NCBI GenBank assembly: GCA_947630535.1
Contig: CANRHZ010000009.1
Location: 1 to 47,297, forward strand
Source of the DNA: Candidatus Gastranaerophilales bacterium
Lineage (GTDB): Bacteria > Cyanobacteriota > Vampirovibrionia > Gastranaerophilales > Gastranaerophilaceae
Length of the DNA: 47,297 bases
Direction of reading: 5' to 3'
Part shown: positions 1 to 47,297 of the stretch, piece by piece
Layout: the number at the start of each line of letters is the position of its first letter
Numbering within the stretch: position 1 is the first letter of the stretch
Notes under the pieces: generated by a model
What the model was told of the DNA's origin: nothing
Databases searched by the model: none
The model's input: the letters and a program-made list of their open reading frames with translations, nothing else
Made by a program: the position numbers and the translations under genes

Positions 1-27
1 GGGGTAAGCTCCAAACAAATTCGTCAT
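1..27 (-). CDS. prepilin-like gene, 5' fragment at window edge
   Basis: Only nine codons are present, reading MTNLFGAYP, and the gene runs off the left end inside a C tract (four Cs visible on the coding strand). Its start, GGGAG ribosome site and upstream sequence match those of the two prepilin-like genes at the right end (start codons at 46097 and 47195), which begin MVKLFGAYP. It is therefore a third member of that family, pointing outward in the opposite direction. Codons 2 and 3 differ from the other copies, so it is a distinct locus. Nothing can be said about its C-terminal part or its tract length. Confidence 0.7.
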
Positions 28-58
28 AAATTAAACTCCCATCTATATTTTAGTACAT
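1..58 (-). repeat. inverted copy of prepilin 5' repeat
   Basis: On the minus strand this stretch carries the same TACTAAAATATAG promoter-like block, GGGAG ribosome site, ATG and GGAGCTTACCCC as 46066-46123 and 47164-47221. Outside codons 2-3 it is nearly identical. The window edge falls inside the C run, suggesting that the assembly broke at this repeat. Confidence 0.85.
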
Positions 59-232
59 TTTTATTTTAGCAAATTAAATTAAACTTTTCAATAGCATTTA
101 TATTGCATAAAAATTTTTTATTGTAAGGAGCATAAAAGAAGTTTAATTTAACCATAAAACAAAATTTGTAAATAAAATTTTGCATATAGCCTAACAATTA
201 TAAGTATGAACTTTTTTTAAATATCAAAGTTT

Positions 233-243
233 TGTGCTAAAAT
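233..243 (+). promoter_or_regulatory. extended -10 promoter, likely leaderless
   Basis: TGTGCTAAAAT is an extended -10 element, repeated exactly before clpC (13313-13323). The ATG of the kinase gene lies seven bases after the hexamer, about where transcription should begin, and no Shine-Dalgarno precedes it. A leaderless mRNA is inferred. Confidence 0.5.
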
Positions 244-250
244 CTTTTCT

Positions 251-1228
251 ATGCTTATTTTTCTTATTATAACATCCGTTTTTGTTTTTATTTTTTCGGT
301 TATTATCGGCATTTTGGCCGCAAAGATGATTAAACTTGCATCCTATCAATCTAAAATGGAAGATTATATTAAAGGGGCGGTAAATAAAATTAATCAGGCA
401 AGGTATGGCAACTTTCAAATTAAACTTGATGAAAAAGAGGATGATCCGGGGCTTTATAAAAGTTTAAACGACCTTTTTGAAAGCATAACCGATAGGGACC
501 TTGTCATTAACGAGTACAGAGAAAAGGAAAAAGAAAACTATAATCTTAAAGAAGAATTTATGGCGGCTTTAACCCATGACCTAAAAGTTCCCATTATAGC
601 TGCGGATAAAACTTATGACCTGTTAATTTCAAACAAGTTCGGAAATATAACAGAAAATCAAAAGGAAGTAATAATAAAATTAAAAGAGTCAAACGATGAC
701 CTTATAAAGATGGTTAATTCAATTTTAGAAACCTATAAAATAGAAAATAGCGGAATTGAATTAAACATAGAAGAAAATATAGATGTTGAAGAATTTATAA
801 AATCGGTTGTTGAATCTTCAAGCAATATAGCTAAGTCTCAGGGAAAAGAGATAAATTTTTATATGGATACAAAAAAATTCCAAGCCAATTTTGATAAAAT
901 GCTCATAAAAAGGGTTATAAACAATTTGATAATAAATGCGATAAATCACAGTGTTTCAACAAATAAAATAGATATCCACCTCAATAAAACGGGGGACACT
1001 TTTTCGATTGATGTTATTGATTTTGGAGAGGGGATTGATGAAGATGAAATTGAGAAAATATTTAACAAATACTATTCAATTACAAATAAAACAACAAGAG
1101 TTTCAACGGGTTTAGGCCTATACCTTTCAAATAAAATCGTAAAAAAACATAAAGGAATAATTGAAGCGGAATCAAAGAAAAATGAAGGGTCAATTTTTAG
1201 AATAATTCTTCCCCTTAAAATTCTTTAA
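251..1228 (+). CDS. membrane sensor histidine kinase
   Basis: A two-component sensor kinase of 325 residues. A single hydrophobic segment (about residues 2-24) is followed by a linker resembling a HAMP/coiled region (25-100). The dimerisation and phospho-acceptor helix follows, with His109 in ALTHDLKVP. The ATPase domain has an N box (NNLIINAINHS), a G1 box (DFGEGIDEDE) and a G2 box (TGLGLYLSNK). It autophosphorylates on histidine and should pass phosphate to a response regulator, but none is encoded nearby in the window. There is almost no periplasmic sensor, so the signal is probably sensed in or near the membrane. The 3' end overlaps the convergent MEMO-AMMECR1 gene by 14 bases. The signal is unknown. 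Confidence 0.9.
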   Translation: MLIFLIITSVFVFIFSVIIGILAAKMIKLASYQSKMEDYIKGAVNKINQARYGNFQIKLDEKEDDPGLYKSLNDLFESITDRDLVINEYREKEKENYNLKEEFMAALTHDLKVPIIAADKTYDLLISNKFGNITENQKEVIIKLKESNDDLIKMVNSILETYKIENSGIELNIEENIDVEEFIKSVVESSSNIAKSQGKEINFYMDTKKFQANFDKMLIKRVINNLIINAINHSVSTNKIDIHLNKTGDTFSIDVIDFGEGIDEDEIEKIFNKYYSITNKTTRVSTGLGLYLSNKIVKKHKGIIEAESKKNEGSIFRIILPLKIL

Positions 1229-2549
1229 TGTATGTTGTGTGGAACCTGTAGGCCTTAAAAGTATCCGAAAAATAATTATAAGGAAGCCCCGCCTTTTGTT
1301 TTAGAGAATTTAGAAAATCTTTCTTGTCTTTAATTTGCTCCCAAACGGAAGGAAGGTAAACCGCCCTATAATTCCCGTCCTGTATAATTATTCCGTCAAT
1401 ATCCTTATTTATTTTATCAAGAAGTTCTTTTTCATTTTTGAATTCAATTAAAGAGGGGCTTGATAAAAGAGAAACGTTTATTTTTATATCCTCGATTTCA
1501 TTTTCAATAACGGGAGTAAACCTCGGGTCGTTAAATGCGGAACTTTTTGCATTCATTATTAAATCCTTTATTAAAGGGCGGTATTGAATAATTGAACCTA
1601 TACATCCTCTTAAATTTCCGTTTTTTTCTAACGTAACAAAGGATGCGCCCTTTTCATCAAAGACTCTGTCGTATTTTATTTCAACATTTTGATTTACAAA
1701 GGCTTGTTTTATAGAAATTCTTGCAAGTTTTATTATAAAATCGGAATAATACTCTTTAAGGTAGTTATTTTTCTCACCCTCGTAAAGTCCCCAGACGCCA
1801 TACCCTACAACCCTTGATTTATCGTTATTAACAAGGGAAGAATTTCTCATATCAAGTCTTATTAGAGAATGGCCATTCTTTTTTGCAAAAAGCAAAAGTC
1901 CTAAAATTCCTGTAATGCCGCATGCCATATTTGGCAAGATATTATTAAAATCAAGGGTTTCAATCATATCTGCCGTTTTTAAATCAAGTTCAAGCGCATT
2001 TTTATCCGATAAAAAGTGACTTAAATCAGATGATATAATAAAGCCTGTGTCTTTATTTTCCCAGTATTTTGAAATAATACTTTCAATTTTATTAAAATTT
2101 TCATTCCCGATTAAAACGGGAACTATTTTTACCTCTTTATATAATGTTTGAATTATGGGAAGTTCAACTTCTATCGAATGTTCAAACTCAAATGCTTTAT
2201 CGTTATAATTTGCGCCAAAGTTTTGAATTAAATCGTTCAAGATTTCTTTATTTAATTCTATATTCCCAAGAGGGGTTGAAAAATAATCATAATTAGAAAT
2301 TCCGATACCATCAAAGCCGACTTTATGTGCGGGAGCAAATATAAAAAGGGTTTTTAAGTTCTTATCAAGAGAATTTATCCCTTTGTAGCTAAGGATGCCT
2401 GAATATATAAGCCCCGCATGCGGAACAATAACCGCCCTTGTTTGAAGCTTGGTATCGTTTGTTTTTATTTTTTGAATAAAGTTGTAAAGTTCGTCTTTAT
2501 CCTTGGGATAAAAAATTCCTTCAACGGATGCTTGTTTTATTTTTTCCAT
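1215..2549 (-). CDS. MEMO-AMMECR1 fusion (AmmeMemoRadiSam proteins B and A)
   Basis: Two domains are joined in one chain. The N-terminal half (about residues 1-260) is a MEMO-type, dioxygenase-like domain with VPHAGLIYSG, FEHSIEVELP and SSDLSHF, the family's putative metal-site histidines and acids. The C-terminal half (about 270-444) is AMMECR1, with the LRGCIGS signature and FNDPRFTPV. These are proteins B and A of the AmmeMemoRadiSam set, whose biochemical role is not established. The radical SAM partner is divergently transcribed 23 bp away. I start at ATG 2549 because the protein then begins MEKIKQASVEGIFYP, as MEMO proteins do. An upstream in-frame ATG at 2606 lies inside the neighbouring gene. 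The likely -10 ends six bases before this ATG, so the mRNA may be leaderless. Confidence 0.9.
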   Translation of the reverse strand: MEKIKQASVEGIFYPKDKDELYNFIQKIKTNDTKLQTRAVIVPHAGLIYSGILSYKGINSLDKNLKTLFIFAPAHKVGFDGIGISNYDYFSTPLGNIELNKEILNDLIQNFGANYNDKAFEFEHSIEVELPIIQTLYKEVKIVPVLIGNENFNKIESIISKYWENKDTGFIISSDLSHFLSDKNALELDLKTADMIETLDFNNILPNMACGITGILGLLLFAKKNGHSLIRLDMRNSSLVNNDKSRVVGYGVWGLYEGEKNNYLKEYYSDFIIKLARISIKQAFVNQNVEIKYDRVFDEKGASFVTLEKNGNLRGCIGSIIQYRPLIKDLIMNAKSSAFNDPRFTPVIENEIEDIKINVSLLSSPSLIEFKNEKELLDKINKDIDGIIIQDGNYRAVYLPSVWEQIKDKKDFLNSLKQKAGLPYNYFSDTFKAYRFHTTYIKEF

Positions 2550-2554
2550 AAAAC

Positions 2555-2584
2555 GATTATAATCATTTTTAAATGAAATATCAA
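2555..2584. promoter_or_regulatory. symmetric bidirectional -10 between divergent genes
   Basis: GATTATAATC (2555-2564) is a perfect palindrome and contains TATAAT on both strands. On the minus strand TTGATA (2584-2579), a 17-base spacer and TATAAT (2561-2556) form a good promoter for the MEMO-AMMECR1 gene. On the plus strand TATAAT (2558-2563) lies nine bases before the radical SAM start. There is no room for a ribosome site on either side. Confidence 0.6.
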
Positions 2585-3571
2585 AAGAAAATAAATAATA
2601 AAACAAAATGCCTTATATGCCCGAGGGAATGCACACTATCAGAAGGGCAGGAAGGGTTTTGTCATATAAGAAAAAATGTTGGGGGCGATATAATATTAAC
2701 CGCCTACGGCAAAAATACGGGGCTTTCCGTTGACCCTATTGAAAAAAAGCCCCTCTACCATTTTTATCCAAACTCAAAAATTCTATCCTTTGGTACATAT
2801 GGCTGCAATATGGGGTGTTTATTTTGCCAAAACTTCCATATAACAAAAACAAAACAGACTCCTGATAGCCTTCCTTTTATCTCTCCCCAAACAATTGTTG
2901 ACCTTTCAATTAAAAATAACATTAAAAGCATTGCATTTACTTATAATGACCCTGTTGTCTTTTTTGAATATGCTCTTGATACGGCAAAAATTGCAAAAGA
3001 AGAAGGGATTAAAACTGTGGCAGTTAGCGCAGGCTATATGCAACAAACCCCGAGAAAAGAGTTTTATAAATATATAGACGGTGCAAATATTGACCTTAAG
3101 GGGTTTAGTGATGAATTTTATAAGAAAAATTGCTTATCCCGATTAACACCCGTTTTAGATACCATAAAATATATTAAAAATGAAACAGACACTCACCTTG
3201 AAATTACAACTATGCTAATAGAAGGGGAAAACGACTCAGATGATATTCTAAAAGCGGAACTTGATTGGATTTTAGATAATATAGGGGATTTAGTCCCTTT
3301 GCATTTTAGCGCATTTACTCCAAGATATAAATTTATTAAAAAATCGGCAACAAAGCCTGAAACCTTATATATGGCAAGGGAACTTGCACTATCATTCGGG
3401 CTAAAGTATGTTTATACGGGAAACATTATAAATAAAGAAACGTCAACAACATATTGCAAACACTGCAAAAAACCCGTTATTGTAAGGGACGGATACAGAG
3501 TTTTAGAATGTAACCTTGATAAAAACGGTGCTTGTATATATTGTAACGGTATGTGCGACGGCAGGTATTAA
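2573..3571 (+). CDS. amrS: AmmeMemoRadiSam radical SAM enzyme
   Basis: A radical SAM protein of 332 residues. The 4Fe-4S/SAM motif is CNMGCLFC, a CxxxCxxC signature, near residue 82. An N-terminal Cys cluster (CLICPRECTLSEGQEGFC) and a C-terminal Cys-rich tail (CKHCKKP, CIYCNGMC) are the added cysteines typical of the AmrS branch of pyruvate formate-lyase activase-like enzymes. The reaction is unknown. Family co-occurrence with MEMO and AMMECR1 proteins, repeated here by the divergent fusion gene, suggests that the three modify or act on one substrate. No Shine-Dalgarno is visible before ATG 2573. The gene ends directly before a convergent terminator. Confidence 0.9.
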   Translation: MKYQKKINNKTKCLICPRECTLSEGQEGFCHIRKNVGGDIILTAYGKNTGLSVDPIEKKPLYHFYPNSKILSFGTYGCNMGCLFCQNFHITKTKQTPDSLPFISPQTIVDLSIKNNIKSIAFTYNDPVVFFEYALDTAKIAKEEGIKTVAVSAGYMQQTPRKEFYKYIDGANIDLKGFSDEFYKKNCLSRLTPVLDTIKYIKNETDTHLEITTMLIEGENDSDDILKAELDWILDNIGDLVPLHFSAFTPRYKFIKKSATKPETLYMARELALSFGLKYVYTGNIINKETSTTYCKHCKKPVIVRDGYRVLECNLDKNGACIYCNGMCDGRY

Positions 3572-3607
3572 AAAAGCCCCTTTTAAAATTAAAAGAGACT
3601 TTATTTT
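3571..3607 (-). terminator. intrinsic terminator of gap
   Basis: On the minus strand GTCTCTTTTA pairs with TAAAAGGGGC (two G-U pairs) around a short AT loop, followed by six Ts. On the plus strand the wobble pairs become mismatches, so it mainly serves gap. Confidence 0.65.
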
Positions 3608-3623
3608 ATAACTTTAAATCAAA

Positions 3624-4680
<1,057 letters not shown>

Positions 4681-4761
4681 ACTGAATAAGCAATATAATT
4701 TTAGCAAAATATTTTCTTTAGGAGCTTTTTATATATTAAAAATTCTAAAAAAGGAGAAAAA

Positions 4762-5493
4762 ATGATTGGTCCGATTTCTTTTCAAGGCACTTTTAGAACC
4801 TATAATACAAAAAATAATTCAACTACATTTTATGAACTAAACAGATATATATATGAAAAAGGAGAAAAAAACGATAATTTTTGCCAAGAAACGCAATATG
4901 TTCACCCGGACAAAAACAATTACCCCAAAATAAACGGCGAAGAATACCGTGCAATTTCAACTTTGGTTGTACCAAAATTATTTGATAGTGTGGTTGAAAA
5001 ATACTGTATAAAAAATAATATTCCATATAAAAAAATTGGTACAAAAGATGATATGACCCCTGAGAAAATAACCTCCAGAATAATAACAAACGATAAAAAC
5101 GGAGAATATTTTCTTGCAACAGTAAACAATAAAAAATTAAATTCACTTCTGAAAAACCAAAGAAACAACTTTGAAATGGCAGAGTATGATTACCAAAATA
5201 TTTATAAAAAAGAGACGGATTTTATGTTCAAAAACTTAAGAGCAATTCCTGCCCCATGTCTTACGATAAGGAGTTTAAACACATCATTTTCTGATGCCCT
5301 CCTTTACCTTAGAAATAACGGAAATAAAAATATAGACCCTGAATATTTTGATATTTCCTTAATCCAAAAGGATGAAAAAAGGCCCGATTATTGCGGATAC
5401 TTTGCACAAAAAGAATTCGGAATAGATAATCCCGTTGTGAAGGTTGATACGGAAACTTTTGCTATCGGGGAAGCACTCGGAATATTTGAATAA
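4762..5493 (+). CDS. hypothetical protein with N-terminal ISFQG motif
   Basis: I do not recognise this 243-residue protein. It has a good ribosome site (AAAGGAG) and its own codon-sized intergenic boundaries, so it is a real gene. There is no signal peptide or membrane segment. The start MIGPISFQGTF resembles the short 'SF.G' type N terminus of other orphan proteins in this window (EFKG at 19886, KISFSNR at 30004). The rest is hydrophilic, rich in Asn, Lys and Tyr, with single Cys residues at scattered places. It is flanked by gap (divergent) and a glycosyltransferase (convergent), and neither suggests a role. Confidence 0.8.
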   Translation: MIGPISFQGTFRTYNTKNNSTTFYELNRYIYEKGEKNDNFCQETQYVHPDKNNYPKINGEEYRAISTLVVPKLFDSVVEKYCIKNNIPYKKIGTKDDMTPEKITSRIITNDKNGEYFLATVNNKKLNSLLKNQRNNFEMAEYDYQNIYKKETDFMFKNLRAIPAPCLTIRSLNTSFSDALLYLRNNGNKNIDPEYFDISLIQKDEKRPDYCGYFAQKEFGIDNPVVKVDTETFAIGEALGIFE

Positions 5494-5566
5494 GTTATAA
5501 ATTCACCAATATATTATAAAACCTTAAAACGGGGTTATTTTGTCTTGCGAAAATCTTAAAATAAAA

Positions 5567-6577
5567 TTACTTTGTATTTTTTACAAATTTTATTTTTGAA
5601 AAGTCTTTTTTTATAATATGTTCAATGAATTTTTCATTTGATATTTTGTTTAGATTTAATTCAATAACATTTTTATAAATGTTATCCAGTATCATTTGTC
5701 TGTCGGATTCATCCGCCATTTCATAGTCATTTCTGTAGAGATTATATATTGTTTTTATGAGGTATTTTTTATGCTTTTTAAAAAAGGCCTCATCCCGCAT
5801 GAAATAATCTTTTATTTTGCTTACCGTATTTGTAAATACAAAAGGGTTGTCTTTTTTGCTGAATGTTAAAGTAAAAGAACCTTCTCTTTCCCTGTAGTTA
5901 TAATATGTCCCGTCCAATAAAAAGGCATTTTTTAAATGAGGGCTAATCATAATCCAAAAAATTGCATCCTCAAAAGGTTGTTTTAAAACAAATGTGCATC
6001 CGCTTTCTTGTATGATTGATTTTTTATAAAGCTTTGCCCAAGGGAGAGGGGGGATTTTTCTTGACAGTTTGTCGTTAATTTTGATTTTTCCGCATTTAAA
6101 AAATTTATATGTTGTGGTTTCATTATTCAGGTAATGTTTTTTATATGGAATACAAACCAAATCCAAATCGTATTTTATAATTTTTTCATACATTAATTCA
6201 AACGCATCTTTATCAAGCCAATCATCCGAATCCATAAAAAATATATAAGGCGCCTTTGATATTTTCATTCCAAGGTTTCTTGCAGCGGAAAGCCCTTCAT
6301 TTTCTTTATCAATTACAACAATTCTTTTATCTTTGCTTTCATAATCTTTTAGAATTTGAAGGGTGTTATCGTGACTGCCGTCATTAATACAGATAATTTC
6401 AAAGTTTTTAAACGTCTGATTAATCAGACTGTCTAAGCATTCTTGCAAATATTCCTGAACATTATAACAGGGTACAATGATGCTTATATACGGAACAGAA
6501 ACCTCATTTTGCCCGTTAAGACAAGACTTTTGCACTTTTTTAAATTTATTTTTTATACAAGAGAATATATTGTTCAA
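5567..6577 (-). CDS. family 2 glycosyltransferase
   Basis: An inverting GT-A fold transferase of 336 residues. The domain begins at VPYISIIVPCYNVQEYL (about residue 28). INDGSHDNT is the nucleotide-binding loop and DSDDW (116-120) supplies the DxD metal ligands. NEGLSAARNLG is also typical of this family. It transfers a nucleotide-activated sugar, probably to a surface polysaccharide or lipid carrier; donor and acceptor cannot be read from the sequence. No membrane segment is obvious. The start is a TTG codon, with GGAG ten bases upstream. The gene stands alone, upstream of no other glycan gene. Confidence 0.9.
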   Translation of the reverse strand: MNNIFSCIKNKFKKVQKSCLNGQNEVSVPYISIIVPCYNVQEYLQECLDSLINQTFKNFEIICINDGSHDNTLQILKDYESKDKRIVVIDKENEGLSAARNLGMKISKAPYIFFMDSDDWLDKDAFELMYEKIIKYDLDLVCIPYKKHYLNNETTTYKFFKCGKIKINDKLSRKIPPLPWAKLYKKSIIQESGCTFVLKQPFEDAIFWIMISPHLKNAFLLDGTYYNYREREGSFTLTFSKKDNPFVFTNTVSKIKDYFMRDEAFFKKHKKYLIKTIYNLYRNDYEMADESDRQMILDNIYKNVIELNLNKISNEKFIEHIIKKDFSKIKFVKNTK

Positions 6578-6635
6578 TTTTGTTTGGCTCCAACTCCATA
6601 ATTATATAATAAAATCCAAAATAAAACACATACTA

Positions 6636-6662
6636 AAAATGCCTTAATAAATAAGGCATTTT
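6636..6662 (-). terminator. terminator between rpoD and glycosyltransferase
   Basis: AAAATGCCTTA and TAAGGCATTTT form an 11-bp perfect stem around ATAAA. T-rich sequence follows on both strands. It lies just after rpoD, and being symmetric it could work in both directions. Confidence 0.85.
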
Positions 6663-6668
6663 ATTGTT

Positions 6669-7730
6669 TTAAACTTCAATATATTCTTTTAAGCGTTTGG
6701 ATCTATTCGGGTGTCTTAATTTCCTTAGAGCCTTAGCTTCAATTTGTCTTATACGTTCTCTTGTAACACCAAAAAGCTGGCCTACTTCTTCAAGTGTTCT
6801 TTGTCTGCCGTCATCCATACCGAAACGGAGCCTTAACACATCACGTTCTCTTGGGGACAAGCTTGATAACACTTCCGCCAAGTCCTCTCTTAAAAGTTCG
6901 TGGGCAACCGTTTTAACGGGAGCATCGGCATCTTTATCTTCAATAAAATCTCCGAGTCTTGAATCTTCTTCTTTTCCTATCGGAGTTTCAAGAGATAAAG
7001 GTTCTTGGGCTACTTTTATTATTTCTCTTAATTTGTTGATTGAAATTCCCATTTCAACCGAAAGTTCTTCTTCTGAAGGTTTTCTTGCAAGTTCCTGAGC
7101 AAGTTTTCTTGTAACTTTTTTCAATTTATTAATTGTTTCAACCATATGAACGGGAATTCGGATTGTTCTTGCCTGATCGGCAATTGCCCTTGTAATTGCC
7201 TGTCTTATCCACCATGTTGCATAGGTTGAAAATTTATACCCTCTTTCATGGTCAAATTTTTCTGCGGCTCTGATAAGTCCGAGGTTGCCTTCCTGAATTA
7301 AATCAAGAAAAAGCATTCCCCTGCCCACATATTTTTTTGCAATAGAAACAACAAGTCTTAAGTTTGCCTGTACAAGTTTTCTTTTTGCAACGGCACCCTG
7401 ATTTCCGCCTGCCACAATCTTTCTTGCAAGGTCAATTTCTTCATCTGCCGTCAAAAGTTTTATTCTTCCGATTTCTCTTAAATACATTCTTACAGGGTCG
7501 TCAATTGAAATTCCTTTTGGTGCCTGAAGGTCATCTTCAGCATCTTCATCTGTTTTTTCGTATATGCCGCCTTCAAGTGCGGATTCAATTCCGACTACCC
7601 CGTGGTTTCTTATTATATTAGAGATGTTGTCGGTTTCAAGCGCATTTGATTCAAAAAATGTATCGTCAAGTGCATCTGTTGCTTTATCTATTACTCCAAG
7701 TGCGGAATCCTGATTTTTCTTCTTTGTCAT
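6669..7730 (-). CDS. rpoD: primary sigma factor RpoD/SigA
   Basis: The housekeeping sigma-70 subunit that directs RNA polymerase to -10/-35 promoters (353 residues). Region 1.2 is [11 protein letters not shown]. Region 2 has [26 protein letters not shown] and the -10 recognition helix [13 protein letters not shown]. Region 3 is [14 protein letters not shown]. The region 4.2 helix-turn-helix is [13 protein letters not shown], followed by KALRKLRHP. The acidic N terminus is short, as in group 1 factors outside Proteobacteria. It lies 19 bases after dnaG, matching the old dnaG-rpoD macromolecular synthesis operon, here without rpsU. Confidence 0.97.
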
Positions 7731-7749
7731 TTACAGATTGTCTCCATTC

Positions 7750-9627
7750 TTAGTATTTTTTTACCTGCTCAATTATTTCCCGTGAAACTCTAATTTTCTC
7801 CTCCTCCGTAATTGAAGGGTTATGGTATTTCTCTTTGAGTTTTTCTATTTCAATTTTTCTGTTTAATTCATTTAATCTGGAAAATATTTCTTTAAGTGAG
7901 CATGTGAAATCTTCGTTTGATATGTTTTCATATTCATTTGAGGTAAAGAGCATATCTGATAGTTGCTTTGAAATTTCACCGTCATTATAAAACTTCAAAA
8001 AAAGTTTTTTTGCCACTTCGTCAATATTAAAGTCGTTATTGTAAATTTCTCTTAATTCTTTTATTACAACAGAGTTTAATTCTCCCTTGGGTTCATAGTT
8101 TTCGGTATAATTCATAAAGGAAGCTATTTTTTCTTTTGAATTTGCTTGAAAAGCAAGTTTTATAAGTCCCGCTTCTTGAATTTCGTATCTTTTTTCCATA
8201 CCGATATTTTTGTTTTTTCTTTTAAACGGGATAACATTTGTTTCTTTGTATGAAATTAAATCGTCTTGAAGCAAGCTTACCTGTTTTTTTAAGAGCATTT
8301 CATCAACATCAATTTTATATGCGGTATTTCTAACATAATCGGCCAAAATAACGGGATTTTGAATTTCTTTTAAAATTTCGGTTATTTGTTGTACGAGTAT
8401 GGATTTTTCTTGCGGGGTCATATCTTTTGTATATTTTTTAGTAAGCTGCAAAAGTTCATAATCAAGAAGAAGGGGCGCTTTTTTAATTTGTTCTTTATAA
8501 CTTTCGGCACCGAATTCTCTTATGTATTCATCGGGGTCTTTTCCGCCGAGCTGCTCTACAACCCTTATCTCGCAAACGTTATTATCAGCCCCTTTGGCAT
8601 AAGATATATCCGTTTGTTTAATTTCACCAAGACCCTTAAATATTTCTTTTATGACCTCTCCGCCCGATTTTGTTGCTTTTCTTCCCGCACTATCCGCATC
8701 AAAGGCGAGGTATATTTTCCTTGACATGGTGTATCTTGATAACAGTTTAATATGCTGGGGAGTAAGGGCAGTTCCGCAGGATGCTACGACGTTTTTAACC
8801 CCTGCTATCTGAGCCGATATTACATCAAAGTATCCTTCCATAATAATTACTGAATCTTCCTGTCTGATTGCATCTTTAGCGGAATTAAGGCCAAAAAGCA
8901 CGGAACTTTTATTATAAATGATGCTCTCGGGGGAATTTAAATATTTGGGGTTTTGACCGTCCATAATAGCTCTTGCGCCAAAGGCAACCGGCCTTGAATT
9001 TACATCAAAAATGGGAATCATTATCCTGTTTTTAAATCTGTCTATGTATTCCCCGTTTTTTTCGTATAAAAGCCCAGCTTTATAGAGCTCATCGTTTGTG
9101 TAGCCTTTATTTTTAAGATAATTTTTTAATTCAAAATTTGAATTCAGGGATAATCCTAAGAAAAACTTGCCGATTGCAACCTCTTTTACTCCTCTTTTTT
9201 CAAGATATTCAAGGGCTTTTTCGTTTTCAAGAAGGTTGTTATGGTAAAATTCCATGGCATAGTATATTGCATCTTTTAATCGCTCAATTTCTTCTTTAGA
9301 ATTTTTTGAGTTTTGACCGTAAGAACTTGGAAGTTCAATTCCTAATGCCGTTGCCTGCTCTTTAACAACATCAACAAAAGACTGGTTATTTATTTTCATA
9401 AGAAAAGAAATAACATCTCCGCCTTCGCCGCAACCAAAACACTTATAGATTTGTCTTGAAGGAGTAACGGTAAAAGAGGGGGTCTTTTCGCTATGAAACG
9501 GACATAGACCCATAAAGTTGTGCCCCGATTTTTTTAAAACTACATGTTTTGATATAACATCCACTATATCGAGGCGATTTTTAATTTCCTCAACTACCCC
9601 TGTATAGTTAACTTCGGCTTTATTCAA
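7750..9627 (-). CDS. dnaG: DNA primase
   Basis: Makes RNA primers at the replication fork. The N-terminal zinc domain has CPFHSEKTPSF and YKCFGCGEGGD. The TOPRIM core has IIMEGYFDVISA (catalytic Glu) and AFDADSAGRKAT. A helicase-binding C-terminal part of lower complexity follows. I place the start at TTG 9627, which has AAGGA a few bases upstream and leaves about ten residues before the conserved EEIKNRLDIVDVI. An in-frame ATG at 9675 would add 16 residues without a ribosome site. The gene is followed directly by rpoD, with which it is probably cotranscribed. Confidence 0.95.
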   Translation of the reverse strand: MNKAEVNYTGVVEEIKNRLDIVDVISKHVVLKKSGHNFMGLCPFHSEKTPSFTVTPSRQIYKCFGCGEGGDVISFLMKINNQSFVDVVKEQATALGIELPSSYGQNSKNSKEEIERLKDAIYYAMEFYHNNLLENEKALEYLEKRGVKEVAIGKFFLGLSLNSNFELKNYLKNKGYTNDELYKAGLLYEKNGEYIDRFKNRIMIPIFDVNSRPVAFGARAIMDGQNPKYLNSPESIIYNKSSVLFGLNSAKDAIRQEDSVIIMEGYFDVISAQIAGVKNVVASCGTALTPQHIKLLSRYTMSRKIYLAFDADSAGRKATKSGGEVIKEIFKGLGEIKQTDISYAKGADNNVCEIRVVEQLGGKDPDEYIREFGAESYKEQIKKAPLLLDYELLQLTKKYTKDMTPQEKSILVQQITEILKEIQNPVILADYVRNTAYKIDVDEMLLKKQVSLLQDDLISYKETNVIPFKRKNKNIGMEKRYEIQEAGLIKLAFQANSKEKIASFMNYTENYEPKGELNSVVIKELREIYNNDFNIDEVAKKLFLKFYNDGEISKQLSDMLFTSNEYENISNEDFTCSLKEIFSRLNELNRKIEIEKLKEKYHNPSITEEEKIRVSREIIEQVKKY

Positions 9628-9793
9628 TACTTTCCTTACCTCAAAAGAAAATTTAAATGCTTTTAAATAAAACAAGCACCTTTATAAGTTTTAACACCAT
9701 TTAATATGTTTTTGTACATATTTTTTATTAAAATGATTAAAAAGTTTACAAAATTTAACCGAATACCCCTAAAATGTAGAAATAATTTAATCC

Positions 9794-9822
9794 TTGTTGT
9801 ATTTTATATATAAGTCTAGAAT
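9794..9822 (+). promoter_or_regulatory. promoter of the HEAT-queC operon
   Basis: TTGTTG, a 17-base spacer and TAGAAT (9817-9822). Transcription should begin about ten bases before ATG 9839, leaving a near-leaderless message with no Shine-Dalgarno. Confidence 0.5.
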
Positions 9823-9838
9823 ATTTTTTGGTTCTTAA

Positions 9839-10777
9839 ATGGAAAAGAAAGATTTATCCGTGGAAGAATTAAGCGAATATGAAGAAACATTGAAATTGGC
9901 AGAAGTTGAATCTGTCAAATTTTTATCCCAAATAAAAAGCAAATACGATAATCAAAAACTAAGTAGCCTTTATGGCTACTTTTTATCTAATACCAAAAAG
10001 TTAGATTTTGCAATCGAAGTAATTAAAGCAATTAACGAACTGAAAGATAAAAACAATATAAACGATTTAATAGATTTCCTTATGAGCAAAGATTTCGATA
10101 GCAATTGCGACACAAACGACGTTGTTAATGCCAAAATAATCTGTATAAAAGCTCTTTCAAACTATAAAGACAGAGGCTCCATACCCGCACTTTTATATTG
10201 CCTTAACGATAAAAACGCAAACTACAAAATGCGCTTTCAAGCGGCGGAAGCTCTCGGGAAAATCGGGGATAAAAATGCGGTTGAATCCCTGATAAATGTT
10301 GTATCGGATGAAGAAGAAAAATCCGTATATGTAAGAGAATCTTGTGCGGTTGCCCTTGGCATGATTGGGGATATGAGAGCAATAGAGCCCCTGCTTTTTA
10401 TTCTTGAATCCAAAAAAACTTTTCTGAGTAAATTTACCTTTTTAAAAGAAAGGGTCATGGAAGCTTTAGCCAAAATAAATTTCACAACCACAAAAAGGGT
10501 AATGAATGTCTATAAAAATGCCCTTGATGATGATTCGGCACAGGTCAGAATTAATGCAATAGAATGTATTATGAATTCTGACGATAAAAACAGTTTCGAT
10601 TTAATTAAAACAAAGCTTAATGATGATGACCCCGAAGTTATTAAAAATGCCGTTATTGCAATGTATAACCTTAAAGGGGTTGATGCCCTAAATGAAATTT
10701 TAAGCGACCCGAATGTAAATAATTGTGCTAAAATTGAAGCGGATAAACTATTGGAAGATGAAAAAGAGGAAGAATAA
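9839..10777 (+). CDS. HEAT-repeat protein
   Basis: An all-helical repeat protein of 312 residues. Repeats of the PBS-lyase/HEAT type are visible: SIPALLYCLNDKN, FQAAEALGKIGDKNAVESL, ESCAVALGMIGDMRAIEPL and later weaker ones (INAIECIMNSDD, AVIAMYNLKGVDAL). Such proteins are scaffolds, and in cyanobacteria related repeats occur in phycobilin lyases, but no lyase function is implied here. The N terminus is charged and has no signal peptide. It is the first gene of a tight cluster: its last 20 bases overlap queC, so translation of the two is probably coupled. The partner is unknown. Confidence 0.85.
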   Translation: MEKKDLSVEELSEYEETLKLAEVESVKFLSQIKSKYDNQKLSSLYGYFLSNTKKLDFAIEVIKAINELKDKNNINDLIDFLMSKDFDSNCDTNDVVNAKIICIKALSNYKDRGSIPALLYCLNDKNANYKMRFQAAEALGKIGDKNAVESLINVVSDEEEKSVYVRESCAVALGMIGDMRAIEPLLFILESKKTFLSKFTFLKERVMEALAKINFTTTKRVMNVYKNALDDDSAQVRINAIECIMNSDDKNSFDLIKTKLNDDDPEVIKNAVIAMYNLKGVDALNEILSDPNVNNCAKIEADKLLEDEKEEE

Positions 10778-11444
10778 AAAAGGAATAATACTTTTATCAT
10801 CAGGGCTTGATTCGCTTGTAAGCCTTTCTCTTGCAATCAAAAAATGCGATATTGTTTTGGCGCTTACTTTTGATTACGGGCAAAAAGCAGCTGCGGATGA
10901 AATAAAGGCGGCAAAAAAAATATCAAAAAGGTATAATATACCCCACAAAACAATTAAGCTTCCCTATTTAAAAGAGAGTTTTAATAATGCTCTTAACAAT
11001 AAAGATAAAAGTCTTGAATTTAATAGTCTTGGTCTAAAATCAATGGAAGCAGTCTGGGTTCCAAACAGAAACGGTTTATTTTTAAATATAGCAGCAATGT
11101 ATGCCGATTCGTCGGGTCTTGATTATATAATATACGGCTCAAATAAAGAAGAAGCTTCAACTTTTAGCGACAATTCAATTCGGTTTAATAATGCCGCAAC
11201 ACAGTTTTTTAAATACTCTACTCTATCTCACCCCACCATTCTTGCCCCATGCTCAAATATGGAAAAATATGAAATAGTAAATCAGGGTATTAAAGAGGGG
11301 GTTGATTTTTCTCTTATAAAAAGTTGTTACAATTCAAAGAAAAATACAAATAAAAAGCATTGCGGAGTTTGCGAGTCATGCAAAAGGCTCTATGGCGCAA
11401 TAGAAAAATCGAACAATAAAAGCTTGATAAATTTAATATTTTAA
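10758..11444 (+). CDS. queC: 7-cyano-7-deazaguanine (preQ0) synthase QueC
   Basis: An ATP-dependent enzyme that turns 7-carboxy-7-deazaguanine and ammonia into preQ0, the queuosine precursor. The PP-loop is LLSSGLDSL, where the usual first Gly of SGGxDS is Ser. FDYGQKA and VPNRNGLFLNIAAMYA are family blocks. The C-terminal zinc site is Cys in SCYNS followed by CGVCESC. The start at ATG 10758 has GGAAG just upstream and gives the normal N terminus; the in-frame ATG at 10725 lies deeper in the HEAT gene. EEASTFSDNS replaces the commoner EDYSGYPDCR, suggesting a divergent branch. No other queuosine gene is in the window, so preQ0 may come from elsewhere or serve another use. Confidence 0.88.
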   Translation: MKKRKNKKGIILLSSGLDSLVSLSLAIKKCDIVLALTFDYGQKAAADEIKAAKKISKRYNIPHKTIKLPYLKESFNNALNNKDKSLEFNSLGLKSMEAVWVPNRNGLFLNIAAMYADSSGLDYIIYGSNKEEASTFSDNSIRFNNAATQFFKYSTLSHPTILAPCSNMEKYEIVNQGIKEGVDFSLIKSCYNSKKNTNKKHCGVCESCKRLYGAIEKSNNKSLINLIF

Positions 11445-11460
11445 ATACACTTAAATATAT

Positions 11461-12012
11461 ATGGAGCAGTTATTTACAGATAAAGAAATTAAGTATACGG
11501 GGAATCAATTGTCCCCGCATTGGATTTATAAAAATTTCAACATAAAAGGGGATGCTATTGTCTGCTTTATAGGGCCTGTTGACGTTAAATTAACGGAAAT
11601 GGTTGATATTGAAGATGTTATAAATAATGAGCCTATTAAAAGCGATTTAATGGCAAATTTTATCATTGAAGTTTTTAATTCAAATCTTTTGGAAGCAATA
11701 TACAGACAAAGGCTCTTTATTTCAATAATAAAAGAGGTTTTTGAAGATATGGGAGTGAGCCTTAAAAGAAAAGGAGATGACCTTTTTTATAACAACAAAA
11801 AGTTGAGCGTTTCAATTGCAACAAAATCCACCGTATCAACCCTTATACATACGGGCATCAATCTTGTTTCAACCGGAGCACCGATTGATGTTTCATCCGT
11901 CAAAGATATGGAAAATATAAACAGGGATTGCCTTATTAAAGAAATTATGAAAAGATTCTGTATGGAAACATCCGATATTGAATTTGCAAAAGTTAAAGTC
12001 AGAGGTGTTTAA
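11461..12012 (+). CDS. DUF366 family protein
   Basis: A conserved cytoplasmic protein of 183 residues with no known function. Family features I recognise are GNQLSPHWIY near the N terminus, AIVCFIGPVDVK, MVDIEDV, the stretch IYRQRLF, KGDDLFYNNKKLSVSIAT and STLIHTGINL. The conserved Asp, His and Arg residues suggest an enzyme or nucleotide-binding protein, but this is not shown. It starts 16 bases after queC with no visible Shine-Dalgarno and is followed 15 bases later by the SPOR-domain gene. Its neighbour queC makes a link to deazaguanine chemistry possible but unproven. Confidence 0.8.
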   Translation: MEQLFTDKEIKYTGNQLSPHWIYKNFNIKGDAIVCFIGPVDVKLTEMVDIEDVINNEPIKSDLMANFIIEVFNSNLLEAIYRQRLFISIIKEVFEDMGVSLKRKGDDLFYNNKKLSVSIATKSTVSTLIHTGINLVSTGAPIDVSSVKDMENINRDCLIKEIMKRFCMETSDIEFAKVKVRGV

Positions 12013-12027
12013 AATTAGAGGGAAAAT

Positions 12028-12933
12028 ATGGGCATGGAGCCGTTTGATTATTTAACATATAAAAAAAATAAGTTAGCAGAACAAATGCAAACAAAGAAAC
12101 CATACAGGTATTCAATAAAAAAAATCTGTATAGTAACATTTGTTGTGTTTTTTATGCTTGTTATGCTTGTTGTTTCCTCTAAATCATCCAAAATTGATAT
12201 CGAGTATCAAGTGTCAACAAACCCTCAAAATGATGACTACGAAATGAAAGATGATGAATTCAAAGAGGAAGAAGAAGCACGGGATGCAAGGCCCGCTTTT
12301 AGATTTACTATAGATAAAAGGCTTTTTTTAATCCAACAGGAAGAAAAGGGGCCCTCTGAAAGTAAAATTGTAAGAAACGAGGACCAAACCCACGGAGAAG
12401 TTATCTCACAGGAAGAATTTAATAATTTCAAAATAAACAGTAACGAAGTTATTCAAAAAGCTAAAAAAGAAGAAGTAAAGGCAAAAAAAGAAGAAGTTAA
12501 AGAACAACTTGAAAATAAACCCATAGAAATCAAAAATAAAGAAGTTCAAAACCAACAAAATACGCCTATAAATAATATAACGGTAGGTTCAAATCAGGTT
12601 TCAATAAAACCAAGGCTGCCAATAAGTTCTCCCCCCGCCCAAACACAACCCCTGTCGCCTACCGTGCATGCACCCATAGTTCCAAAACAGATGAGTGCCC
12701 TTGAAATTCCTTTAACTCCATCTAAAGTCTTAATCGGAAGATATACAACAATAGAAGAAGCAAGAAAAACTCAGGCCGCCATTAGCGGATTATCGCCCGA
12801 GATAAGCCCGTTTGTTAAAAAATTCAATAACTACTATACGGTTCAAGTCGGCTCTTATCAAAGTTTTGATACTGCAAAAGCAGTTGCGGGAAGCCTAAAA
12901 TCAAGAGGTTTTGACGTTTGGATTTTTCAATAG
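12028..12933 (+). CDS. SPOR-domain membrane protein
   Basis: A bitopic inner-membrane protein of 301 residues. A short cytoplasmic N terminus precedes one membrane helix (about residues 33-53, VTFVVFFMLVMLVV). A long low-complexity Lys/Glu and Pro/Gln-rich linker follows, including a repeated AKKEEV unit. The C-terminal SPOR domain (about 233-301) has LIGRYTTIEEARKTQA and YYTVQVGSYQSFDTAKAV. SPOR domains bind denuded septal peptidoglycan, so a role in cell division or envelope maintenance is likely. The ribosome site is AGAGGG. It is the last gene of the HEAT-queC cluster. Confidence 0.85.
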   Translation: MGMEPFDYLTYKKNKLAEQMQTKKPYRYSIKKICIVTFVVFFMLVMLVVSSKSSKIDIEYQVSTNPQNDDYEMKDDEFKEEEEARDARPAFRFTIDKRLFLIQQEEKGPSESKIVRNEDQTHGEVISQEEFNNFKINSNEVIQKAKKEEVKAKKEEVKEQLENKPIEIKNKEVQNQQNTPINNITVGSNQVSIKPRLPISSPPAQTQPLSPTVHAPIVPKQMSALEIPLTPSKVLIGRYTTIEEARKTQAAISGLSPEISPFVKKFNNYYTVQVGSYQSFDTAKAVAGSLKSRGFDVWIFQ

Positions 12934-12955
12934 CTTATAGTTAGTTAATATTTAT

Positions 12956-12984
12956 TTGACAAGTATTTTTGTTTGTTTTATCTT
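12956..12984 (+). promoter_or_regulatory. rpmB promoter
   Basis: TTGACA, 17 bases, TATCTT. Transcription should start about 25 bases before ATG 13016, which has GAAAGGA upstream. Confidence 0.65.
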
Positions 12985-13015
12985 CAAAACAGACTCAATT
13001 TGAAAGGATAAAACT

Positions 13016-13210
13016 ATGTCAGTAGTTTGCGATATATGCGGCAAAGGCGCAAAAAAAGCTTCAAAGCTTTCTTTTTCACACAAACATAATATATACAAAC
13101 AAATGCCAAACCTTCAATCCGTTAAAATTGTTCTTCCTAACGGAACGGCAAAAAAAGCAAGAGTTTGTACATCATGTATAAGAAAAGGAAACTTTACAAA
13201 AGCTATTTAA
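13016..13210 (+). CDS. rpmB: 50S ribosomal protein L28
   Basis: A large-subunit protein of 64 residues. It is the zinc-binding ('C+') form: CDICGK at the N terminus and CTSCIRKG at the C terminus supply the four cysteines. The conserved FSHKHN and ARVCTSC blocks are present. It is transcribed alone, between its own promoter and a strong terminator. Confidence 0.95.
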   Translation: MSVVCDICGKGAKKASKLSFSHKHNIYKQMPNLQSVKIVLPNGTAKKARVCTSCIRKGNFTKAI

Positions 13211-13232
13211 AAGTAAAAATAACTCACAATTT

Positions 13233-13272
13233 AAACACTCTCGTTTTATTTAAAAATGAGGGTGTTTTTTAT
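13233..13272 (+). terminator. rpmB terminator
   Basis: AACACTCTCGTTTT pairs with AAAATGAGGGTGTT (one G-T pair) around a short AT loop, followed by a run of Ts. Confidence 0.85.
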
Positions 13273-13293
13273 TTAAAAAACATTTCCGAATAA

Positions 13294-13323
13294 TTGCATT
13301 TTTCTTATTATTTGTGCTAAAAT
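13294..13323 (+). promoter_or_regulatory. clpC promoter
   Basis: TTGCAT, 18 bases, and the extended -10 TGTGCTAAAAT, identical to the element before the kinase gene at 233-243. A leader of about 40 bases with AAGGA precedes ATG 13370. No CtsR-type heptad repeat was seen. Confidence 0.5.
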
Positions 13324-13369
13324 CGGTATATAGAATTAGCAAATATCTTTTTTAAGGAACAAATAAAAC

Positions 13370-15810
13370 ATGTTTGAAAGATTTACGGAAAAAGCGATTA
13401 AAGTAATAATGCTTGCTCAGGAAGAAGCAAGAAGGTTGGGACACAACTTTGTAGGTACCGAACAGGTTCTTTTAGGCTTAATAGGAGAAGGAACCGGAGT
13501 TGCCGCAAAGACCTTAAAGTCAATGGGTGTCACAATCAAAGATGCAAGAGAGCAGGTTGAAAAAATTATAGGACGAGGCTCAGGGTTCGTTGCGGTTGAA
13601 ATTCCTTTTACACCGAGAGCAAAAAAGGTTCTCGAATTATCATGGGATGAAGCAAGACAACTCGGACACAACTATATAGGCACCGAACACCTTCTTTTGG
13701 GCTTAATCAGAGAAGGCGAAGGAATAGGAACAAAAGTTCTTGAAAATTTGGGAGTTGACCTTAACAAATGCAGAAGCAATGTTATAAAACTTTTGGGAGA
13801 AACAAGAACCTCTCAGGCTCAAACTGCCGCAGCGGGGAATATTCAATCAAAGGCAAAAACTCCTTCTTTGGATGAATTTGGTACCGATTTAACTCTTGCC
13901 GCTCAGGAACAAAGGCTTGATCCGGTTGTAGGCAGAGAAAAAGAAATTGAAAGAGTTATTCAAATTCTGGCAAGAAGAACTAAAAACAACCCTATATTAA
14001 TAGGTGAACCCGGTGTTGGTAAAACCGCAATTGCTCAAGGATTGGCAATGAAAATTGTAAATTCGGAAGTGCCCGATATCCTTGAAAACAAAAAAATTGT
14101 GCAGCTTGATATGGGTCTTTTAGTTGCAGGAACCAAATACAGAGGCGAATTTGAAGAACGTCTTAAAAAGATAATGGATGAAATCAGACAGGCAGGGAAC
14201 ATTATTCTTGTAATAGATGAAATGCATACCCTAATCGGTGCGGGTGCCGCAGAAGGCGCCATTGATGCCGCTAACATTTTAAAACCCGCATTAAGCCGTG
14301 GCGAAATTCAAGTTATAGGTGCAACAACGCTTGATGAATACAGAAAGCATATCGAAAAAGATTCTGCCCTTGAAAGACGTTTCCAGATGGTACTTGTAGA
14401 GCAGCCTTCGGTTGAAGAAACAATAGAAATTATTATGGGCTTAAGGTCAAAATACGAAGAACACCACAAATTAAAAATATCGGATGAGGCGATAATTGCG
14501 GCAACCGAACTTTCGAGCAAATATATTACGGAAAGGTTCTTACCCGATAAAGCCATAGATATTATTGATGAGGCGGCATCTCGTGTTCGATTGAATGTTT
14601 CAAACCTTCCGCCCGAGGGTAAAGAACTTGAAAAAGAGTTGAAAGCAACCATAAAACAAAAAGAGGACGCAATAAGGAGCCAGGAATTTGAAACAGCATC
14701 TAACCTTAGAAATGTTGAAGTACAAATCAAAGACAAAATCAGAGAAATGCAAGATTCATGGAGAAGTTCACAAGAAAACAACAAACCCACTGTCGGAGTT
14801 GAAGAAGTCGCTCAGGTTATTTCAACCATCACAGGAATTCCCGTTACAAAAATAACCGAAGGGGAATCCGAAAGACTTCTTAAACTTGAAGATACGCTCC
14901 ATAACCGTGTAATCGGTCAGGATGAAGCGGTTGTTGCATTATCTAAAGCAATCAGACGTGCAAGAGTCGGCCTAAAAAGCCCCAACCGTCCGATTGGCAG
15001 CTTTATCTTTTCAGGTCCTACAGGAGTAGGTAAAACCGAACTCGCAAAGGCTCTTGCAGAGGCCGTATTCGGTTCGGAAGATAACATTGTAAGGGTTGAT
15101 ATGTCCGAATTTATGGAAAAACATTCAACCGCAAAGTTAATAGGTTCTCCCCCCGGGTATGTAGGATATGATGACGGCGGAAATATGACCGAAATAATAA
15201 GAAAGAAGCCCTATTCGGTTGTTCTTTTTGATGAAATTGAAAGGCGCATCCTGATGTATTCAATATAATGCTTCAAATTCTTGATGACGGTCGTCTGACG
15301 GATTCAAAAGGCAGGGTTGTAAGCTTTAAAAACACGATTATCATTATGACATCAAACGTCGGTGCAAGCATGATAACTTCAACCCAAAAATTAGGGTTCT
15401 CGGTTTCAAACGACGACAAAAAAGATAAATACGAAAAGTTAAAAGATACCGTTATGGAAGAACTAAAGAAGGCTTTTCGTCCCGAATTTCTAAACAGAAT
15501 TGATGACATTATTGTATTCAGTCATCTTTCAAAAGAAGAAATCAGAAAAATTGTTGATTTAATGCTCAAGGATTTATTTAAACGGCTTGACGAAAGAGAA
15601 TTAACAATTGAAGTCGGAGATGACGTTAAAGATTATCTTGCAAAAGAAGGGTATAATGAAGCATACGGTGCAAGGCCCTTAAGAAGATTAATTCAAAAGA
15701 GGATTGAAGATGTTCTTGCCGAAGAAATCTTAACGGGAAATTATAAACCAAAAGACGTTCTTGTAATGTCAATGGACGACGATAAAATAAAAATTTCAAA
15801 AAAAGACTAA
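13370..15810 (+). CDS. clpC: ClpC AAA+ unfoldase, frameshifted near 15241
   Basis: The ATPase partner of ClpP protease: it unfolds proteins and feeds them to the peptidase. Two N-domain repeats (about residues 1-145) precede AAA1, with Walker [10 protein letters not shown] (212-220) and [16 protein letters not shown]-like linker ([16 protein letters not shown]) and AAA2 ([29 protein letters not shown]) follow. The reading frame breaks at 15240-15242: after VVLFDEIE the sequence reads GAAAGG where GAAAAGG would give the normal EKAHPDVFN. As sequenced, translation stops at 15266-15268, and the rest (15268-15810) is open in the next frame. Restoring one A gives about 814 residues, the usual ClpC length. 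An assembly or read error in an A run is likelier than loss of this core gene. Confidence 0.92.
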
Positions 15811-15812
15811 AT

Positions 15813-15848
15813 TAAAAAACCCTTCTTATCAAAAGAAGGGTTTTTATT
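15813..15848 (+). terminator. clpC terminator
   Basis: AAACCCTTCTT and AAGAAGGGTTT form a perfect stem around a small loop, followed by a T run, just after the clpC stop codon. Confidence 0.9.
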
Positions 15849-15879
15849 ATATTTAATAAATTACCGATTTGGACCTGTA

Positions 15880-15933
15880 TAAAGGAGTGATTTATAAACT
15901 TTCCTTTAGTTTGAAAATTTAAATTAAAGGAGG
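15880..15933 (+). promoter_or_regulatory. leader with alternative pairing over the ribosome site
   Basis: TCCTTTA (15902-15908) can pair with TAAAGGA at 15880-15886 or with TAAAGGA at 15925-15931. The second copy is part of the strong Shine-Dalgarno AAAGGAGG of the superoxide reductase gene. A two-state leader is possible. If the -10 is TATAAA at 15878-15883, the first copy is not transcribed and only the sequestering hairpin remains. Confidence 0.3.
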
Positions 15934-15937
15934 AATT

Positions 15938-16348
15938 ATGGCACAAAAACAGGCATTATATATTTGTGAGATATGCGGCAATATCGTTGAAGTTGTTCTT
16001 GACGGCGCAGGAGTACTTGTGTGCTGCGGCGAAGAAATGAAAGAATTGAAGCCCCAATCAACGGACGGCGGGATTGAAAAACATGTCCCCGTCATTGAGC
16101 ATCTTGGCACAAGCCATGTTATAAAAGTGGGAAGCATACCCCACCCGATGGTAAATGAACACTATATTCAATTTATTGAAGCACTCTCAAAAGACGGCAG
16201 ATATTTAAAAAGAAAATATCTAAACCCTAATGAAGAACCAGAGATGGTTATTAAATGTATGGATGATAAGGAGTTTTTTGCAAGAGAATACTGCAATATC
16301 CACGGTCTTTATATAAGTGAAAATGAGGAAAATCAAGATGGACAATAA
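15938..16348 (+). CDS. dfx: desulfoferrodoxin / superoxide reductase (2Fe type)
   Basis: Reduces superoxide to hydrogen peroxide without making oxygen, a defence of anaerobes. The N-terminal desulforedoxin domain holds centre I through Cys10, Cys13, Cys29 and Cys30. Centre II has the EKH motif (Glu47-Lys48-His49), His69, His75, Cys119 and His122, all intact. It is 136 residues, the usual length. It overlaps the ferritin gene by 11 bases, so peroxide formation and iron storage are expressed together. The ribosome site is very strong (AAAGGAGG). A rubredoxin or other electron donor is not nearby. Confidence 0.95.
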   Translation: MAQKQALYICEICGNIVEVVLDGAGVLVCCGEEMKELKPQSTDGGIEKHVPVIEHLGTSHVIKVGSIPHPMVNEHYIQFIEALSKDGRYLKRKYLNPNEEPEMVIKCMDDKEFFAREYCNIHGLYISENEENQDGQ

Positions 16349-16835
16349 ATTACTTGACGGATTAAATAAACAAATAAATAAAGAGCTTTATTCCGCTTAC
16401 CTTTATTTCGCAATGTCAACATATTTTCTTGAAACAAATATGGAAGGTTTTGCAAAAGTCATCAAAGAACAGGCAAAAGAAGAAATTGAGCATGCAAAGA
16501 AAATATACAATTATTTAATTGCAAAAGATGAAAAAATTATTTTATATCAAATTGATGCCCCCGATTCAAACTGGATTAACCCCATAGATGCAATAAAATC
16601 GGCACTTACCCATGAAAAATATGTTACAAAGTGTATTGAAGAACTTTTTAAATTATCAAGAGATATAAACGATTATTCAACGGAAATTTTTCTTCAATGG
16701 TTTATAACAGAACAGGTTGAAGAAGAGGACAAGTTTAAAACACTGTTAGAAAAAATGGAAAACGTACAAAATTGCGATTGCGAGGTTATCCATATAGACA
16801 GAAACTTAAAATTGGATAGCGAATATGTAGAATAG
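16338..16835 (+). CDS. ftnA: ferritin (FtnA-type)
   Basis: A non-haem iron storage protein of 165 residues that oxidises Fe(II) and stores it in a 24-subunit shell. Ferroxidase ligands are visible: Glu16 (NKELYSAYLY), Glu49 and His52 (KEEIEHAKK), Glu93 (LTHEKY) and acidic residues in FITEQVEEED. The C-terminal tail contains CDCEVIHIDRN. The start at ATG 16338 gives the normal N terminus MDNKLLDGLN and has GAGGA upstream. It overlaps the end of the superoxide reductase gene. The stop codon abuts the stop of the convergent nth gene with no base between them. Confidence 0.93.
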   Translation: MDNKLLDGLNKQINKELYSAYLYFAMSTYFLETNMEGFAKVIKEQAKEEIEHAKKIYNYLIAKDEKIILYQIDAPDSNWINPIDAIKSALTHEKYVTKCIEELFKLSRDINDYSTEIFLQWFITEQVEEEDKFKTLLEKMENVQNCDCEVIHIDRNLKLDSEYVE

Positions 16836-17504
16836 TTAAATATTTTTTTCACAGTATTTATTTATAGAACAAATATTGCACTTTGGATTTACGGGTTTGC
16901 ACACGTTTTGCCCGTGAGTTACAAGGAGCGTGTTAAAATCAATCCAATATTTTTTTGGCAAAATTTCCCGAAGTTTAAATTCCGTTTCTTCGGGGTTTTT
17001 TGTTTTTACATAACCCAATCTGTTTGTAATTCTATGGACATGGACATCAACGCAAATTGCCGGCATGTTAAACCCTTTGGCTAAAACAAGGTTAGCGGTT
17101 TTTCTTCCGACCCCCTTAAATTTAGTCAACTCATCAATATCAAAAGGCACTTTTGAGTTATACTTTTCTACAAGAATTTTTGATAATTCAATAATGTCTT
17201 TTGCTTTATTTTTGTAAAAACCAACGGGATAAATTGCATCGGCTAAAACATCGACATCAAGTTTTGAAATCTCCTTTGGGGTTTTACCGAGTTTTAACAT
17301 CCTGATTGATGAAGGATAGGTTGTTTTATCGTTTGTCCTCAAAGATAAGATACAACAAATTAAAACAATGTAAGGGTCGCCGACTTTTTCCATAAATTTG
17401 ACAAATTCCGTTTGGACTACGCTATTTGTCTTATTATCATTTATCAGTGCCTCAATTATACTGTCTATATCCAACTTAAAATCCCTTATTATTTGCTTTG
17501 ACAT
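16836..17504 (-). CDS. nth: endonuclease III
   Basis: A base-excision repair glycosylase/AP lyase acting on oxidised pyrimidines. The helix-hairpin-helix FKGVGRKTANLVLA carries the catalytic Lys, and the catalytic Asp is in CVDVHVHRITNRLG. The 4Fe-4S cluster site is Cys-x6-Cys-x2-Cys-x5-Cys in CKPVNPKCNICSINKYC. The length is 222 residues, full for the family. It faces trxA across a 51-bp gap holding overlapping promoters. Its start codon lies next to the trxA -35 element, so the two genes may compete for polymerase. Its own leader would be about eight bases with no ribosome site. Confidence 0.95.
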   Translation of the reverse strand: MSKQIIRDFKLDIDSIIEALINDNKTNSVVQTEFVKFMEKVGDPYIVLICCILSLRTNDKTTYPSSIRMLKLGKTPKEISKLDVDVLADAIYPVGFYKNKAKDIIELSKILVEKYNSKVPFDIDELTKFKGVGRKTANLVLAKGFNMPAICVDVHVHRITNRLGYVKTKNPEETEFKLREILPKKYWIDFNTLLVTHGQNVCKPVNPKCNICSINKYCEKNI

Positions 17505-17526
17505 GCTTTTAAATCATGATTATAAT
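17498..17526 (+). promoter_or_regulatory. consensus trxA promoter overlapping the nth start
   Basis: TTGACA (17498-17503), exactly 17 bases, TATAAT (17521-17526): a full consensus sigma-70 promoter. The -35 covers the nth start region. ATTATAAT (17519-17526) is palindromic and gives a minus-strand TATAAT (17524-17519) for nth. Confidence 0.75.
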
Positions 17527-17555
17527 ACTAAAAAGTCTTTATGGGAGGAAAATTT

Positions 17556-17879
17556 ATGTCCAGTGCTATAGATATTGATGATAATACATTTGAAAAAGAA
17601 GTTTTATCGAGCGACACATTGACCGTTGTAGATTTTTGGGCACCATGGTGCGGGCCTTGCAGAAAAATGGGCCCCGTATTGGATGAGATAGCTCAAGAAT
17701 ATAAAGATAAAATAAAAGTGGTTAAGATTAATGCCGATGAAAACGTAAAAACGGCAACAGAATATCAAATTTCCAGTCTGCCGAGCATTTATATCTTTAA
17801 AAACGGTGAAGCAAAAGAAACTCTTGTAGGCTTAATGCCAAAATCAGCAATAGTTTCAAATATACAAAAATACCTGTAA
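17556..17879 (+). CDS. trxA: thioredoxin
   Basis: A general disulfide reductase of 107 residues. The active site is WAPWCGPCRKM, with the CGPC pair. The cis-proline SLPSIYIFKNG and a C-terminal helix are in place. The start at ATG 17556 follows the strong ribosome site GGGAGG; an upstream in-frame ATG at 17541 would put that site inside the gene. It is transcribed alone from a consensus promoter and ends in a bidirectional terminator, suggesting high constitutive expression. Targets probably include reductases and peroxiredoxins elsewhere in the genome. Confidence 0.96.
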   Translation: MSSAIDIDDNTFEKEVLSSDTLTVVDFWAPWCGPCRKMGPVLDEIAQEYKDKIKVVKINADENVKTATEYQISSLPSIYIFKNGEAKETLVGLMPKSAIVSNIQKYL

Positions 17880-17895
17880 TTCAAATAATGAATAA

Positions 17896-17930
17896 AAAAT
17901 CCTGCCTATAAAAAGGGCAGGATTAATTTT
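17896..17930. terminator. bidirectional terminator, trxA / sigma factor
   Basis: AATCCTGCC and GGCAGGATT form a 9-bp perfect stem. T-rich tails follow on both strands. The last codons of the convergent sigma gene overlap one arm. Confidence 0.85.
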
Positions 17931-18564
17931 TATTTATATCCGATAAATCGTTTTGGATAAGATAATCTCTAACCTTATCAAGCCCGCTTTTTATTATTCT
18001 TGAAATTCTTGAAGCCGAAATTGAAAATTCCTCGGAAAGTTCCATTAATTTCTTTTCTTTAAAAAACTTTCCTTCTATTAATTCTTTTTCCCTTTTTGGA
18101 AGTTCGGATATTGCTTTTCTTAAAAGCAGGGACATTTGTTCAAATTCGTATGCTTCTTCGGGGTTTTTTCTTAAGTCTTTAACTTCAATGGGCTTTTCTT
18201 GCTCAAGCATTTCATCTGTTGATAATATTGTTTTATAGATGGCTTCTCTTAAATCGTTTTTATCTGCTTCAATATCATCATGGGTGTATTTAACACCATG
18301 CCATCTGTATCTTCTTCTTAATTCGTTTCTGATTGCCCATTTAATTGCAGTTGTTAAATAAGAATCCGTATAAACTTCGTCACCGTCCTCTTTATTGGCA
18401 AAAAGCACATCTATAGTTTGTATCCCGATATTTATGAGCTCATCAAACTCAACCAAGTGTTGTGCGGCCATAGTTTTATATTCAACTTTAACAATCTTAT
18501 TGATTAAACCAAGATACTGCCTTAGTCTTGCGTTGTGTTCAATTTTTTCTCTTGTGCTTTCCAT
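17923..18564 (-). CDS. alternative sigma-70 family factor
   Basis: A smaller sigma factor of 213 residues with regions 2, 3 and 4. Region 2 is seen in FDELINIGIQTIDVLF and LTTAIKWAIRNELRRRYRW, and region 4 in ISELPKREKELIEGKFF with the helix-turn-helix ELSEEFSISASRISRII. The linker between them is long and acidic. It lacks region 1, so it is a group 3-type factor controlling a regulon that cannot be named here. No anti-sigma factor or flagellar, sporulation or stress gene is adjacent. ATG 18564 is preferred because it leaves the natural start MESTREKIEH; ATG 18606 would add 14 residues. Confidence 0.85.
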   Translation of the reverse strand: MESTREKIEHNARLRQYLGLINKIVKVEYKTMAAQHLVEFDELINIGIQTIDVLFANKEDGDEVYTDSYLTTAIKWAIRNELRRRYRWHGVKYTHDDIEADKNDLREAIYKTILSTDEMLEQEKPIEVKDLRKNPEEAYEFEQMSLLLRKAISELPKREKELIEGKFFKEKKLMELSEEFSISASRISRIIKSGLDKVRDYLIQNDLSDINKN

Positions 18565-18653
18565 TTTATTTTTCTTGAAAATTGAGATACAGTTTGAAGA
18601 TAACATAAAAAAAGCTTATTTTCAAACAATGTTACAAAAAATGAATTTATAAC

Positions 18654-18682
18654 TTGACAACAGGCTTTGTTTTTAATAGTTT
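18654..18682 (+). promoter_or_regulatory. rplJL promoter
   Basis: TTGACA, 17 bases, TAGTTT (18677-18682). Transcription would start near 18690, at the beginning of the L10 leader. Confidence 0.65.
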
Positions 18683-18689
18683 AGATAAG

Positions 18690-18813
18690 TACCAAAGACG
18701 ATAGGCGACTGTTTATGTCTTAATTTCCTATTCAGGTCAAAAAAACATAACCTTTAGTTTACCGTTTTTGTGCATACAAATTTATTTTTAGTAAACATCT
18801 AAAGAAAGGTTAT
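18690..18813 (+). promoter_or_regulatory. ribosomal protein L10 leader
   Basis: The block CCAAAGACGATAGGCGACTG followed by CTTAATTTCCTATTCAGGTC matches the conserved L10 leader, which the L10-L12 complex binds to repress its own operon. Downstream, ATAACCTTT (18747-18755) pairs with AAAGGTTAT (18805-18813), and GTTTAC (18757-18762) pairs with GTAAAC (18791-18796). This hairpin buries the rplJ ribosome site AAAGG. Confidence 0.8.
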
Positions 18814-18817
18814 CATT

Positions 18818-19336
18818 ATGACAACAAAGGCTTTTAAAAACGAAAAAATTGATAAATTCAAAAAAAGTTTTGAAAATGCCAAAGTTGCGGTTGTGACCGA
18901 TTATCGAGGTTTAACGGTTGAGGAAATTACCGAATTAAGACGCTCCCTTCAAAAACAGGATTGTGATTATACGGTAACAAAAAATACTCTCTGTAAAATC
19001 GCATCAAAAGGAACTCAGTTTGAGGCAATAGAATCAATTCTTAAGGGGCCTTCTGCAATTGCATTTGGTTTCGGGGATGAAGTTGCCGCAGCAAAAATTC
19101 TTTCAAAATTCATCAAAGACAATAAAAAAGGTGAAATTATCGGTGCGGTTTTGGACGGAAACCTGCTATCGGCTGATGAAGCGAAAAAACTTGCAAATCT
19201 TCCTTCAAAAGAAGAACTTTATGCAAAAATTCTCGGTTCTATCAATTCGCCCGCTTCAGGCATTGTATACTCTATCAATGGCGTTATGAGCGCATTAGTC
19301 AGAGCAATTGACGCTGTTAGCAAAACAAAAGCATAA
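18818..19336 (+). CDS. rplJ: 50S ribosomal protein L10
   Basis: The stalk base protein that anchors L7/L12 dimers to the 50S subunit and represses its own operon by binding the leader. The length is 172 residues. Conserved blocks are [17 protein letters not shown] and [13 protein letters not shown], and the C-terminal helix that binds L12 is present ([20 protein letters not shown]). The first gene of a two-gene operon with rplL, 25 bases upstream of it. The usual upstream rplK-rplA pair is not in the window. Confidence 0.96.
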
Positions 19337-19361
19337 GAAAAATAATAAGGAGAAATTAAAA

Positions 19362-19745
19362 ATGAGTAATGTTGAATCAATTTTAGAATCAATTGAAAAA
19401 TTAACTTTAATCGAAGCTTCGGAATTGGTTAAAGCTATGGAAGAAAAATTCGGTGTTAGCGCTGCTGCTCCCGTTGCAGTTGCTGCTGCTCCCGTTGCAG
19501 GTGCCGCAGGTGATGCTGCAAGTGCTGATGCTCCTTCCGAAGTAACCGTTGTATTGGCTAATGCCGGCGCAAACAAAATTCCGGTTCTTAAAATCGTTAG
19601 AGAAATCACCGGTCTTGGCTTAAAAGAAGCAAAAGACTTAGTTGACGGCGCTCCTAAACCGATTAAAGAAAACGTTAAAAAAGAAGAAGCAGAAGAATTA
19701 AAGAAAAAACTTGAAGAAGCAGGCGCTACTGTAGAAATCAAATAG
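19362..19745 (+). CDS. rplL: 50S ribosomal protein L7/L12
   Basis: The stalk protein that recruits and activates translational GTPases (127 residues). The N-terminal dimerisation domain ([19 protein letters not shown]) is joined by an Ala/Val/Pro-rich hinge (about residues 35-60) to the globular C-terminal domain ([20 protein letters not shown]). ATG 19362 follows AAGGAG and gives the standard N terminus. A strong terminator follows. Confidence 0.97.
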
Positions 19746-19767
19746 TTTCTTTTTTATTCAATATTTT

Positions 19768-19801
19768 AAAGGCTCTTTTATTCAAAAGAGCCTTTATTTT
19801 T
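19768..19801 (+). terminator. rplJL terminator
   Basis: AAAGGCTCTTTT and AAAAGAGCCTTT form a perfect 12-bp stem around ATTC, followed by ATTTTTG. Confidence 0.95.
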
Positions 19802-19885
19802 GTTAACTTTTTTAACAAATAATTCAAATTAGAGCAATTTTTTTGAATGAGCGTTTTATTCATGGATGTCATTCTGGAGAAAACA

Positions 19886-21151
19886 ATGAATATCAACCTT
19901 AAAGCGGGGGTGCAAAGTTTCCTGTATGCACCGGAATTTAAGGGATGTAACGACCCAAAGACCCGCATTAAACGAAAAGAAAATAAGGAAATAAAATATA
20001 TTGCGCCTTCACAAAAGACCGGCATATTAATGTCTTTGTCTGCGATTGTTGTTAGTATGTTTGCGCTTAAAGGGAAACGAACATTTTTCTTTAACAGGAA
20101 AAAAGCAACCGACGTTGCAAAAAAAGGCGCTTCATTACTTTATCAAAAAGGCAAAAAAAGTTTCATAGACTCATCAAACTCTCTTTTAGATAATGTTACC
20201 CTAAAAAACGGAAGGGCAATATGTAAAGACGGAAACGGTTTTAGCGGCTTTTTGAAAACTGTTACAAATAGCGGCAAAAAAGTGGCAATTAAATTCAAAA
20301 ACGGCGAAATGACATCTTCCACAATAGATGATAAGCTTTATAAAACCTATTCCAAAATAGACTTAAATAAAAATAATGGCACGCATTCGGGATTATTCAA
20401 ATACTCTAAAGAAATAAAAGAATATATTTCAAAAACCGGTATAAAAAAATACAATGATATATATGATGAAAAAGGAAATCTTGTAAGGCATATTGCTTAT
20501 GATACAAACGGCGATATGAGTGCTATGGATTTTATAAAAGGCAAAATTGCTTCATTTGGAAGAAGTTCATCCGATAAGGGTGTTTATGCTGAAATATATA
20601 ACCAAAAAGGAAAAATTACAAAAACAATAAAAAGCGAATTTACAGACAATACGGGCGGATTTATTGTAATTTCAAAAAAAGGAAAGAGCCAAACAGTAAA
20701 AAGAGGGTATACTTCATTTAATGCAAGCAATCCTTTTTATGAATTTAAAATAGATAACCCGACTTCCGTTAGCGAATACAAAAACGGAGTTAAAAGAAGC
20801 TCAATCTGGCAGAATAAAACAAATTTAGGCGAAATTGTATACGTCAATGAATCTAATCAAGGGTCCGTTTTGACTTCTAAAAACAATAAAACAGGAAACA
20901 GTATTTTCTCTTTTGCTTCCGAGATAAGGGGAATAAAAAGAAAAGTTGTGATGGACAAAAACGGTACTGTGACTATTTGTGGGATAAAAGACAGCGAATC
21001 TAAACAAAATATTGTACAAACCTTAATAAACAGACTTGAAACCACAATAAAAATGGCAAAAGAAAACGATTTTCAATACTCTTATGAAGGCTTAGATACT
21101 TTTTTAAATGAATTAAAAGCCAATCTATCAAAATTAGAAAATAAGAGCTAA
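19886..21151 (+). CDS. hypothetical protein with one membrane segment and YD-like repeats
   Basis: I do not recognise a family for this 421-residue protein. The start at ATG 19886 has GGAG upstream; an earlier ATG at 19847 lacks one. The N terminus, with FLYAPEFKG, precedes one hydrophobic segment (about residues 38-54, ILMSLSAIVVSMFAL). The remainder is hydrophilic and rich in Lys, Asn and Gly. It contains short units resembling strand-turn repeats: IYDEKGNLVRHIAYD, IYNQKGKITKTIKSE, VISKKGKSQTVKRGY and VMDKNGTVTICGI. Such 'D.xG' units recall YD/MORN-type beta repeats seen in surface proteins and toxins. It is monocistronic and convergent to the ribosomal operon. Confidence 0.8.
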   Translation: MNINLKAGVQSFLYAPEFKGCNDPKTRIKRKENKEIKYIAPSQKTGILMSLSAIVVSMFALKGKRTFFFNRKKATDVAKKGASLLYQKGKKSFIDSSNSLLDNVTLKNGRAICKDGNGFSGFLKTVTNSGKKVAIKFKNGEMTSSTIDDKLYKTYSKIDLNKNNGTHSGLFKYSKEIKEYISKTGIKKYNDIYDEKGNLVRHIAYDTNGDMSAMDFIKGKIASFGRSSSDKGVYAEIYNQKGKITKTIKSEFTDNTGGFIVISKKGKSQTVKRGYTSFNASNPFYEFKIDNPTSVSEYKNGVKRSSIWQNKTNLGEIVYVNESNQGSVLTSKNNKTGNSIFSFASEIRGIKRKVVMDKNGTVTICGIKDSESKQNIVQTLINRLETTIKMAKENDFQYSYEGLDTFLNELKANLSKLENKS

Positions 21152-21162
21152 AAAACATACAA

Positions 21163-21190
21163 ATAAAAAAAGACGGGATATAATCCCGCC
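21163..21190 (-). terminator. terminator of the alpha-type ribosomal operon
   Basis: On the minus strand GGCGGGAT and ATCCCGTC form a stem (one G-T pair) with a three-base loop, followed by seven Ts, 26 bases after rpsI. Confidence 0.9.
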
Positions 21191-21215
21191 GCAATTAGAT
21201 ATATAAGCAATAAAA

Positions 21216-21620
21216 TTATCTTTTCGAGAATTGAAATCTTTTTCTTGCTCTTTTTCTGCCGTATTTTTTACGTTCTTTCACTCTCGAATCACGGGTTAAT
21301 AAACCTTCCTGTTTTAAGATGGGTTTATATTCTTCGTTCATTGCAAGCAATGCTCTTGATATTGCATGCTTAATTGCATCTGCCTGAGCGCTAACCCCGC
21401 CGCCTATTGTTTTAACTCTGATATCGAGTTTGTCTTGATTGTCGGTTAAAACGAGGGGTCTGTAAATTAACATTTCAAGTGAAGGGCGAGAACCAAAATA
21501 CCCTTTTAAGGTTTTTCCGTTAACAAAAATTCTGCCTTTGCCTGAAACTACTTTTGCAACAGCAATTGAGCATTTTCTTCTTCCGGTTTTTACAATTTCG
21601 TTTTTATTTTCAACTGCCAT
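21216..21620 (-). CDS. rpsI: 30S ribosomal protein S9
   Basis: A small-subunit protein whose C-terminal tail touches P-site tRNA. The length is 134 residues. TGRRKCSIAVAKV, GGGVSAQADAIKHAISRAL and the basic C terminus RKKYGRKRARKRFQFSKR are standard. Its start overlaps the rplM stop codon by one base. It is the last gene of the operon. Confidence 0.97.
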   Translation of the reverse strand: MAVENKNEIVKTGRRKCSIAVAKVVSGKGRIFVNGKTLKGYFGSRPSLEMLIYRPLVLTDNQDKLDIRVKTIGGGVSAQADAIKHAISRALLAMNEEYKPILKQEGLLTRDSRVKERKKYGRKRARKRFQFSKR

Positions 21621-22063
21621 TATTTGTTTTCTCCTTTAAATTCATACTTAACAGGTTTTTGAGCTTCGTGATTGTGTTTATCGCCAACATAAACCTTTAA
21701 TTTATTAAATTGCTCTGAGCCCAAAGTGTTATGCGGAAGCATACCTTTAATAGCCTTTTCTATAGGTTTTCTCGGGTCTTTTTCCATCATTTCTTTAAAG
21801 GATGCACTTCTTAAGCCGCCGGGGTAACCTGTGTGGTGATAATAGATTTTGTCGGTTTCTTTTGTACCTGTAACTTTTACTTTTTCAGCATTGATTATAA
21901 TAACAAAGTCGCCTGTATCAACATTTGGTGTGTATTGGGGTTTGTTTTTGCCGCGAAGAAGATTGGCGGCAACAACAGCAAGTCTTCCCAAATGCTGATC
22001 GGTTGCATCAATTAAGTGCCATTTTCTTTCAACTTCAAGCGGTTTTGCGCTATATGTTTTCAT
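21620..22063 (-). CDS. rplM: 50S ribosomal protein L13
   Basis: An early-assembly large-subunit protein of 147 residues. Conserved blocks are [44 protein letters not shown] and [15 protein letters not shown]. It lies between truA and rpsI in the usual truA-rplM-rpsI order. Confidence 0.97.
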
Positions 22064-22075
22064 TATTGTTGCCTT

Positions 22076-22843
22076 TCATTTTAATTTTTCAATGTATTCA
22101 TACGGATTATCATATCCGGTTTTTATTAGTGTAAGCCCTATGGCATCTGCATTTGCGCCCGCCTTTTGTCGGTCTTTTAATTCAAGCACCTCTTTCATAT
22201 AAGAAGGGTCGAGATTTTTTGACTCAATATAAAATAGGGTCCCCACTATTGCTCTTACCATATTGTACAAAAATCTGTTTGCCACAATATCAATAAGAAT
22301 ATATTCCGTATCTTTCTTAATATCTGCAAAATAAACATAACAGATTTTAGAAGGGTTATCTGATACGGATTTAAATCCACTAAAGTCAAATTCGCCAACA
22401 AGGTAGCTTAAAGCCTTTTTCATTCTTGATATATCAAGTTTAAGCCTTGTGTGAAAGACATTTGTATCAAACACACATCCCTTGAAGGCGGAATTGTTTA
22501 TTTTATACTGATAGTGCCTGTAAGTTGCGGATTTTTGCGCATGAAAGGAAGCAACACTTTCAATTTCAAAAACTCTCACGCTTTTTGGCAAAATCGAATT
22601 CAATGATGTCAGGAACTTTTTTTCGTTTTCTATCGGATTTTGAAAATCAAAGTGTGCGGATGTATGTTTCGCACTGACATTTTTGTCTGTTCTTCCCGAC
22701 ATAATGACCTTAGCGTATTTATTTTTTGTCAATGTGCAAATTGCCTTTGTAAGCTCTCCTTGAACCGTCTTTTCATTTTTTTGAATTTGTGAACCAAAAA
22801 AATCAGACCCTAAATATTCAAAAGAGATTTTATACCTTACCAA
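22076..22843 (-). CDS. truA: tRNA pseudouridine(38-40) synthase
   Basis: Isomerises uridines 38-40 in the tRNA anticodon arm (255 residues). The catalytic Asp lies in SGRTDKNVSAKHTSAHFDF. The family usually has GRTDAGVHA, so the residues after the Asp differ. MVRAIVGTLFYIESK is the conserved C-terminal block. The start codon is TTG, two bases after the rplQ stop, so initiation probably depends on coupling. It sits inside the ribosomal operon, as in many bacteria. Confidence 0.95.
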   Translation of the reverse strand: MVRYKISFEYLGSDFFGSQIQKNEKTVQGELTKAICTLTKNKYAKVIMSGRTDKNVSAKHTSAHFDFQNPIENEKKFLTSLNSILPKSVRVFEIESVASFHAQKSATYRHYQYKINNSAFKGCVFDTNVFHTRLKLDISRMKKALSYLVGEFDFSGFKSVSDNPSKICYVYFADIKKDTEYILIDIVANRFLYNMVRAIVGTLFYIESKNLDPSYMKEVLELKDRQKAGANADAIGLTLIKTGYDNPYEYIEKLK

Positions 22844-22845
22844 TT

Positions 22846-23274
22846 TTAAACCAATTGTATAAGTGCCATTTCAGCAGCATCACCACGTCTTGGTACAAGT
22901 CTTTGAATTCTTGTATAACCGCCGTTTCTTGATGCGTATTTTTTGCCTATTACAACAAACAACTGCCTTAAAGTTGATTGTTTGGGAAGTTTTTCCCCTT
23001 CTGAAAGTGAATCTTTTAATTCACCCGTTTCAACATTAATGTATTTGTCTGTTTCTTTATCAAAGATGTATTTAAGAGCTTGTCTCCTTGATGCAAGGTC
23101 GCCTTTCTTTGCAAAAGATATAATATTTTCCGCATAAGGTTTAAGCGCCTTTGCTCTTGCCATCGTAGTTGTTATTTCGCCATTTAAGAAAAGTTCTGTA
23201 GCCAAAGAACGCATAAGGGCTTTTCTTTGGTCAGCAGCCTTTGATAAGTGGTGTTTTTTGCATTGGTGTCTCAT
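22846..23274 (-). CDS. rplQ: 50S ribosomal protein L17
   Basis: A large-subunit protein near the exit tunnel. RKALMRSLATELFLNGEITTT is reduced here to its core RSLATELFLNGEITTTMARA. The C-terminal GGYTRIQRLVPRRGDAAEMA block is present. The length is 142 residues with a short insertion of acidic residues after KYIN. It is between rpoA and truA in the usual order. Confidence 0.96.
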   Translation of the reverse strand: MRHQCKKHHLSKAADQRKALMRSLATELFLNGEITTTMARAKALKPYAENIISFAKKGDLASRRQALKYIFDKETDKYINVETGELKDSLSEGEKLPKQSTLRQLFVVIGKKYASRNGGYTRIQRLVPRRGDAAEMALIQLV

Positions 23275-23296
23275 TTTTATTTACCTTTTATTTTTA

Positions 23297-24277
23297 CTAA
23301 ATTAATTCTAAGTCATCTACGCCTTCAGGGTTAGGTTGAAGGTCAAGTCCGAGTTCATGAAGCTTTTCGATTACTTCATCAGATGATTTTTTACCGAAAT
23401 TTTTAATATTCAATAAATCATGTTCGGATTTTTTCAATAATTCTGCCATTGAATTTATGCTTGCACGTTTTAAGCAGTTATACGCTCTAACGGAAAGTTC
23501 CAAATCTTCAATGGTATAGTTTGAACCCTGTTCTTCCGGTTCTTTTTCTTGAATATCTTCTGTTATTATTTGCGATGTAGCAGGTTGACCCGTTATGGCG
23601 GCAATTTGTTTAAAGTGGTCAATTAAGAGGTTTGCCGCTTTAGAGAGTGCAACATTAACATCAACAGAACCGTTTGACCAAATTTCAAGAGTTAATTTAT
23701 CGTAGTCAAGAACTTCGCCAACCCTAGTCGGTTCAACAACATAACTTACACGCTTAATTGGCATAAATGCAGCATCAATAGGAAGCATATCAATAGGCAT
23801 GCCGTTTTTCTGTTCTTTTAGAGGATCAATATTTATATAGCCTTTGCCCGTGCTTACAACTATATCAGCGTGGAATGAACCGCCTTCGGCTAATGTACAA
23901 ATCAAACAATCAGGGTTAACGATTTTAACACCTGAAGGAAGTTGAATATCGCTTGCCAAAACCGGCCCTTCTTTTGTTGCATCTATTCTTAAGTGTTGAA
24001 CTTCATCTGTTTCGCATTTTAAAACGAGTGATTTTAAATTCAACATAATGTCAATAACATCTTCAACGACGCCCGGAATTGAAGTGTATTCGTGAGTGAT
24101 ACCTTCAATTCTGACAGCCGTAACTGCCGCACCCTCTAAACTTGATAATAATACACGTCTTAAAGAGTTGCCTATTGTAGCTCCATATCCTCTTTCAAGG
24201 GGTTCAATGAAAAATTTACCGTACTGTGAGCCATCTGAGCTTGTTGTTGTATTTACGTTTTTAATTTTGAGTTCCAT
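23297..24277 (-). CDS. rpoA: RNA polymerase alpha subunit
   Basis: Forms the dimer platform for polymerase assembly and, through its C-terminal domain, contacts UP elements and activators. The length is 326 residues. The N-terminal domain has EPLERGYGATIGNSLRRVLLS; the C-terminal domain has LELSVRAYNCLKRASI and LLNIKNFGKKSSDEV. A linker rich in Glu separates them. It follows rpsD in the alpha operon. Coupled expression with the ribosomal proteins is expected. Confidence 0.98.
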   Translation of the reverse strand: MELKIKNVNTTTSSDGSQYGKFFIEPLERGYGATIGNSLRRVLLSSLEGAAVTAVRIEGITHEYTSIPGVVEDVIDIMLNLKSLVLKCETDEVQHLRIDATKEGPVLASDIQLPSGVKIVNPDCLICTLAEGGSFHADIVVSTGKGYINIDPLKEQKNGMPIDMLPIDAAFMPIKRVSYVVEPTRVGEVLDYDKLTLEIWSNGSVDVNVALSKAANLLIDHFKQIAAITGQPATSQIITEDIQEKEPEEQGSNYTIEDLELSVRAYNCLKRASINSMAELLKKSEHDLLNIKNFGKKSSDEVIEKLHELGLDLQPNPEGVDDLELI

Positions 24278-24294
24278 TATATATTCTCTCCTAA

Positions 24295-24897
24295 TTATTT
24301 AGAGTAGTATTCAATAACAAGTTGTTCTTTAAATTCAGGGTCCATTTCTTCTCTGTTGGGGACTCTGTCATAAGTGATTTGAAGATTGTCCTTGTCAACA
24401 TTTATCCATGCAAAGTTTAGAGCCAAATCTATTGATTCGATAACGGATTTAATGAACCCTTTGCTTGATTCTCTGACGGTAACCACATCCCCTGCTTTTA
24501 ATATATATGAAGGAACGTCAACCTTTTTACCGTTAACAAGAATGTGTGCGTGGTTAACTATTTGTCTTGCCTGTTTTCTTGTTATTGCAAACCCTGCTCT
24601 GAATAAAACATTATCAAGACGGCTTTCCAATATCTGAAGCATAATGGTACCTGTTACGCCGGTTCTTCTTGATGCGTTTTCATAATATTTTGCAAACTGT
24701 TTTTCAGACACTAAATATGTCAATCTTATTTTTTGTTTTTCTTTCAATTGAAGCGCATAATCCGAAGGTTTTTTTCTTGTTGCGCCATGCTGACCGGATG
24801 CGGTCGTTCTCATAGACGATGTCAATTTACGGTTGGACAAATCCTTGACACCGAAGTTTCTGAATAGTTTATTGTTTGGTCCTGTATATCTAGACAA
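24295..24897 (-). CDS. rpsD: 30S ribosomal protein S4
   Basis: A primary 16S rRNA binder and, in many bacteria, the translational regulator of this operon. The length is 200 residues, a zinc-free form (no N-terminal Cys cluster). The S4 domain is seen in ESRLDNVLFRAGFAITRKQA and VNHAHILVNGKKVDVPSY. The start codon is TTG with GGAG eight bases upstream, which may tune its level. It lies between rpsK and rpoA. Confidence 0.97.
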   Translation of the reverse strand: MSRYTGPNNKLFRNFGVKDLSNRKLTSSMRTTASGQHGATRKKPSDYALQLKEKQKIRLTYLVSEKQFAKYYENASRRTGVTGTIMLQILESRLDNVLFRAGFAITRKQARQIVNHAHILVNGKKVDVPSYILKAGDVVTVRESSKGFIKSVIESIDLALNFAWINVDKDNLQITYDRVPNREEMDPEFKEQLVIEYYSK

Positions 24898-24914
24898 TTT
24901 TATTGCTCCTTATG

Positions 24915-25301
24915 TTATACTCTACGTTTTTTAGGAGGACGGCATCCGTTGTGGGGGATGGGCGTAACATCCTTAATAAGTGTAATTTCAAGACCCGCAG
25001 CCTGAATTGCTCTTATAGCCGTTTCTCTGCCTGAGCCGGGCCCTTTAATAAATACTTCAACTTTTTTCATTCCCTGATCTATTGATTTTTTTGCAACCAG
25101 TTCAGCTGCTGATTGAGCTGCAAATGGAGTGCCTTTTCTTGCGCCTTTAAATCCGCATGCACCGGCTGATGCCCAAGCAACGGCATTACCTTGGGTGTCC
25201 GTTGAAGTTACAATGGTGTTATTAAATGTGCTTTGAATATGCACAACACCTTGCAATACATTCTTTCTTTCTTTCTTTTTGGTTTTTATAGGTTTAGCCA
25301 T
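24915..25301 (-). CDS. rpsK: 30S ribosomal protein S11
   Basis: A platform protein near the Shine-Dalgarno helix (128 residues). [38 protein letters not shown] and the C-terminal [15 protein letters not shown] are standard. It follows rpsM after a 35-base spacer. Confidence 0.97.
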
Positions 25302-25336
25302 TATATTTATTCCTTTTTAGTAATCTTTTATGTTAA

Positions 25337-25705
25337 CTATTTTTTCTTACCTGCAATAGGTCCGGTTTTTTTACCACGTCTTGTTCTTGCGTTGGTTTTT
25401 GTTCTTTGACCTCTTACGGGAAGTTTTTTCTTGTGACGATAGCCTCTGTATGAGCCTATTTCTTGTAATCTTTTAATATTTAAAGATTCATTTCTTTTAA
25501 GGTCGCCTTCGATTGTATAGTGAGCGATTTCATTTCTTAATTTTTTAATATCCTCATCTGTTAAATCGTCGGTTCTTAAGTCTTCGCTGATGTTACATGC
25601 ACTCAATATATTTCTTGAAGCCGTTGGCCCGATTCCGTAAATATAGGTAAGTGCTATAACCATTCTTTTGTTACGGGGTAAATCAACCCCCACGAGTCTT
25701 GCCAT
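25337..25705 (-). CDS. rpsM: 30S ribosomal protein S13
   Basis: A head protein contacting P-site tRNA and the 50S subunit (122 residues). [31 protein letters not shown] and the basic tail [16 protein letters not shown] are standard. It follows rpmJ in the operon. Confidence 0.97.
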
Positions 25706-25744
25706 GTTATTTTAATCTCCTATTAGTTTTTCAAAATTGTTAAA

Positions 25745-25861
25745 TTACCCTTGTCTTTGTTTGTGTTTAGGGTATTTTTTGCAGACGACGGTAACTCGTC
25801 CCCTTCTTTTAATTACCTTGCAATCTTTGCAGATTGGTTTTACTGATGCTCTAACTTTCAT
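25745..25861 (-). CDS. rpmJ: 50S ribosomal protein L36
   Basis: A 38-residue zinc-binding protein, short enough to be missed by gene finders. Reading the minus strand from ATG 25861, it begins [19 protein letters not shown] and ends [12 protein letters not shown] before a TAA. The zinc ligands Cys11, Cys14, Cys27 and His33 are all present (C+ form). Its place between infA and rpsM is the classical one. The ATG is 15 bases after the infA stop codon. Confidence 0.97.
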
Positions 25862-25876
25862 TTTATTTTCCTTTAT

Positions 25877-26092
25877 TTATTTGAGTCTGTATGTAATTCT
25901 TCCTCTTGTGAGGTCATATGGCGTCATTTCAACCTTAACCTTATCGCCGGGGAGAATTCTTATAAAGTTTTTTCTGATTTTTCCCGAGATGTGGGCTAAA
26001 ATTTCATGTCCGTTTTCAAGCTCAACACGAAACATAGCGTTTGGCATAGCTTCAAGTATTGTTCCTTCAAATTCTATTACGTCTTTTGACAT
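25877..26092 (-). CDS. infA: translation initiation factor IF-1
   Basis: A 71-residue OB-fold protein that blocks the ribosomal A site during initiation. [39 protein letters not shown] and [13 protein letters not shown] are standard. ATG 26092 follows AAGGGA and gives the normal N terminus [10 protein letters not shown]; an upstream in-frame ATG (26134) does not. It is the first gene of the operon in this window: secY, adk and map, which often precede it, are absent. Confidence 0.97.
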
Positions 26093-26399
26093 TGGTTTCC
26101 CTTGTTGATTGTTCAAGTATAAACAATGATACATGTTGAAATCATAAAATCAAGCAAAATAAACAATCTCTAACAAAAAAATCCAATTTTTACATAAATT
26201 GTTTTTTTATATATAGAATATTATAAGTAATAATTACAGTCAAAAAGTCGCTATTTAAAAGGATTTTACCCGTATAATATTAAGTAATGTAACAATTTTA
26301 AAAAATATCTATTTATAGAAAAACAATTATTAAAATCTTCAAAAAAACAGGTTTTATGATATAATCAATTTTGGATAAATTAGTATTTAAAGGCAAAAA
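26093..26399. promoter_or_regulatory. 307-bp divergent intergenic region
   Basis: Very AT-rich with no ORF of note. On the plus strand TATAAT (26360-26365), followed by an AAAGG ribosome site, serves the prenyltransferase gene. On the minus strand the infA operon promoter should lie between about 26105 and 26160; TTGATT-TATCAT and TATACT are candidates but I cannot choose between them. No riboswitch or tRNA was seen. Confidence 0.45.
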
Positions 26400-27398
26400 A
26401 TGAGTGAATCTTTTAATATGTTTAAAGAGCTTGTAAGGGCATATACTCTGCCTATGTCGGTTGCCCCTTTTTTGGTTGCTCTTTGTATATCTTATAATCC
26501 TATAAATATAATTACTTCTCCCTTTTTGTTTGCATCGCTTCTTATATTATTATCGGTGCTTTCAATTCATATGTTCGTAAACTTGTTTGACGATTACTTT
26601 GATATAAAACAAAAACTTAAAAAGGGGATTAATCTCGCTGAGATAAATTTCAAAAGCAAAAGAAAAGCAAGGCTTATTTTAAATGGGACCTATTCTCTGG
26701 CACAGGTTGAACAGATACTTGTTATGCTTCTTATAATTCCTGTCATTTCGCTTTTGTTCTTCTTTATTATAAGGGGTGCAATAATTCTTCCGTATGCCAT
26801 TTTGGCATTTTTATCGGGGATATTTTATCCTCTTTCATCTAAATTCGGTCTATCGGAGATTATAGTCGGTATTATGTTTGGCCCGCTTCTTATCTTGGGA
26901 ACAATTCTTGCCCTAAACGGCTACATTCCGACGGGAGCCGTAATGGTTTCAATTTCATCAGGAATTATAACAACAATTTTGCATATAACCCATGGAATTA
27001 TGGAATTTGAATATGACAAAGATAAAGGCAAAAAAACCCTTGCCGTAATGGTTGACAATAAGTACTTAACAATAAATTTAATTTCTATATTAATATTAAT
27101 TGCTTATTTTATATTGTTCTTGTTTGCAAAAGATACATCCCATATAATACGGTATGGGATAGTTCCCGTTTTAACAAGCGTTTATATAGCATATAAATTA
27201 ATAGTTTCCATGTATGATTATATTGAATTAAAAAATGTCAATTTTATACCAAAGTGGTATCTTGGACCAATGGAATATTGGGATGTTATTGAAAAAAATA
27301 ACTTCTCATATTTTATGTTCAGATTTTATCTTGCAAGAAACTTATCTATAGTCTTTAATTTAACTTTGGCGCTTTGTTTTTTGTTTAAAACATATTAA
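26400..27398 (+). CDS. UbiA-family prenyltransferase (MenA-like)
   Basis: An integral membrane protein of 332 residues with about eight or nine hydrophobic segments. The first Asp-rich motif is NLFDDYFD (residues 61-68) and the second is EFEYDKDKG, together binding the Mg-diphosphate of a polyprenyl donor. The general pattern and the early NxxDDxxD motif are closest to 1,4-dihydroxy-2-naphthoate polyprenyltransferase (MenA), which would make it a menaquinone-type enzyme. No other quinone gene is near, so the acceptor is uncertain. A TATAAT and AAAGG precede the ATG. The PEBP gene follows 14 bases later. Confidence 0.8.
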   Translation: MSESFNMFKELVRAYTLPMSVAPFLVALCISYNPINIITSPFLFASLLILLSVLSIHMFVNLFDDYFDIKQKLKKGINLAEINFKSKRKARLILNGTYSLAQVEQILVMLLIIPVISLLFFFIIRGAIILPYAILAFLSGIFYPLSSKFGLSEIIVGIMFGPLLILGTILALNGYIPTGAVMVSISSGIITTILHITHGIMEFEYDKDKGKKTLAVMVDNKYLTINLISILILIAYFILFLFAKDTSHIIRYGIVPVLTSVYIAYKLIVSMYDYIELKNVNFIPKWYLGPMEYWDVIEKNNFSYFMFRFYLARNLSIVFNLTLALCFLFKTY

Positions 27399-27412
27399 TT
27401 AAAGGAGAAAAA

Positions 27413-27892
27413 ATGCTTGATTTTACAATAAGTTCAGATACCTTCCAAAACGGGGATATAATGCCTATGGAAATGGTATTAAATGCTCATGGATGCCAAG
27501 GCGGAAATATTTCCCCCGATTTAAATTGGACAAATGTTCCGGACGATGCAAAACAACTTGCGCTTATTGTCCATGATCCCGATGCCCCGGTTTTAAACGG
27601 ATGGTATCATTGGATTGTTTTAAATATACCCACTACAAAAAGCGGTTTTAAAAAGGGTGAAAAAATATCCCCTCCCATGATAGAGGCTAAAACTTCTTTC
27701 GGAGATATCGAAGGATATGGCGGAGCTTGCCCTCCAATAGGCCATGGAATACACCATTACAATTTTACAATTTATGCGCTAAGTGCACCGATTGAAAAAA
27801 GCACTTATGAGCTCTCTCCTTATAACATAGAAAAAGAAGTTAAGAAAAAAGCAATAAAATCATCAACCATAACGGCAATTTATCAAAGGTAG
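27413..27892 (+). CDS. PEBP (YbhB/YbcL) family protein
   Basis: A small cytoplasmic phosphatidylethanolamine-binding-like protein of 159 residues. The anion-binding pocket motifs are seen: IVHDPDAPVLNGWYHW and GYGGACPPIGHGIHHYNF. Bacterial members have no settled role; E. coli YbhB and YbcL are the comparison. It has a strong ribosome site (AAAGGAG) and is probably cotranscribed with the upstream prenyltransferase. Its stop is one base from that of the convergent transglycosylase, and no terminator is visible. Confidence 0.9.
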   Translation: MLDFTISSDTFQNGDIMPMEMVLNAHGCQGGNISPDLNWTNVPDDAKQLALIVHDPDAPVLNGWYHWIVLNIPTTKSGFKKGEKISPPMIEAKTSFGDIEGYGGACPPIGHGIHHYNFTIYALSAPIEKSTYELSPYNIEKEVKKKAIKSSTITAIYQR

Positions 27893-27893
27893 T

Positions 27894-29855
27894 TTATATT
27901 TTAACATTTTCATACGTTAAAAGGTAATTCCAATATGCACCGTATACCTTTTTAATATATTCCCTTGTTTCTCTGTAGGGAATATTTTCCACCATAATAT
28001 CAAACGGTAAATCCTGAAACTCTTTTAGCCAGCCTTTAACCGCATTTGGGCCTGAATTGTATGATAGCACACACAAAGATTCGTTATCGGAAAAAATATC
28101 CATAAGATAAGAAAAGTATTTACTCCCAAGTTCAATATTGATATCAGGGTCTCTTAATTCGCTTACACTATAACTCTTATCAGATATCATAAGGGCGGTT
28201 GACGGCATTATTTGAGAAAGTCCTATTGCTCCAACGGGACTTTGAATGTTCGGATTAAAGTGGCTTTCTTCCTTTATAACGGATAAAATTAAATAAGGGT
28301 TTAGGCCTTTATCCGAAGCCCATTTATTTATCGGTTCGCTATAATAGATGGGGTATGCAAGCTTCCATACGACGTTATCTCTTGCGGGCAAAACTTTGGA
28401 AGATTGTATGTAGTCCCTTGCAATTACACTTGATAGAGCCCTATTTCCCTTTTTATATTCTATCCAGCTTTTTAAAACGGGGTCATTTATTCTGAAATCT
28501 TCGATATTTTGTGTGTCATCTTCAAACAAGAAGTTTTCAAAGAATGTTTTTGCAACTTTATCATCCGAATAGGGAAAATCAATTTTTATATTTTTTGCAA
28601 CCTGAATATTTCTTTTGTTTTCAAAATTTTTGTTTTCAATGTTGGAATATGCCCGGTAAGTATAATAACTGTTTCGATACTCGCTTTCAAGCCTTGAGAG
28701 TGCGTCTTTCCATTTTGCATCCATTGTTTTCTTTTGAATTAATGCCATAAAATATAATACGGCGGGAGTTGTATTTTTATCGTTGTACCTTGCAAGGTGT
28801 AACTTGCCGTATTTAGAGGCAAGTATAATTTTGTTTTCGGTTAATGCCCATCTAAAAAGCTGATATAGTGCAATTTGTGCATACTTTGAATTGGGATATG
28901 CTTCATAGAGTCTGACTTTTCTTTTGTATGCTTCATCTTTATCAGTATAAAAAGTGCTTTTATAAAGGACAATTGCTTTAATTTTATCTTCTTTTGAGGT
29001 ATTGTATATGTTTTCTAATTCAAGAAGGGTGTTTCCTTTTATATGGTTTAGATATATAGAAATAATTTCATCAAGCGTATCATCATCAAAAATTGAATTT
29101 TCGGTGCCAAAACCTTTTTTTGCGACTTTAATAACATTTGATGTTGAGTTTAATTTATCAAGAGCTTTAATCAAATATACCCATGTATGTTCAATCGGAA
29201 CCCCTTTTAGAAATAAAACGGACTCCATATACATTTTATTTTCATAGTAAGATAGGGCACAAGAGATTTTTTCTTCCTCGGATAAAAAGTCTTTATAATT
29301 TTTTATATCGGATAGTGCATTAATTGAATATTTGCCGCTCGGAGAATTTTTAAGGTATAAGGATAAAAGGTGTGCTTTTTTTTCTTTGTTATTTTCAAAT
29401 TGAGCAAGCTTATAGTTTGATGCAATTGAATATTCGGAATCTTTATACTTTTCATTTAATTTTAAATACGTTTTTTTTGCTTTATATTTTTTATTTGTTT
29501 CTTCATATAAATTGCCCAGTCGCCAGAGTACAAAAGGACTAATATATTTATTTTTTACAAGCTTGTTTAAAGTTTCATATTTTTTTATGGCAGTTTTTTT
29601 ATCATCAATTAAATCTGCGCACTTTGCCTGTTTATACAAAGAATTATAAAAAAGTTTGGATGCGGGATAAATTTTAGAAAAATTATAGTATGCATTTTGA
29701 TAATCTTTATTTTCGTAAAATTCAAGCCCTTGAGAATAGTATTGGTAAGCGTTTTTATCCTGCTTATATAAAAAAGCGCACGCTAAAAGTATTAAAGCGG
29801 AAAAAACAAAAATTATAAAAAATACAACTACTTTAGAAAGCTTCTTAAAATCCAT
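27894..29855 (-). CDS. lytic transglycosylase with TPR-like repeats (Slt type)
   Basis: Cleaves peptidoglycan glycan strands to form 1,6-anhydro-muropeptides. The protein (653 residues) has an N-terminal membrane anchor or signal (VVVFFIIFVFSALILLACAF), which could be a lipoprotein-like site at ALILLACA. A long tetratricopeptide-type helical region follows. The C-terminal goose-lysozyme-like domain has the catalytic Glu in VIKEESHFNP, then GAIGLSQIMPSTA and SYNSGPNAVKGW. ATG 29855 gives the natural signal sequence; ATG 29906 would add 17 residues upstream of the promoter. An extended -10 TGGTATAAT ends six bases before this ATG, so the mRNA may be leaderless. Confidence 0.92.
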   Translation of the reverse strand: MDFKKLSKVVVFFIIFVFSALILLACAFLYKQDKNAYQYYSQGLEFYENKDYQNAYYNFSKIYPASKLFYNSLYKQAKCADLIDDKKTAIKKYETLNKLVKNKYISPFVLWRLGNLYEETNKKYKAKKTYLKLNEKYKDSEYSIASNYKLAQFENNKEKKAHLLSLYLKNSPSGKYSINALSDIKNYKDFLSEEEKISCALSYYENKMYMESVLFLKGVPIEHTWVYLIKALDKLNSTSNVIKVAKKGFGTENSIFDDDTLDEIISIYLNHIKGNTLLELENIYNTSKEDKIKAIVLYKSTFYTDKDEAYKRKVRLYEAYPNSKYAQIALYQLFRWALTENKIILASKYGKLHLARYNDKNTTPAVLYFMALIQKKTMDAKWKDALSRLESEYRNSYYTYRAYSNIENKNFENKRNIQVAKNIKIDFPYSDDKVAKTFFENFLFEDDTQNIEDFRINDPVLKSWIEYKKGNRALSSVIARDYIQSSKVLPARDNVVWKLAYPIYYSEPINKWASDKGLNPYLILSVIKEESHFNPNIQSPVGAIGLSQIMPSTALMISDKSYSVSELRDPDINIELGSKYFSYLMDIFSDNESLCVLSYNSGPNAVKGWLKEFQDLPFDIMVENIPYRETREYIKKVYGAYWNYLLTYENVKI

Positions 29856-29861
29856 ATAAAG

Positions 29862-29879
29862 ATTATACCATGCTAAAAT
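29862..29879. promoter_or_regulatory. divergent, closely packed -10 elements
   Basis: TGGTATAAT on the minus strand (hexamer 29867-29862) faces the transglycosylase start at 29855. TGCTAAAAT on the plus strand (hexamer 29874-29879) precedes an in-frame ATG at 29887. Both leave 6-7 bases to a start codon. Confidence 0.45.
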
Positions 29880-30003
29880 CCGCCTTATGTCATGCATACG
29901 GCACATGTTGAAGTTTGTAAACTTATGTTACAAAAAGGCAATTATTTTCATTAGATATACTTTATATATACATAAAAAGAGAGATATGAAAGAGAGGCTT
30001 ATC

Positions 30004-30738
30004 ATGGCAACAAACAACGTGCCGGGTAATGTTAACAAGATTAGTTTTTCAAACAGAGTTAAAAATGAAGATGCACTTGTATCACTTTTGAAGCGTTTGG
30101 GAATCAGACAATCGGATATGGCTCCTGCCATTAAAGAAATCCTTTCATATAACAATATTAACGACGCCAAAAATATTGATAACGACAGACTTAATATACA
30201 ACAAAGCGTATTTACAAAATATGCAAGCGACAATCCGTTTGAAGTACATGAAACATTTTATAAAGATGAAACTCTTTTGCCGTACAATACGGAAATAAAA
30301 GATGATACACAAAAACTCCCTGAAATATTCAATGACGACGATTATGACGTAGTAGATTATGATGATTATTATAGCTTCGGTTCAAATGCTGAAAATACAA
30401 ACGGGGTTCAAGACAGTTCTTCAAAAAATACCACAAACCCTCTTGATGATTCGGCAACAAAAGAAATTATTGATAAAGCACTTGAAAAATTTAAGCTTAC
30501 CGATTTGGTAAAAAGATATATTCCAAAAGATGAAGTAAAAGAAATTTATGAAAAAGCAAACGGTGATATCAAAAAATTCATTGAAGGTATCATAGGTGCA
30601 ATTTCCGAACACACTAATGAAATCAACAAAAACAAAAGCGGTTTTGATGATATAACCATATCCGATGAAGATAATTTCCTTACAAACGGTTCAATGGATA
30701 TGGACATGCAAAGTGATTCATTTAATCCTCAAGGGTAG
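30004..30738 (+). CDS. hypothetical acidic protein
   Basis: I do not recognise this 244-residue protein. ATG 30004 follows GAGAGG, but ATG 29986 and the possibly leaderless ATG 29887 are in frame, so the start is uncertain. The N terminus (VNKISFSNRVKNEDALVSL) suggests a short helix-forming region up to about residue 80. A very acidic linker follows (NDDDYDVVDYDDYY), then a predicted helical segment (TKEIIDKALEKFKLTDLVKR). No signal or membrane segment is present for the 30004 start. It may bind a basic partner. A terminator-like hairpin lies just downstream, inside the convergent methyltransferase gene. Confidence 0.75.
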   Translation: MATNNVPGNVNKISFSNRVKNEDALVSLLKRLGIRQSDMAPAIKEILSYNNINDAKNIDNDRLNIQQSVFTKYASDNPFEVHETFYKDETLLPYNTEIKDDTQKLPEIFNDDDYDVVDYDDYYSFGSNAENTNGVQDSSSKNTTNPLDDSATKEIIDKALEKFKLTDLVKRYIPKDEVKEIYEKANGDIKKFIEGIIGAISEHTNEINKNKSGFDDITISDEDNFLTNGSMDMDMQSDSFNPQG

Positions 30739-30755
30739 GTATAGGTATAGTTAGG

Positions 30756-31553
30756 TTAATCTCTAAAATAAGCCGAGGCAGCAACAGCCCCGGTTTTTTT
30801 TACATATTCCATATCAGACCCGATTTTAGATACAACACCTTTAACGGATTCAGAGTATAATAATATCTCATTTTGCATTGTTTTTATAAAATCATTTTCA
30901 TCTATGTTTTTATTGCAAAAAAGGTGAAAATCTTTATATGAAACATAGTTTTTGTTAAAACTTTTTGCCATATATTGAAGGGTCTTTTTTGTATAAAAAC
31001 TTATATGCTGCCCATGGCCCGGTGCATAGTACCACCATTTATCCGTTGTTCTTAAAGGAATGGGCAATATACTTTGAGTAAAAAAGAGGTTATCTGAAAT
31101 TTTAAATATAGAAGATAAGGTGTCCATAGGGAATTCAAGATGCTCCATAACTTCAATTGCGCTTACCAGTTCTATTTTATCCTCTTTTTTGTATTCAAAC
31201 CCTCTTGCAAAAAGGTTCTTTGTATATTTATCATCCCATACAAAATCAAAACCTATATCTCTCATAAGCCTACAGAGTATCCCGTACCCTCCTGCCCAAT
31301 CAAGAAATTTTGCCCCTTTATCAAAATAGGAACCTATAATAACGCTTAAAGATATGGCAATATCCATGTTTCTTTTTAATATTCCCACATCTTCTTTTGT
31401 TATGGATTCACCGTATGCTTCTTCAATCCAGAAGGGCTGCTCTGTTTGAAGGTGCTCACATATCGGGCAAAAATAGTAATCTATATCATATTTGTGTAAG
31501 ATTTGACCCTTGAAAGCTTTATTTAATTTACTGTTGCATACGGCGCAATTCAT
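30756..31553 (-). CDS. class I SAM-dependent methyltransferase with zinc ribbon
   Basis: A methyltransferase of 265 residues. An N-terminal zinc knuckle (CAVC near residue 3, CPIC near 33) is followed by a Methyltransf_23-like domain. Motif I is FLDWAGGYGILCRLM, a variant of the usual DxGxGxG, and VSAIEVMEHLEFP is motif IV. The C-terminal part has GHGQHISFYTKKTL, also typical of this group, which often acts on sugars or small metabolites. The substrate is unknown. It stands alone between an orphan gene and the flotillin operon. Its final codons overlap a terminator for the convergent gene. Confidence 0.85.
   Translation of the reverse strand: MNCAVCNSKLNKAFKGQILHKYDIDYYFCPICEHLQTEQPFWIEEAYGESITKEDVGILKRNMDIAISLSVIIGSYFDKGAKFLDWAGGYGILCRLMRDIGFDFVWDDKYTKNLFARGFEYKKEDKIELVSAIEVMEHLEFPMDTLSSIFKISDNLFFTQSILPIPLRTTDKWWYYAPGHGQHISFYTKKTLQYMAKSFNKNYVSYKDFHLFCNKNIDENDFIKTMQNEILLYSESVKGVVSKIGSDMEYVKKTGAVAASAYFRD
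30771..30802 (+). terminator. terminator inside the convergent methyltransferase gene
   Basis: CCGAGGC and GCCCCGG form a stem (one A-C mismatch) around AGCAACA, followed by eight Ts. It lies 34 bases after the acidic orphan gene but within the last codons of the methyltransferase. Confidence 0.55.
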
Positions 31554-31567
31554 AAATTCAACCTTGT

Positions 31568-33160
31568 TTATTCTTTAGGTACGATAAACTTTTTCCCGCA
31601 TTTAATACAATATATCTGTTGTCCTTCATGATCGGGGTCTATATCGTTAAATCCCGCTATTTCATATTCGGAATTTTCGTTTAATTTTGCTCTGTATTTA
31701 GCGTTGCAGTGCGGGCAGGCAACATTTTTTGTTCCGTCTTGGTTTGAAATTAAAGTGCCTATTTGTAATTCTTCTTCTCCTTCTTCCTGTCCGACTTTTC
31801 CGAGTATGCTCGGAAGTTCGATTCCCGCTTGACCTGCTAAATCATGCATTGCAGGAAGTGCCTTAATTAAATCTTTCATAAAGTTTGCCGTGGTTGACCC
31901 GCCCGAAGAACCTGCGCCGCCATCCCAAACGGTGATTTTATCAAATTTAATATTTTTAATTGCTTCAACCTGTTTTGAAACTATATCTTCAATTTTTTCT
32001 ATCATAAGAAAACTTGTTGCAATTTCGGGTTTATTGTTACTGATTTTTACGAGTTTTTGGTAACCTTCCGCCTTTGCTTCAAGTACGGCTTTAACACCTT
32101 GTGCTTCCGCAAAATATTTTGCTTTTATGGCATCTGCTTCACCTTGAGCAATTCTTCTCAGCCTTTCAGCTTCTGCGTCCGCTTCAACCTGTATTTTAAG
32201 TTTTTCTACCTCTTGTTCTACGAGTTCTTCTTTTTTAAGCCTTGCTTCTTCCTGTTCTTTTTGGGCAATTAAAATATCTCTTTGCGCATTTGCTTTTGCA
32301 ACTTCACCCAATTTAAGAGCTTCTGCCTGTTTAACCGCCAATGTTGCATTGTAATCCGCAATGTTTGCTTTGGATATGTTTTCGCCTTCAACCGCCATAG
32401 CCTCAAGATTAGCAGTTTGAACTCTCTTTTCTTTTTCTGCGTTTGCTTGACCTATATTAGTTTGAGCCACTTGGTTTGCAACCTGAACTTCTTTTTCCCT
32501 GTTTTGGTCAGCCTCACCGATTGAACCCATTTTTTCCTGTTGTGCAACTTCAACTTTTGCTTTATTAATGGCTTCAGCAGCAGCCCTTTTACCTATGGCA
32601 TCAATATATCCCGATTCATCCGTTATATCCCTTATATTTACGTTTATGACCGATAAACCAAGCTTATTTAACTCTGCATCTACGTTTAAGTTAATTTGTT
32701 CAAGAAATTTTTCTCTGTCCTGATTAATTTCTTCAATGGATAAAGTAGCGATAACAAGCCTCAACTGCCCGAGTATAATATCACTTGCCATTGAGATTAT
32801 CGTTTGTTTAGTGGAATTTAAAAGCCTTTCAGCTGCGTTTTGCATCAATTTGGGGTTTGTTGAAACCGCAAAAGTAAATGTGGCAGGAACGGCAACCCTT
32901 ATGTTTCCTTTTGAAAGCGCACCCCTAAGGTCAATATCGGTTGTCATCGGTTCTAAGGATAACACCCCGTAATCCTGAATTAAGGGCCAAACAAAAACAC
33001 CTCCGCCATGCACACATCTTGCGGTTGCAGAGCCCGCTATTTTACCGTAAACTACTATAACCTTATTTGAAGGACACCTTTTATATCTGCTTGCAGCGAA
33101 TGTAATGGCGCCAAGCAAAATAACTACAAAAAGTAAACCCGCCATAGATATAATTTCCAT
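31568..33160 (-). CDS. flotillin-like SPFH protein with C-terminal zinc ribbon
   Basis: A membrane scaffold of 530 residues. An N-terminal membrane segment (about 5-24) is followed by the SPFH/band 7 domain (about 30-200; VIVVYGKIAGS, FTFAVSTNP). A long Ala/Glu/Lys coiled coil (about 200-380; AEADAEAERLRRIAQGEAD) follows, with the flotillin C-terminal region after it. Unusually, the chain ends with a zinc ribbon: CPHC (about residue 478) and CIKCGKKF near the C terminus. Flotillins organise lipid domains and assemble membrane complexes. A membrane NfeD-like gene lies 12 bases upstream, the usual partner. The ribosome site is AAAGGAG. Confidence 0.92.
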   Translation of the reverse strand: MEIISMAGLLFVVILLGAITFAASRYKRCPSNKVIVVYGKIAGSATARCVHGGGVFVWPLIQDYGVLSLEPMTTDIDLRGALSKGNIRVAVPATFTFAVSTNPKLMQNAAERLLNSTKQTIISMASDIILGQLRLVIATLSIEEINQDREKFLEQINLNVDAELNKLGLSVINVNIRDITDESGYIDAIGKRAAAEAINKAKVEVAQQEKMGSIGEADQNREKEVQVANQVAQTNIGQANAEKEKRVQTANLEAMAVEGENISKANIADYNATLAVKQAEALKLGEVAKANAQRDILIAQKEQEEARLKKEELVEQEVEKLKIQVEADAEAERLRRIAQGEADAIKAKYFAEAQGVKAVLEAKAEGYQKLVKISNNKPEIATSFLMIEKIEDIVSKQVEAIKNIKFDKITVWDGGAGSSGGSTTANFMKDLIKALPAMHDLAGQAGIELPSILGKVGQEEGEEELQIGTLISNQDGTKNVACPHCNAKYRAKLNENSEYEIAGFNDIDPDHEGQQIYCIKCGKKFIVPKE

Positions 33161-33172
33161 AAAAAATCTCCT

Positions 33173-33718
33173 TTAATTATCTTTTTTTATATATACGCAA
33201 CCGTTTTCAACTTTTATTACCTTAATGGGTTCAAATGCATTAATGACTTCATCTTCCAAATTAATTGCATCCAATATACTAAGCTTTGAATTGTATTCTA
33301 TTTCAATTTTGCTTGAACTTTTCGGGGCAAATTTCATATAAGCCCTGCCGCATTTATTAACCAGTTCGTTAAGAGAGGCTTCGGGTATATGTTCAAGTTT
33401 TTTAAATCTTGATATAAGAAAACTGAATAAAGCCATTCCCAAAATTCCTGATATGACTGAAAGAGAAAGTGAAAGCTTCATTTCATAGTGTAACTTGGAA
33501 AAGGAAAACCAGCCCATCCATCCGCCTGACATAAAGAAGGCCGAAATTCCCTCAATCGTAAACAAATTAAAGGATGAATCCGTATCACTCACGGAAGTAA
33601 AATTAGTATCGACTTCGGTACCGGAATCAATGGGAAATGCAGTTTTTAAAATAAACACAATAGTCCCGATTACTGCCATATACCAGTATACCGTGGTTAA
33701 ATTAACAGAATTCAGCAT
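33173..33718 (-). CDS. NfeD/YqiJ-like membrane protein
   Basis: The probable partner of the flotillin (181 residues). Hydrophobic segments are seen near residues 10-28 (YWYMAVIGTIVFILKTAF), 55-75 and 82-103 (LSLSVISGILGMALFSFLI). The cytoplasmic C terminus (about 110-181) looks like the small OB-fold of NfeD proteins (CGRAYMKFAPKSSSKIEIEY, VIKVENGCVYIKK). The predicted periplasmic part is short, so this is the truncated NfeD1b/YqiJ kind without a protease. It is the first gene of the two-gene operon. Confidence 0.75.
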   Translation of the reverse strand: MLNSVNLTTVYWYMAVIGTIVFILKTAFPIDSGTEVDTNFTSVSDTDSSFNLFTIEGISAFFMSGGWMGWFSFSKLHYEMKLSLSLSVISGILGMALFSFLISRFKKLEHIPEASLNELVNKCGRAYMKFAPKSSSKIEIEYNSKLSILDAINLEDEVINAFEPIKVIKVENGCVYIKKDN

Positions 33719-33786
33719 TTTGTAACCTCAAATATTATAATAAGCGCATTGTACAAAATTTTTTTATTTTATGCAATCATATTCCG

Positions 33787-34116
33787 CTAAGTTGAAGTTA
33801 TAAGCCATTTTAGAGGAGAATTATCCATGGAAAGCTCTATTTCCCTGTTTTGACCTTCTAAAAGCCCGATATTCCACATATTGCATAGCGGTTTTGGAAT
33901 TATAACCGTATAGGTATTTCCTCGTTTTTGAAAATTTTTTTCATCCAATGCGCTCACTCCCTGTTTTAAAATGACGATAAAAATAGCTCCTGTTTCATCC
34001 TGGCTCAATTTGTATTTAATTTTAGAAGGCTCCAAATCCAAAAAATCGAAAATGTCGTTTGGAATTGCGATTGCCAGACTGTTTCCTATCTGTCTTACTT
34101 TTCTTTTGAGCGCCAT
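33787..34116 (-). CDS. tandem SpoVT/AbrB-type regulator
   Basis: A small DNA-binding protein of 109 residues carrying two swapped-hairpin AbrB-like motifs in one chain: RQIGNSLAIAIPNDIFDFLD (residues 7-26) and KRGNTYTVIIPKPLCNMWN (about 64-82). Each resembles the MazE/SpoVT DNA-binding unit (G-N-S-x-A-I-x-I-P). Most relatives have one and dimerise, so this protein may act as a pseudo-dimer. Its ribosome site is AAGGG. The divergent region 34143-34194 contains GTTAGT/ACTAAC repeats over the neighbour's promoter, which could be its operator. No toxin gene is adjacent, arguing against a simple antitoxin. Confidence 0.8.
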   Translation of the reverse strand: MALKRKVRQIGNSLAIAIPNDIFDFLDLEPSKIKYKLSQDETGAIFIVILKQGVSALDEKNFQKRGNTYTVIIPKPLCNMWNIGLLEGQNREIELSMDNSPLKWLITST

Positions 34117-34142
34117 AAATTACCCTTAAATTTTAAAATTTG

Positions 34143-34194
34143 TAACAATTGTTAGTATTTTTTTGACTAACGTATTGATTTTTTGAATACTAAC
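34143..34194. promoter_or_regulatory. promoter with repeated GTTAGT/ACTAAC sites
   Basis: TTGACT (34163-34168), 17 bases, AATACT (34186-34191) is a plus-strand promoter for the gene at 34286. GTTAGT at 34151-34156 and ACTAAC at 34166-34171 and 34189-34194 surround it, and the outer copies extend to the 9-bp inverted repeat GTTAGTATT/AATACTAAC. TAACAATTGTTA (34143-34154) is a perfect palindrome. These are likely operators. Confidence 0.5.
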
Positions 34195-34285
34195 CTGTAA
34201 CATACAAATACGTTCACAAGCAAATCTATCTTAGCAGGGTTGATGCGGTATAGCAAGCACTTAATAAAGAAAGGAACACCCTTAA

Positions 34286-34519
34286 ATGAACCAAAAAACC
34301 AAAAAAGAAACTCTTTTTCTTACACCCGATAATAAAGCTGCCGCTATAAACCTTGCTCTTTTTTTAGATTTAATTGAGTTTGATGAGTGCGCCCTAAAGA
34401 TGTTTTCTTTAATATTGAATGAGAGCGAAAAACGCTTAATATTTGATTTTTGGCGGTCTCTAACCGTTGAAACATATAGAGTATGGCTTTGTGTGGCAGA
34501 TTATGAAGGAAGGTTATAA
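34286..34519 (+). CDS. hypothetical small protein
   Basis: I do not recognise this 77-residue protein. It has a fair ribosome site (AAAGGA) and lies just downstream of an operator-like promoter divergent from the AbrB-type gene. It is predicted helical, with hydrophobic Leu/Phe patterns (NLALFLDLIEFDECALKMF, RLIFDFWRSL), and could be a small soluble interaction protein. It is followed two bases later by a 50-residue Cys-rich ORF, probably cotranscribed with rimM-trmD. Confidence 0.65.
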   Translation: MNQKTKKETLFLTPDNKAAAINLALFLDLIEFDECALKMFSLILNESEKRLIFDFWRSLTVETYRVWLCVADYEGRL

Positions 34520-34521
34520 TT

Positions 34522-34674
34522 ATGGATGAGAACGATTGTAAGCCCCTTGCGGATGAACCGGAGGATAAATTCCATTCTGCGGATTTTAACTGTAACAAAT
34601 GTGAACAAACAGATTGTTGTTATTGGGTTTTATACAATGAAGAAGATAAGAATTTTTTCCATGGTAAAATATAA
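34522..34674 (+). CDS. 50-residue Cys-rich protein
   Basis: A short ORF between 34519 and rimM. It starts ATG 34522 with GGAAGG about 11 bases upstream and encodes 50 residues beginning MDENDCKPLADEP. Five cysteines occur, four clustered in CNKCEQTDCC, which suggests a metal-binding knuckle. The protein is acidic. Two-base spacings to both neighbours support it being translated. No family is recognised. Confidence 0.6.
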   Translation: MDENDCKPLADEPEDKFHSADFNCNKCEQTDCCYWVLYNEEDKNFFHGKI

Positions 34675-34676
34675 AA

Positions 34677-35180
34677 ATGGAATATATATCAATAGGCAAA
34701 ATAATAAATTTCCACGGAATCAAAGGGGAAGCAAAAGTCGGCTACTCCGATAAATCGCATATTGAAAGGTTAAAATCCGTTTTTTTAGACAACGATAATA
34801 AAAAAATCTTATTAAACATTGAAACCGTAAGGTTTCACAAGAATTTTGCCATTGTAAAATTCAAAGAAATTAATTCAATAAATGAAATTGTTGAATTTAA
34901 AGGGAAAAATATTTATATATCAAAAGAAGATTTAAATAAAAAGCTTAAAAAGAATGAATTTTTGATTGACGATTTAATAGGCCTAAAGGTTTTTGATAAC
35001 GAAGAAAACTATATAGGCACGGTTGAAGAAATCCAAAAAAATATTGCCCATGATATACTTTGCATAAAATCAAACTTGAAAGAGGATTTAATTTTAATTC
35101 CTTTTGTGTCCGAGATTGTACCGATAGTTGATATAAAGCAGAATAAAATTATAATTAAACCTATAGAAGGGCTTTTATGA
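34677..35180 (+). CDS. rimM: 16S rRNA maturation protein RimM
   Basis: Binds the 30S head and helps 16S processing (167 residues). The N-terminal RimM domain has IGKIINFHGIKGEAKV, and the C-terminal PRC-barrel part has LIGLKVFDNEENYIGTVEEI and LIPFVSEIVPIVD. It overlaps trmD by four bases (ATGA), so the pair is coupled. rpsP, usually upstream, is missing; two small ORFs occupy that place. Confidence 0.93.
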   Translation: MEYISIGKIINFHGIKGEAKVGYSDKSHIERLKSVFLDNDNKKILLNIETVRFHKNFAIVKFKEINSINEIVEFKGKNIYISKEDLNKKLKKNEFLIDDLIGLKVFDNEENYIGTVEEIQKNIAHDILCIKSNLKEDLILIPFVSEIVPIVDIKQNKIIIKPIEGLL

Positions 35181-35857
35181 GGTTTGATGTTTTAACTCTT
35201 TTTCCCGATATAATTAAAGACTATTGTTCATATTCAATAATGAAAAGGGCAATAGAAAATAAAATTATCGAAGTGAACACAATTAATTTCAGGGACTATA
35301 CCCATGACAAACATAAAAGGGTAGATGACACCCCGTATGGCGGGACTTCAGGCATGGTGCTTATGGCGCCCCCTATTTTTGAAGCGTTTGAGGATATAAA
35401 AAAAGAAGAAAATTTTGAATTTATAATGCTCACCCCTCAGGGGGAAAAATTTAACCACAAAATGAGTGTTGAATTTTCCAAAAAAAATCAACTTATATTA
35501 CTTTGCGGAAGGTATGAAGGGTTTGATGAAAGAATAAGGTTGGGCCTAAAGCCAAGAGAGGTGTCTGTCGGGGATTTTATTTTAACCGGAGGAGAGCTTG
35601 GGGCACTATGTATTATAGATAGCACTTCAAGACAGATTGAAGGAGTTTTAAATAAAACAGACTCATCACACTTTGACAGCTTTTCGGATGATTTAAACGG
35701 ACTTTTGGAACATCCCCAATACACAAGACCGAGAGAATACAGAGGAATGAAAGTCCCTGAAGTATTATTAAGCGGAAATCATCAAGAAATAGAAAAATTT
35801 AAAGAAAAAGAAAGAATTATAAGGACAAAAAAAAGACGTCCGGATTTATTTAACTGA
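35177..35857 (+). CDS. trmD: tRNA (guanine37-N1)-methyltransferase
   Basis: Methylates G37 next to the anticodon using SAM, preventing frameshifts (226 residues). The trefoil-knot signature is LLCGRYEGFDERI and VGDFILTGGELGAL; GGTSGMVLMAPP is a conserved N-terminal block. The C-terminal EHPQYTRPREYRG block is intact. Its last eight bases overlap the end of the convergent NrtR-like gene. rplS does not follow. Confidence 0.96.
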   Translation: MRFDVLTLFPDIIKDYCSYSIMKRAIENKIIEVNTINFRDYTHDKHKRVDDTPYGGTSGMVLMAPPIFEAFEDIKKEENFEFIMLTPQGEKFNHKMSVEFSKKNQLILLCGRYEGFDERIRLGLKPREVSVGDFILTGGELGALCIIDSTSRQIEGVLNKTDSSHFDSFSDDLNGLLEHPQYTRPREYRGMKVPEVLLSGNHQEIEKFKEKERIIRTKKRRPDLFN

Positions 35858-36533
35858 AAAAATGCCCCCTCTTAGAATCAAGAGTAATTGAATCAAAAGA
35901 GTATAAAGCGGCAGGACGTTTTGAGCCCGCCTTTGAAAATTCGTTGAGTTCAATTAGTATGTTTGATGCAAGCATCTTCTTTCTGAAATTTCTTTTATCA
36001 AGAGTTTTATTTAAAATTAATTCATAAGACTTTTGCAGCTCAGTTAAGGTAAATTTTTTCGGCAAAAGTTGAAAAGCAATCGGGCAAAGTTCAAGCCTTT
36101 CTCTTGTTCTTTTAAGAGAGTATTCAATAATTTCTTTATGGTCAAATGCAAGCGGCGGGAGTTTTTCCACACTGTGCCATTCAATTGAGCCTTCCGTTAT
36201 TTTTACGTTTATATCTTCCGCCCTTAAAAGCGCAAAATAAGCACAGGTTATAACCCTTGTATTCGGGTACCTTAAGGGGTCGCCAAATGTATAAAGTTGC
36301 TCAAGGTAAATATTTTGAACATTGGTTTTTTCTTTTAAAACCCTTAGCGCAGCATCATCAAGGTTTTCAGACAGTCTTATAAACCCGCCGGGGATTGCCC
36401 ATCTGCCCCTGAACGGCTCATTAGTTCTTTTTAAAAGAAGAACCTTAAGCTTATTTTTAATGATAGTTAAAATCACAACGTCGACTGTGACTTCATGCGT
36501 TTTTGTCTCAGTAAAAGTTCTATTAACACCCAT
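35850..36533 (-). CDS. NrtR-like regulator with degenerate Nudix domain
   Basis: A 227-residue protein with an N-terminal Nudix domain (VVILTIIKNKLKVLLLKR, RWAIPGGFIRL) and a C-terminal winged-helix part (FTLTELQKSYELIL, LDKRNFRKKML), the layout of NrtR regulators of NAD metabolism. The Nudix box starts at Gly50 and keeps Glu56, Arg64 and Glu68, but the REUxEE core reads RVLKEK. Loss of two Glu suggests no hydrolase activity and use of the fold to sense a nucleotide such as ADP-ribose. No NAD gene is adjacent. The divergent neighbour is the tolC operon, which it could control. Confidence 0.8.
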   Translation of the reverse strand: MGVNRTFTETKTHEVTVDVVILTIIKNKLKVLLLKRTNEPFRGRWAIPGGFIRLSENLDDAALRVLKEKTNVQNIYLEQLYTFGDPLRYPNTRVITCAYFALLRAEDINVKITEGSIEWHSVEKLPPLAFDHKEIIEYSLKRTRERLELCPIAFQLLPKKFTLTELQKSYELILNKTLDKRNFRKKMLASNILIELNEFSKAGSKRPAALYSFDSITLDSKRGHFFS

Positions 36534-36645
36534 AGGTCAATATTAAAACAAAAAAAATTTTCAGTCAAAATTTTTTCCTATATTTAATGTATTTATTTAA
36601 TTTTAGGGAGCAATAGCCTGTTTTTCAATGTATTATTATTTTATT

Positions 36646-38061
36646 ATGAAAAAATTGCCGTCTTTATTGCTTTTTTTATTGATATCAATTACACCTTCCT
36701 TTGGAATTCAGGAAATTAACAGAGGGGATGTTCTCAATCTTGAACAGTGCATAGAAATTGCCTTGAGAAATTCTCCGTATATGAAAAAGGCGCAAAACCA
36801 AATAAAAATTGCAAAAGCAAACCTCGGCGGTGCAAAATCCGTTTGGACTCCCGCTATCGGAATGGGGGGAGATTTTAGCGGTTCTCACTTAAGAAGAAAA
36901 CATAAATCGGTAAACGACCATTCGTTCGGAGCAGATGCAATGATATCCCAGATGATATACGATTTTGGAAAAACAAACGCATCAATAAATGTTCAAAAGT
37001 ATAATTTAATTGCAACCGAATTTGATATGGAAAAAACCACTCTTGACACAATTCTTGCCGTAAAAGAAGCGTACTTTTCCGTTCTTGCCGCAAAAGCAAA
37101 TAAAGACGTTCAGGTACAGAATGTTGAAATAAACGAAAGATATTATAACCAGATAAAGTCATATTTTGAAGAAGGAATAAGGTCAAGAATTGATTTTGTA
37201 AATGCCGAAGTCAACCTGTCGGATGCTAAATACAGTATGTTAGATGCTCAAGACAGATACTGTGATGCAATGGTTCAGCTTAACAAGGCAATGTATTTAA
37301 CAAATAATCCCGACTATTCTATTGCCCCGATTGAAAAGTTCAACGCAAACGCAGATGTTACACCCGTTACATTAATTCATTCCCACGATACATCCCACGA
37401 ACATGATAAACTCCATGAAGATGAAATTAAAGAAATAACGCTATCGGGGATTATCAATGAAAATGAAATTGTAAGCGGACACAATTTGGAACCTTTTAAT
37501 AAAACCTTTGAAGAAACTCTTGAAGTTGCAAATTCTAACAGGCCCGATATAAAATCTTATCTGGCACTAAAAGATACATCCGAACAAAGCCTTAAGTATG
37601 CAAAACGTCAATGGTTCCCCGAGCTTTCCGTTAACGGGGGCTACAACTATATGAGAAATGACGGTACAAATACAAACTCTTTTTCATACGGTGCAGATTT
37701 ATCAATTCCCATGGTAAGGCCTGTCGGAATAAAATATGATATTGATGCCGCAAACGCACAACTTGATAATGCAAATGAGGATATAAGGCTGATTTATCAG
37801 ACCGTGTATTACGATGTTGAGCTTGCACTTTGCGAAACAAAAATACTTGAAAATCAAATTCCTCTCGTTTTGGACAGAATAAGGCTTGCAAAAGAAAACT
37901 TTGAACTTGCGGACGGCAGATACCTTGAAGGAATAGGAAATTATATTGAACTTCAAGATGCAAGAAGTCAGTATCTAAACGCACAACAGGAATACATTAA
38001 CACAGTCTATCAATACAGTCTTGCAAGGGCAAACCTTGATTATGTTATGGGGGTAAAATGA
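36646..38061 (+). CDS. TolC-family outer membrane efflux protein
   Basis: The outer-membrane duct of a tripartite pump (471 residues). The start at ATG 36646 gives a signal peptide (MKKLPSLLLFLLISITPSFG); ATG 36628 is an alternative. Two TolC repeats of paired coiled coils are visible (NLEQCIEIALRNSPYMKKA and the later NSNRPDIKSYLALK, YDVELALCETKILENQ). Between them is an unusual His-rich stretch, HSHDTSHEHDKLHEDE, encoded near 37379-37426. It is the first gene of a tight operon with MacA- and MacB-type proteins. The NrtR-like gene is divergent. No substrate can be named. Confidence 0.92.
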   Translation: MKKLPSLLLFLLISITPSFGIQEINRGDVLNLEQCIEIALRNSPYMKKAQNQIKIAKANLGGAKSVWTPAIGMGGDFSGSHLRRKHKSVNDHSFGADAMISQMIYDFGKTNASINVQKYNLIATEFDMEKTTLDTILAVKEAYFSVLAAKANKDVQVQNVEINERYYNQIKSYFEEGIRSRIDFVNAEVNLSDAKYSMLDAQDRYCDAMVQLNKAMYLTNNPDYSIAPIEKFNANADVTPVTLIHSHDTSHEHDKLHEDEIKEITLSGIINENEIVSGHNLEPFNKTFEETLEVANSNRPDIKSYLALKDTSEQSLKYAKRQWFPELSVNGGYNYMRNDGTNTNSFSYGADLSIPMVRPVGIKYDIDAANAQLDNANEDIRLIYQTVYYDVELALCETKILENQIPLVLDRIRLAKENFELADGRYLEGIGNYIELQDARSQYLNAQQEYINTVYQYSLARANLDYVMGVK

Positions 38062-39212
38062 TAAAAAAAATAACGGCTATCATTATAGTAATATTTATAA
38101 TCCTTCTGTTAATTTTAGGAGCAAAAAAGTTTATAAAAAAGGGGGACGAATATGTTCTTAGTCCCCTTAAAAAAAGTTCAATAATAAAAGCAATTGAAGC
38201 CTCCGGAACGGTTAATCCTGTTCAAACGGCAACCGTCGGTTCTCAGGTATCAGGGAAAATTACCGCCGTTTATGTCGATTATAATTCACCCGTTAAAAAA
38301 GGTCAGCTACTGGCTGAGATTGATACATCACTTTTTCAGGCAAGCGTAGACCAGCAAAAGGCAAATATACAAAACGCACAAGCCGAACTTCAAAGGCTTC
38401 AGGCAACAACAAATTATGATAAACTTCAATATCAAAGATATAAAAACCTTCTTGAAAAAGGATACGTATCAAAAGCTGAAGTAGACCAGCTTGAAGCAAG
38501 TTATAAATCGGATTTGGCACAAATAGCGGCACAAAATGCAAGAATAAGAGAAGCTCAAGCATCCTATCAAACCGCAGAATCAAACTTAAGGTATACAAAA
38601 ATAGTTTCACCGGTTGACGGGGTTATAATTTCAAAGGATGTAGAGGTCGGTGAAACAGTTGCATCAAGCTTCCAAACCCCCGAACTTTTTTCCGTTGCAC
38701 AGGATTTAACAAAAATGCAAATAGAAGCAAATGTTTCGGAAGCCGATATAGGTAATGTAAAAGTAGGACAGGAAGCCGATTACACGCTTGACGGATATCC
38801 TGATGAAACATTTAAAGGGAAAGTTAATCAGGTAAGACTCTCATCAACCGTAACTTCAAATGTTGTAACCTATACGGTTGTAATTGCCGTTGATAATAAA
38901 GACTTGAAACTTAAACCCGGAATGACCGCCAATATCTCAATTGTAGTTGAAAAGAAAGAAAATATTTTGTGTGCAATAAACCCCGCACTTAAATTTACAC
39001 CCGTTAAATCAGACGTAAAATATGATACACAAGGGATTTGGATTTTAAAAAATAATAAACCCGAACGCATAAGCATTGAAACAGGGATATCGGACGAATC
39101 TAAAACCGAAATAATTTCAAATCAACTAAAAGAAAATGATATGGTAATAGTAGGCAAAAAAGGCTCTCAATCGTCAAATGCCAAAGGAATGCGCCCGCCA
39201 AGGTTCTTATAA
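38058..39212 (+). CDS. MacA-type periplasmic adaptor
   Basis: A membrane-fusion protein of 384 residues that bridges an ABC pump to TolC. One N-terminal membrane helix (about 4-23, AIIIVIFIILLLILGAKKF). The lipoyl/barrel-sandwich halves flank a coiled-coil hairpin (about 75-165; ASGTVNPVQTATVGSQVSG before, YTKIVSPVDGVIISKDVE after). The C-terminal beta-barrel and membrane-proximal domain follow. It overlaps the TolC gene by four bases and ends one base before the ATPase gene. The name macA is by family only; substrate unknown. Confidence 0.92.
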   Translation: MIKKITAIIIVIFIILLLILGAKKFIKKGDEYVLSPLKKSSIIKAIEASGTVNPVQTATVGSQVSGKITAVYVDYNSPVKKGQLLAEIDTSLFQASVDQQKANIQNAQAELQRLQATTNYDKLQYQRYKNLLEKGYVSKAEVDQLEASYKSDLAQIAAQNARIREAQASYQTAESNLRYTKIVSPVDGVIISKDVEVGETVASSFQTPELFSVAQDLTKMQIEANVSEADIGNVKVGQEADYTLDGYPDETFKGKVNQVRLSSTVTSNVVTYTVVIAVDNKDLKLKPGMTANISIVVEKKENILCAINPALKFTPVKSDVKYDTQGIWILKNNKPERISIETGISDESKTEIISNQLKENDMVIVGKKGSQSSNAKGMRPPRFL

Positions 39213-39213
39213 G

Positions 39214-39897
39214 ATGTCTGTAATAGAAGTAAAAAATTTAATAAAAACTTATGTATCAGGCGACAACACATTTAATGCGCTTGATGACGTTTCTCTTTCA
39301 ATTGAAGAAGGAGAGATGGTTGCAATAATGGGGCCGTCAGGGTCCGGCAAATCAACTTTTATGAATCAAATAGGTTGTCTTGATAAACCCACAAAAGGCA
39401 AATACTATTTAGACGGAATTGATGTATCCACCTTAAATTCAGACGAACTTGCAAATATAAGAAATCTAAAGCTGGGGTTTGTTTTTCAGGGGTTTAATCT
39501 TATATCGAAAACAACGGCCGTTGAAAATGTAGAACTTCCAATGATATATAAAGGGGTAAGCCCCCTTACAAGAAGAAAAAGAGCAATGGAAGCGCTTAAG
39601 ATTGTGGGATTGGAAAAAAGATACACCCATCATCCAAACCAGATGTCGGGCGGGCAGCAACAAAGGGTTGCAATTGCAAGAGCAATAGTAAATGATGCCC
39701 CCGTTATACTTGCGGACGAACCCACAGGGAACCTTGATACCAAAACAAGTATTGACGTTATGAACTTTTTTGTGGAACTTAATGAGAAGTATAAAAAAAC
39801 AATTGTAATAGTAACCCACGAAGATGATATTGCGGAATACTGCAAAAGGGTAGTAAGATTTAGAGACGGAAAAATAGTTTCGGACACCAAAAAATGA
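39214..39897 (+). CDS. ABC transporter ATPase, MacB/LolD-type
   Basis: The nucleotide-binding subunit (227 residues). Walker A is GPSGSGKST (about residues 40-48), the Q-loop GFVFQGFNL, the signature MSGGQQQRVAIARAI, Walker B VILADEPTGNLD and the switch His in IVTHEDD. The start at ATG 39214 lies one base after the adaptor stop; the in-frame ATG 39178 is inside it. In E. coli MacB the ATPase and permease are one chain; here they are two genes that overlap by four bases. It powers the permease encoded next. Confidence 0.95.
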   Translation: MSVIEVKNLIKTYVSGDNTFNALDDVSLSIEEGEMVAIMGPSGSGKSTFMNQIGCLDKPTKGKYYLDGIDVSTLNSDELANIRNLKLGFVFQGFNLISKTTAVENVELPMIYKGVSPLTRRKRAMEALKIVGLEKRYTHHPNQMSGGQQQRVAIARAIVNDAPVILADEPTGNLDTKTSIDVMNFFVELNEKYKKTIVIVTHEDDIAEYCKRVVRFRDGKIVSDTKK

Positions 39898-41120
39898 TAG
39901 ATTTTAATTCAACATTTAAAATTGCGGTTTTATCTCTTAAAACAAACAGAATGCGCTCAACCCTGACAAGTCTCGGGGTTATAATCGGTGTTGCCGCCGT
40001 TATAGTTATGCTTGCAATAGGAACCGGCGCAAGCGAAAGAGTAACCAAAGATATGGAATCAATGGGCTCAAACCTTCTTACAATAAGGTCGGCTTCCGCC
40101 AATCAAGGCGGGGTAAGGCAGGGTGCAGGTTCAAAACCTTCTTTAACGCTAAAAGATGCAGAAGCTCTTAATCGCTTAGCAAGGGGGGTTGAAGCGGTTG
40201 CACCCGTTTCAAATCAAAACCAGCAAGTTGTATACGGAAATCAAAACTGGTCTACTACCGTGTATGGAACCACAAGACAGTATTTAAAAATAAAAAATTA
40301 CGAGATTTTGCTCGGCAGGAATTTTCACCCCGAAGACGTTAAAAATTCAACAAAGTCAGCCATAATAGGCTCAACCGTATCTTATGAATTATTCGGGGAT
40401 GTTAATCCTATTAATAAAACAATAAGAATAGGCGGAGTGCCCTTCAAGGTAATAGGGGTTTTAAAGTCTAAGGGCTCATCAGGACCGTTTGATAACGACG
40501 ATTTAATTTTTATCCCGATTACAACGGCGCAAAAAAAGGTATTTGGAACATATTTTCCGGGGACGGTTAATATGATAATAGTAAAAGCACAGGATTCTGA
40601 CGTTATAAAAACAACGGAAGAAGATATAGACGAAATTTTGTCACTGAGGCATAACATAGGAAAAGGAAGGTATAAAGACTTTGAAATAAGAAACTCTGCC
40701 GAATTTCAGGAAAAACTTAAATCAACCGTTCGGACTTTTTCTATACTTTTGGGCTCTATTGCCTCGGTTTCTCTGCTTGTTGGCGGGATTGGCATTATGA
40801 ACATTATGCTCGTTTCGGTAACGGAAAGAACAAGAGAAATAGGTATAAGAATGGCAATCGGGGCAAGGTCTTTGGATATAAGAAAACAGTTTTTGATTGA
40901 AGCGCTCCTTCTTGCCTTGATAGGAGGAGTTATCGGGGTTTTTGCAGGCATAATAACAACCAAAATAATCTCTGTGCTATCAGACATGTTAACCGTCATA
41001 TCCCCCTTTTCGATAATACTTTCTTTAAGTTTTTCCGCTATGGTAGGGGTAATATTCGGATTTTATCCCGCATATAAAGCCTCGCTTTTAAACCCGATTG
41101 ATGCCCTGAGGTATGAATAG
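39894..41120 (+). CDS. MacB-type ABC permease
   Basis: A four-helix mechanotransmission permease of 408 residues. The first membrane helix is SLGVIIGVAAVIVMLAIGTG (about 26-45), a large periplasmic MacB domain follows, then FtsX-type helices (VSLLVGGIGIMNIMLVSV, LLALIGGVIGVFAGI, a third near the C terminus). RTREIGIRMAIGARSLDIR is the conserved coupling loop. Such pumps move substrates from the periplasm through TolC rather than across the inner membrane. It overlaps the ATPase gene and is followed five bases later by a HAD phosphatase gene. Confidence 0.94.
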   Translation: MIDFNSTFKIAVLSLKTNRMRSTLTSLGVIIGVAAVIVMLAIGTGASERVTKDMESMGSNLLTIRSASANQGGVRQGAGSKPSLTLKDAEALNRLARGVEAVAPVSNQNQQVVYGNQNWSTTVYGTTRQYLKIKNYEILLGRNFHPEDVKNSTKSAIIGSTVSYELFGDVNPINKTIRIGGVPFKVIGVLKSKGSSGPFDNDDLIFIPITTAQKKVFGTYFPGTVNMIIVKAQDSDVIKTTEEDIDEILSLRHNIGKGRYKDFEIRNSAEFQEKLKSTVRTFSILLGSIASVSLLVGGIGIMNIMLVSVTERTREIGIRMAIGARSLDIRKQFLIEALLLALIGGVIGVFAGIITTKIISVLSDMLTVISPFSIILSLSFSAMVGVIFGFYPAYKASLLNPIDALRYE

Positions 41121-41125
41121 CACCT

Positions 41126-41845
41126 ATGAATAATGTTTTTAACAGAATTAAATACATATTTTCCGATTTTGACGGAACAATCTCAAAGTATGATGTTATA
41201 CATTCTTTTATAACCTCTTTTTCAAAAGGCGACTGGACGGTAGCGGAAAAATTGTGGTCAATGGGAAAAATTTCAACAAAAGAGTGCCTTAGGACACAAT
41301 TTGATTTAATAACGGGCCTAAAAAAAAGCGTGCTTGATGATTTTTTAAATTCAATTGAAATTGACCCGTATTTTATTGAATTTTATAAATTAATAAAAAA
41401 GTATAATAAAGAAATTATTATACTCTCTGACGGGTTTGATATTTTTATTAAAACCACACTTAAAAAATACGGTTTAGAAGATATAAAGGTTTATTCCAAT
41501 TTGATGAATATAAAAGAAAAAGACGGTTTTATTCAATTTGAACTTTTATATCCCAATATCAATAAAAAGTGCTTAATCTCGTCAGGGTGTTGTAAATGTG
41601 AAGTAGCCCAAAAGTATACCAAGGATTATATCTATATAGGAGACGGACTGTCCGACAGGTGCATTGCAAAAAAATCAAGCTTATTGTTTGCTAAAAAAAG
41701 TCTTGAAACTTTTTGCAAAAACGAAAATATTTCTTATTTCCCCTACAAAACCTTTCAAGACATCATAGATGCACTGATTAAGGAGAAAAATGATGCACAA
41801 AATGATGTCCGACACCCTGACAGAATCCAAAATAAGAGAAATTGA
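41126..41845 (+). CDS. HAD-IB phosphatase, MtnX-like
   Basis: A phosphatase of 239 residues. Motif I is FSDFDGTIS with the nucleophile Asp14 and acid Asp16, motif II IILSDGFD and motif III YIGDGLSDRCIA. The cap and closing block (LLFAKKSLETFCKNENISYFPYKTF shortened: CKNENISYFPYKTFQDII) resemble MtnX, the enol-phosphate phosphatase of methionine salvage, and phosphoserine-type enzymes. No other salvage gene is present, so the substrate is likely different. It starts five bases after the permease and overlaps the aminotransferase gene by 56 bases, tying it to the export operon. Confidence 0.85.
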   Translation: MNNVFNRIKYIFSDFDGTISKYDVIHSFITSFSKGDWTVAEKLWSMGKISTKECLRTQFDLITGLKKSVLDDFLNSIEIDPYFIEFYKLIKKYNKEIIILSDGFDIFIKTTLKKYGLEDIKVYSNLMNIKEKDGFIQFELLYPNINKKCLISSGCCKCEVAQKYTKDYIYIGDGLSDRCIAKKSSLLFAKKSLETFCKNENISYFPYKTFQDIIDALIKEKNDAQNDVRHPDRIQNKRN

Positions 41846-43190
41846 CGAAAAGTATTCTTCATTTGGTGACACCGTTCACTATTCAAAAAATCCTAAAATA
41901 TTTTATGAATGCTTTGGCTCTTTTATGTATGACAGAGAACATATACCCTATCTTGATTTACAAATGTGGTATGCTTCCTGCAATTTAGGATACAAAAACA
42001 AAAGAATAACGGATGCAATTAAGGATTGTCTTGATACCATGCCCCAAATTGCCTCAAGATTTTTATATGACTATAAAGTACTTTTAACAGAAAAAATTGC
42101 GAAGGCAAATATAAAAAGGTTCAACAAAAAAGGCAGAGTTCATTTTAATGTGGGGGGAGCACAGGCAACCGAGGATGCAATTAAACTTATAAGAAATTAT
42201 ACACATAAGAATTCGCTTTTTGCTTTTATGGGCGGATACCACGGAAGAACAACAGGTGCAAGCTCGGTTACATCAAGTTTCAGATACAGGGAAAATTTCG
42301 GACACTTCTCGGATAGGGCATATTTTGTACCATTCCCGTATTGCTACAGGTGCCATTACAATAAAAAGTGCGATTCGTGTGATTTTTACTGTGTAAAAAT
42401 GTTTGAAAAACTTTTTGATACTGAATATAACGGAGTTTATAACCCCAATACAAAAAATTGCGAGTTTGGCGCCTTCATAATGGAACCTATTCTTGGAACG
42501 GGAGGATATGTTATTCCGCCAAAGGGATATTTTAGAGAGTTAAAAAAGGTTTTGGACAAATACAACATTCTTTTAATAGTTGATGAAATACAGATGGGTA
42601 TGTATAGAACAGGAAAGCTCTGGTCAATTGAGCATTTTAATGTTACACCTGATGTAATCACTTTTGGAAAATCGCTGACAAACGGAATGAACCCGCTATC
42701 AGGCATGTGGGCAAGAGAGGAGCTTATAAATCCCGATATTTGGCCCGCAGGCAGAACACATTCAACCTATTCTTCAAACCCCATAGGAACAAGGAGCGGT
42801 TATGAAGTTATGAGCATATTTGAAGATGAGGAAGAAGAACTTGAAAGGTCAATAAAACAAAAAGGAGAAAAGTTCTTATCCGGTTTAAAATATTTAAAAG
42901 AGGAGTTTAAAACAATCGGAAATATTGACGGGCTTGGGCTTGCGCTTCGAATAGAGTGTACGGAAAAAGACGGATTTACACCGAACAAAAAGCTTTGCGA
43001 TTTTATAATCGAAGAAGGCTTAAAGGGGGATCTTGTCTATCAGGGGAAAAAATGCGGACTTGTTTTGAATAACGGAGGATACTATAAAAATGTAATAACG
43101 CTTGTTCCGCCCGTTAACATATCGGATTCCGAGATAGATATGGCAATTAATCTTTTATGCATGCTCTTTAGAAGGGCAGGTGCAAGATAA
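41790..43190 (+). CDS. class III PLP aminotransferase
   Basis: A fold-type I aminotransferase of 466 residues. PLP is held by Lys294 (ITFGKSLTNG) and Asp265 (IVDEIQMGMYRTGKLW); GGAQATEDAIKLI and GGYHGRTTGA bind the phosphate. A Cys-rich insertion (YCYRCHYNKKCDSCDFYC, about residues 184-201) may bind metal; related inserts occur in some omega-amino acid transaminases. It probably moves an amino group onto an aldehyde or keto compound. The ribosome site AAGGAG is inside the HAD gene; ATG 41793 is an alternative. Its stop directly abuts the hydrolase start. Confidence 0.93.
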   Translation: MMHKMMSDTLTESKIREIDEKYSSFGDTVHYSKNPKIFYECFGSFMYDREHIPYLDLQMWYASCNLGYKNKRITDAIKDCLDTMPQIASRFLYDYKVLLTEKIAKANIKRFNKKGRVHFNVGGAQATEDAIKLIRNYTHKNSLFAFMGGYHGRTTGASSVTSSFRYRENFGHFSDRAYFVPFPYCYRCHYNKKCDSCDFYCVKMFEKLFDTEYNGVYNPNTKNCEFGAFIMEPILGTGGYVIPPKGYFRELKKVLDKYNILLIVDEIQMGMYRTGKLWSIEHFNVTPDVITFGKSLTNGMNPLSGMWAREELINPDIWPAGRTHSTYSSNPIGTRSGYEVMSIFEDEEEELERSIKQKGEKFLSGLKYLKEEFKTIGNIDGLGLALRIECTEKDGFTPNKKLCDFIIEEGLKGDLVYQGKKCGLVLNNGGYYKNVITLVPPVNISDSEIDMAINLLCMLFRRAGAR

Positions 43191-44042
43191 ATGAGCGCAT
43201 CTGACATTGAACTTATACACGAAGGAAGATTATCAGACCATGCAATTATGCTTTTTCACGGACTTACAGGCAGCCCCTTTGAACTCAGAAAATATGCAAA
43301 AGTCCTTTTTAATGCGGGCTTAGATGTGTACTGTTACTGTCTGCCGGGACATGGAGATAATAAAATTGACATATACAATGTAAAGTGTCGTGATTGGATA
43401 GAATTTGTATCGGAAAAATTCAGGTCGCTTAGAGGATATTATAAAGATTTTTATGTCGGGGGCTTGTGCCTGGGCGCAATGCTTGCTTTGTATCTTGCTC
43501 AAAAGTTTAAAACAATAAGCGGGGTTATTTGTCTTTCTGTCACCCTTTATCTAGACGGTTGGACAATACCCAAATATAACTTTTTGCTTCCTTTGGGGTT
43601 AAATACGATTATTAAATATTACTATACATTTTTAGAAAGAGAACCCTACGGAATAAAAAACCCCATTGTAAGAAAAAAAATTGCAAAGCTTATGAAACAA
43701 AACACCGTGGCGCTGGACAATTATCCGTTAAGTGCCATAGGGGAACTTTTGAAGCTTTCAAAAACCGTAAGGCCGCTTATTAAAAATGTGACATCCCCGA
43801 TAATTATTTTCCACTCAAAAGAGGACGACCTTACAAGCACAAAAAGTGCGGATTTTGTATACAGTGAGGTTTCTTCGTTTATCAAAGAAAAAGTTATCCT
43901 CCAAAACAGTTATCATCTTATTTTATACGATAACGAACACAGATTTGTTTTTGAAAAATCCATTGATTTTATAAATTTCATATCGGGTAAATCGCTGTAT
44001 CAAAAAAATGCCGTCAATTTAAAAGAGGTTATTTATTCATGA
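43191..44042 (+). CDS. alpha/beta hydrolase with Cys nucleophile
   Basis: A hydrolase of 283 residues. The lid and core have MLFHGLTGSPFELRKYAK (oxyanion region) and CLPGHGDN. The nucleophile elbow reads GGLCLGAML, so Cys93 stands where carboxylesterases have Ser. The acid is Asp212 or Asp213 (HSKEDDLTS) and the base His242 (NSYHLILYDNE), so the triad is otherwise complete. A thioesterase or dienelactone-like activity is possible. The ATG follows the aminotransferase stop without a gap, and the end overlaps the next gene by four bases. Confidence 0.88.
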   Translation: MSASDIELIHEGRLSDHAIMLFHGLTGSPFELRKYAKVLFNAGLDVYCYCLPGHGDNKIDIYNVKCRDWIEFVSEKFRSLRGYYKDFYVGGLCLGAMLALYLAQKFKTISGVICLSVTLYLDGWTIPKYNFLLPLGLNTIIKYYYTFLEREPYGIKNPIVRKKIAKLMKQNTVALDNYPLSAIGELLKLSKTVRPLIKNVTSPIIIFHSKEDDLTSTKSADFVYSEVSSFIKEKVILQNSYHLILYDNEHRFVFEKSIDFINFISGKSLYQKNAVNLKEVIYS

Positions 44043-44386
44043 AATTTTTATTTTGCATATTTTTTATTATAGGATTTATTTTCCTTCTTTCTTTTTTAAT
44101 AGGTTCCAACTTTGTATACACAAAAAATTCTTCCCTTAAAATAAAAAGCAGTTATTCTATATATCTTGCCGTTATTTTATTTTTATACATAATTTCATCC
44201 GTTATGCTTTTTTCTTCGGGGTTATATTTTAAAAATATAAACTTTTGCAGCTATATTGTATTTGGCATATTTCCGTTTATTATAGGGAAGCTTTCCGATT
44301 ACAAACGATTGAAGTTTTATTCAAACCTTCAGGTCCTTATTGTTTTAATAGGGTGTATAGAATCGTTTTTTATATTAATCAGTTAA
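44039..44386 (+). CDS. small membrane protein
   Basis: A 115-residue protein of unknown family with about four hydrophobic segments (FCIFFIIGFIFLLSFLIG, IYLAVILFLYIISSVMLF, IVFGIFPFIIG, LQVLIVLIGCIESFFIL). It is the last gene of the operon and overlaps the hydrolase by four bases (ATGA). It could be a subunit or anchor for the upstream enzymes. Its end overlaps the convergent protease gene by eight bases. Confidence 0.7.
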   Translation: MKFLFCIFFIIGFIFLLSFLIGSNFVYTKNSSLKIKSSYSIYLAVILFLYIISSVMLFSSGLYFKNINFCSYIVFGIFPFIIGKLSDYKRLKFYSNLQVLIVLIGCIESFFILIS

Positions 44387-45074
44387 CAACAAGCTTTTTA
44401 TTTGTGACGGAAGATATAAAATCTTTTGCGTAATTTGAAGGAACGGCAAAGCCTATACCTATATTTGAACGGTTATTATCGGGGTTATAAATTGACTGGT
44501 TAATTCCTATAACTTCACCGTCCATATTGATTAACGGCCCGCCCGAGCAACCGGGGTTAATAGCTGCATCCGTTTGAATTTTCTTTCTTTGATAGTCTAT
44601 TCTTGAAATTATACCTGTTGTAAGAGTACCTTTAAACCCGAACGGATTCCCTATGGCTAAAACCTGCTGACCCACTTTAACATTTTCGGAGTTTCCGAAA
44701 GTTACCGTTTGAAGGTTTTCTTTCGGATCAATTTTTACAAGTGCAAGGTCATTTTTATCTCTTAGTATCGCAACAACCCTTCCCTTATAGCTCCTGCCTG
44801 ATGCGGTTGTAATTTCAATATTTTTAGCATTCTTTACCACATGGAGGCTTGTTAAAATGAAACCGTCGTTGCTGATTATACAGCCTGTGCCTGATGATAC
44901 ACCGACATCCAAATTGGCTTCAATTGCAACAATAGAGGGGGAAATCTTTTCATATACAAGGGTATAGGTGTTATCGTTGGGGTAAGAATATGCAGGCATG
45001 CTTAAATTATATGAAAATAATGTTACAAAAAATAACAATAATGGCAATAAAATTTTGTTAATTGTTTTTATCAT
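44379..45074 (-). CDS. HtrA-like serine protease without PDZ
   Basis: A secreted trypsin-like protease of 231 residues. A signal peptide (about 1-30, ILLPLLLFFVTLFSYNLSMPAYS) is followed by the catalytic domain: His78 (LTSLHVV), Asp109 (RDKNDLALVKI) and Ser177 in NPGCSGGPLI. The usual Asn in GNSGGP is Cys here. HtrA proteins normally carry PDZ domains; none is present, so regulation must differ. It probably degrades misfolded proteins in the periplasm. It is convergent with the export operon and divergent from ycf23. Confidence 0.9.
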   Translation of the reverse strand: MIKTINKILLPLLLFFVTLFSYNLSMPAYSYPNDNTYTLVYEKISPSIVAIEANLDVGVSSGTGCIISNDGFILTSLHVVKNAKNIEITTASGRSYKGRVVAILRDKNDLALVKIDPKENLQTVTFGNSENVKVGQQVLAIGNPFGFKGTLTTGIISRIDYQRKKIQTDAAINPGCSGGPLINMDGEVIGINQSIYNPDNNRSNIGIGFAVPSNYAKDFISSVTNKKLVVN

Positions 45075-45162
45075 GACAGGAAGACTCCATATATAATTAT
45101 GTGACAGTTGAATTAAAACATTTAGTATAAGGTATTACATTGCTCCCATAGGTTATGTGTGA

Positions 45163-45168
45163 TATAAT
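45163..45168 (+). promoter_or_regulatory. -10 element of ycf23
   Basis: TATAAT within GTGTGATATAATTCAC. A leader of about 22 bases with AAAGGA precedes ATG 45197. Confidence 0.55.
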
Positions 45169-45196
45169 TCACTTAACTTTTATGAAAGGAAGAAAA

Positions 45197-45976
45197 ATGA
45201 GAAGTTTAGAAGTTTTTAAAAGACACTTAAAAGAAAAAAGAGCAGTTAAAATTATTGCAGGAATCAATAATTACGATTTAAGCTCGGTTGCAAGCGTCTG
45301 CCGTGCGGCACAAATCGGTCTTGCAAGCGCAGTTGATGTTTCTTGCGATGAAAAAGTAATTAAAATTGCAAAAGAAAACACAAACTTGCCCGTTTTTGTT
45401 TCATCAACTCAACCTTTCAGCTTGAAAAAAGCAGTTAAGTGGGGTGCAGATGCAATTGAAATCGGGAACTTTGATGCACTTTATGCTGACAATGTTGAAT
45501 TCAGTGCGGACGATGTTTATGAAATAGCTCTTGAAACACTTTCTTTAACGGAAAATGACGATATATATACTTGTGTTACAATCCCCGGATGCGTTTCAAT
45601 TGAAGAACAAATTGAGCTTGCAAAAAAACTTGAACTTATGGGTGTTGACCTTCTTCAAACAGAAGGGGTTAAACCTGCAAAAGCTACAAGAGATTCAAGC
45701 GCCAGCGAACTTTTAAGCGTTGCGCATATGACAATTGCTAACACAATGGAAATATCAAAACATGTTAACATTCCGGTTATGAGCGCATCAGGCATTAGCG
45801 CTCAAACTGCTCCTCTGGCACTTGCTTCAGGTGCAAGCGCAGTTGGTGTCGGCTCTTGTGTTAACAAATTAAGAACGCAAATAGCTATGGCTCAAGCCGT
45901 GAGAGAAATAGTCGGCGCAGTCAGCTATAAAGAAATTGTTAAAAGCGAAGAAAAAAGCGCAATCAGAGCTTTTTAA
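45197..45976 (+). CDS. ycf23: Ycf23 / DUF561 family protein
   Basis: A TIM-barrel-like protein of 259 residues. It matches the DUF561 pattern known from cyanobacteria and plastid genomes: VKIIAGINNYDLSSVASVCRAA, shown here as IIAGINNYDLSSVAS, then IEIGNFDALYA, DLLQTEGVKPAK, IPVMSASGISAQTAPLA and SGASAVGVGSCVNKL. The phosphate-binding-like C-terminal loops suggest an enzyme, but no reaction is established. The start at ATG 45197 has AAAGGA upstream; ATG 45155 would add 14 residues across the promoter. Its presence supports a cyanobacterial-lineage host lacking photosynthesis genes. Confidence 0.88.
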   Translation: MRSLEVFKRHLKEKRAVKIIAGINNYDLSSVASVCRAAQIGLASAVDVSCDEKVIKIAKENTNLPVFVSSTQPFSLKKAVKWGADAIEIGNFDALYADNVEFSADDVYEIALETLSLTENDDIYTCVTIPGCVSIEEQIELAKKLELMGVDLLQTEGVKPAKATRDSSASELLSVAHMTIANTMEISKHVNIPVMSASGISAQTAPLALASGASAVGVGSCVNKLRTQIAMAQAVREIVGAVSYKEIVKSEEKSAIRAF

Positions 45977-45992
45977 TAAAAAACTTATTTTA

Positions 45993-46028
45993 AATTCTGC
46001 ATTCTTTAATAGGATGCAGAATTTTTTA
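45993..46028 (+). terminator. ycf23 terminator
   Basis: AATTCTGCATTCT and AGGATGCAGAATT form a 13-bp stem (one T-G pair) around TTAAT, followed by Ts. Confidence 0.93.
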
Positions 46029-46051
46029 TATCTTGAAAATTTAAAAACAAT

Positions 46052-46080
46052 TTGATAAAATGAAATTGTACTAAAATATA
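46052..46080 (+). promoter_or_regulatory. promoter of the prepilin-like gene
   Basis: TTGATA (46052-46057), 17 bases, AATATA; an extended -10 TGTACTAAAAT (46067-46077) overlaps. The same block is present in the other two copies. Confidence 0.45.
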
Positions 46081-46096
46081 GATGGGAGTTTAATTT

Positions 46097-47072
46097 ATGG
46101 TTAAATTGTTTGGAGCTTACCCCCCCCCCCAAGGGATTAGGCGGATTTACTTTAGCTGAAGTATTGATAACACTAACGATTATTGGTATCGTTGCAGCGA
46201 TAACGCTACCTTCATTATTAGTTAATGTCAATGACAAAGCGTGGAATGCTCAGCGTAAGGCACTATATGCAAGAATGAGCCAGGCAATAGGGGAGATGGA
46301 TAGCGTTGCAGGGTACGGGACAAATGACGGTGAGATAACGGATAAAAATGATACAACAATAAAATCAAGTTCAGCTGAATCGTTTATTATAGATGGGTTA
46401 TCAAAAGTTTATCGTGTTCAAAACGTATGTAATAAAAATAATCTTACCGCATGCGGACTACCTGATGAAATATTAACAATGCAAGGAAATGCCGTTAAAT
46501 TTCCAAAGACGTTATATGAGATGTATAACAACAAAAATAATCAGGTTCCCGATACGGACGTTGCAGCATTTGAAACAGTAAACGGAGAATCTATAGCAGT
46601 TTATTATAATCCTTTTTGCGAATCGCACGCAAATATTGATAACTATTATACGGCAAGAATTGCATGCGCTAATATGGTATACGATTTAAACGGATTAAAA
46701 GGGCCTAATGAAACAGGTAAAGATATAGGGTTTATGACTGTTTTTTATCGTACAAACAGTGTTGTTACAGCACCTAACCCATTCCCGAGTGATGCCGGTT
46801 CATCTCTCAAATCATATAGTGATGATGGAAATGATGCCGCATCAGCTTGTATTAAACAGGGCGATAACGCAAGAATTCCGGATAAAGACGAGCTTGCATC
46901 AATGTATTTGAACAATAAGATTACAGGCCCCTATTCACCATATTATTGGTCAGGCTCCGTTATTACACCGGGGGAAACAGGAACCGCATGGCATGTAAAC
47001 TTTAATGTCGGGTACAGGTACATAAGATCTCGCACTAAAGAATCATATTCTGTAAGATGTGTAAAAAGGTAA
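46097..47072 (+). CDS. prepilin-like protein, out of frame at a poly-C tract
   Basis: A type IV pilin-like protein. ATG 46097 follows GGGAG at a normal distance and begins MVKLFGAYP. An 11-C tract (46120-46130) then shifts the frame, giving a stop after 21 codons. The frame that carries GGFTLAEVLITLTIIGIVAA (prepilin cleavage site before Phe and membrane helix) continues open to 47072. With 10 or 13 Cs the two would join, giving MVKLFGAYPPPKGLGGFTLA. The mature part (about 300 residues) ends in a DUF1566/Lcl-like fold: ARIPDKDELASMY, YYWSGS, AWHVNFNVGYRYI and YSVRCVKR. It may be an adhesin displayed on a pseudopilus. The TTG at 46110 lacks a ribosome site. Confidence 0.8.
46120..46130 (+). 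repeat. poly-C tract of 11
   Basis: Eleven Cs between the start codon and the prepilin signal. Ten or thirteen are needed for the ATG frame to reach the signal, so this copy reads as 'off'. Confidence 0.9.
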
Positions 47073-47089
47073 ATTCAAATCTTATCTAT

Positions 47090-47126
47090 TCTCGCAATTT
47101 ATTATTTTAAATTGCGAGATTTTTTA
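47090..47126 (+). terminator. prepilin-like gene terminator
   Basis: TCTCGCAATTT and AAATTGCGAGA form a perfect 11-bp stem around ATTATTTT, followed by six Ts. Confidence 0.92.
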
Positions 47127-47194
47127 TGCCTTGAAAAAGAAAAAACAATTTGATAAAATGAAATTGTACTAAAATATAGATGGGAGTTTAATTT

Positions 47195-47297
47195 ATGGTT
47201 AAATTGTTTGGAGCTTACCCCCCCCCCCCAAGGGATTAGGCGGATTTACTTTAGCAGAAGTATTGATAACACTAACGATTATTGGTATTGTTGCAGC
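47195..47297 (+). CDS. second prepilin-like gene, 5' part, out of frame at poly-C
   Basis: A tandem paralogue starting ATG 47195 as MVKLFGAYPPPPRD before a stop at 47237-47239. After the 12-C tract the prepilin frame resumes with GLGGFTLAEVLITLTIIG but has no start codon of its own. Ten or thirteen Cs would join the frames. The gene continues beyond the window, so its C-terminal domain is not known. Confidence 0.75.
47218..47229 (+). repeat. poly-C tract of 12
   Basis: Twelve Cs, one more than in the copy at 46120-46130, in an otherwise nearly identical sequence. Confidence 0.9.

Follow-up and report, generated by a model that had tools for sequence, protein, structure and literature searches.

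The gap between two divergent genes of a Candidatus Gastranaerophilales genome, which encode a MEMO-AMMECR1 fusion protein and a radical SAM enzyme of the AmmeMemoRadiSam system, very probably holds a bidirectional sigma70-type promoter, in which one palindromic -10 element serves both strands and both transcripts are leaderless or nearly so. This reading draws on the conservation of the element, its spacing from the start codons, the pattern of Shine-Dalgarno sequences and a set of control counts, and it predicts where transcription would start, that both directions would use the element and that they would exclude each other. The window, i.e. the whole stretch of 47,297 nucleotides that was analysed, is contig C9 of an AT-rich genome of 1.85 Mb, and its named relatives (loci and genomes carry the prefixes L and G, respectively) are for the most part gut assemblies of Candidatus Gastranaerophilales, a non-photosynthetic order related to Cyanobacteria. 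We know of no function for the AmmeMemoRadiSam system.

Table 1. Observed and predicted features of the divergent locus (positions are those of the window).
Feature	Position	Strand	Remarks
MEMO-AMMECR1 fusion gene (444 aa)	1215–2549	-	ATG at 2549, pinned by alignment to relatives; transcription predicted to start on the A of the ATG
AmmeMemoRadiSam radical SAM enzyme gene (332 aa)	2573–3571	+	ATG at 2573, pinned by alignment; predicted transcription start at 2571–2573
Intergenic gap, whole (23 bp)	2550–2572		Two discriminators flanking the palindrome
Perfect palindrome of 10 bp, GATTATAATC	2555–2564		Conserved core ATTATAAT at 2556–2563
Putative -10 (TATAAT), radical SAM gene	2558–2563	+	TATAAT-N6/7-ATG retained in both classes of locus, short and long
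Putative -10 (TATAAT), MEMO-AMMECR1 gene	2556–2561	-	Plus-strand ATTATA also in the three loci lacking the full ATTATAAT
-35-like TTGATA, MEMO-AMMECR1 gene	2579–2584	-	17 bp from the -10; inside radical SAM codons 3-4 (Tyr-Gln)

The gene pair and its palindrome

The gene names proposed in the preliminary description, a MEMO-AMMECR1 fusion and a radical SAM enzyme of one system, are confirmed by NCBIfam matches above the curated cut-offs: the fusion protein matches TIGR04336 (MEMO; 205.5 bits against 26) plus TIGR04335 (AMMECR1; 185.3 against 99), and the radical SAM enzyme matches TIGR04337 (451.3 against 220). The window shares with the AmmeMemoRadiSam system as defined by NCBIfam all three signature families, with MEMO and AMMECR1 fused, but NCBIfam covers proteins and not expression, to which the present analysis adds the putative shared promoter. 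The starts of both genes in the fetched relatives were pinned by tblastn, and a start of the MEMO gene further upstream, at TTG 2606, is ruled out, as the relatives align from the ATG given in Table 1.

Several neighbouring genes and variant copies were noted in passing. A gene which we take, from the look of its sequence, to be RibD-like often precedes unlinked MEMO genes (upstream stretches of L217, L221–L224 and L226; L015 and L225 are also concerned), and a presumably RibH-like gene lies between the MEMO and radical SAM genes of G044; these neighbours suggest a link to riboflavin synthesis. The MEMO protein of L216 (1333–1551, G121) has an N-terminal extension that is apparently signal-peptide-like. 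An internal TAG in the MEMO gene of G233 (L222) and an internal TAA in the radical SAM gene of G108 (L126) possibly mark pseudogenes or assembly errors.

As read directly from the window, GATTATAATC is its own reverse complement and provides TATAAT to both strands, with 9 nt between the plus-strand hexamer and the start codon of the radical SAM gene and 6 nt between the minus-strand hexamer and that of the MEMO gene, so that the preliminary description, which had claimed a self-complementary element with these two distances, stands on both points. The two opposite-strand hexamers overlap reciprocally, as is characteristic of bidirectional promoters. In a single genome such a palindrome is unremarkable: the window holds seven copies of ATTATAAT, with 4.7 expected, GATTATAATC occurs at three places in G000, and the loose layout CAT-N5-9-ATTATAAT-N5-9-ATG occurs at four places in G000 against one for the reversed control.

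Conservation among relatives

Searches with the radical SAM protein gave matches in 35 of 58 relatives and, at E 0.001, in 171 of 383 family genomes; of the family-genome matches, only about 119 places with E below about 1e-100, a limit chosen by eye, were taken as true relatives. The resulting 133 radical SAM loci comprise 113 in which the radical SAM and MEMO genes are adjacent and divergent (gap under 400) and 20 others outside this set. The conserved core ATTATAAT lies between the two genes in 110 of the 113 divergent loci of Candidatus Gastranaerophilales and in 22 of the 23 genera that these loci span, although the loci are kin, so that raw counts overstate independence and the Fisher tests take as independent what is related. 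The element is present in dozens of species. It is this conservation, which one genome is insufficient to provide, that places the palindrome beyond chance; chance alone is accordingly rejected as an explanation, and the check suggested earlier, conservation of the palindrome in related genomes, came out in favour of the shared element. The three loci without ATTATAAT contain ATTATACT (L022 and L152) or ATTATAGC (L020), and in all three the radical SAM hexamer is altered and the MEMO-strand TATAAT intact. The element is absent from two Planctomycete-labelled records outside the order (L192 and L196), which hold divergent pairs with long gaps.

Short and long architectures

The divergent loci fall into a short class, with a gap of 20–24 bp in 75 loci (exactly 21 bp in 63, usually as CAT-N6-ATTATAAT-N7-ATG), and a long set of 35 loci with the element, consisting of 33 true long-gap loci (36–67 bp), L113 and L126. 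The window, with its 23-bp gap and spacers of 6 and 9, belongs to the short class, where the spacer is 6 nt on the MEMO side in 69 of the 75 loci and 7 nt on the radical SAM side in 68. The radical SAM spacer is still 6–7 nt in 31 of the 35 loci of the long set, and the MEMO gene gains a leader. L113 is a natural variant with one leader, as it has the short-type spacing on the MEMO side and 16 extra bp before the radical SAM ATG. L126 contains an internal stop and its start was miscalled (true gap 49), and it was omitted from the both-protein tree, the -35 comparison and the Shine-Dalgarno counts.

Shine-Dalgarno 4-mers are found upstream of the MEMO gene in 18 of the 33 long-class loci, and are found before neither gene in the short class (0/76 for MEMO and 0/76 for radical SAM, L113 being counted as short), nor before the radical SAM gene over all classes (0/112). 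A ribosome-binding site is thus present only where a leader exists. The sharing of one -10 is not universal, as the MEMO gene of the long-class locus L012 has a separate TATAAT of its own at 6 nt from the start codon, and a second TATAAT is found in L147 and L148.

Compaction by itself may account for the arrangement, as two leaderless genes 21 bp apart, each with a hexamer 6–7 nt from its ATG, are forced to overlap their -10 elements in just this way, and these genomes have many leaderless genes; the anatomy and the starts would be the same as for the bidirectional promoter, and sharing would have neither a regulatory role nor selection behind it. This is possible, though we hold it to be rather unlikely, as gaps of 36–67 bp could hold separate promoters and yet all but three keep ATTATAAT. 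In a FastTree of both proteins (112 rows) four changes between short and long gaps are needed, and in a rooted FastTree of the radical SAM protein (100 rows with many weak forks, holding 40 of the 76 short-class rows) the long-gap rows are basal to most short-gap rows, with modest support, for which reason the sharing seems older than the compaction. On the same weakly supported tree, loss of the MEMO leader (long to short) is only the likelier direction. The ancestral MEMO gene would have had a leader of about 25–30 nt with a Shine-Dalgarno sequence, read from the same palindrome, and this leader was probably lost in the lineage of the window.

Leaderless signature in these genomes

In 447 kb of G000 with 491 candidate ATGs, the distance from TATAAT to ATG peaks at 6 nt (10 cases) and 7 nt (5 cases), as compared with zero or one case at every shorter distance (three in total for 0–5 nt), and in 23 family genomes TATAAT-N6-ATG is found at 2153 sites against 727 in the reversed control, an about threefold excess. 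The peak and the excess together indicate that leaderless genes are part of this lineage. The two genes of the locus conform to what is described in PMC3160421 for TA-led leaderless bacterial genes, which have a TATAAT-like signal about 10–12 bp upstream of the start codon and lack a Shine-Dalgarno sequence, as both have a TATAAT close before the start codon, with a spacer of 6 nt for MEMO and of 9 nt (7 nt in 68 of the 75 short-class loci) for radical SAM, and, in the short class, no Shine-Dalgarno 4-mer. They differ from those genes in that two divergent leaderless genes have one signal in common, the word "divergent" being absent from the main text of PMC3160421. Many Cyanobacteria are described there as using neither Shine-Dalgarno-led nor leaderless initiation, whereas Gastranaerophilales show a clear leaderless signal in the present counts.

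The claim that both messages would begin at or next to the ATG survives in full for the MEMO gene, which has the exact leaderless spacing of 6 nt, and in weakened form for the radical SAM gene, as its spacer is 9 nt in the window against 7 nt in most relatives and a leader of 1–3 nt is as likely as none.

The mirror half of the element

A preceding AT turns TATAAT into the palindrome. Of the other TATAATs in the 447 kb of G000, 3 of 20 start-proximal and 4 of 60 upstream ones are preceded by AT, as are about 10% of TATAAT-N6-ATG sites in the 23 family genomes (228/2153; reversed controls 89/727) and the -10 in 3 of 15 unlinked copies of both genes. By these background counts, AT is not generally favoured in front of -10 elements, and the scarcity of AT both elsewhere and in the unlinked copies suggests that the mirror half of the divergent loci is probably kept by selection.

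Unlinked MEMO genes have TATAAT or TAGAAT 6–7 nt before the ATG in 9 of 12 genomes (11 loci were scored, all but L227, and L216, whose start lies inside a longer gene, and L225 are without it), and neither ATTATAAT nor an AT before the hexamer occurs in any of these nine. Among six unlinked radical SAM genes with a -10-like element near the ATG, ATTATAAT is found in L044, L056 and L153 and not in L101, L108 and L121. The presence of ATTATAAT at these three unlinked genes is evidence against a shared promoter, unless they separated recently; L044, L056 and L153 lie near short-class loci on the tree (L153 being a 94-aa fragment of unsure placement) and may be recent separations from MEMO.

The same three genes would suit an operator, in which the palindrome binds a dimeric regulator of both genes and its double resemblance to a -10 is incidental. 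The symmetry is indeed perfect and reaches 10 bp or more in 46 of the 68 distinct short-class contexts, and at flanking pair 2 the bases are complementary in 38 of 54 distinct gaps, as compared with 30 in shuffles (a value reached by 6 of 2000 shuffles). The core, however, is made up of nothing but the two overlapping TATAAT hexamers, which are spaced from both ATGs as a -10 is from a start site, the long class has no excess flank symmetry at pairs 1–3, the flank symmetry of the short class fits a TATAAT-AC preference on both strands, eight bases are short for such a site, and the unlinked MEMO genes keep the hexamer without the palindrome. As the motif follows the moved gene in none of nine cases for MEMO and three of six for radical SAM, the operator was rejected as the main reading, and we regard it as improbable.

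The -35 region and the output of the two directions

The sole sigma70-like match between positions 2300 and 2800 is the minus-strand TTGATA-17-TATAAT, which agrees with the consensus at 11 of 12 positions. The spacer, 17 bp in the window, is a suboptimal 15 bp in 57 of the 68 distinct short-class contexts. In the radical SAM direction, there is no TTGACA match better than in shuffled sequence. The TTGATA may simply reflect conservation of the Tyr-Gln codons, which also occur in unlinked copies.

A promoter used by the MEMO gene only, with the TATAAT of the other strand neutral and the radical SAM gene transcribed from elsewhere, would explain why the consensus scan scores the minus-strand promoter alone and why the radical SAM side is without a -35, but is very improbable, as in the long set it is the radical SAM hexamer that keeps its distance from the ATG and the MEMO gene that is mostly far off, as the radical SAM gene has no Shine-Dalgarno 4-mer at any locus, and as a neutral hexamer would have decayed.

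It had been proposed that the shared element fixes the ratio of the two products, which does not follow, since the two directions are unequal, with a -35-like element on the MEMO side only and the radical SAM side near the shuffled level; the ratio would instead be set by the flanks (the -35 and the discriminators) and not by the palindrome. Five bidirectional promoters of E. coli are described in PMC12825309 as free of RNA polymerase competition at basal activity.

Proposed mechanism and comparison with known bidirectional promoters

In the proposed mechanism, RNA polymerase facing either way would open the single palindromic -10 (ATTATAAT) by means of the housekeeping sigma factor. A left-facing polymerase would produce a leaderless MEMO-AMMECR1 transcript from the A of the ATG, and a right-facing one a radical SAM mRNA starting 0–3 nt from the ATG. 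Each initiation event would serve one gene, because two polymerases cannot occupy the site together; mutual exclusion within a single initiation event, as the preliminary description had it, is likely on the grounds of this steric overlap. The predicted starts are 22–24 bp apart in the window, where the start codons are 24 apart, and 22 bp apart in the commonest class.

The original paper on divergent transcription is reportedly that of Warman and colleagues in 2021. As described in PMC12825309 and PMC10268837, a symmetrical -10 can be used by bacterial RNA polymerase in either orientation and opposing polymerases cannot bind together, and bidirectional promoters with a shared -10 have starts separated by 7–25 bp, with a preference for 18, 10 and 23 bp. 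The locus resembles these promoters (Warman, Forrest, Wade, Grainger and colleagues; PMC12825309, PMC10268837) in having one -10 for both strands, divergent transcripts and overlapping polymerase sites, and its predicted start separation lies inside the range of 7–25 bp. It differs from those described there in that two protein-coding genes of the same system have their predicted starts at or within a few nucleotides of their start codons, in that both strands carry a perfect hexamer, and in that the element is kept in 22 genera of a single order. The promoters in these two papers come mainly from start-site mapping in E. coli and Salmonella.

A literature search that included work on bidirectional promoters and on leaderless genes, none of it evidently concerned with this arrangement, retrieved, within the collection searched, no report of a double-leaderless shared palindromic -10, nothing on leaderless genes in Melainabacteria and nothing on Gastranaerophilales promoters with transcription starts. 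The bidirectional shared -10 is already known; the predicted double-leaderless, widely conserved form is new.

Occurrence at other gene pairs

The loose layout CAT-N5-9-ATTATAAT-N5-9-ATG is found at 0–5 places per genome in 38 genomes, and a minority of the inspected loci, such as L241 in G017 and L244 in G010, have real-looking genes on both sides. As other loci of this layout show gene pairs, the device may recur, wide conservation having been shown only for the MEMO/radical SAM pair. It is tentatively proposed that Gastranaerophilales possess a lineage-wide device, in which one 8-bp -10 lies between start codons about 22 bp apart, the orientation of the polymerase alone picks the partner mRNA, and UTRs are absent; recurring at other pairs, it would couple the supply of partners or lower noise without a regulator.

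Further arrangements of this kind were observed. A divergent pair of 269 aa and 62–63 aa with the palindrome layout is present in three genomes of the genus of the window (L232, L235 and L236), and L250 likewise has a divergent CAT-N-ATTATAAT-N-ATG layout with open frames on both sides. Within the window, another ATTATAAT (17519–17526) lies in a divergent gap (17504–17556), where 17556, behind GGAGG, is a possible start of the plus-strand gene, which would be a leadered case, and a divergent pair 31 bp apart (29855–29887) has a minus-strand TATAAT 6 nt from the ATG and no TATAAT on the plus strand.

Biological implications

As the mirror half is retained at nearly all divergent loci and absent from the MEMO gene where the pair is split, this deeply conserved locus provides a natural test of selection, as opposed to mere toleration, of shared symmetrical -10 elements. 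The locus further indicates that some 21 bp can suffice as the whole control region of two divergent genes, with a -35-like element lying in the codons of the neighbouring gene. The counts also indicate that a gut lineage related to Cyanobacteria carries many leaderless genes.
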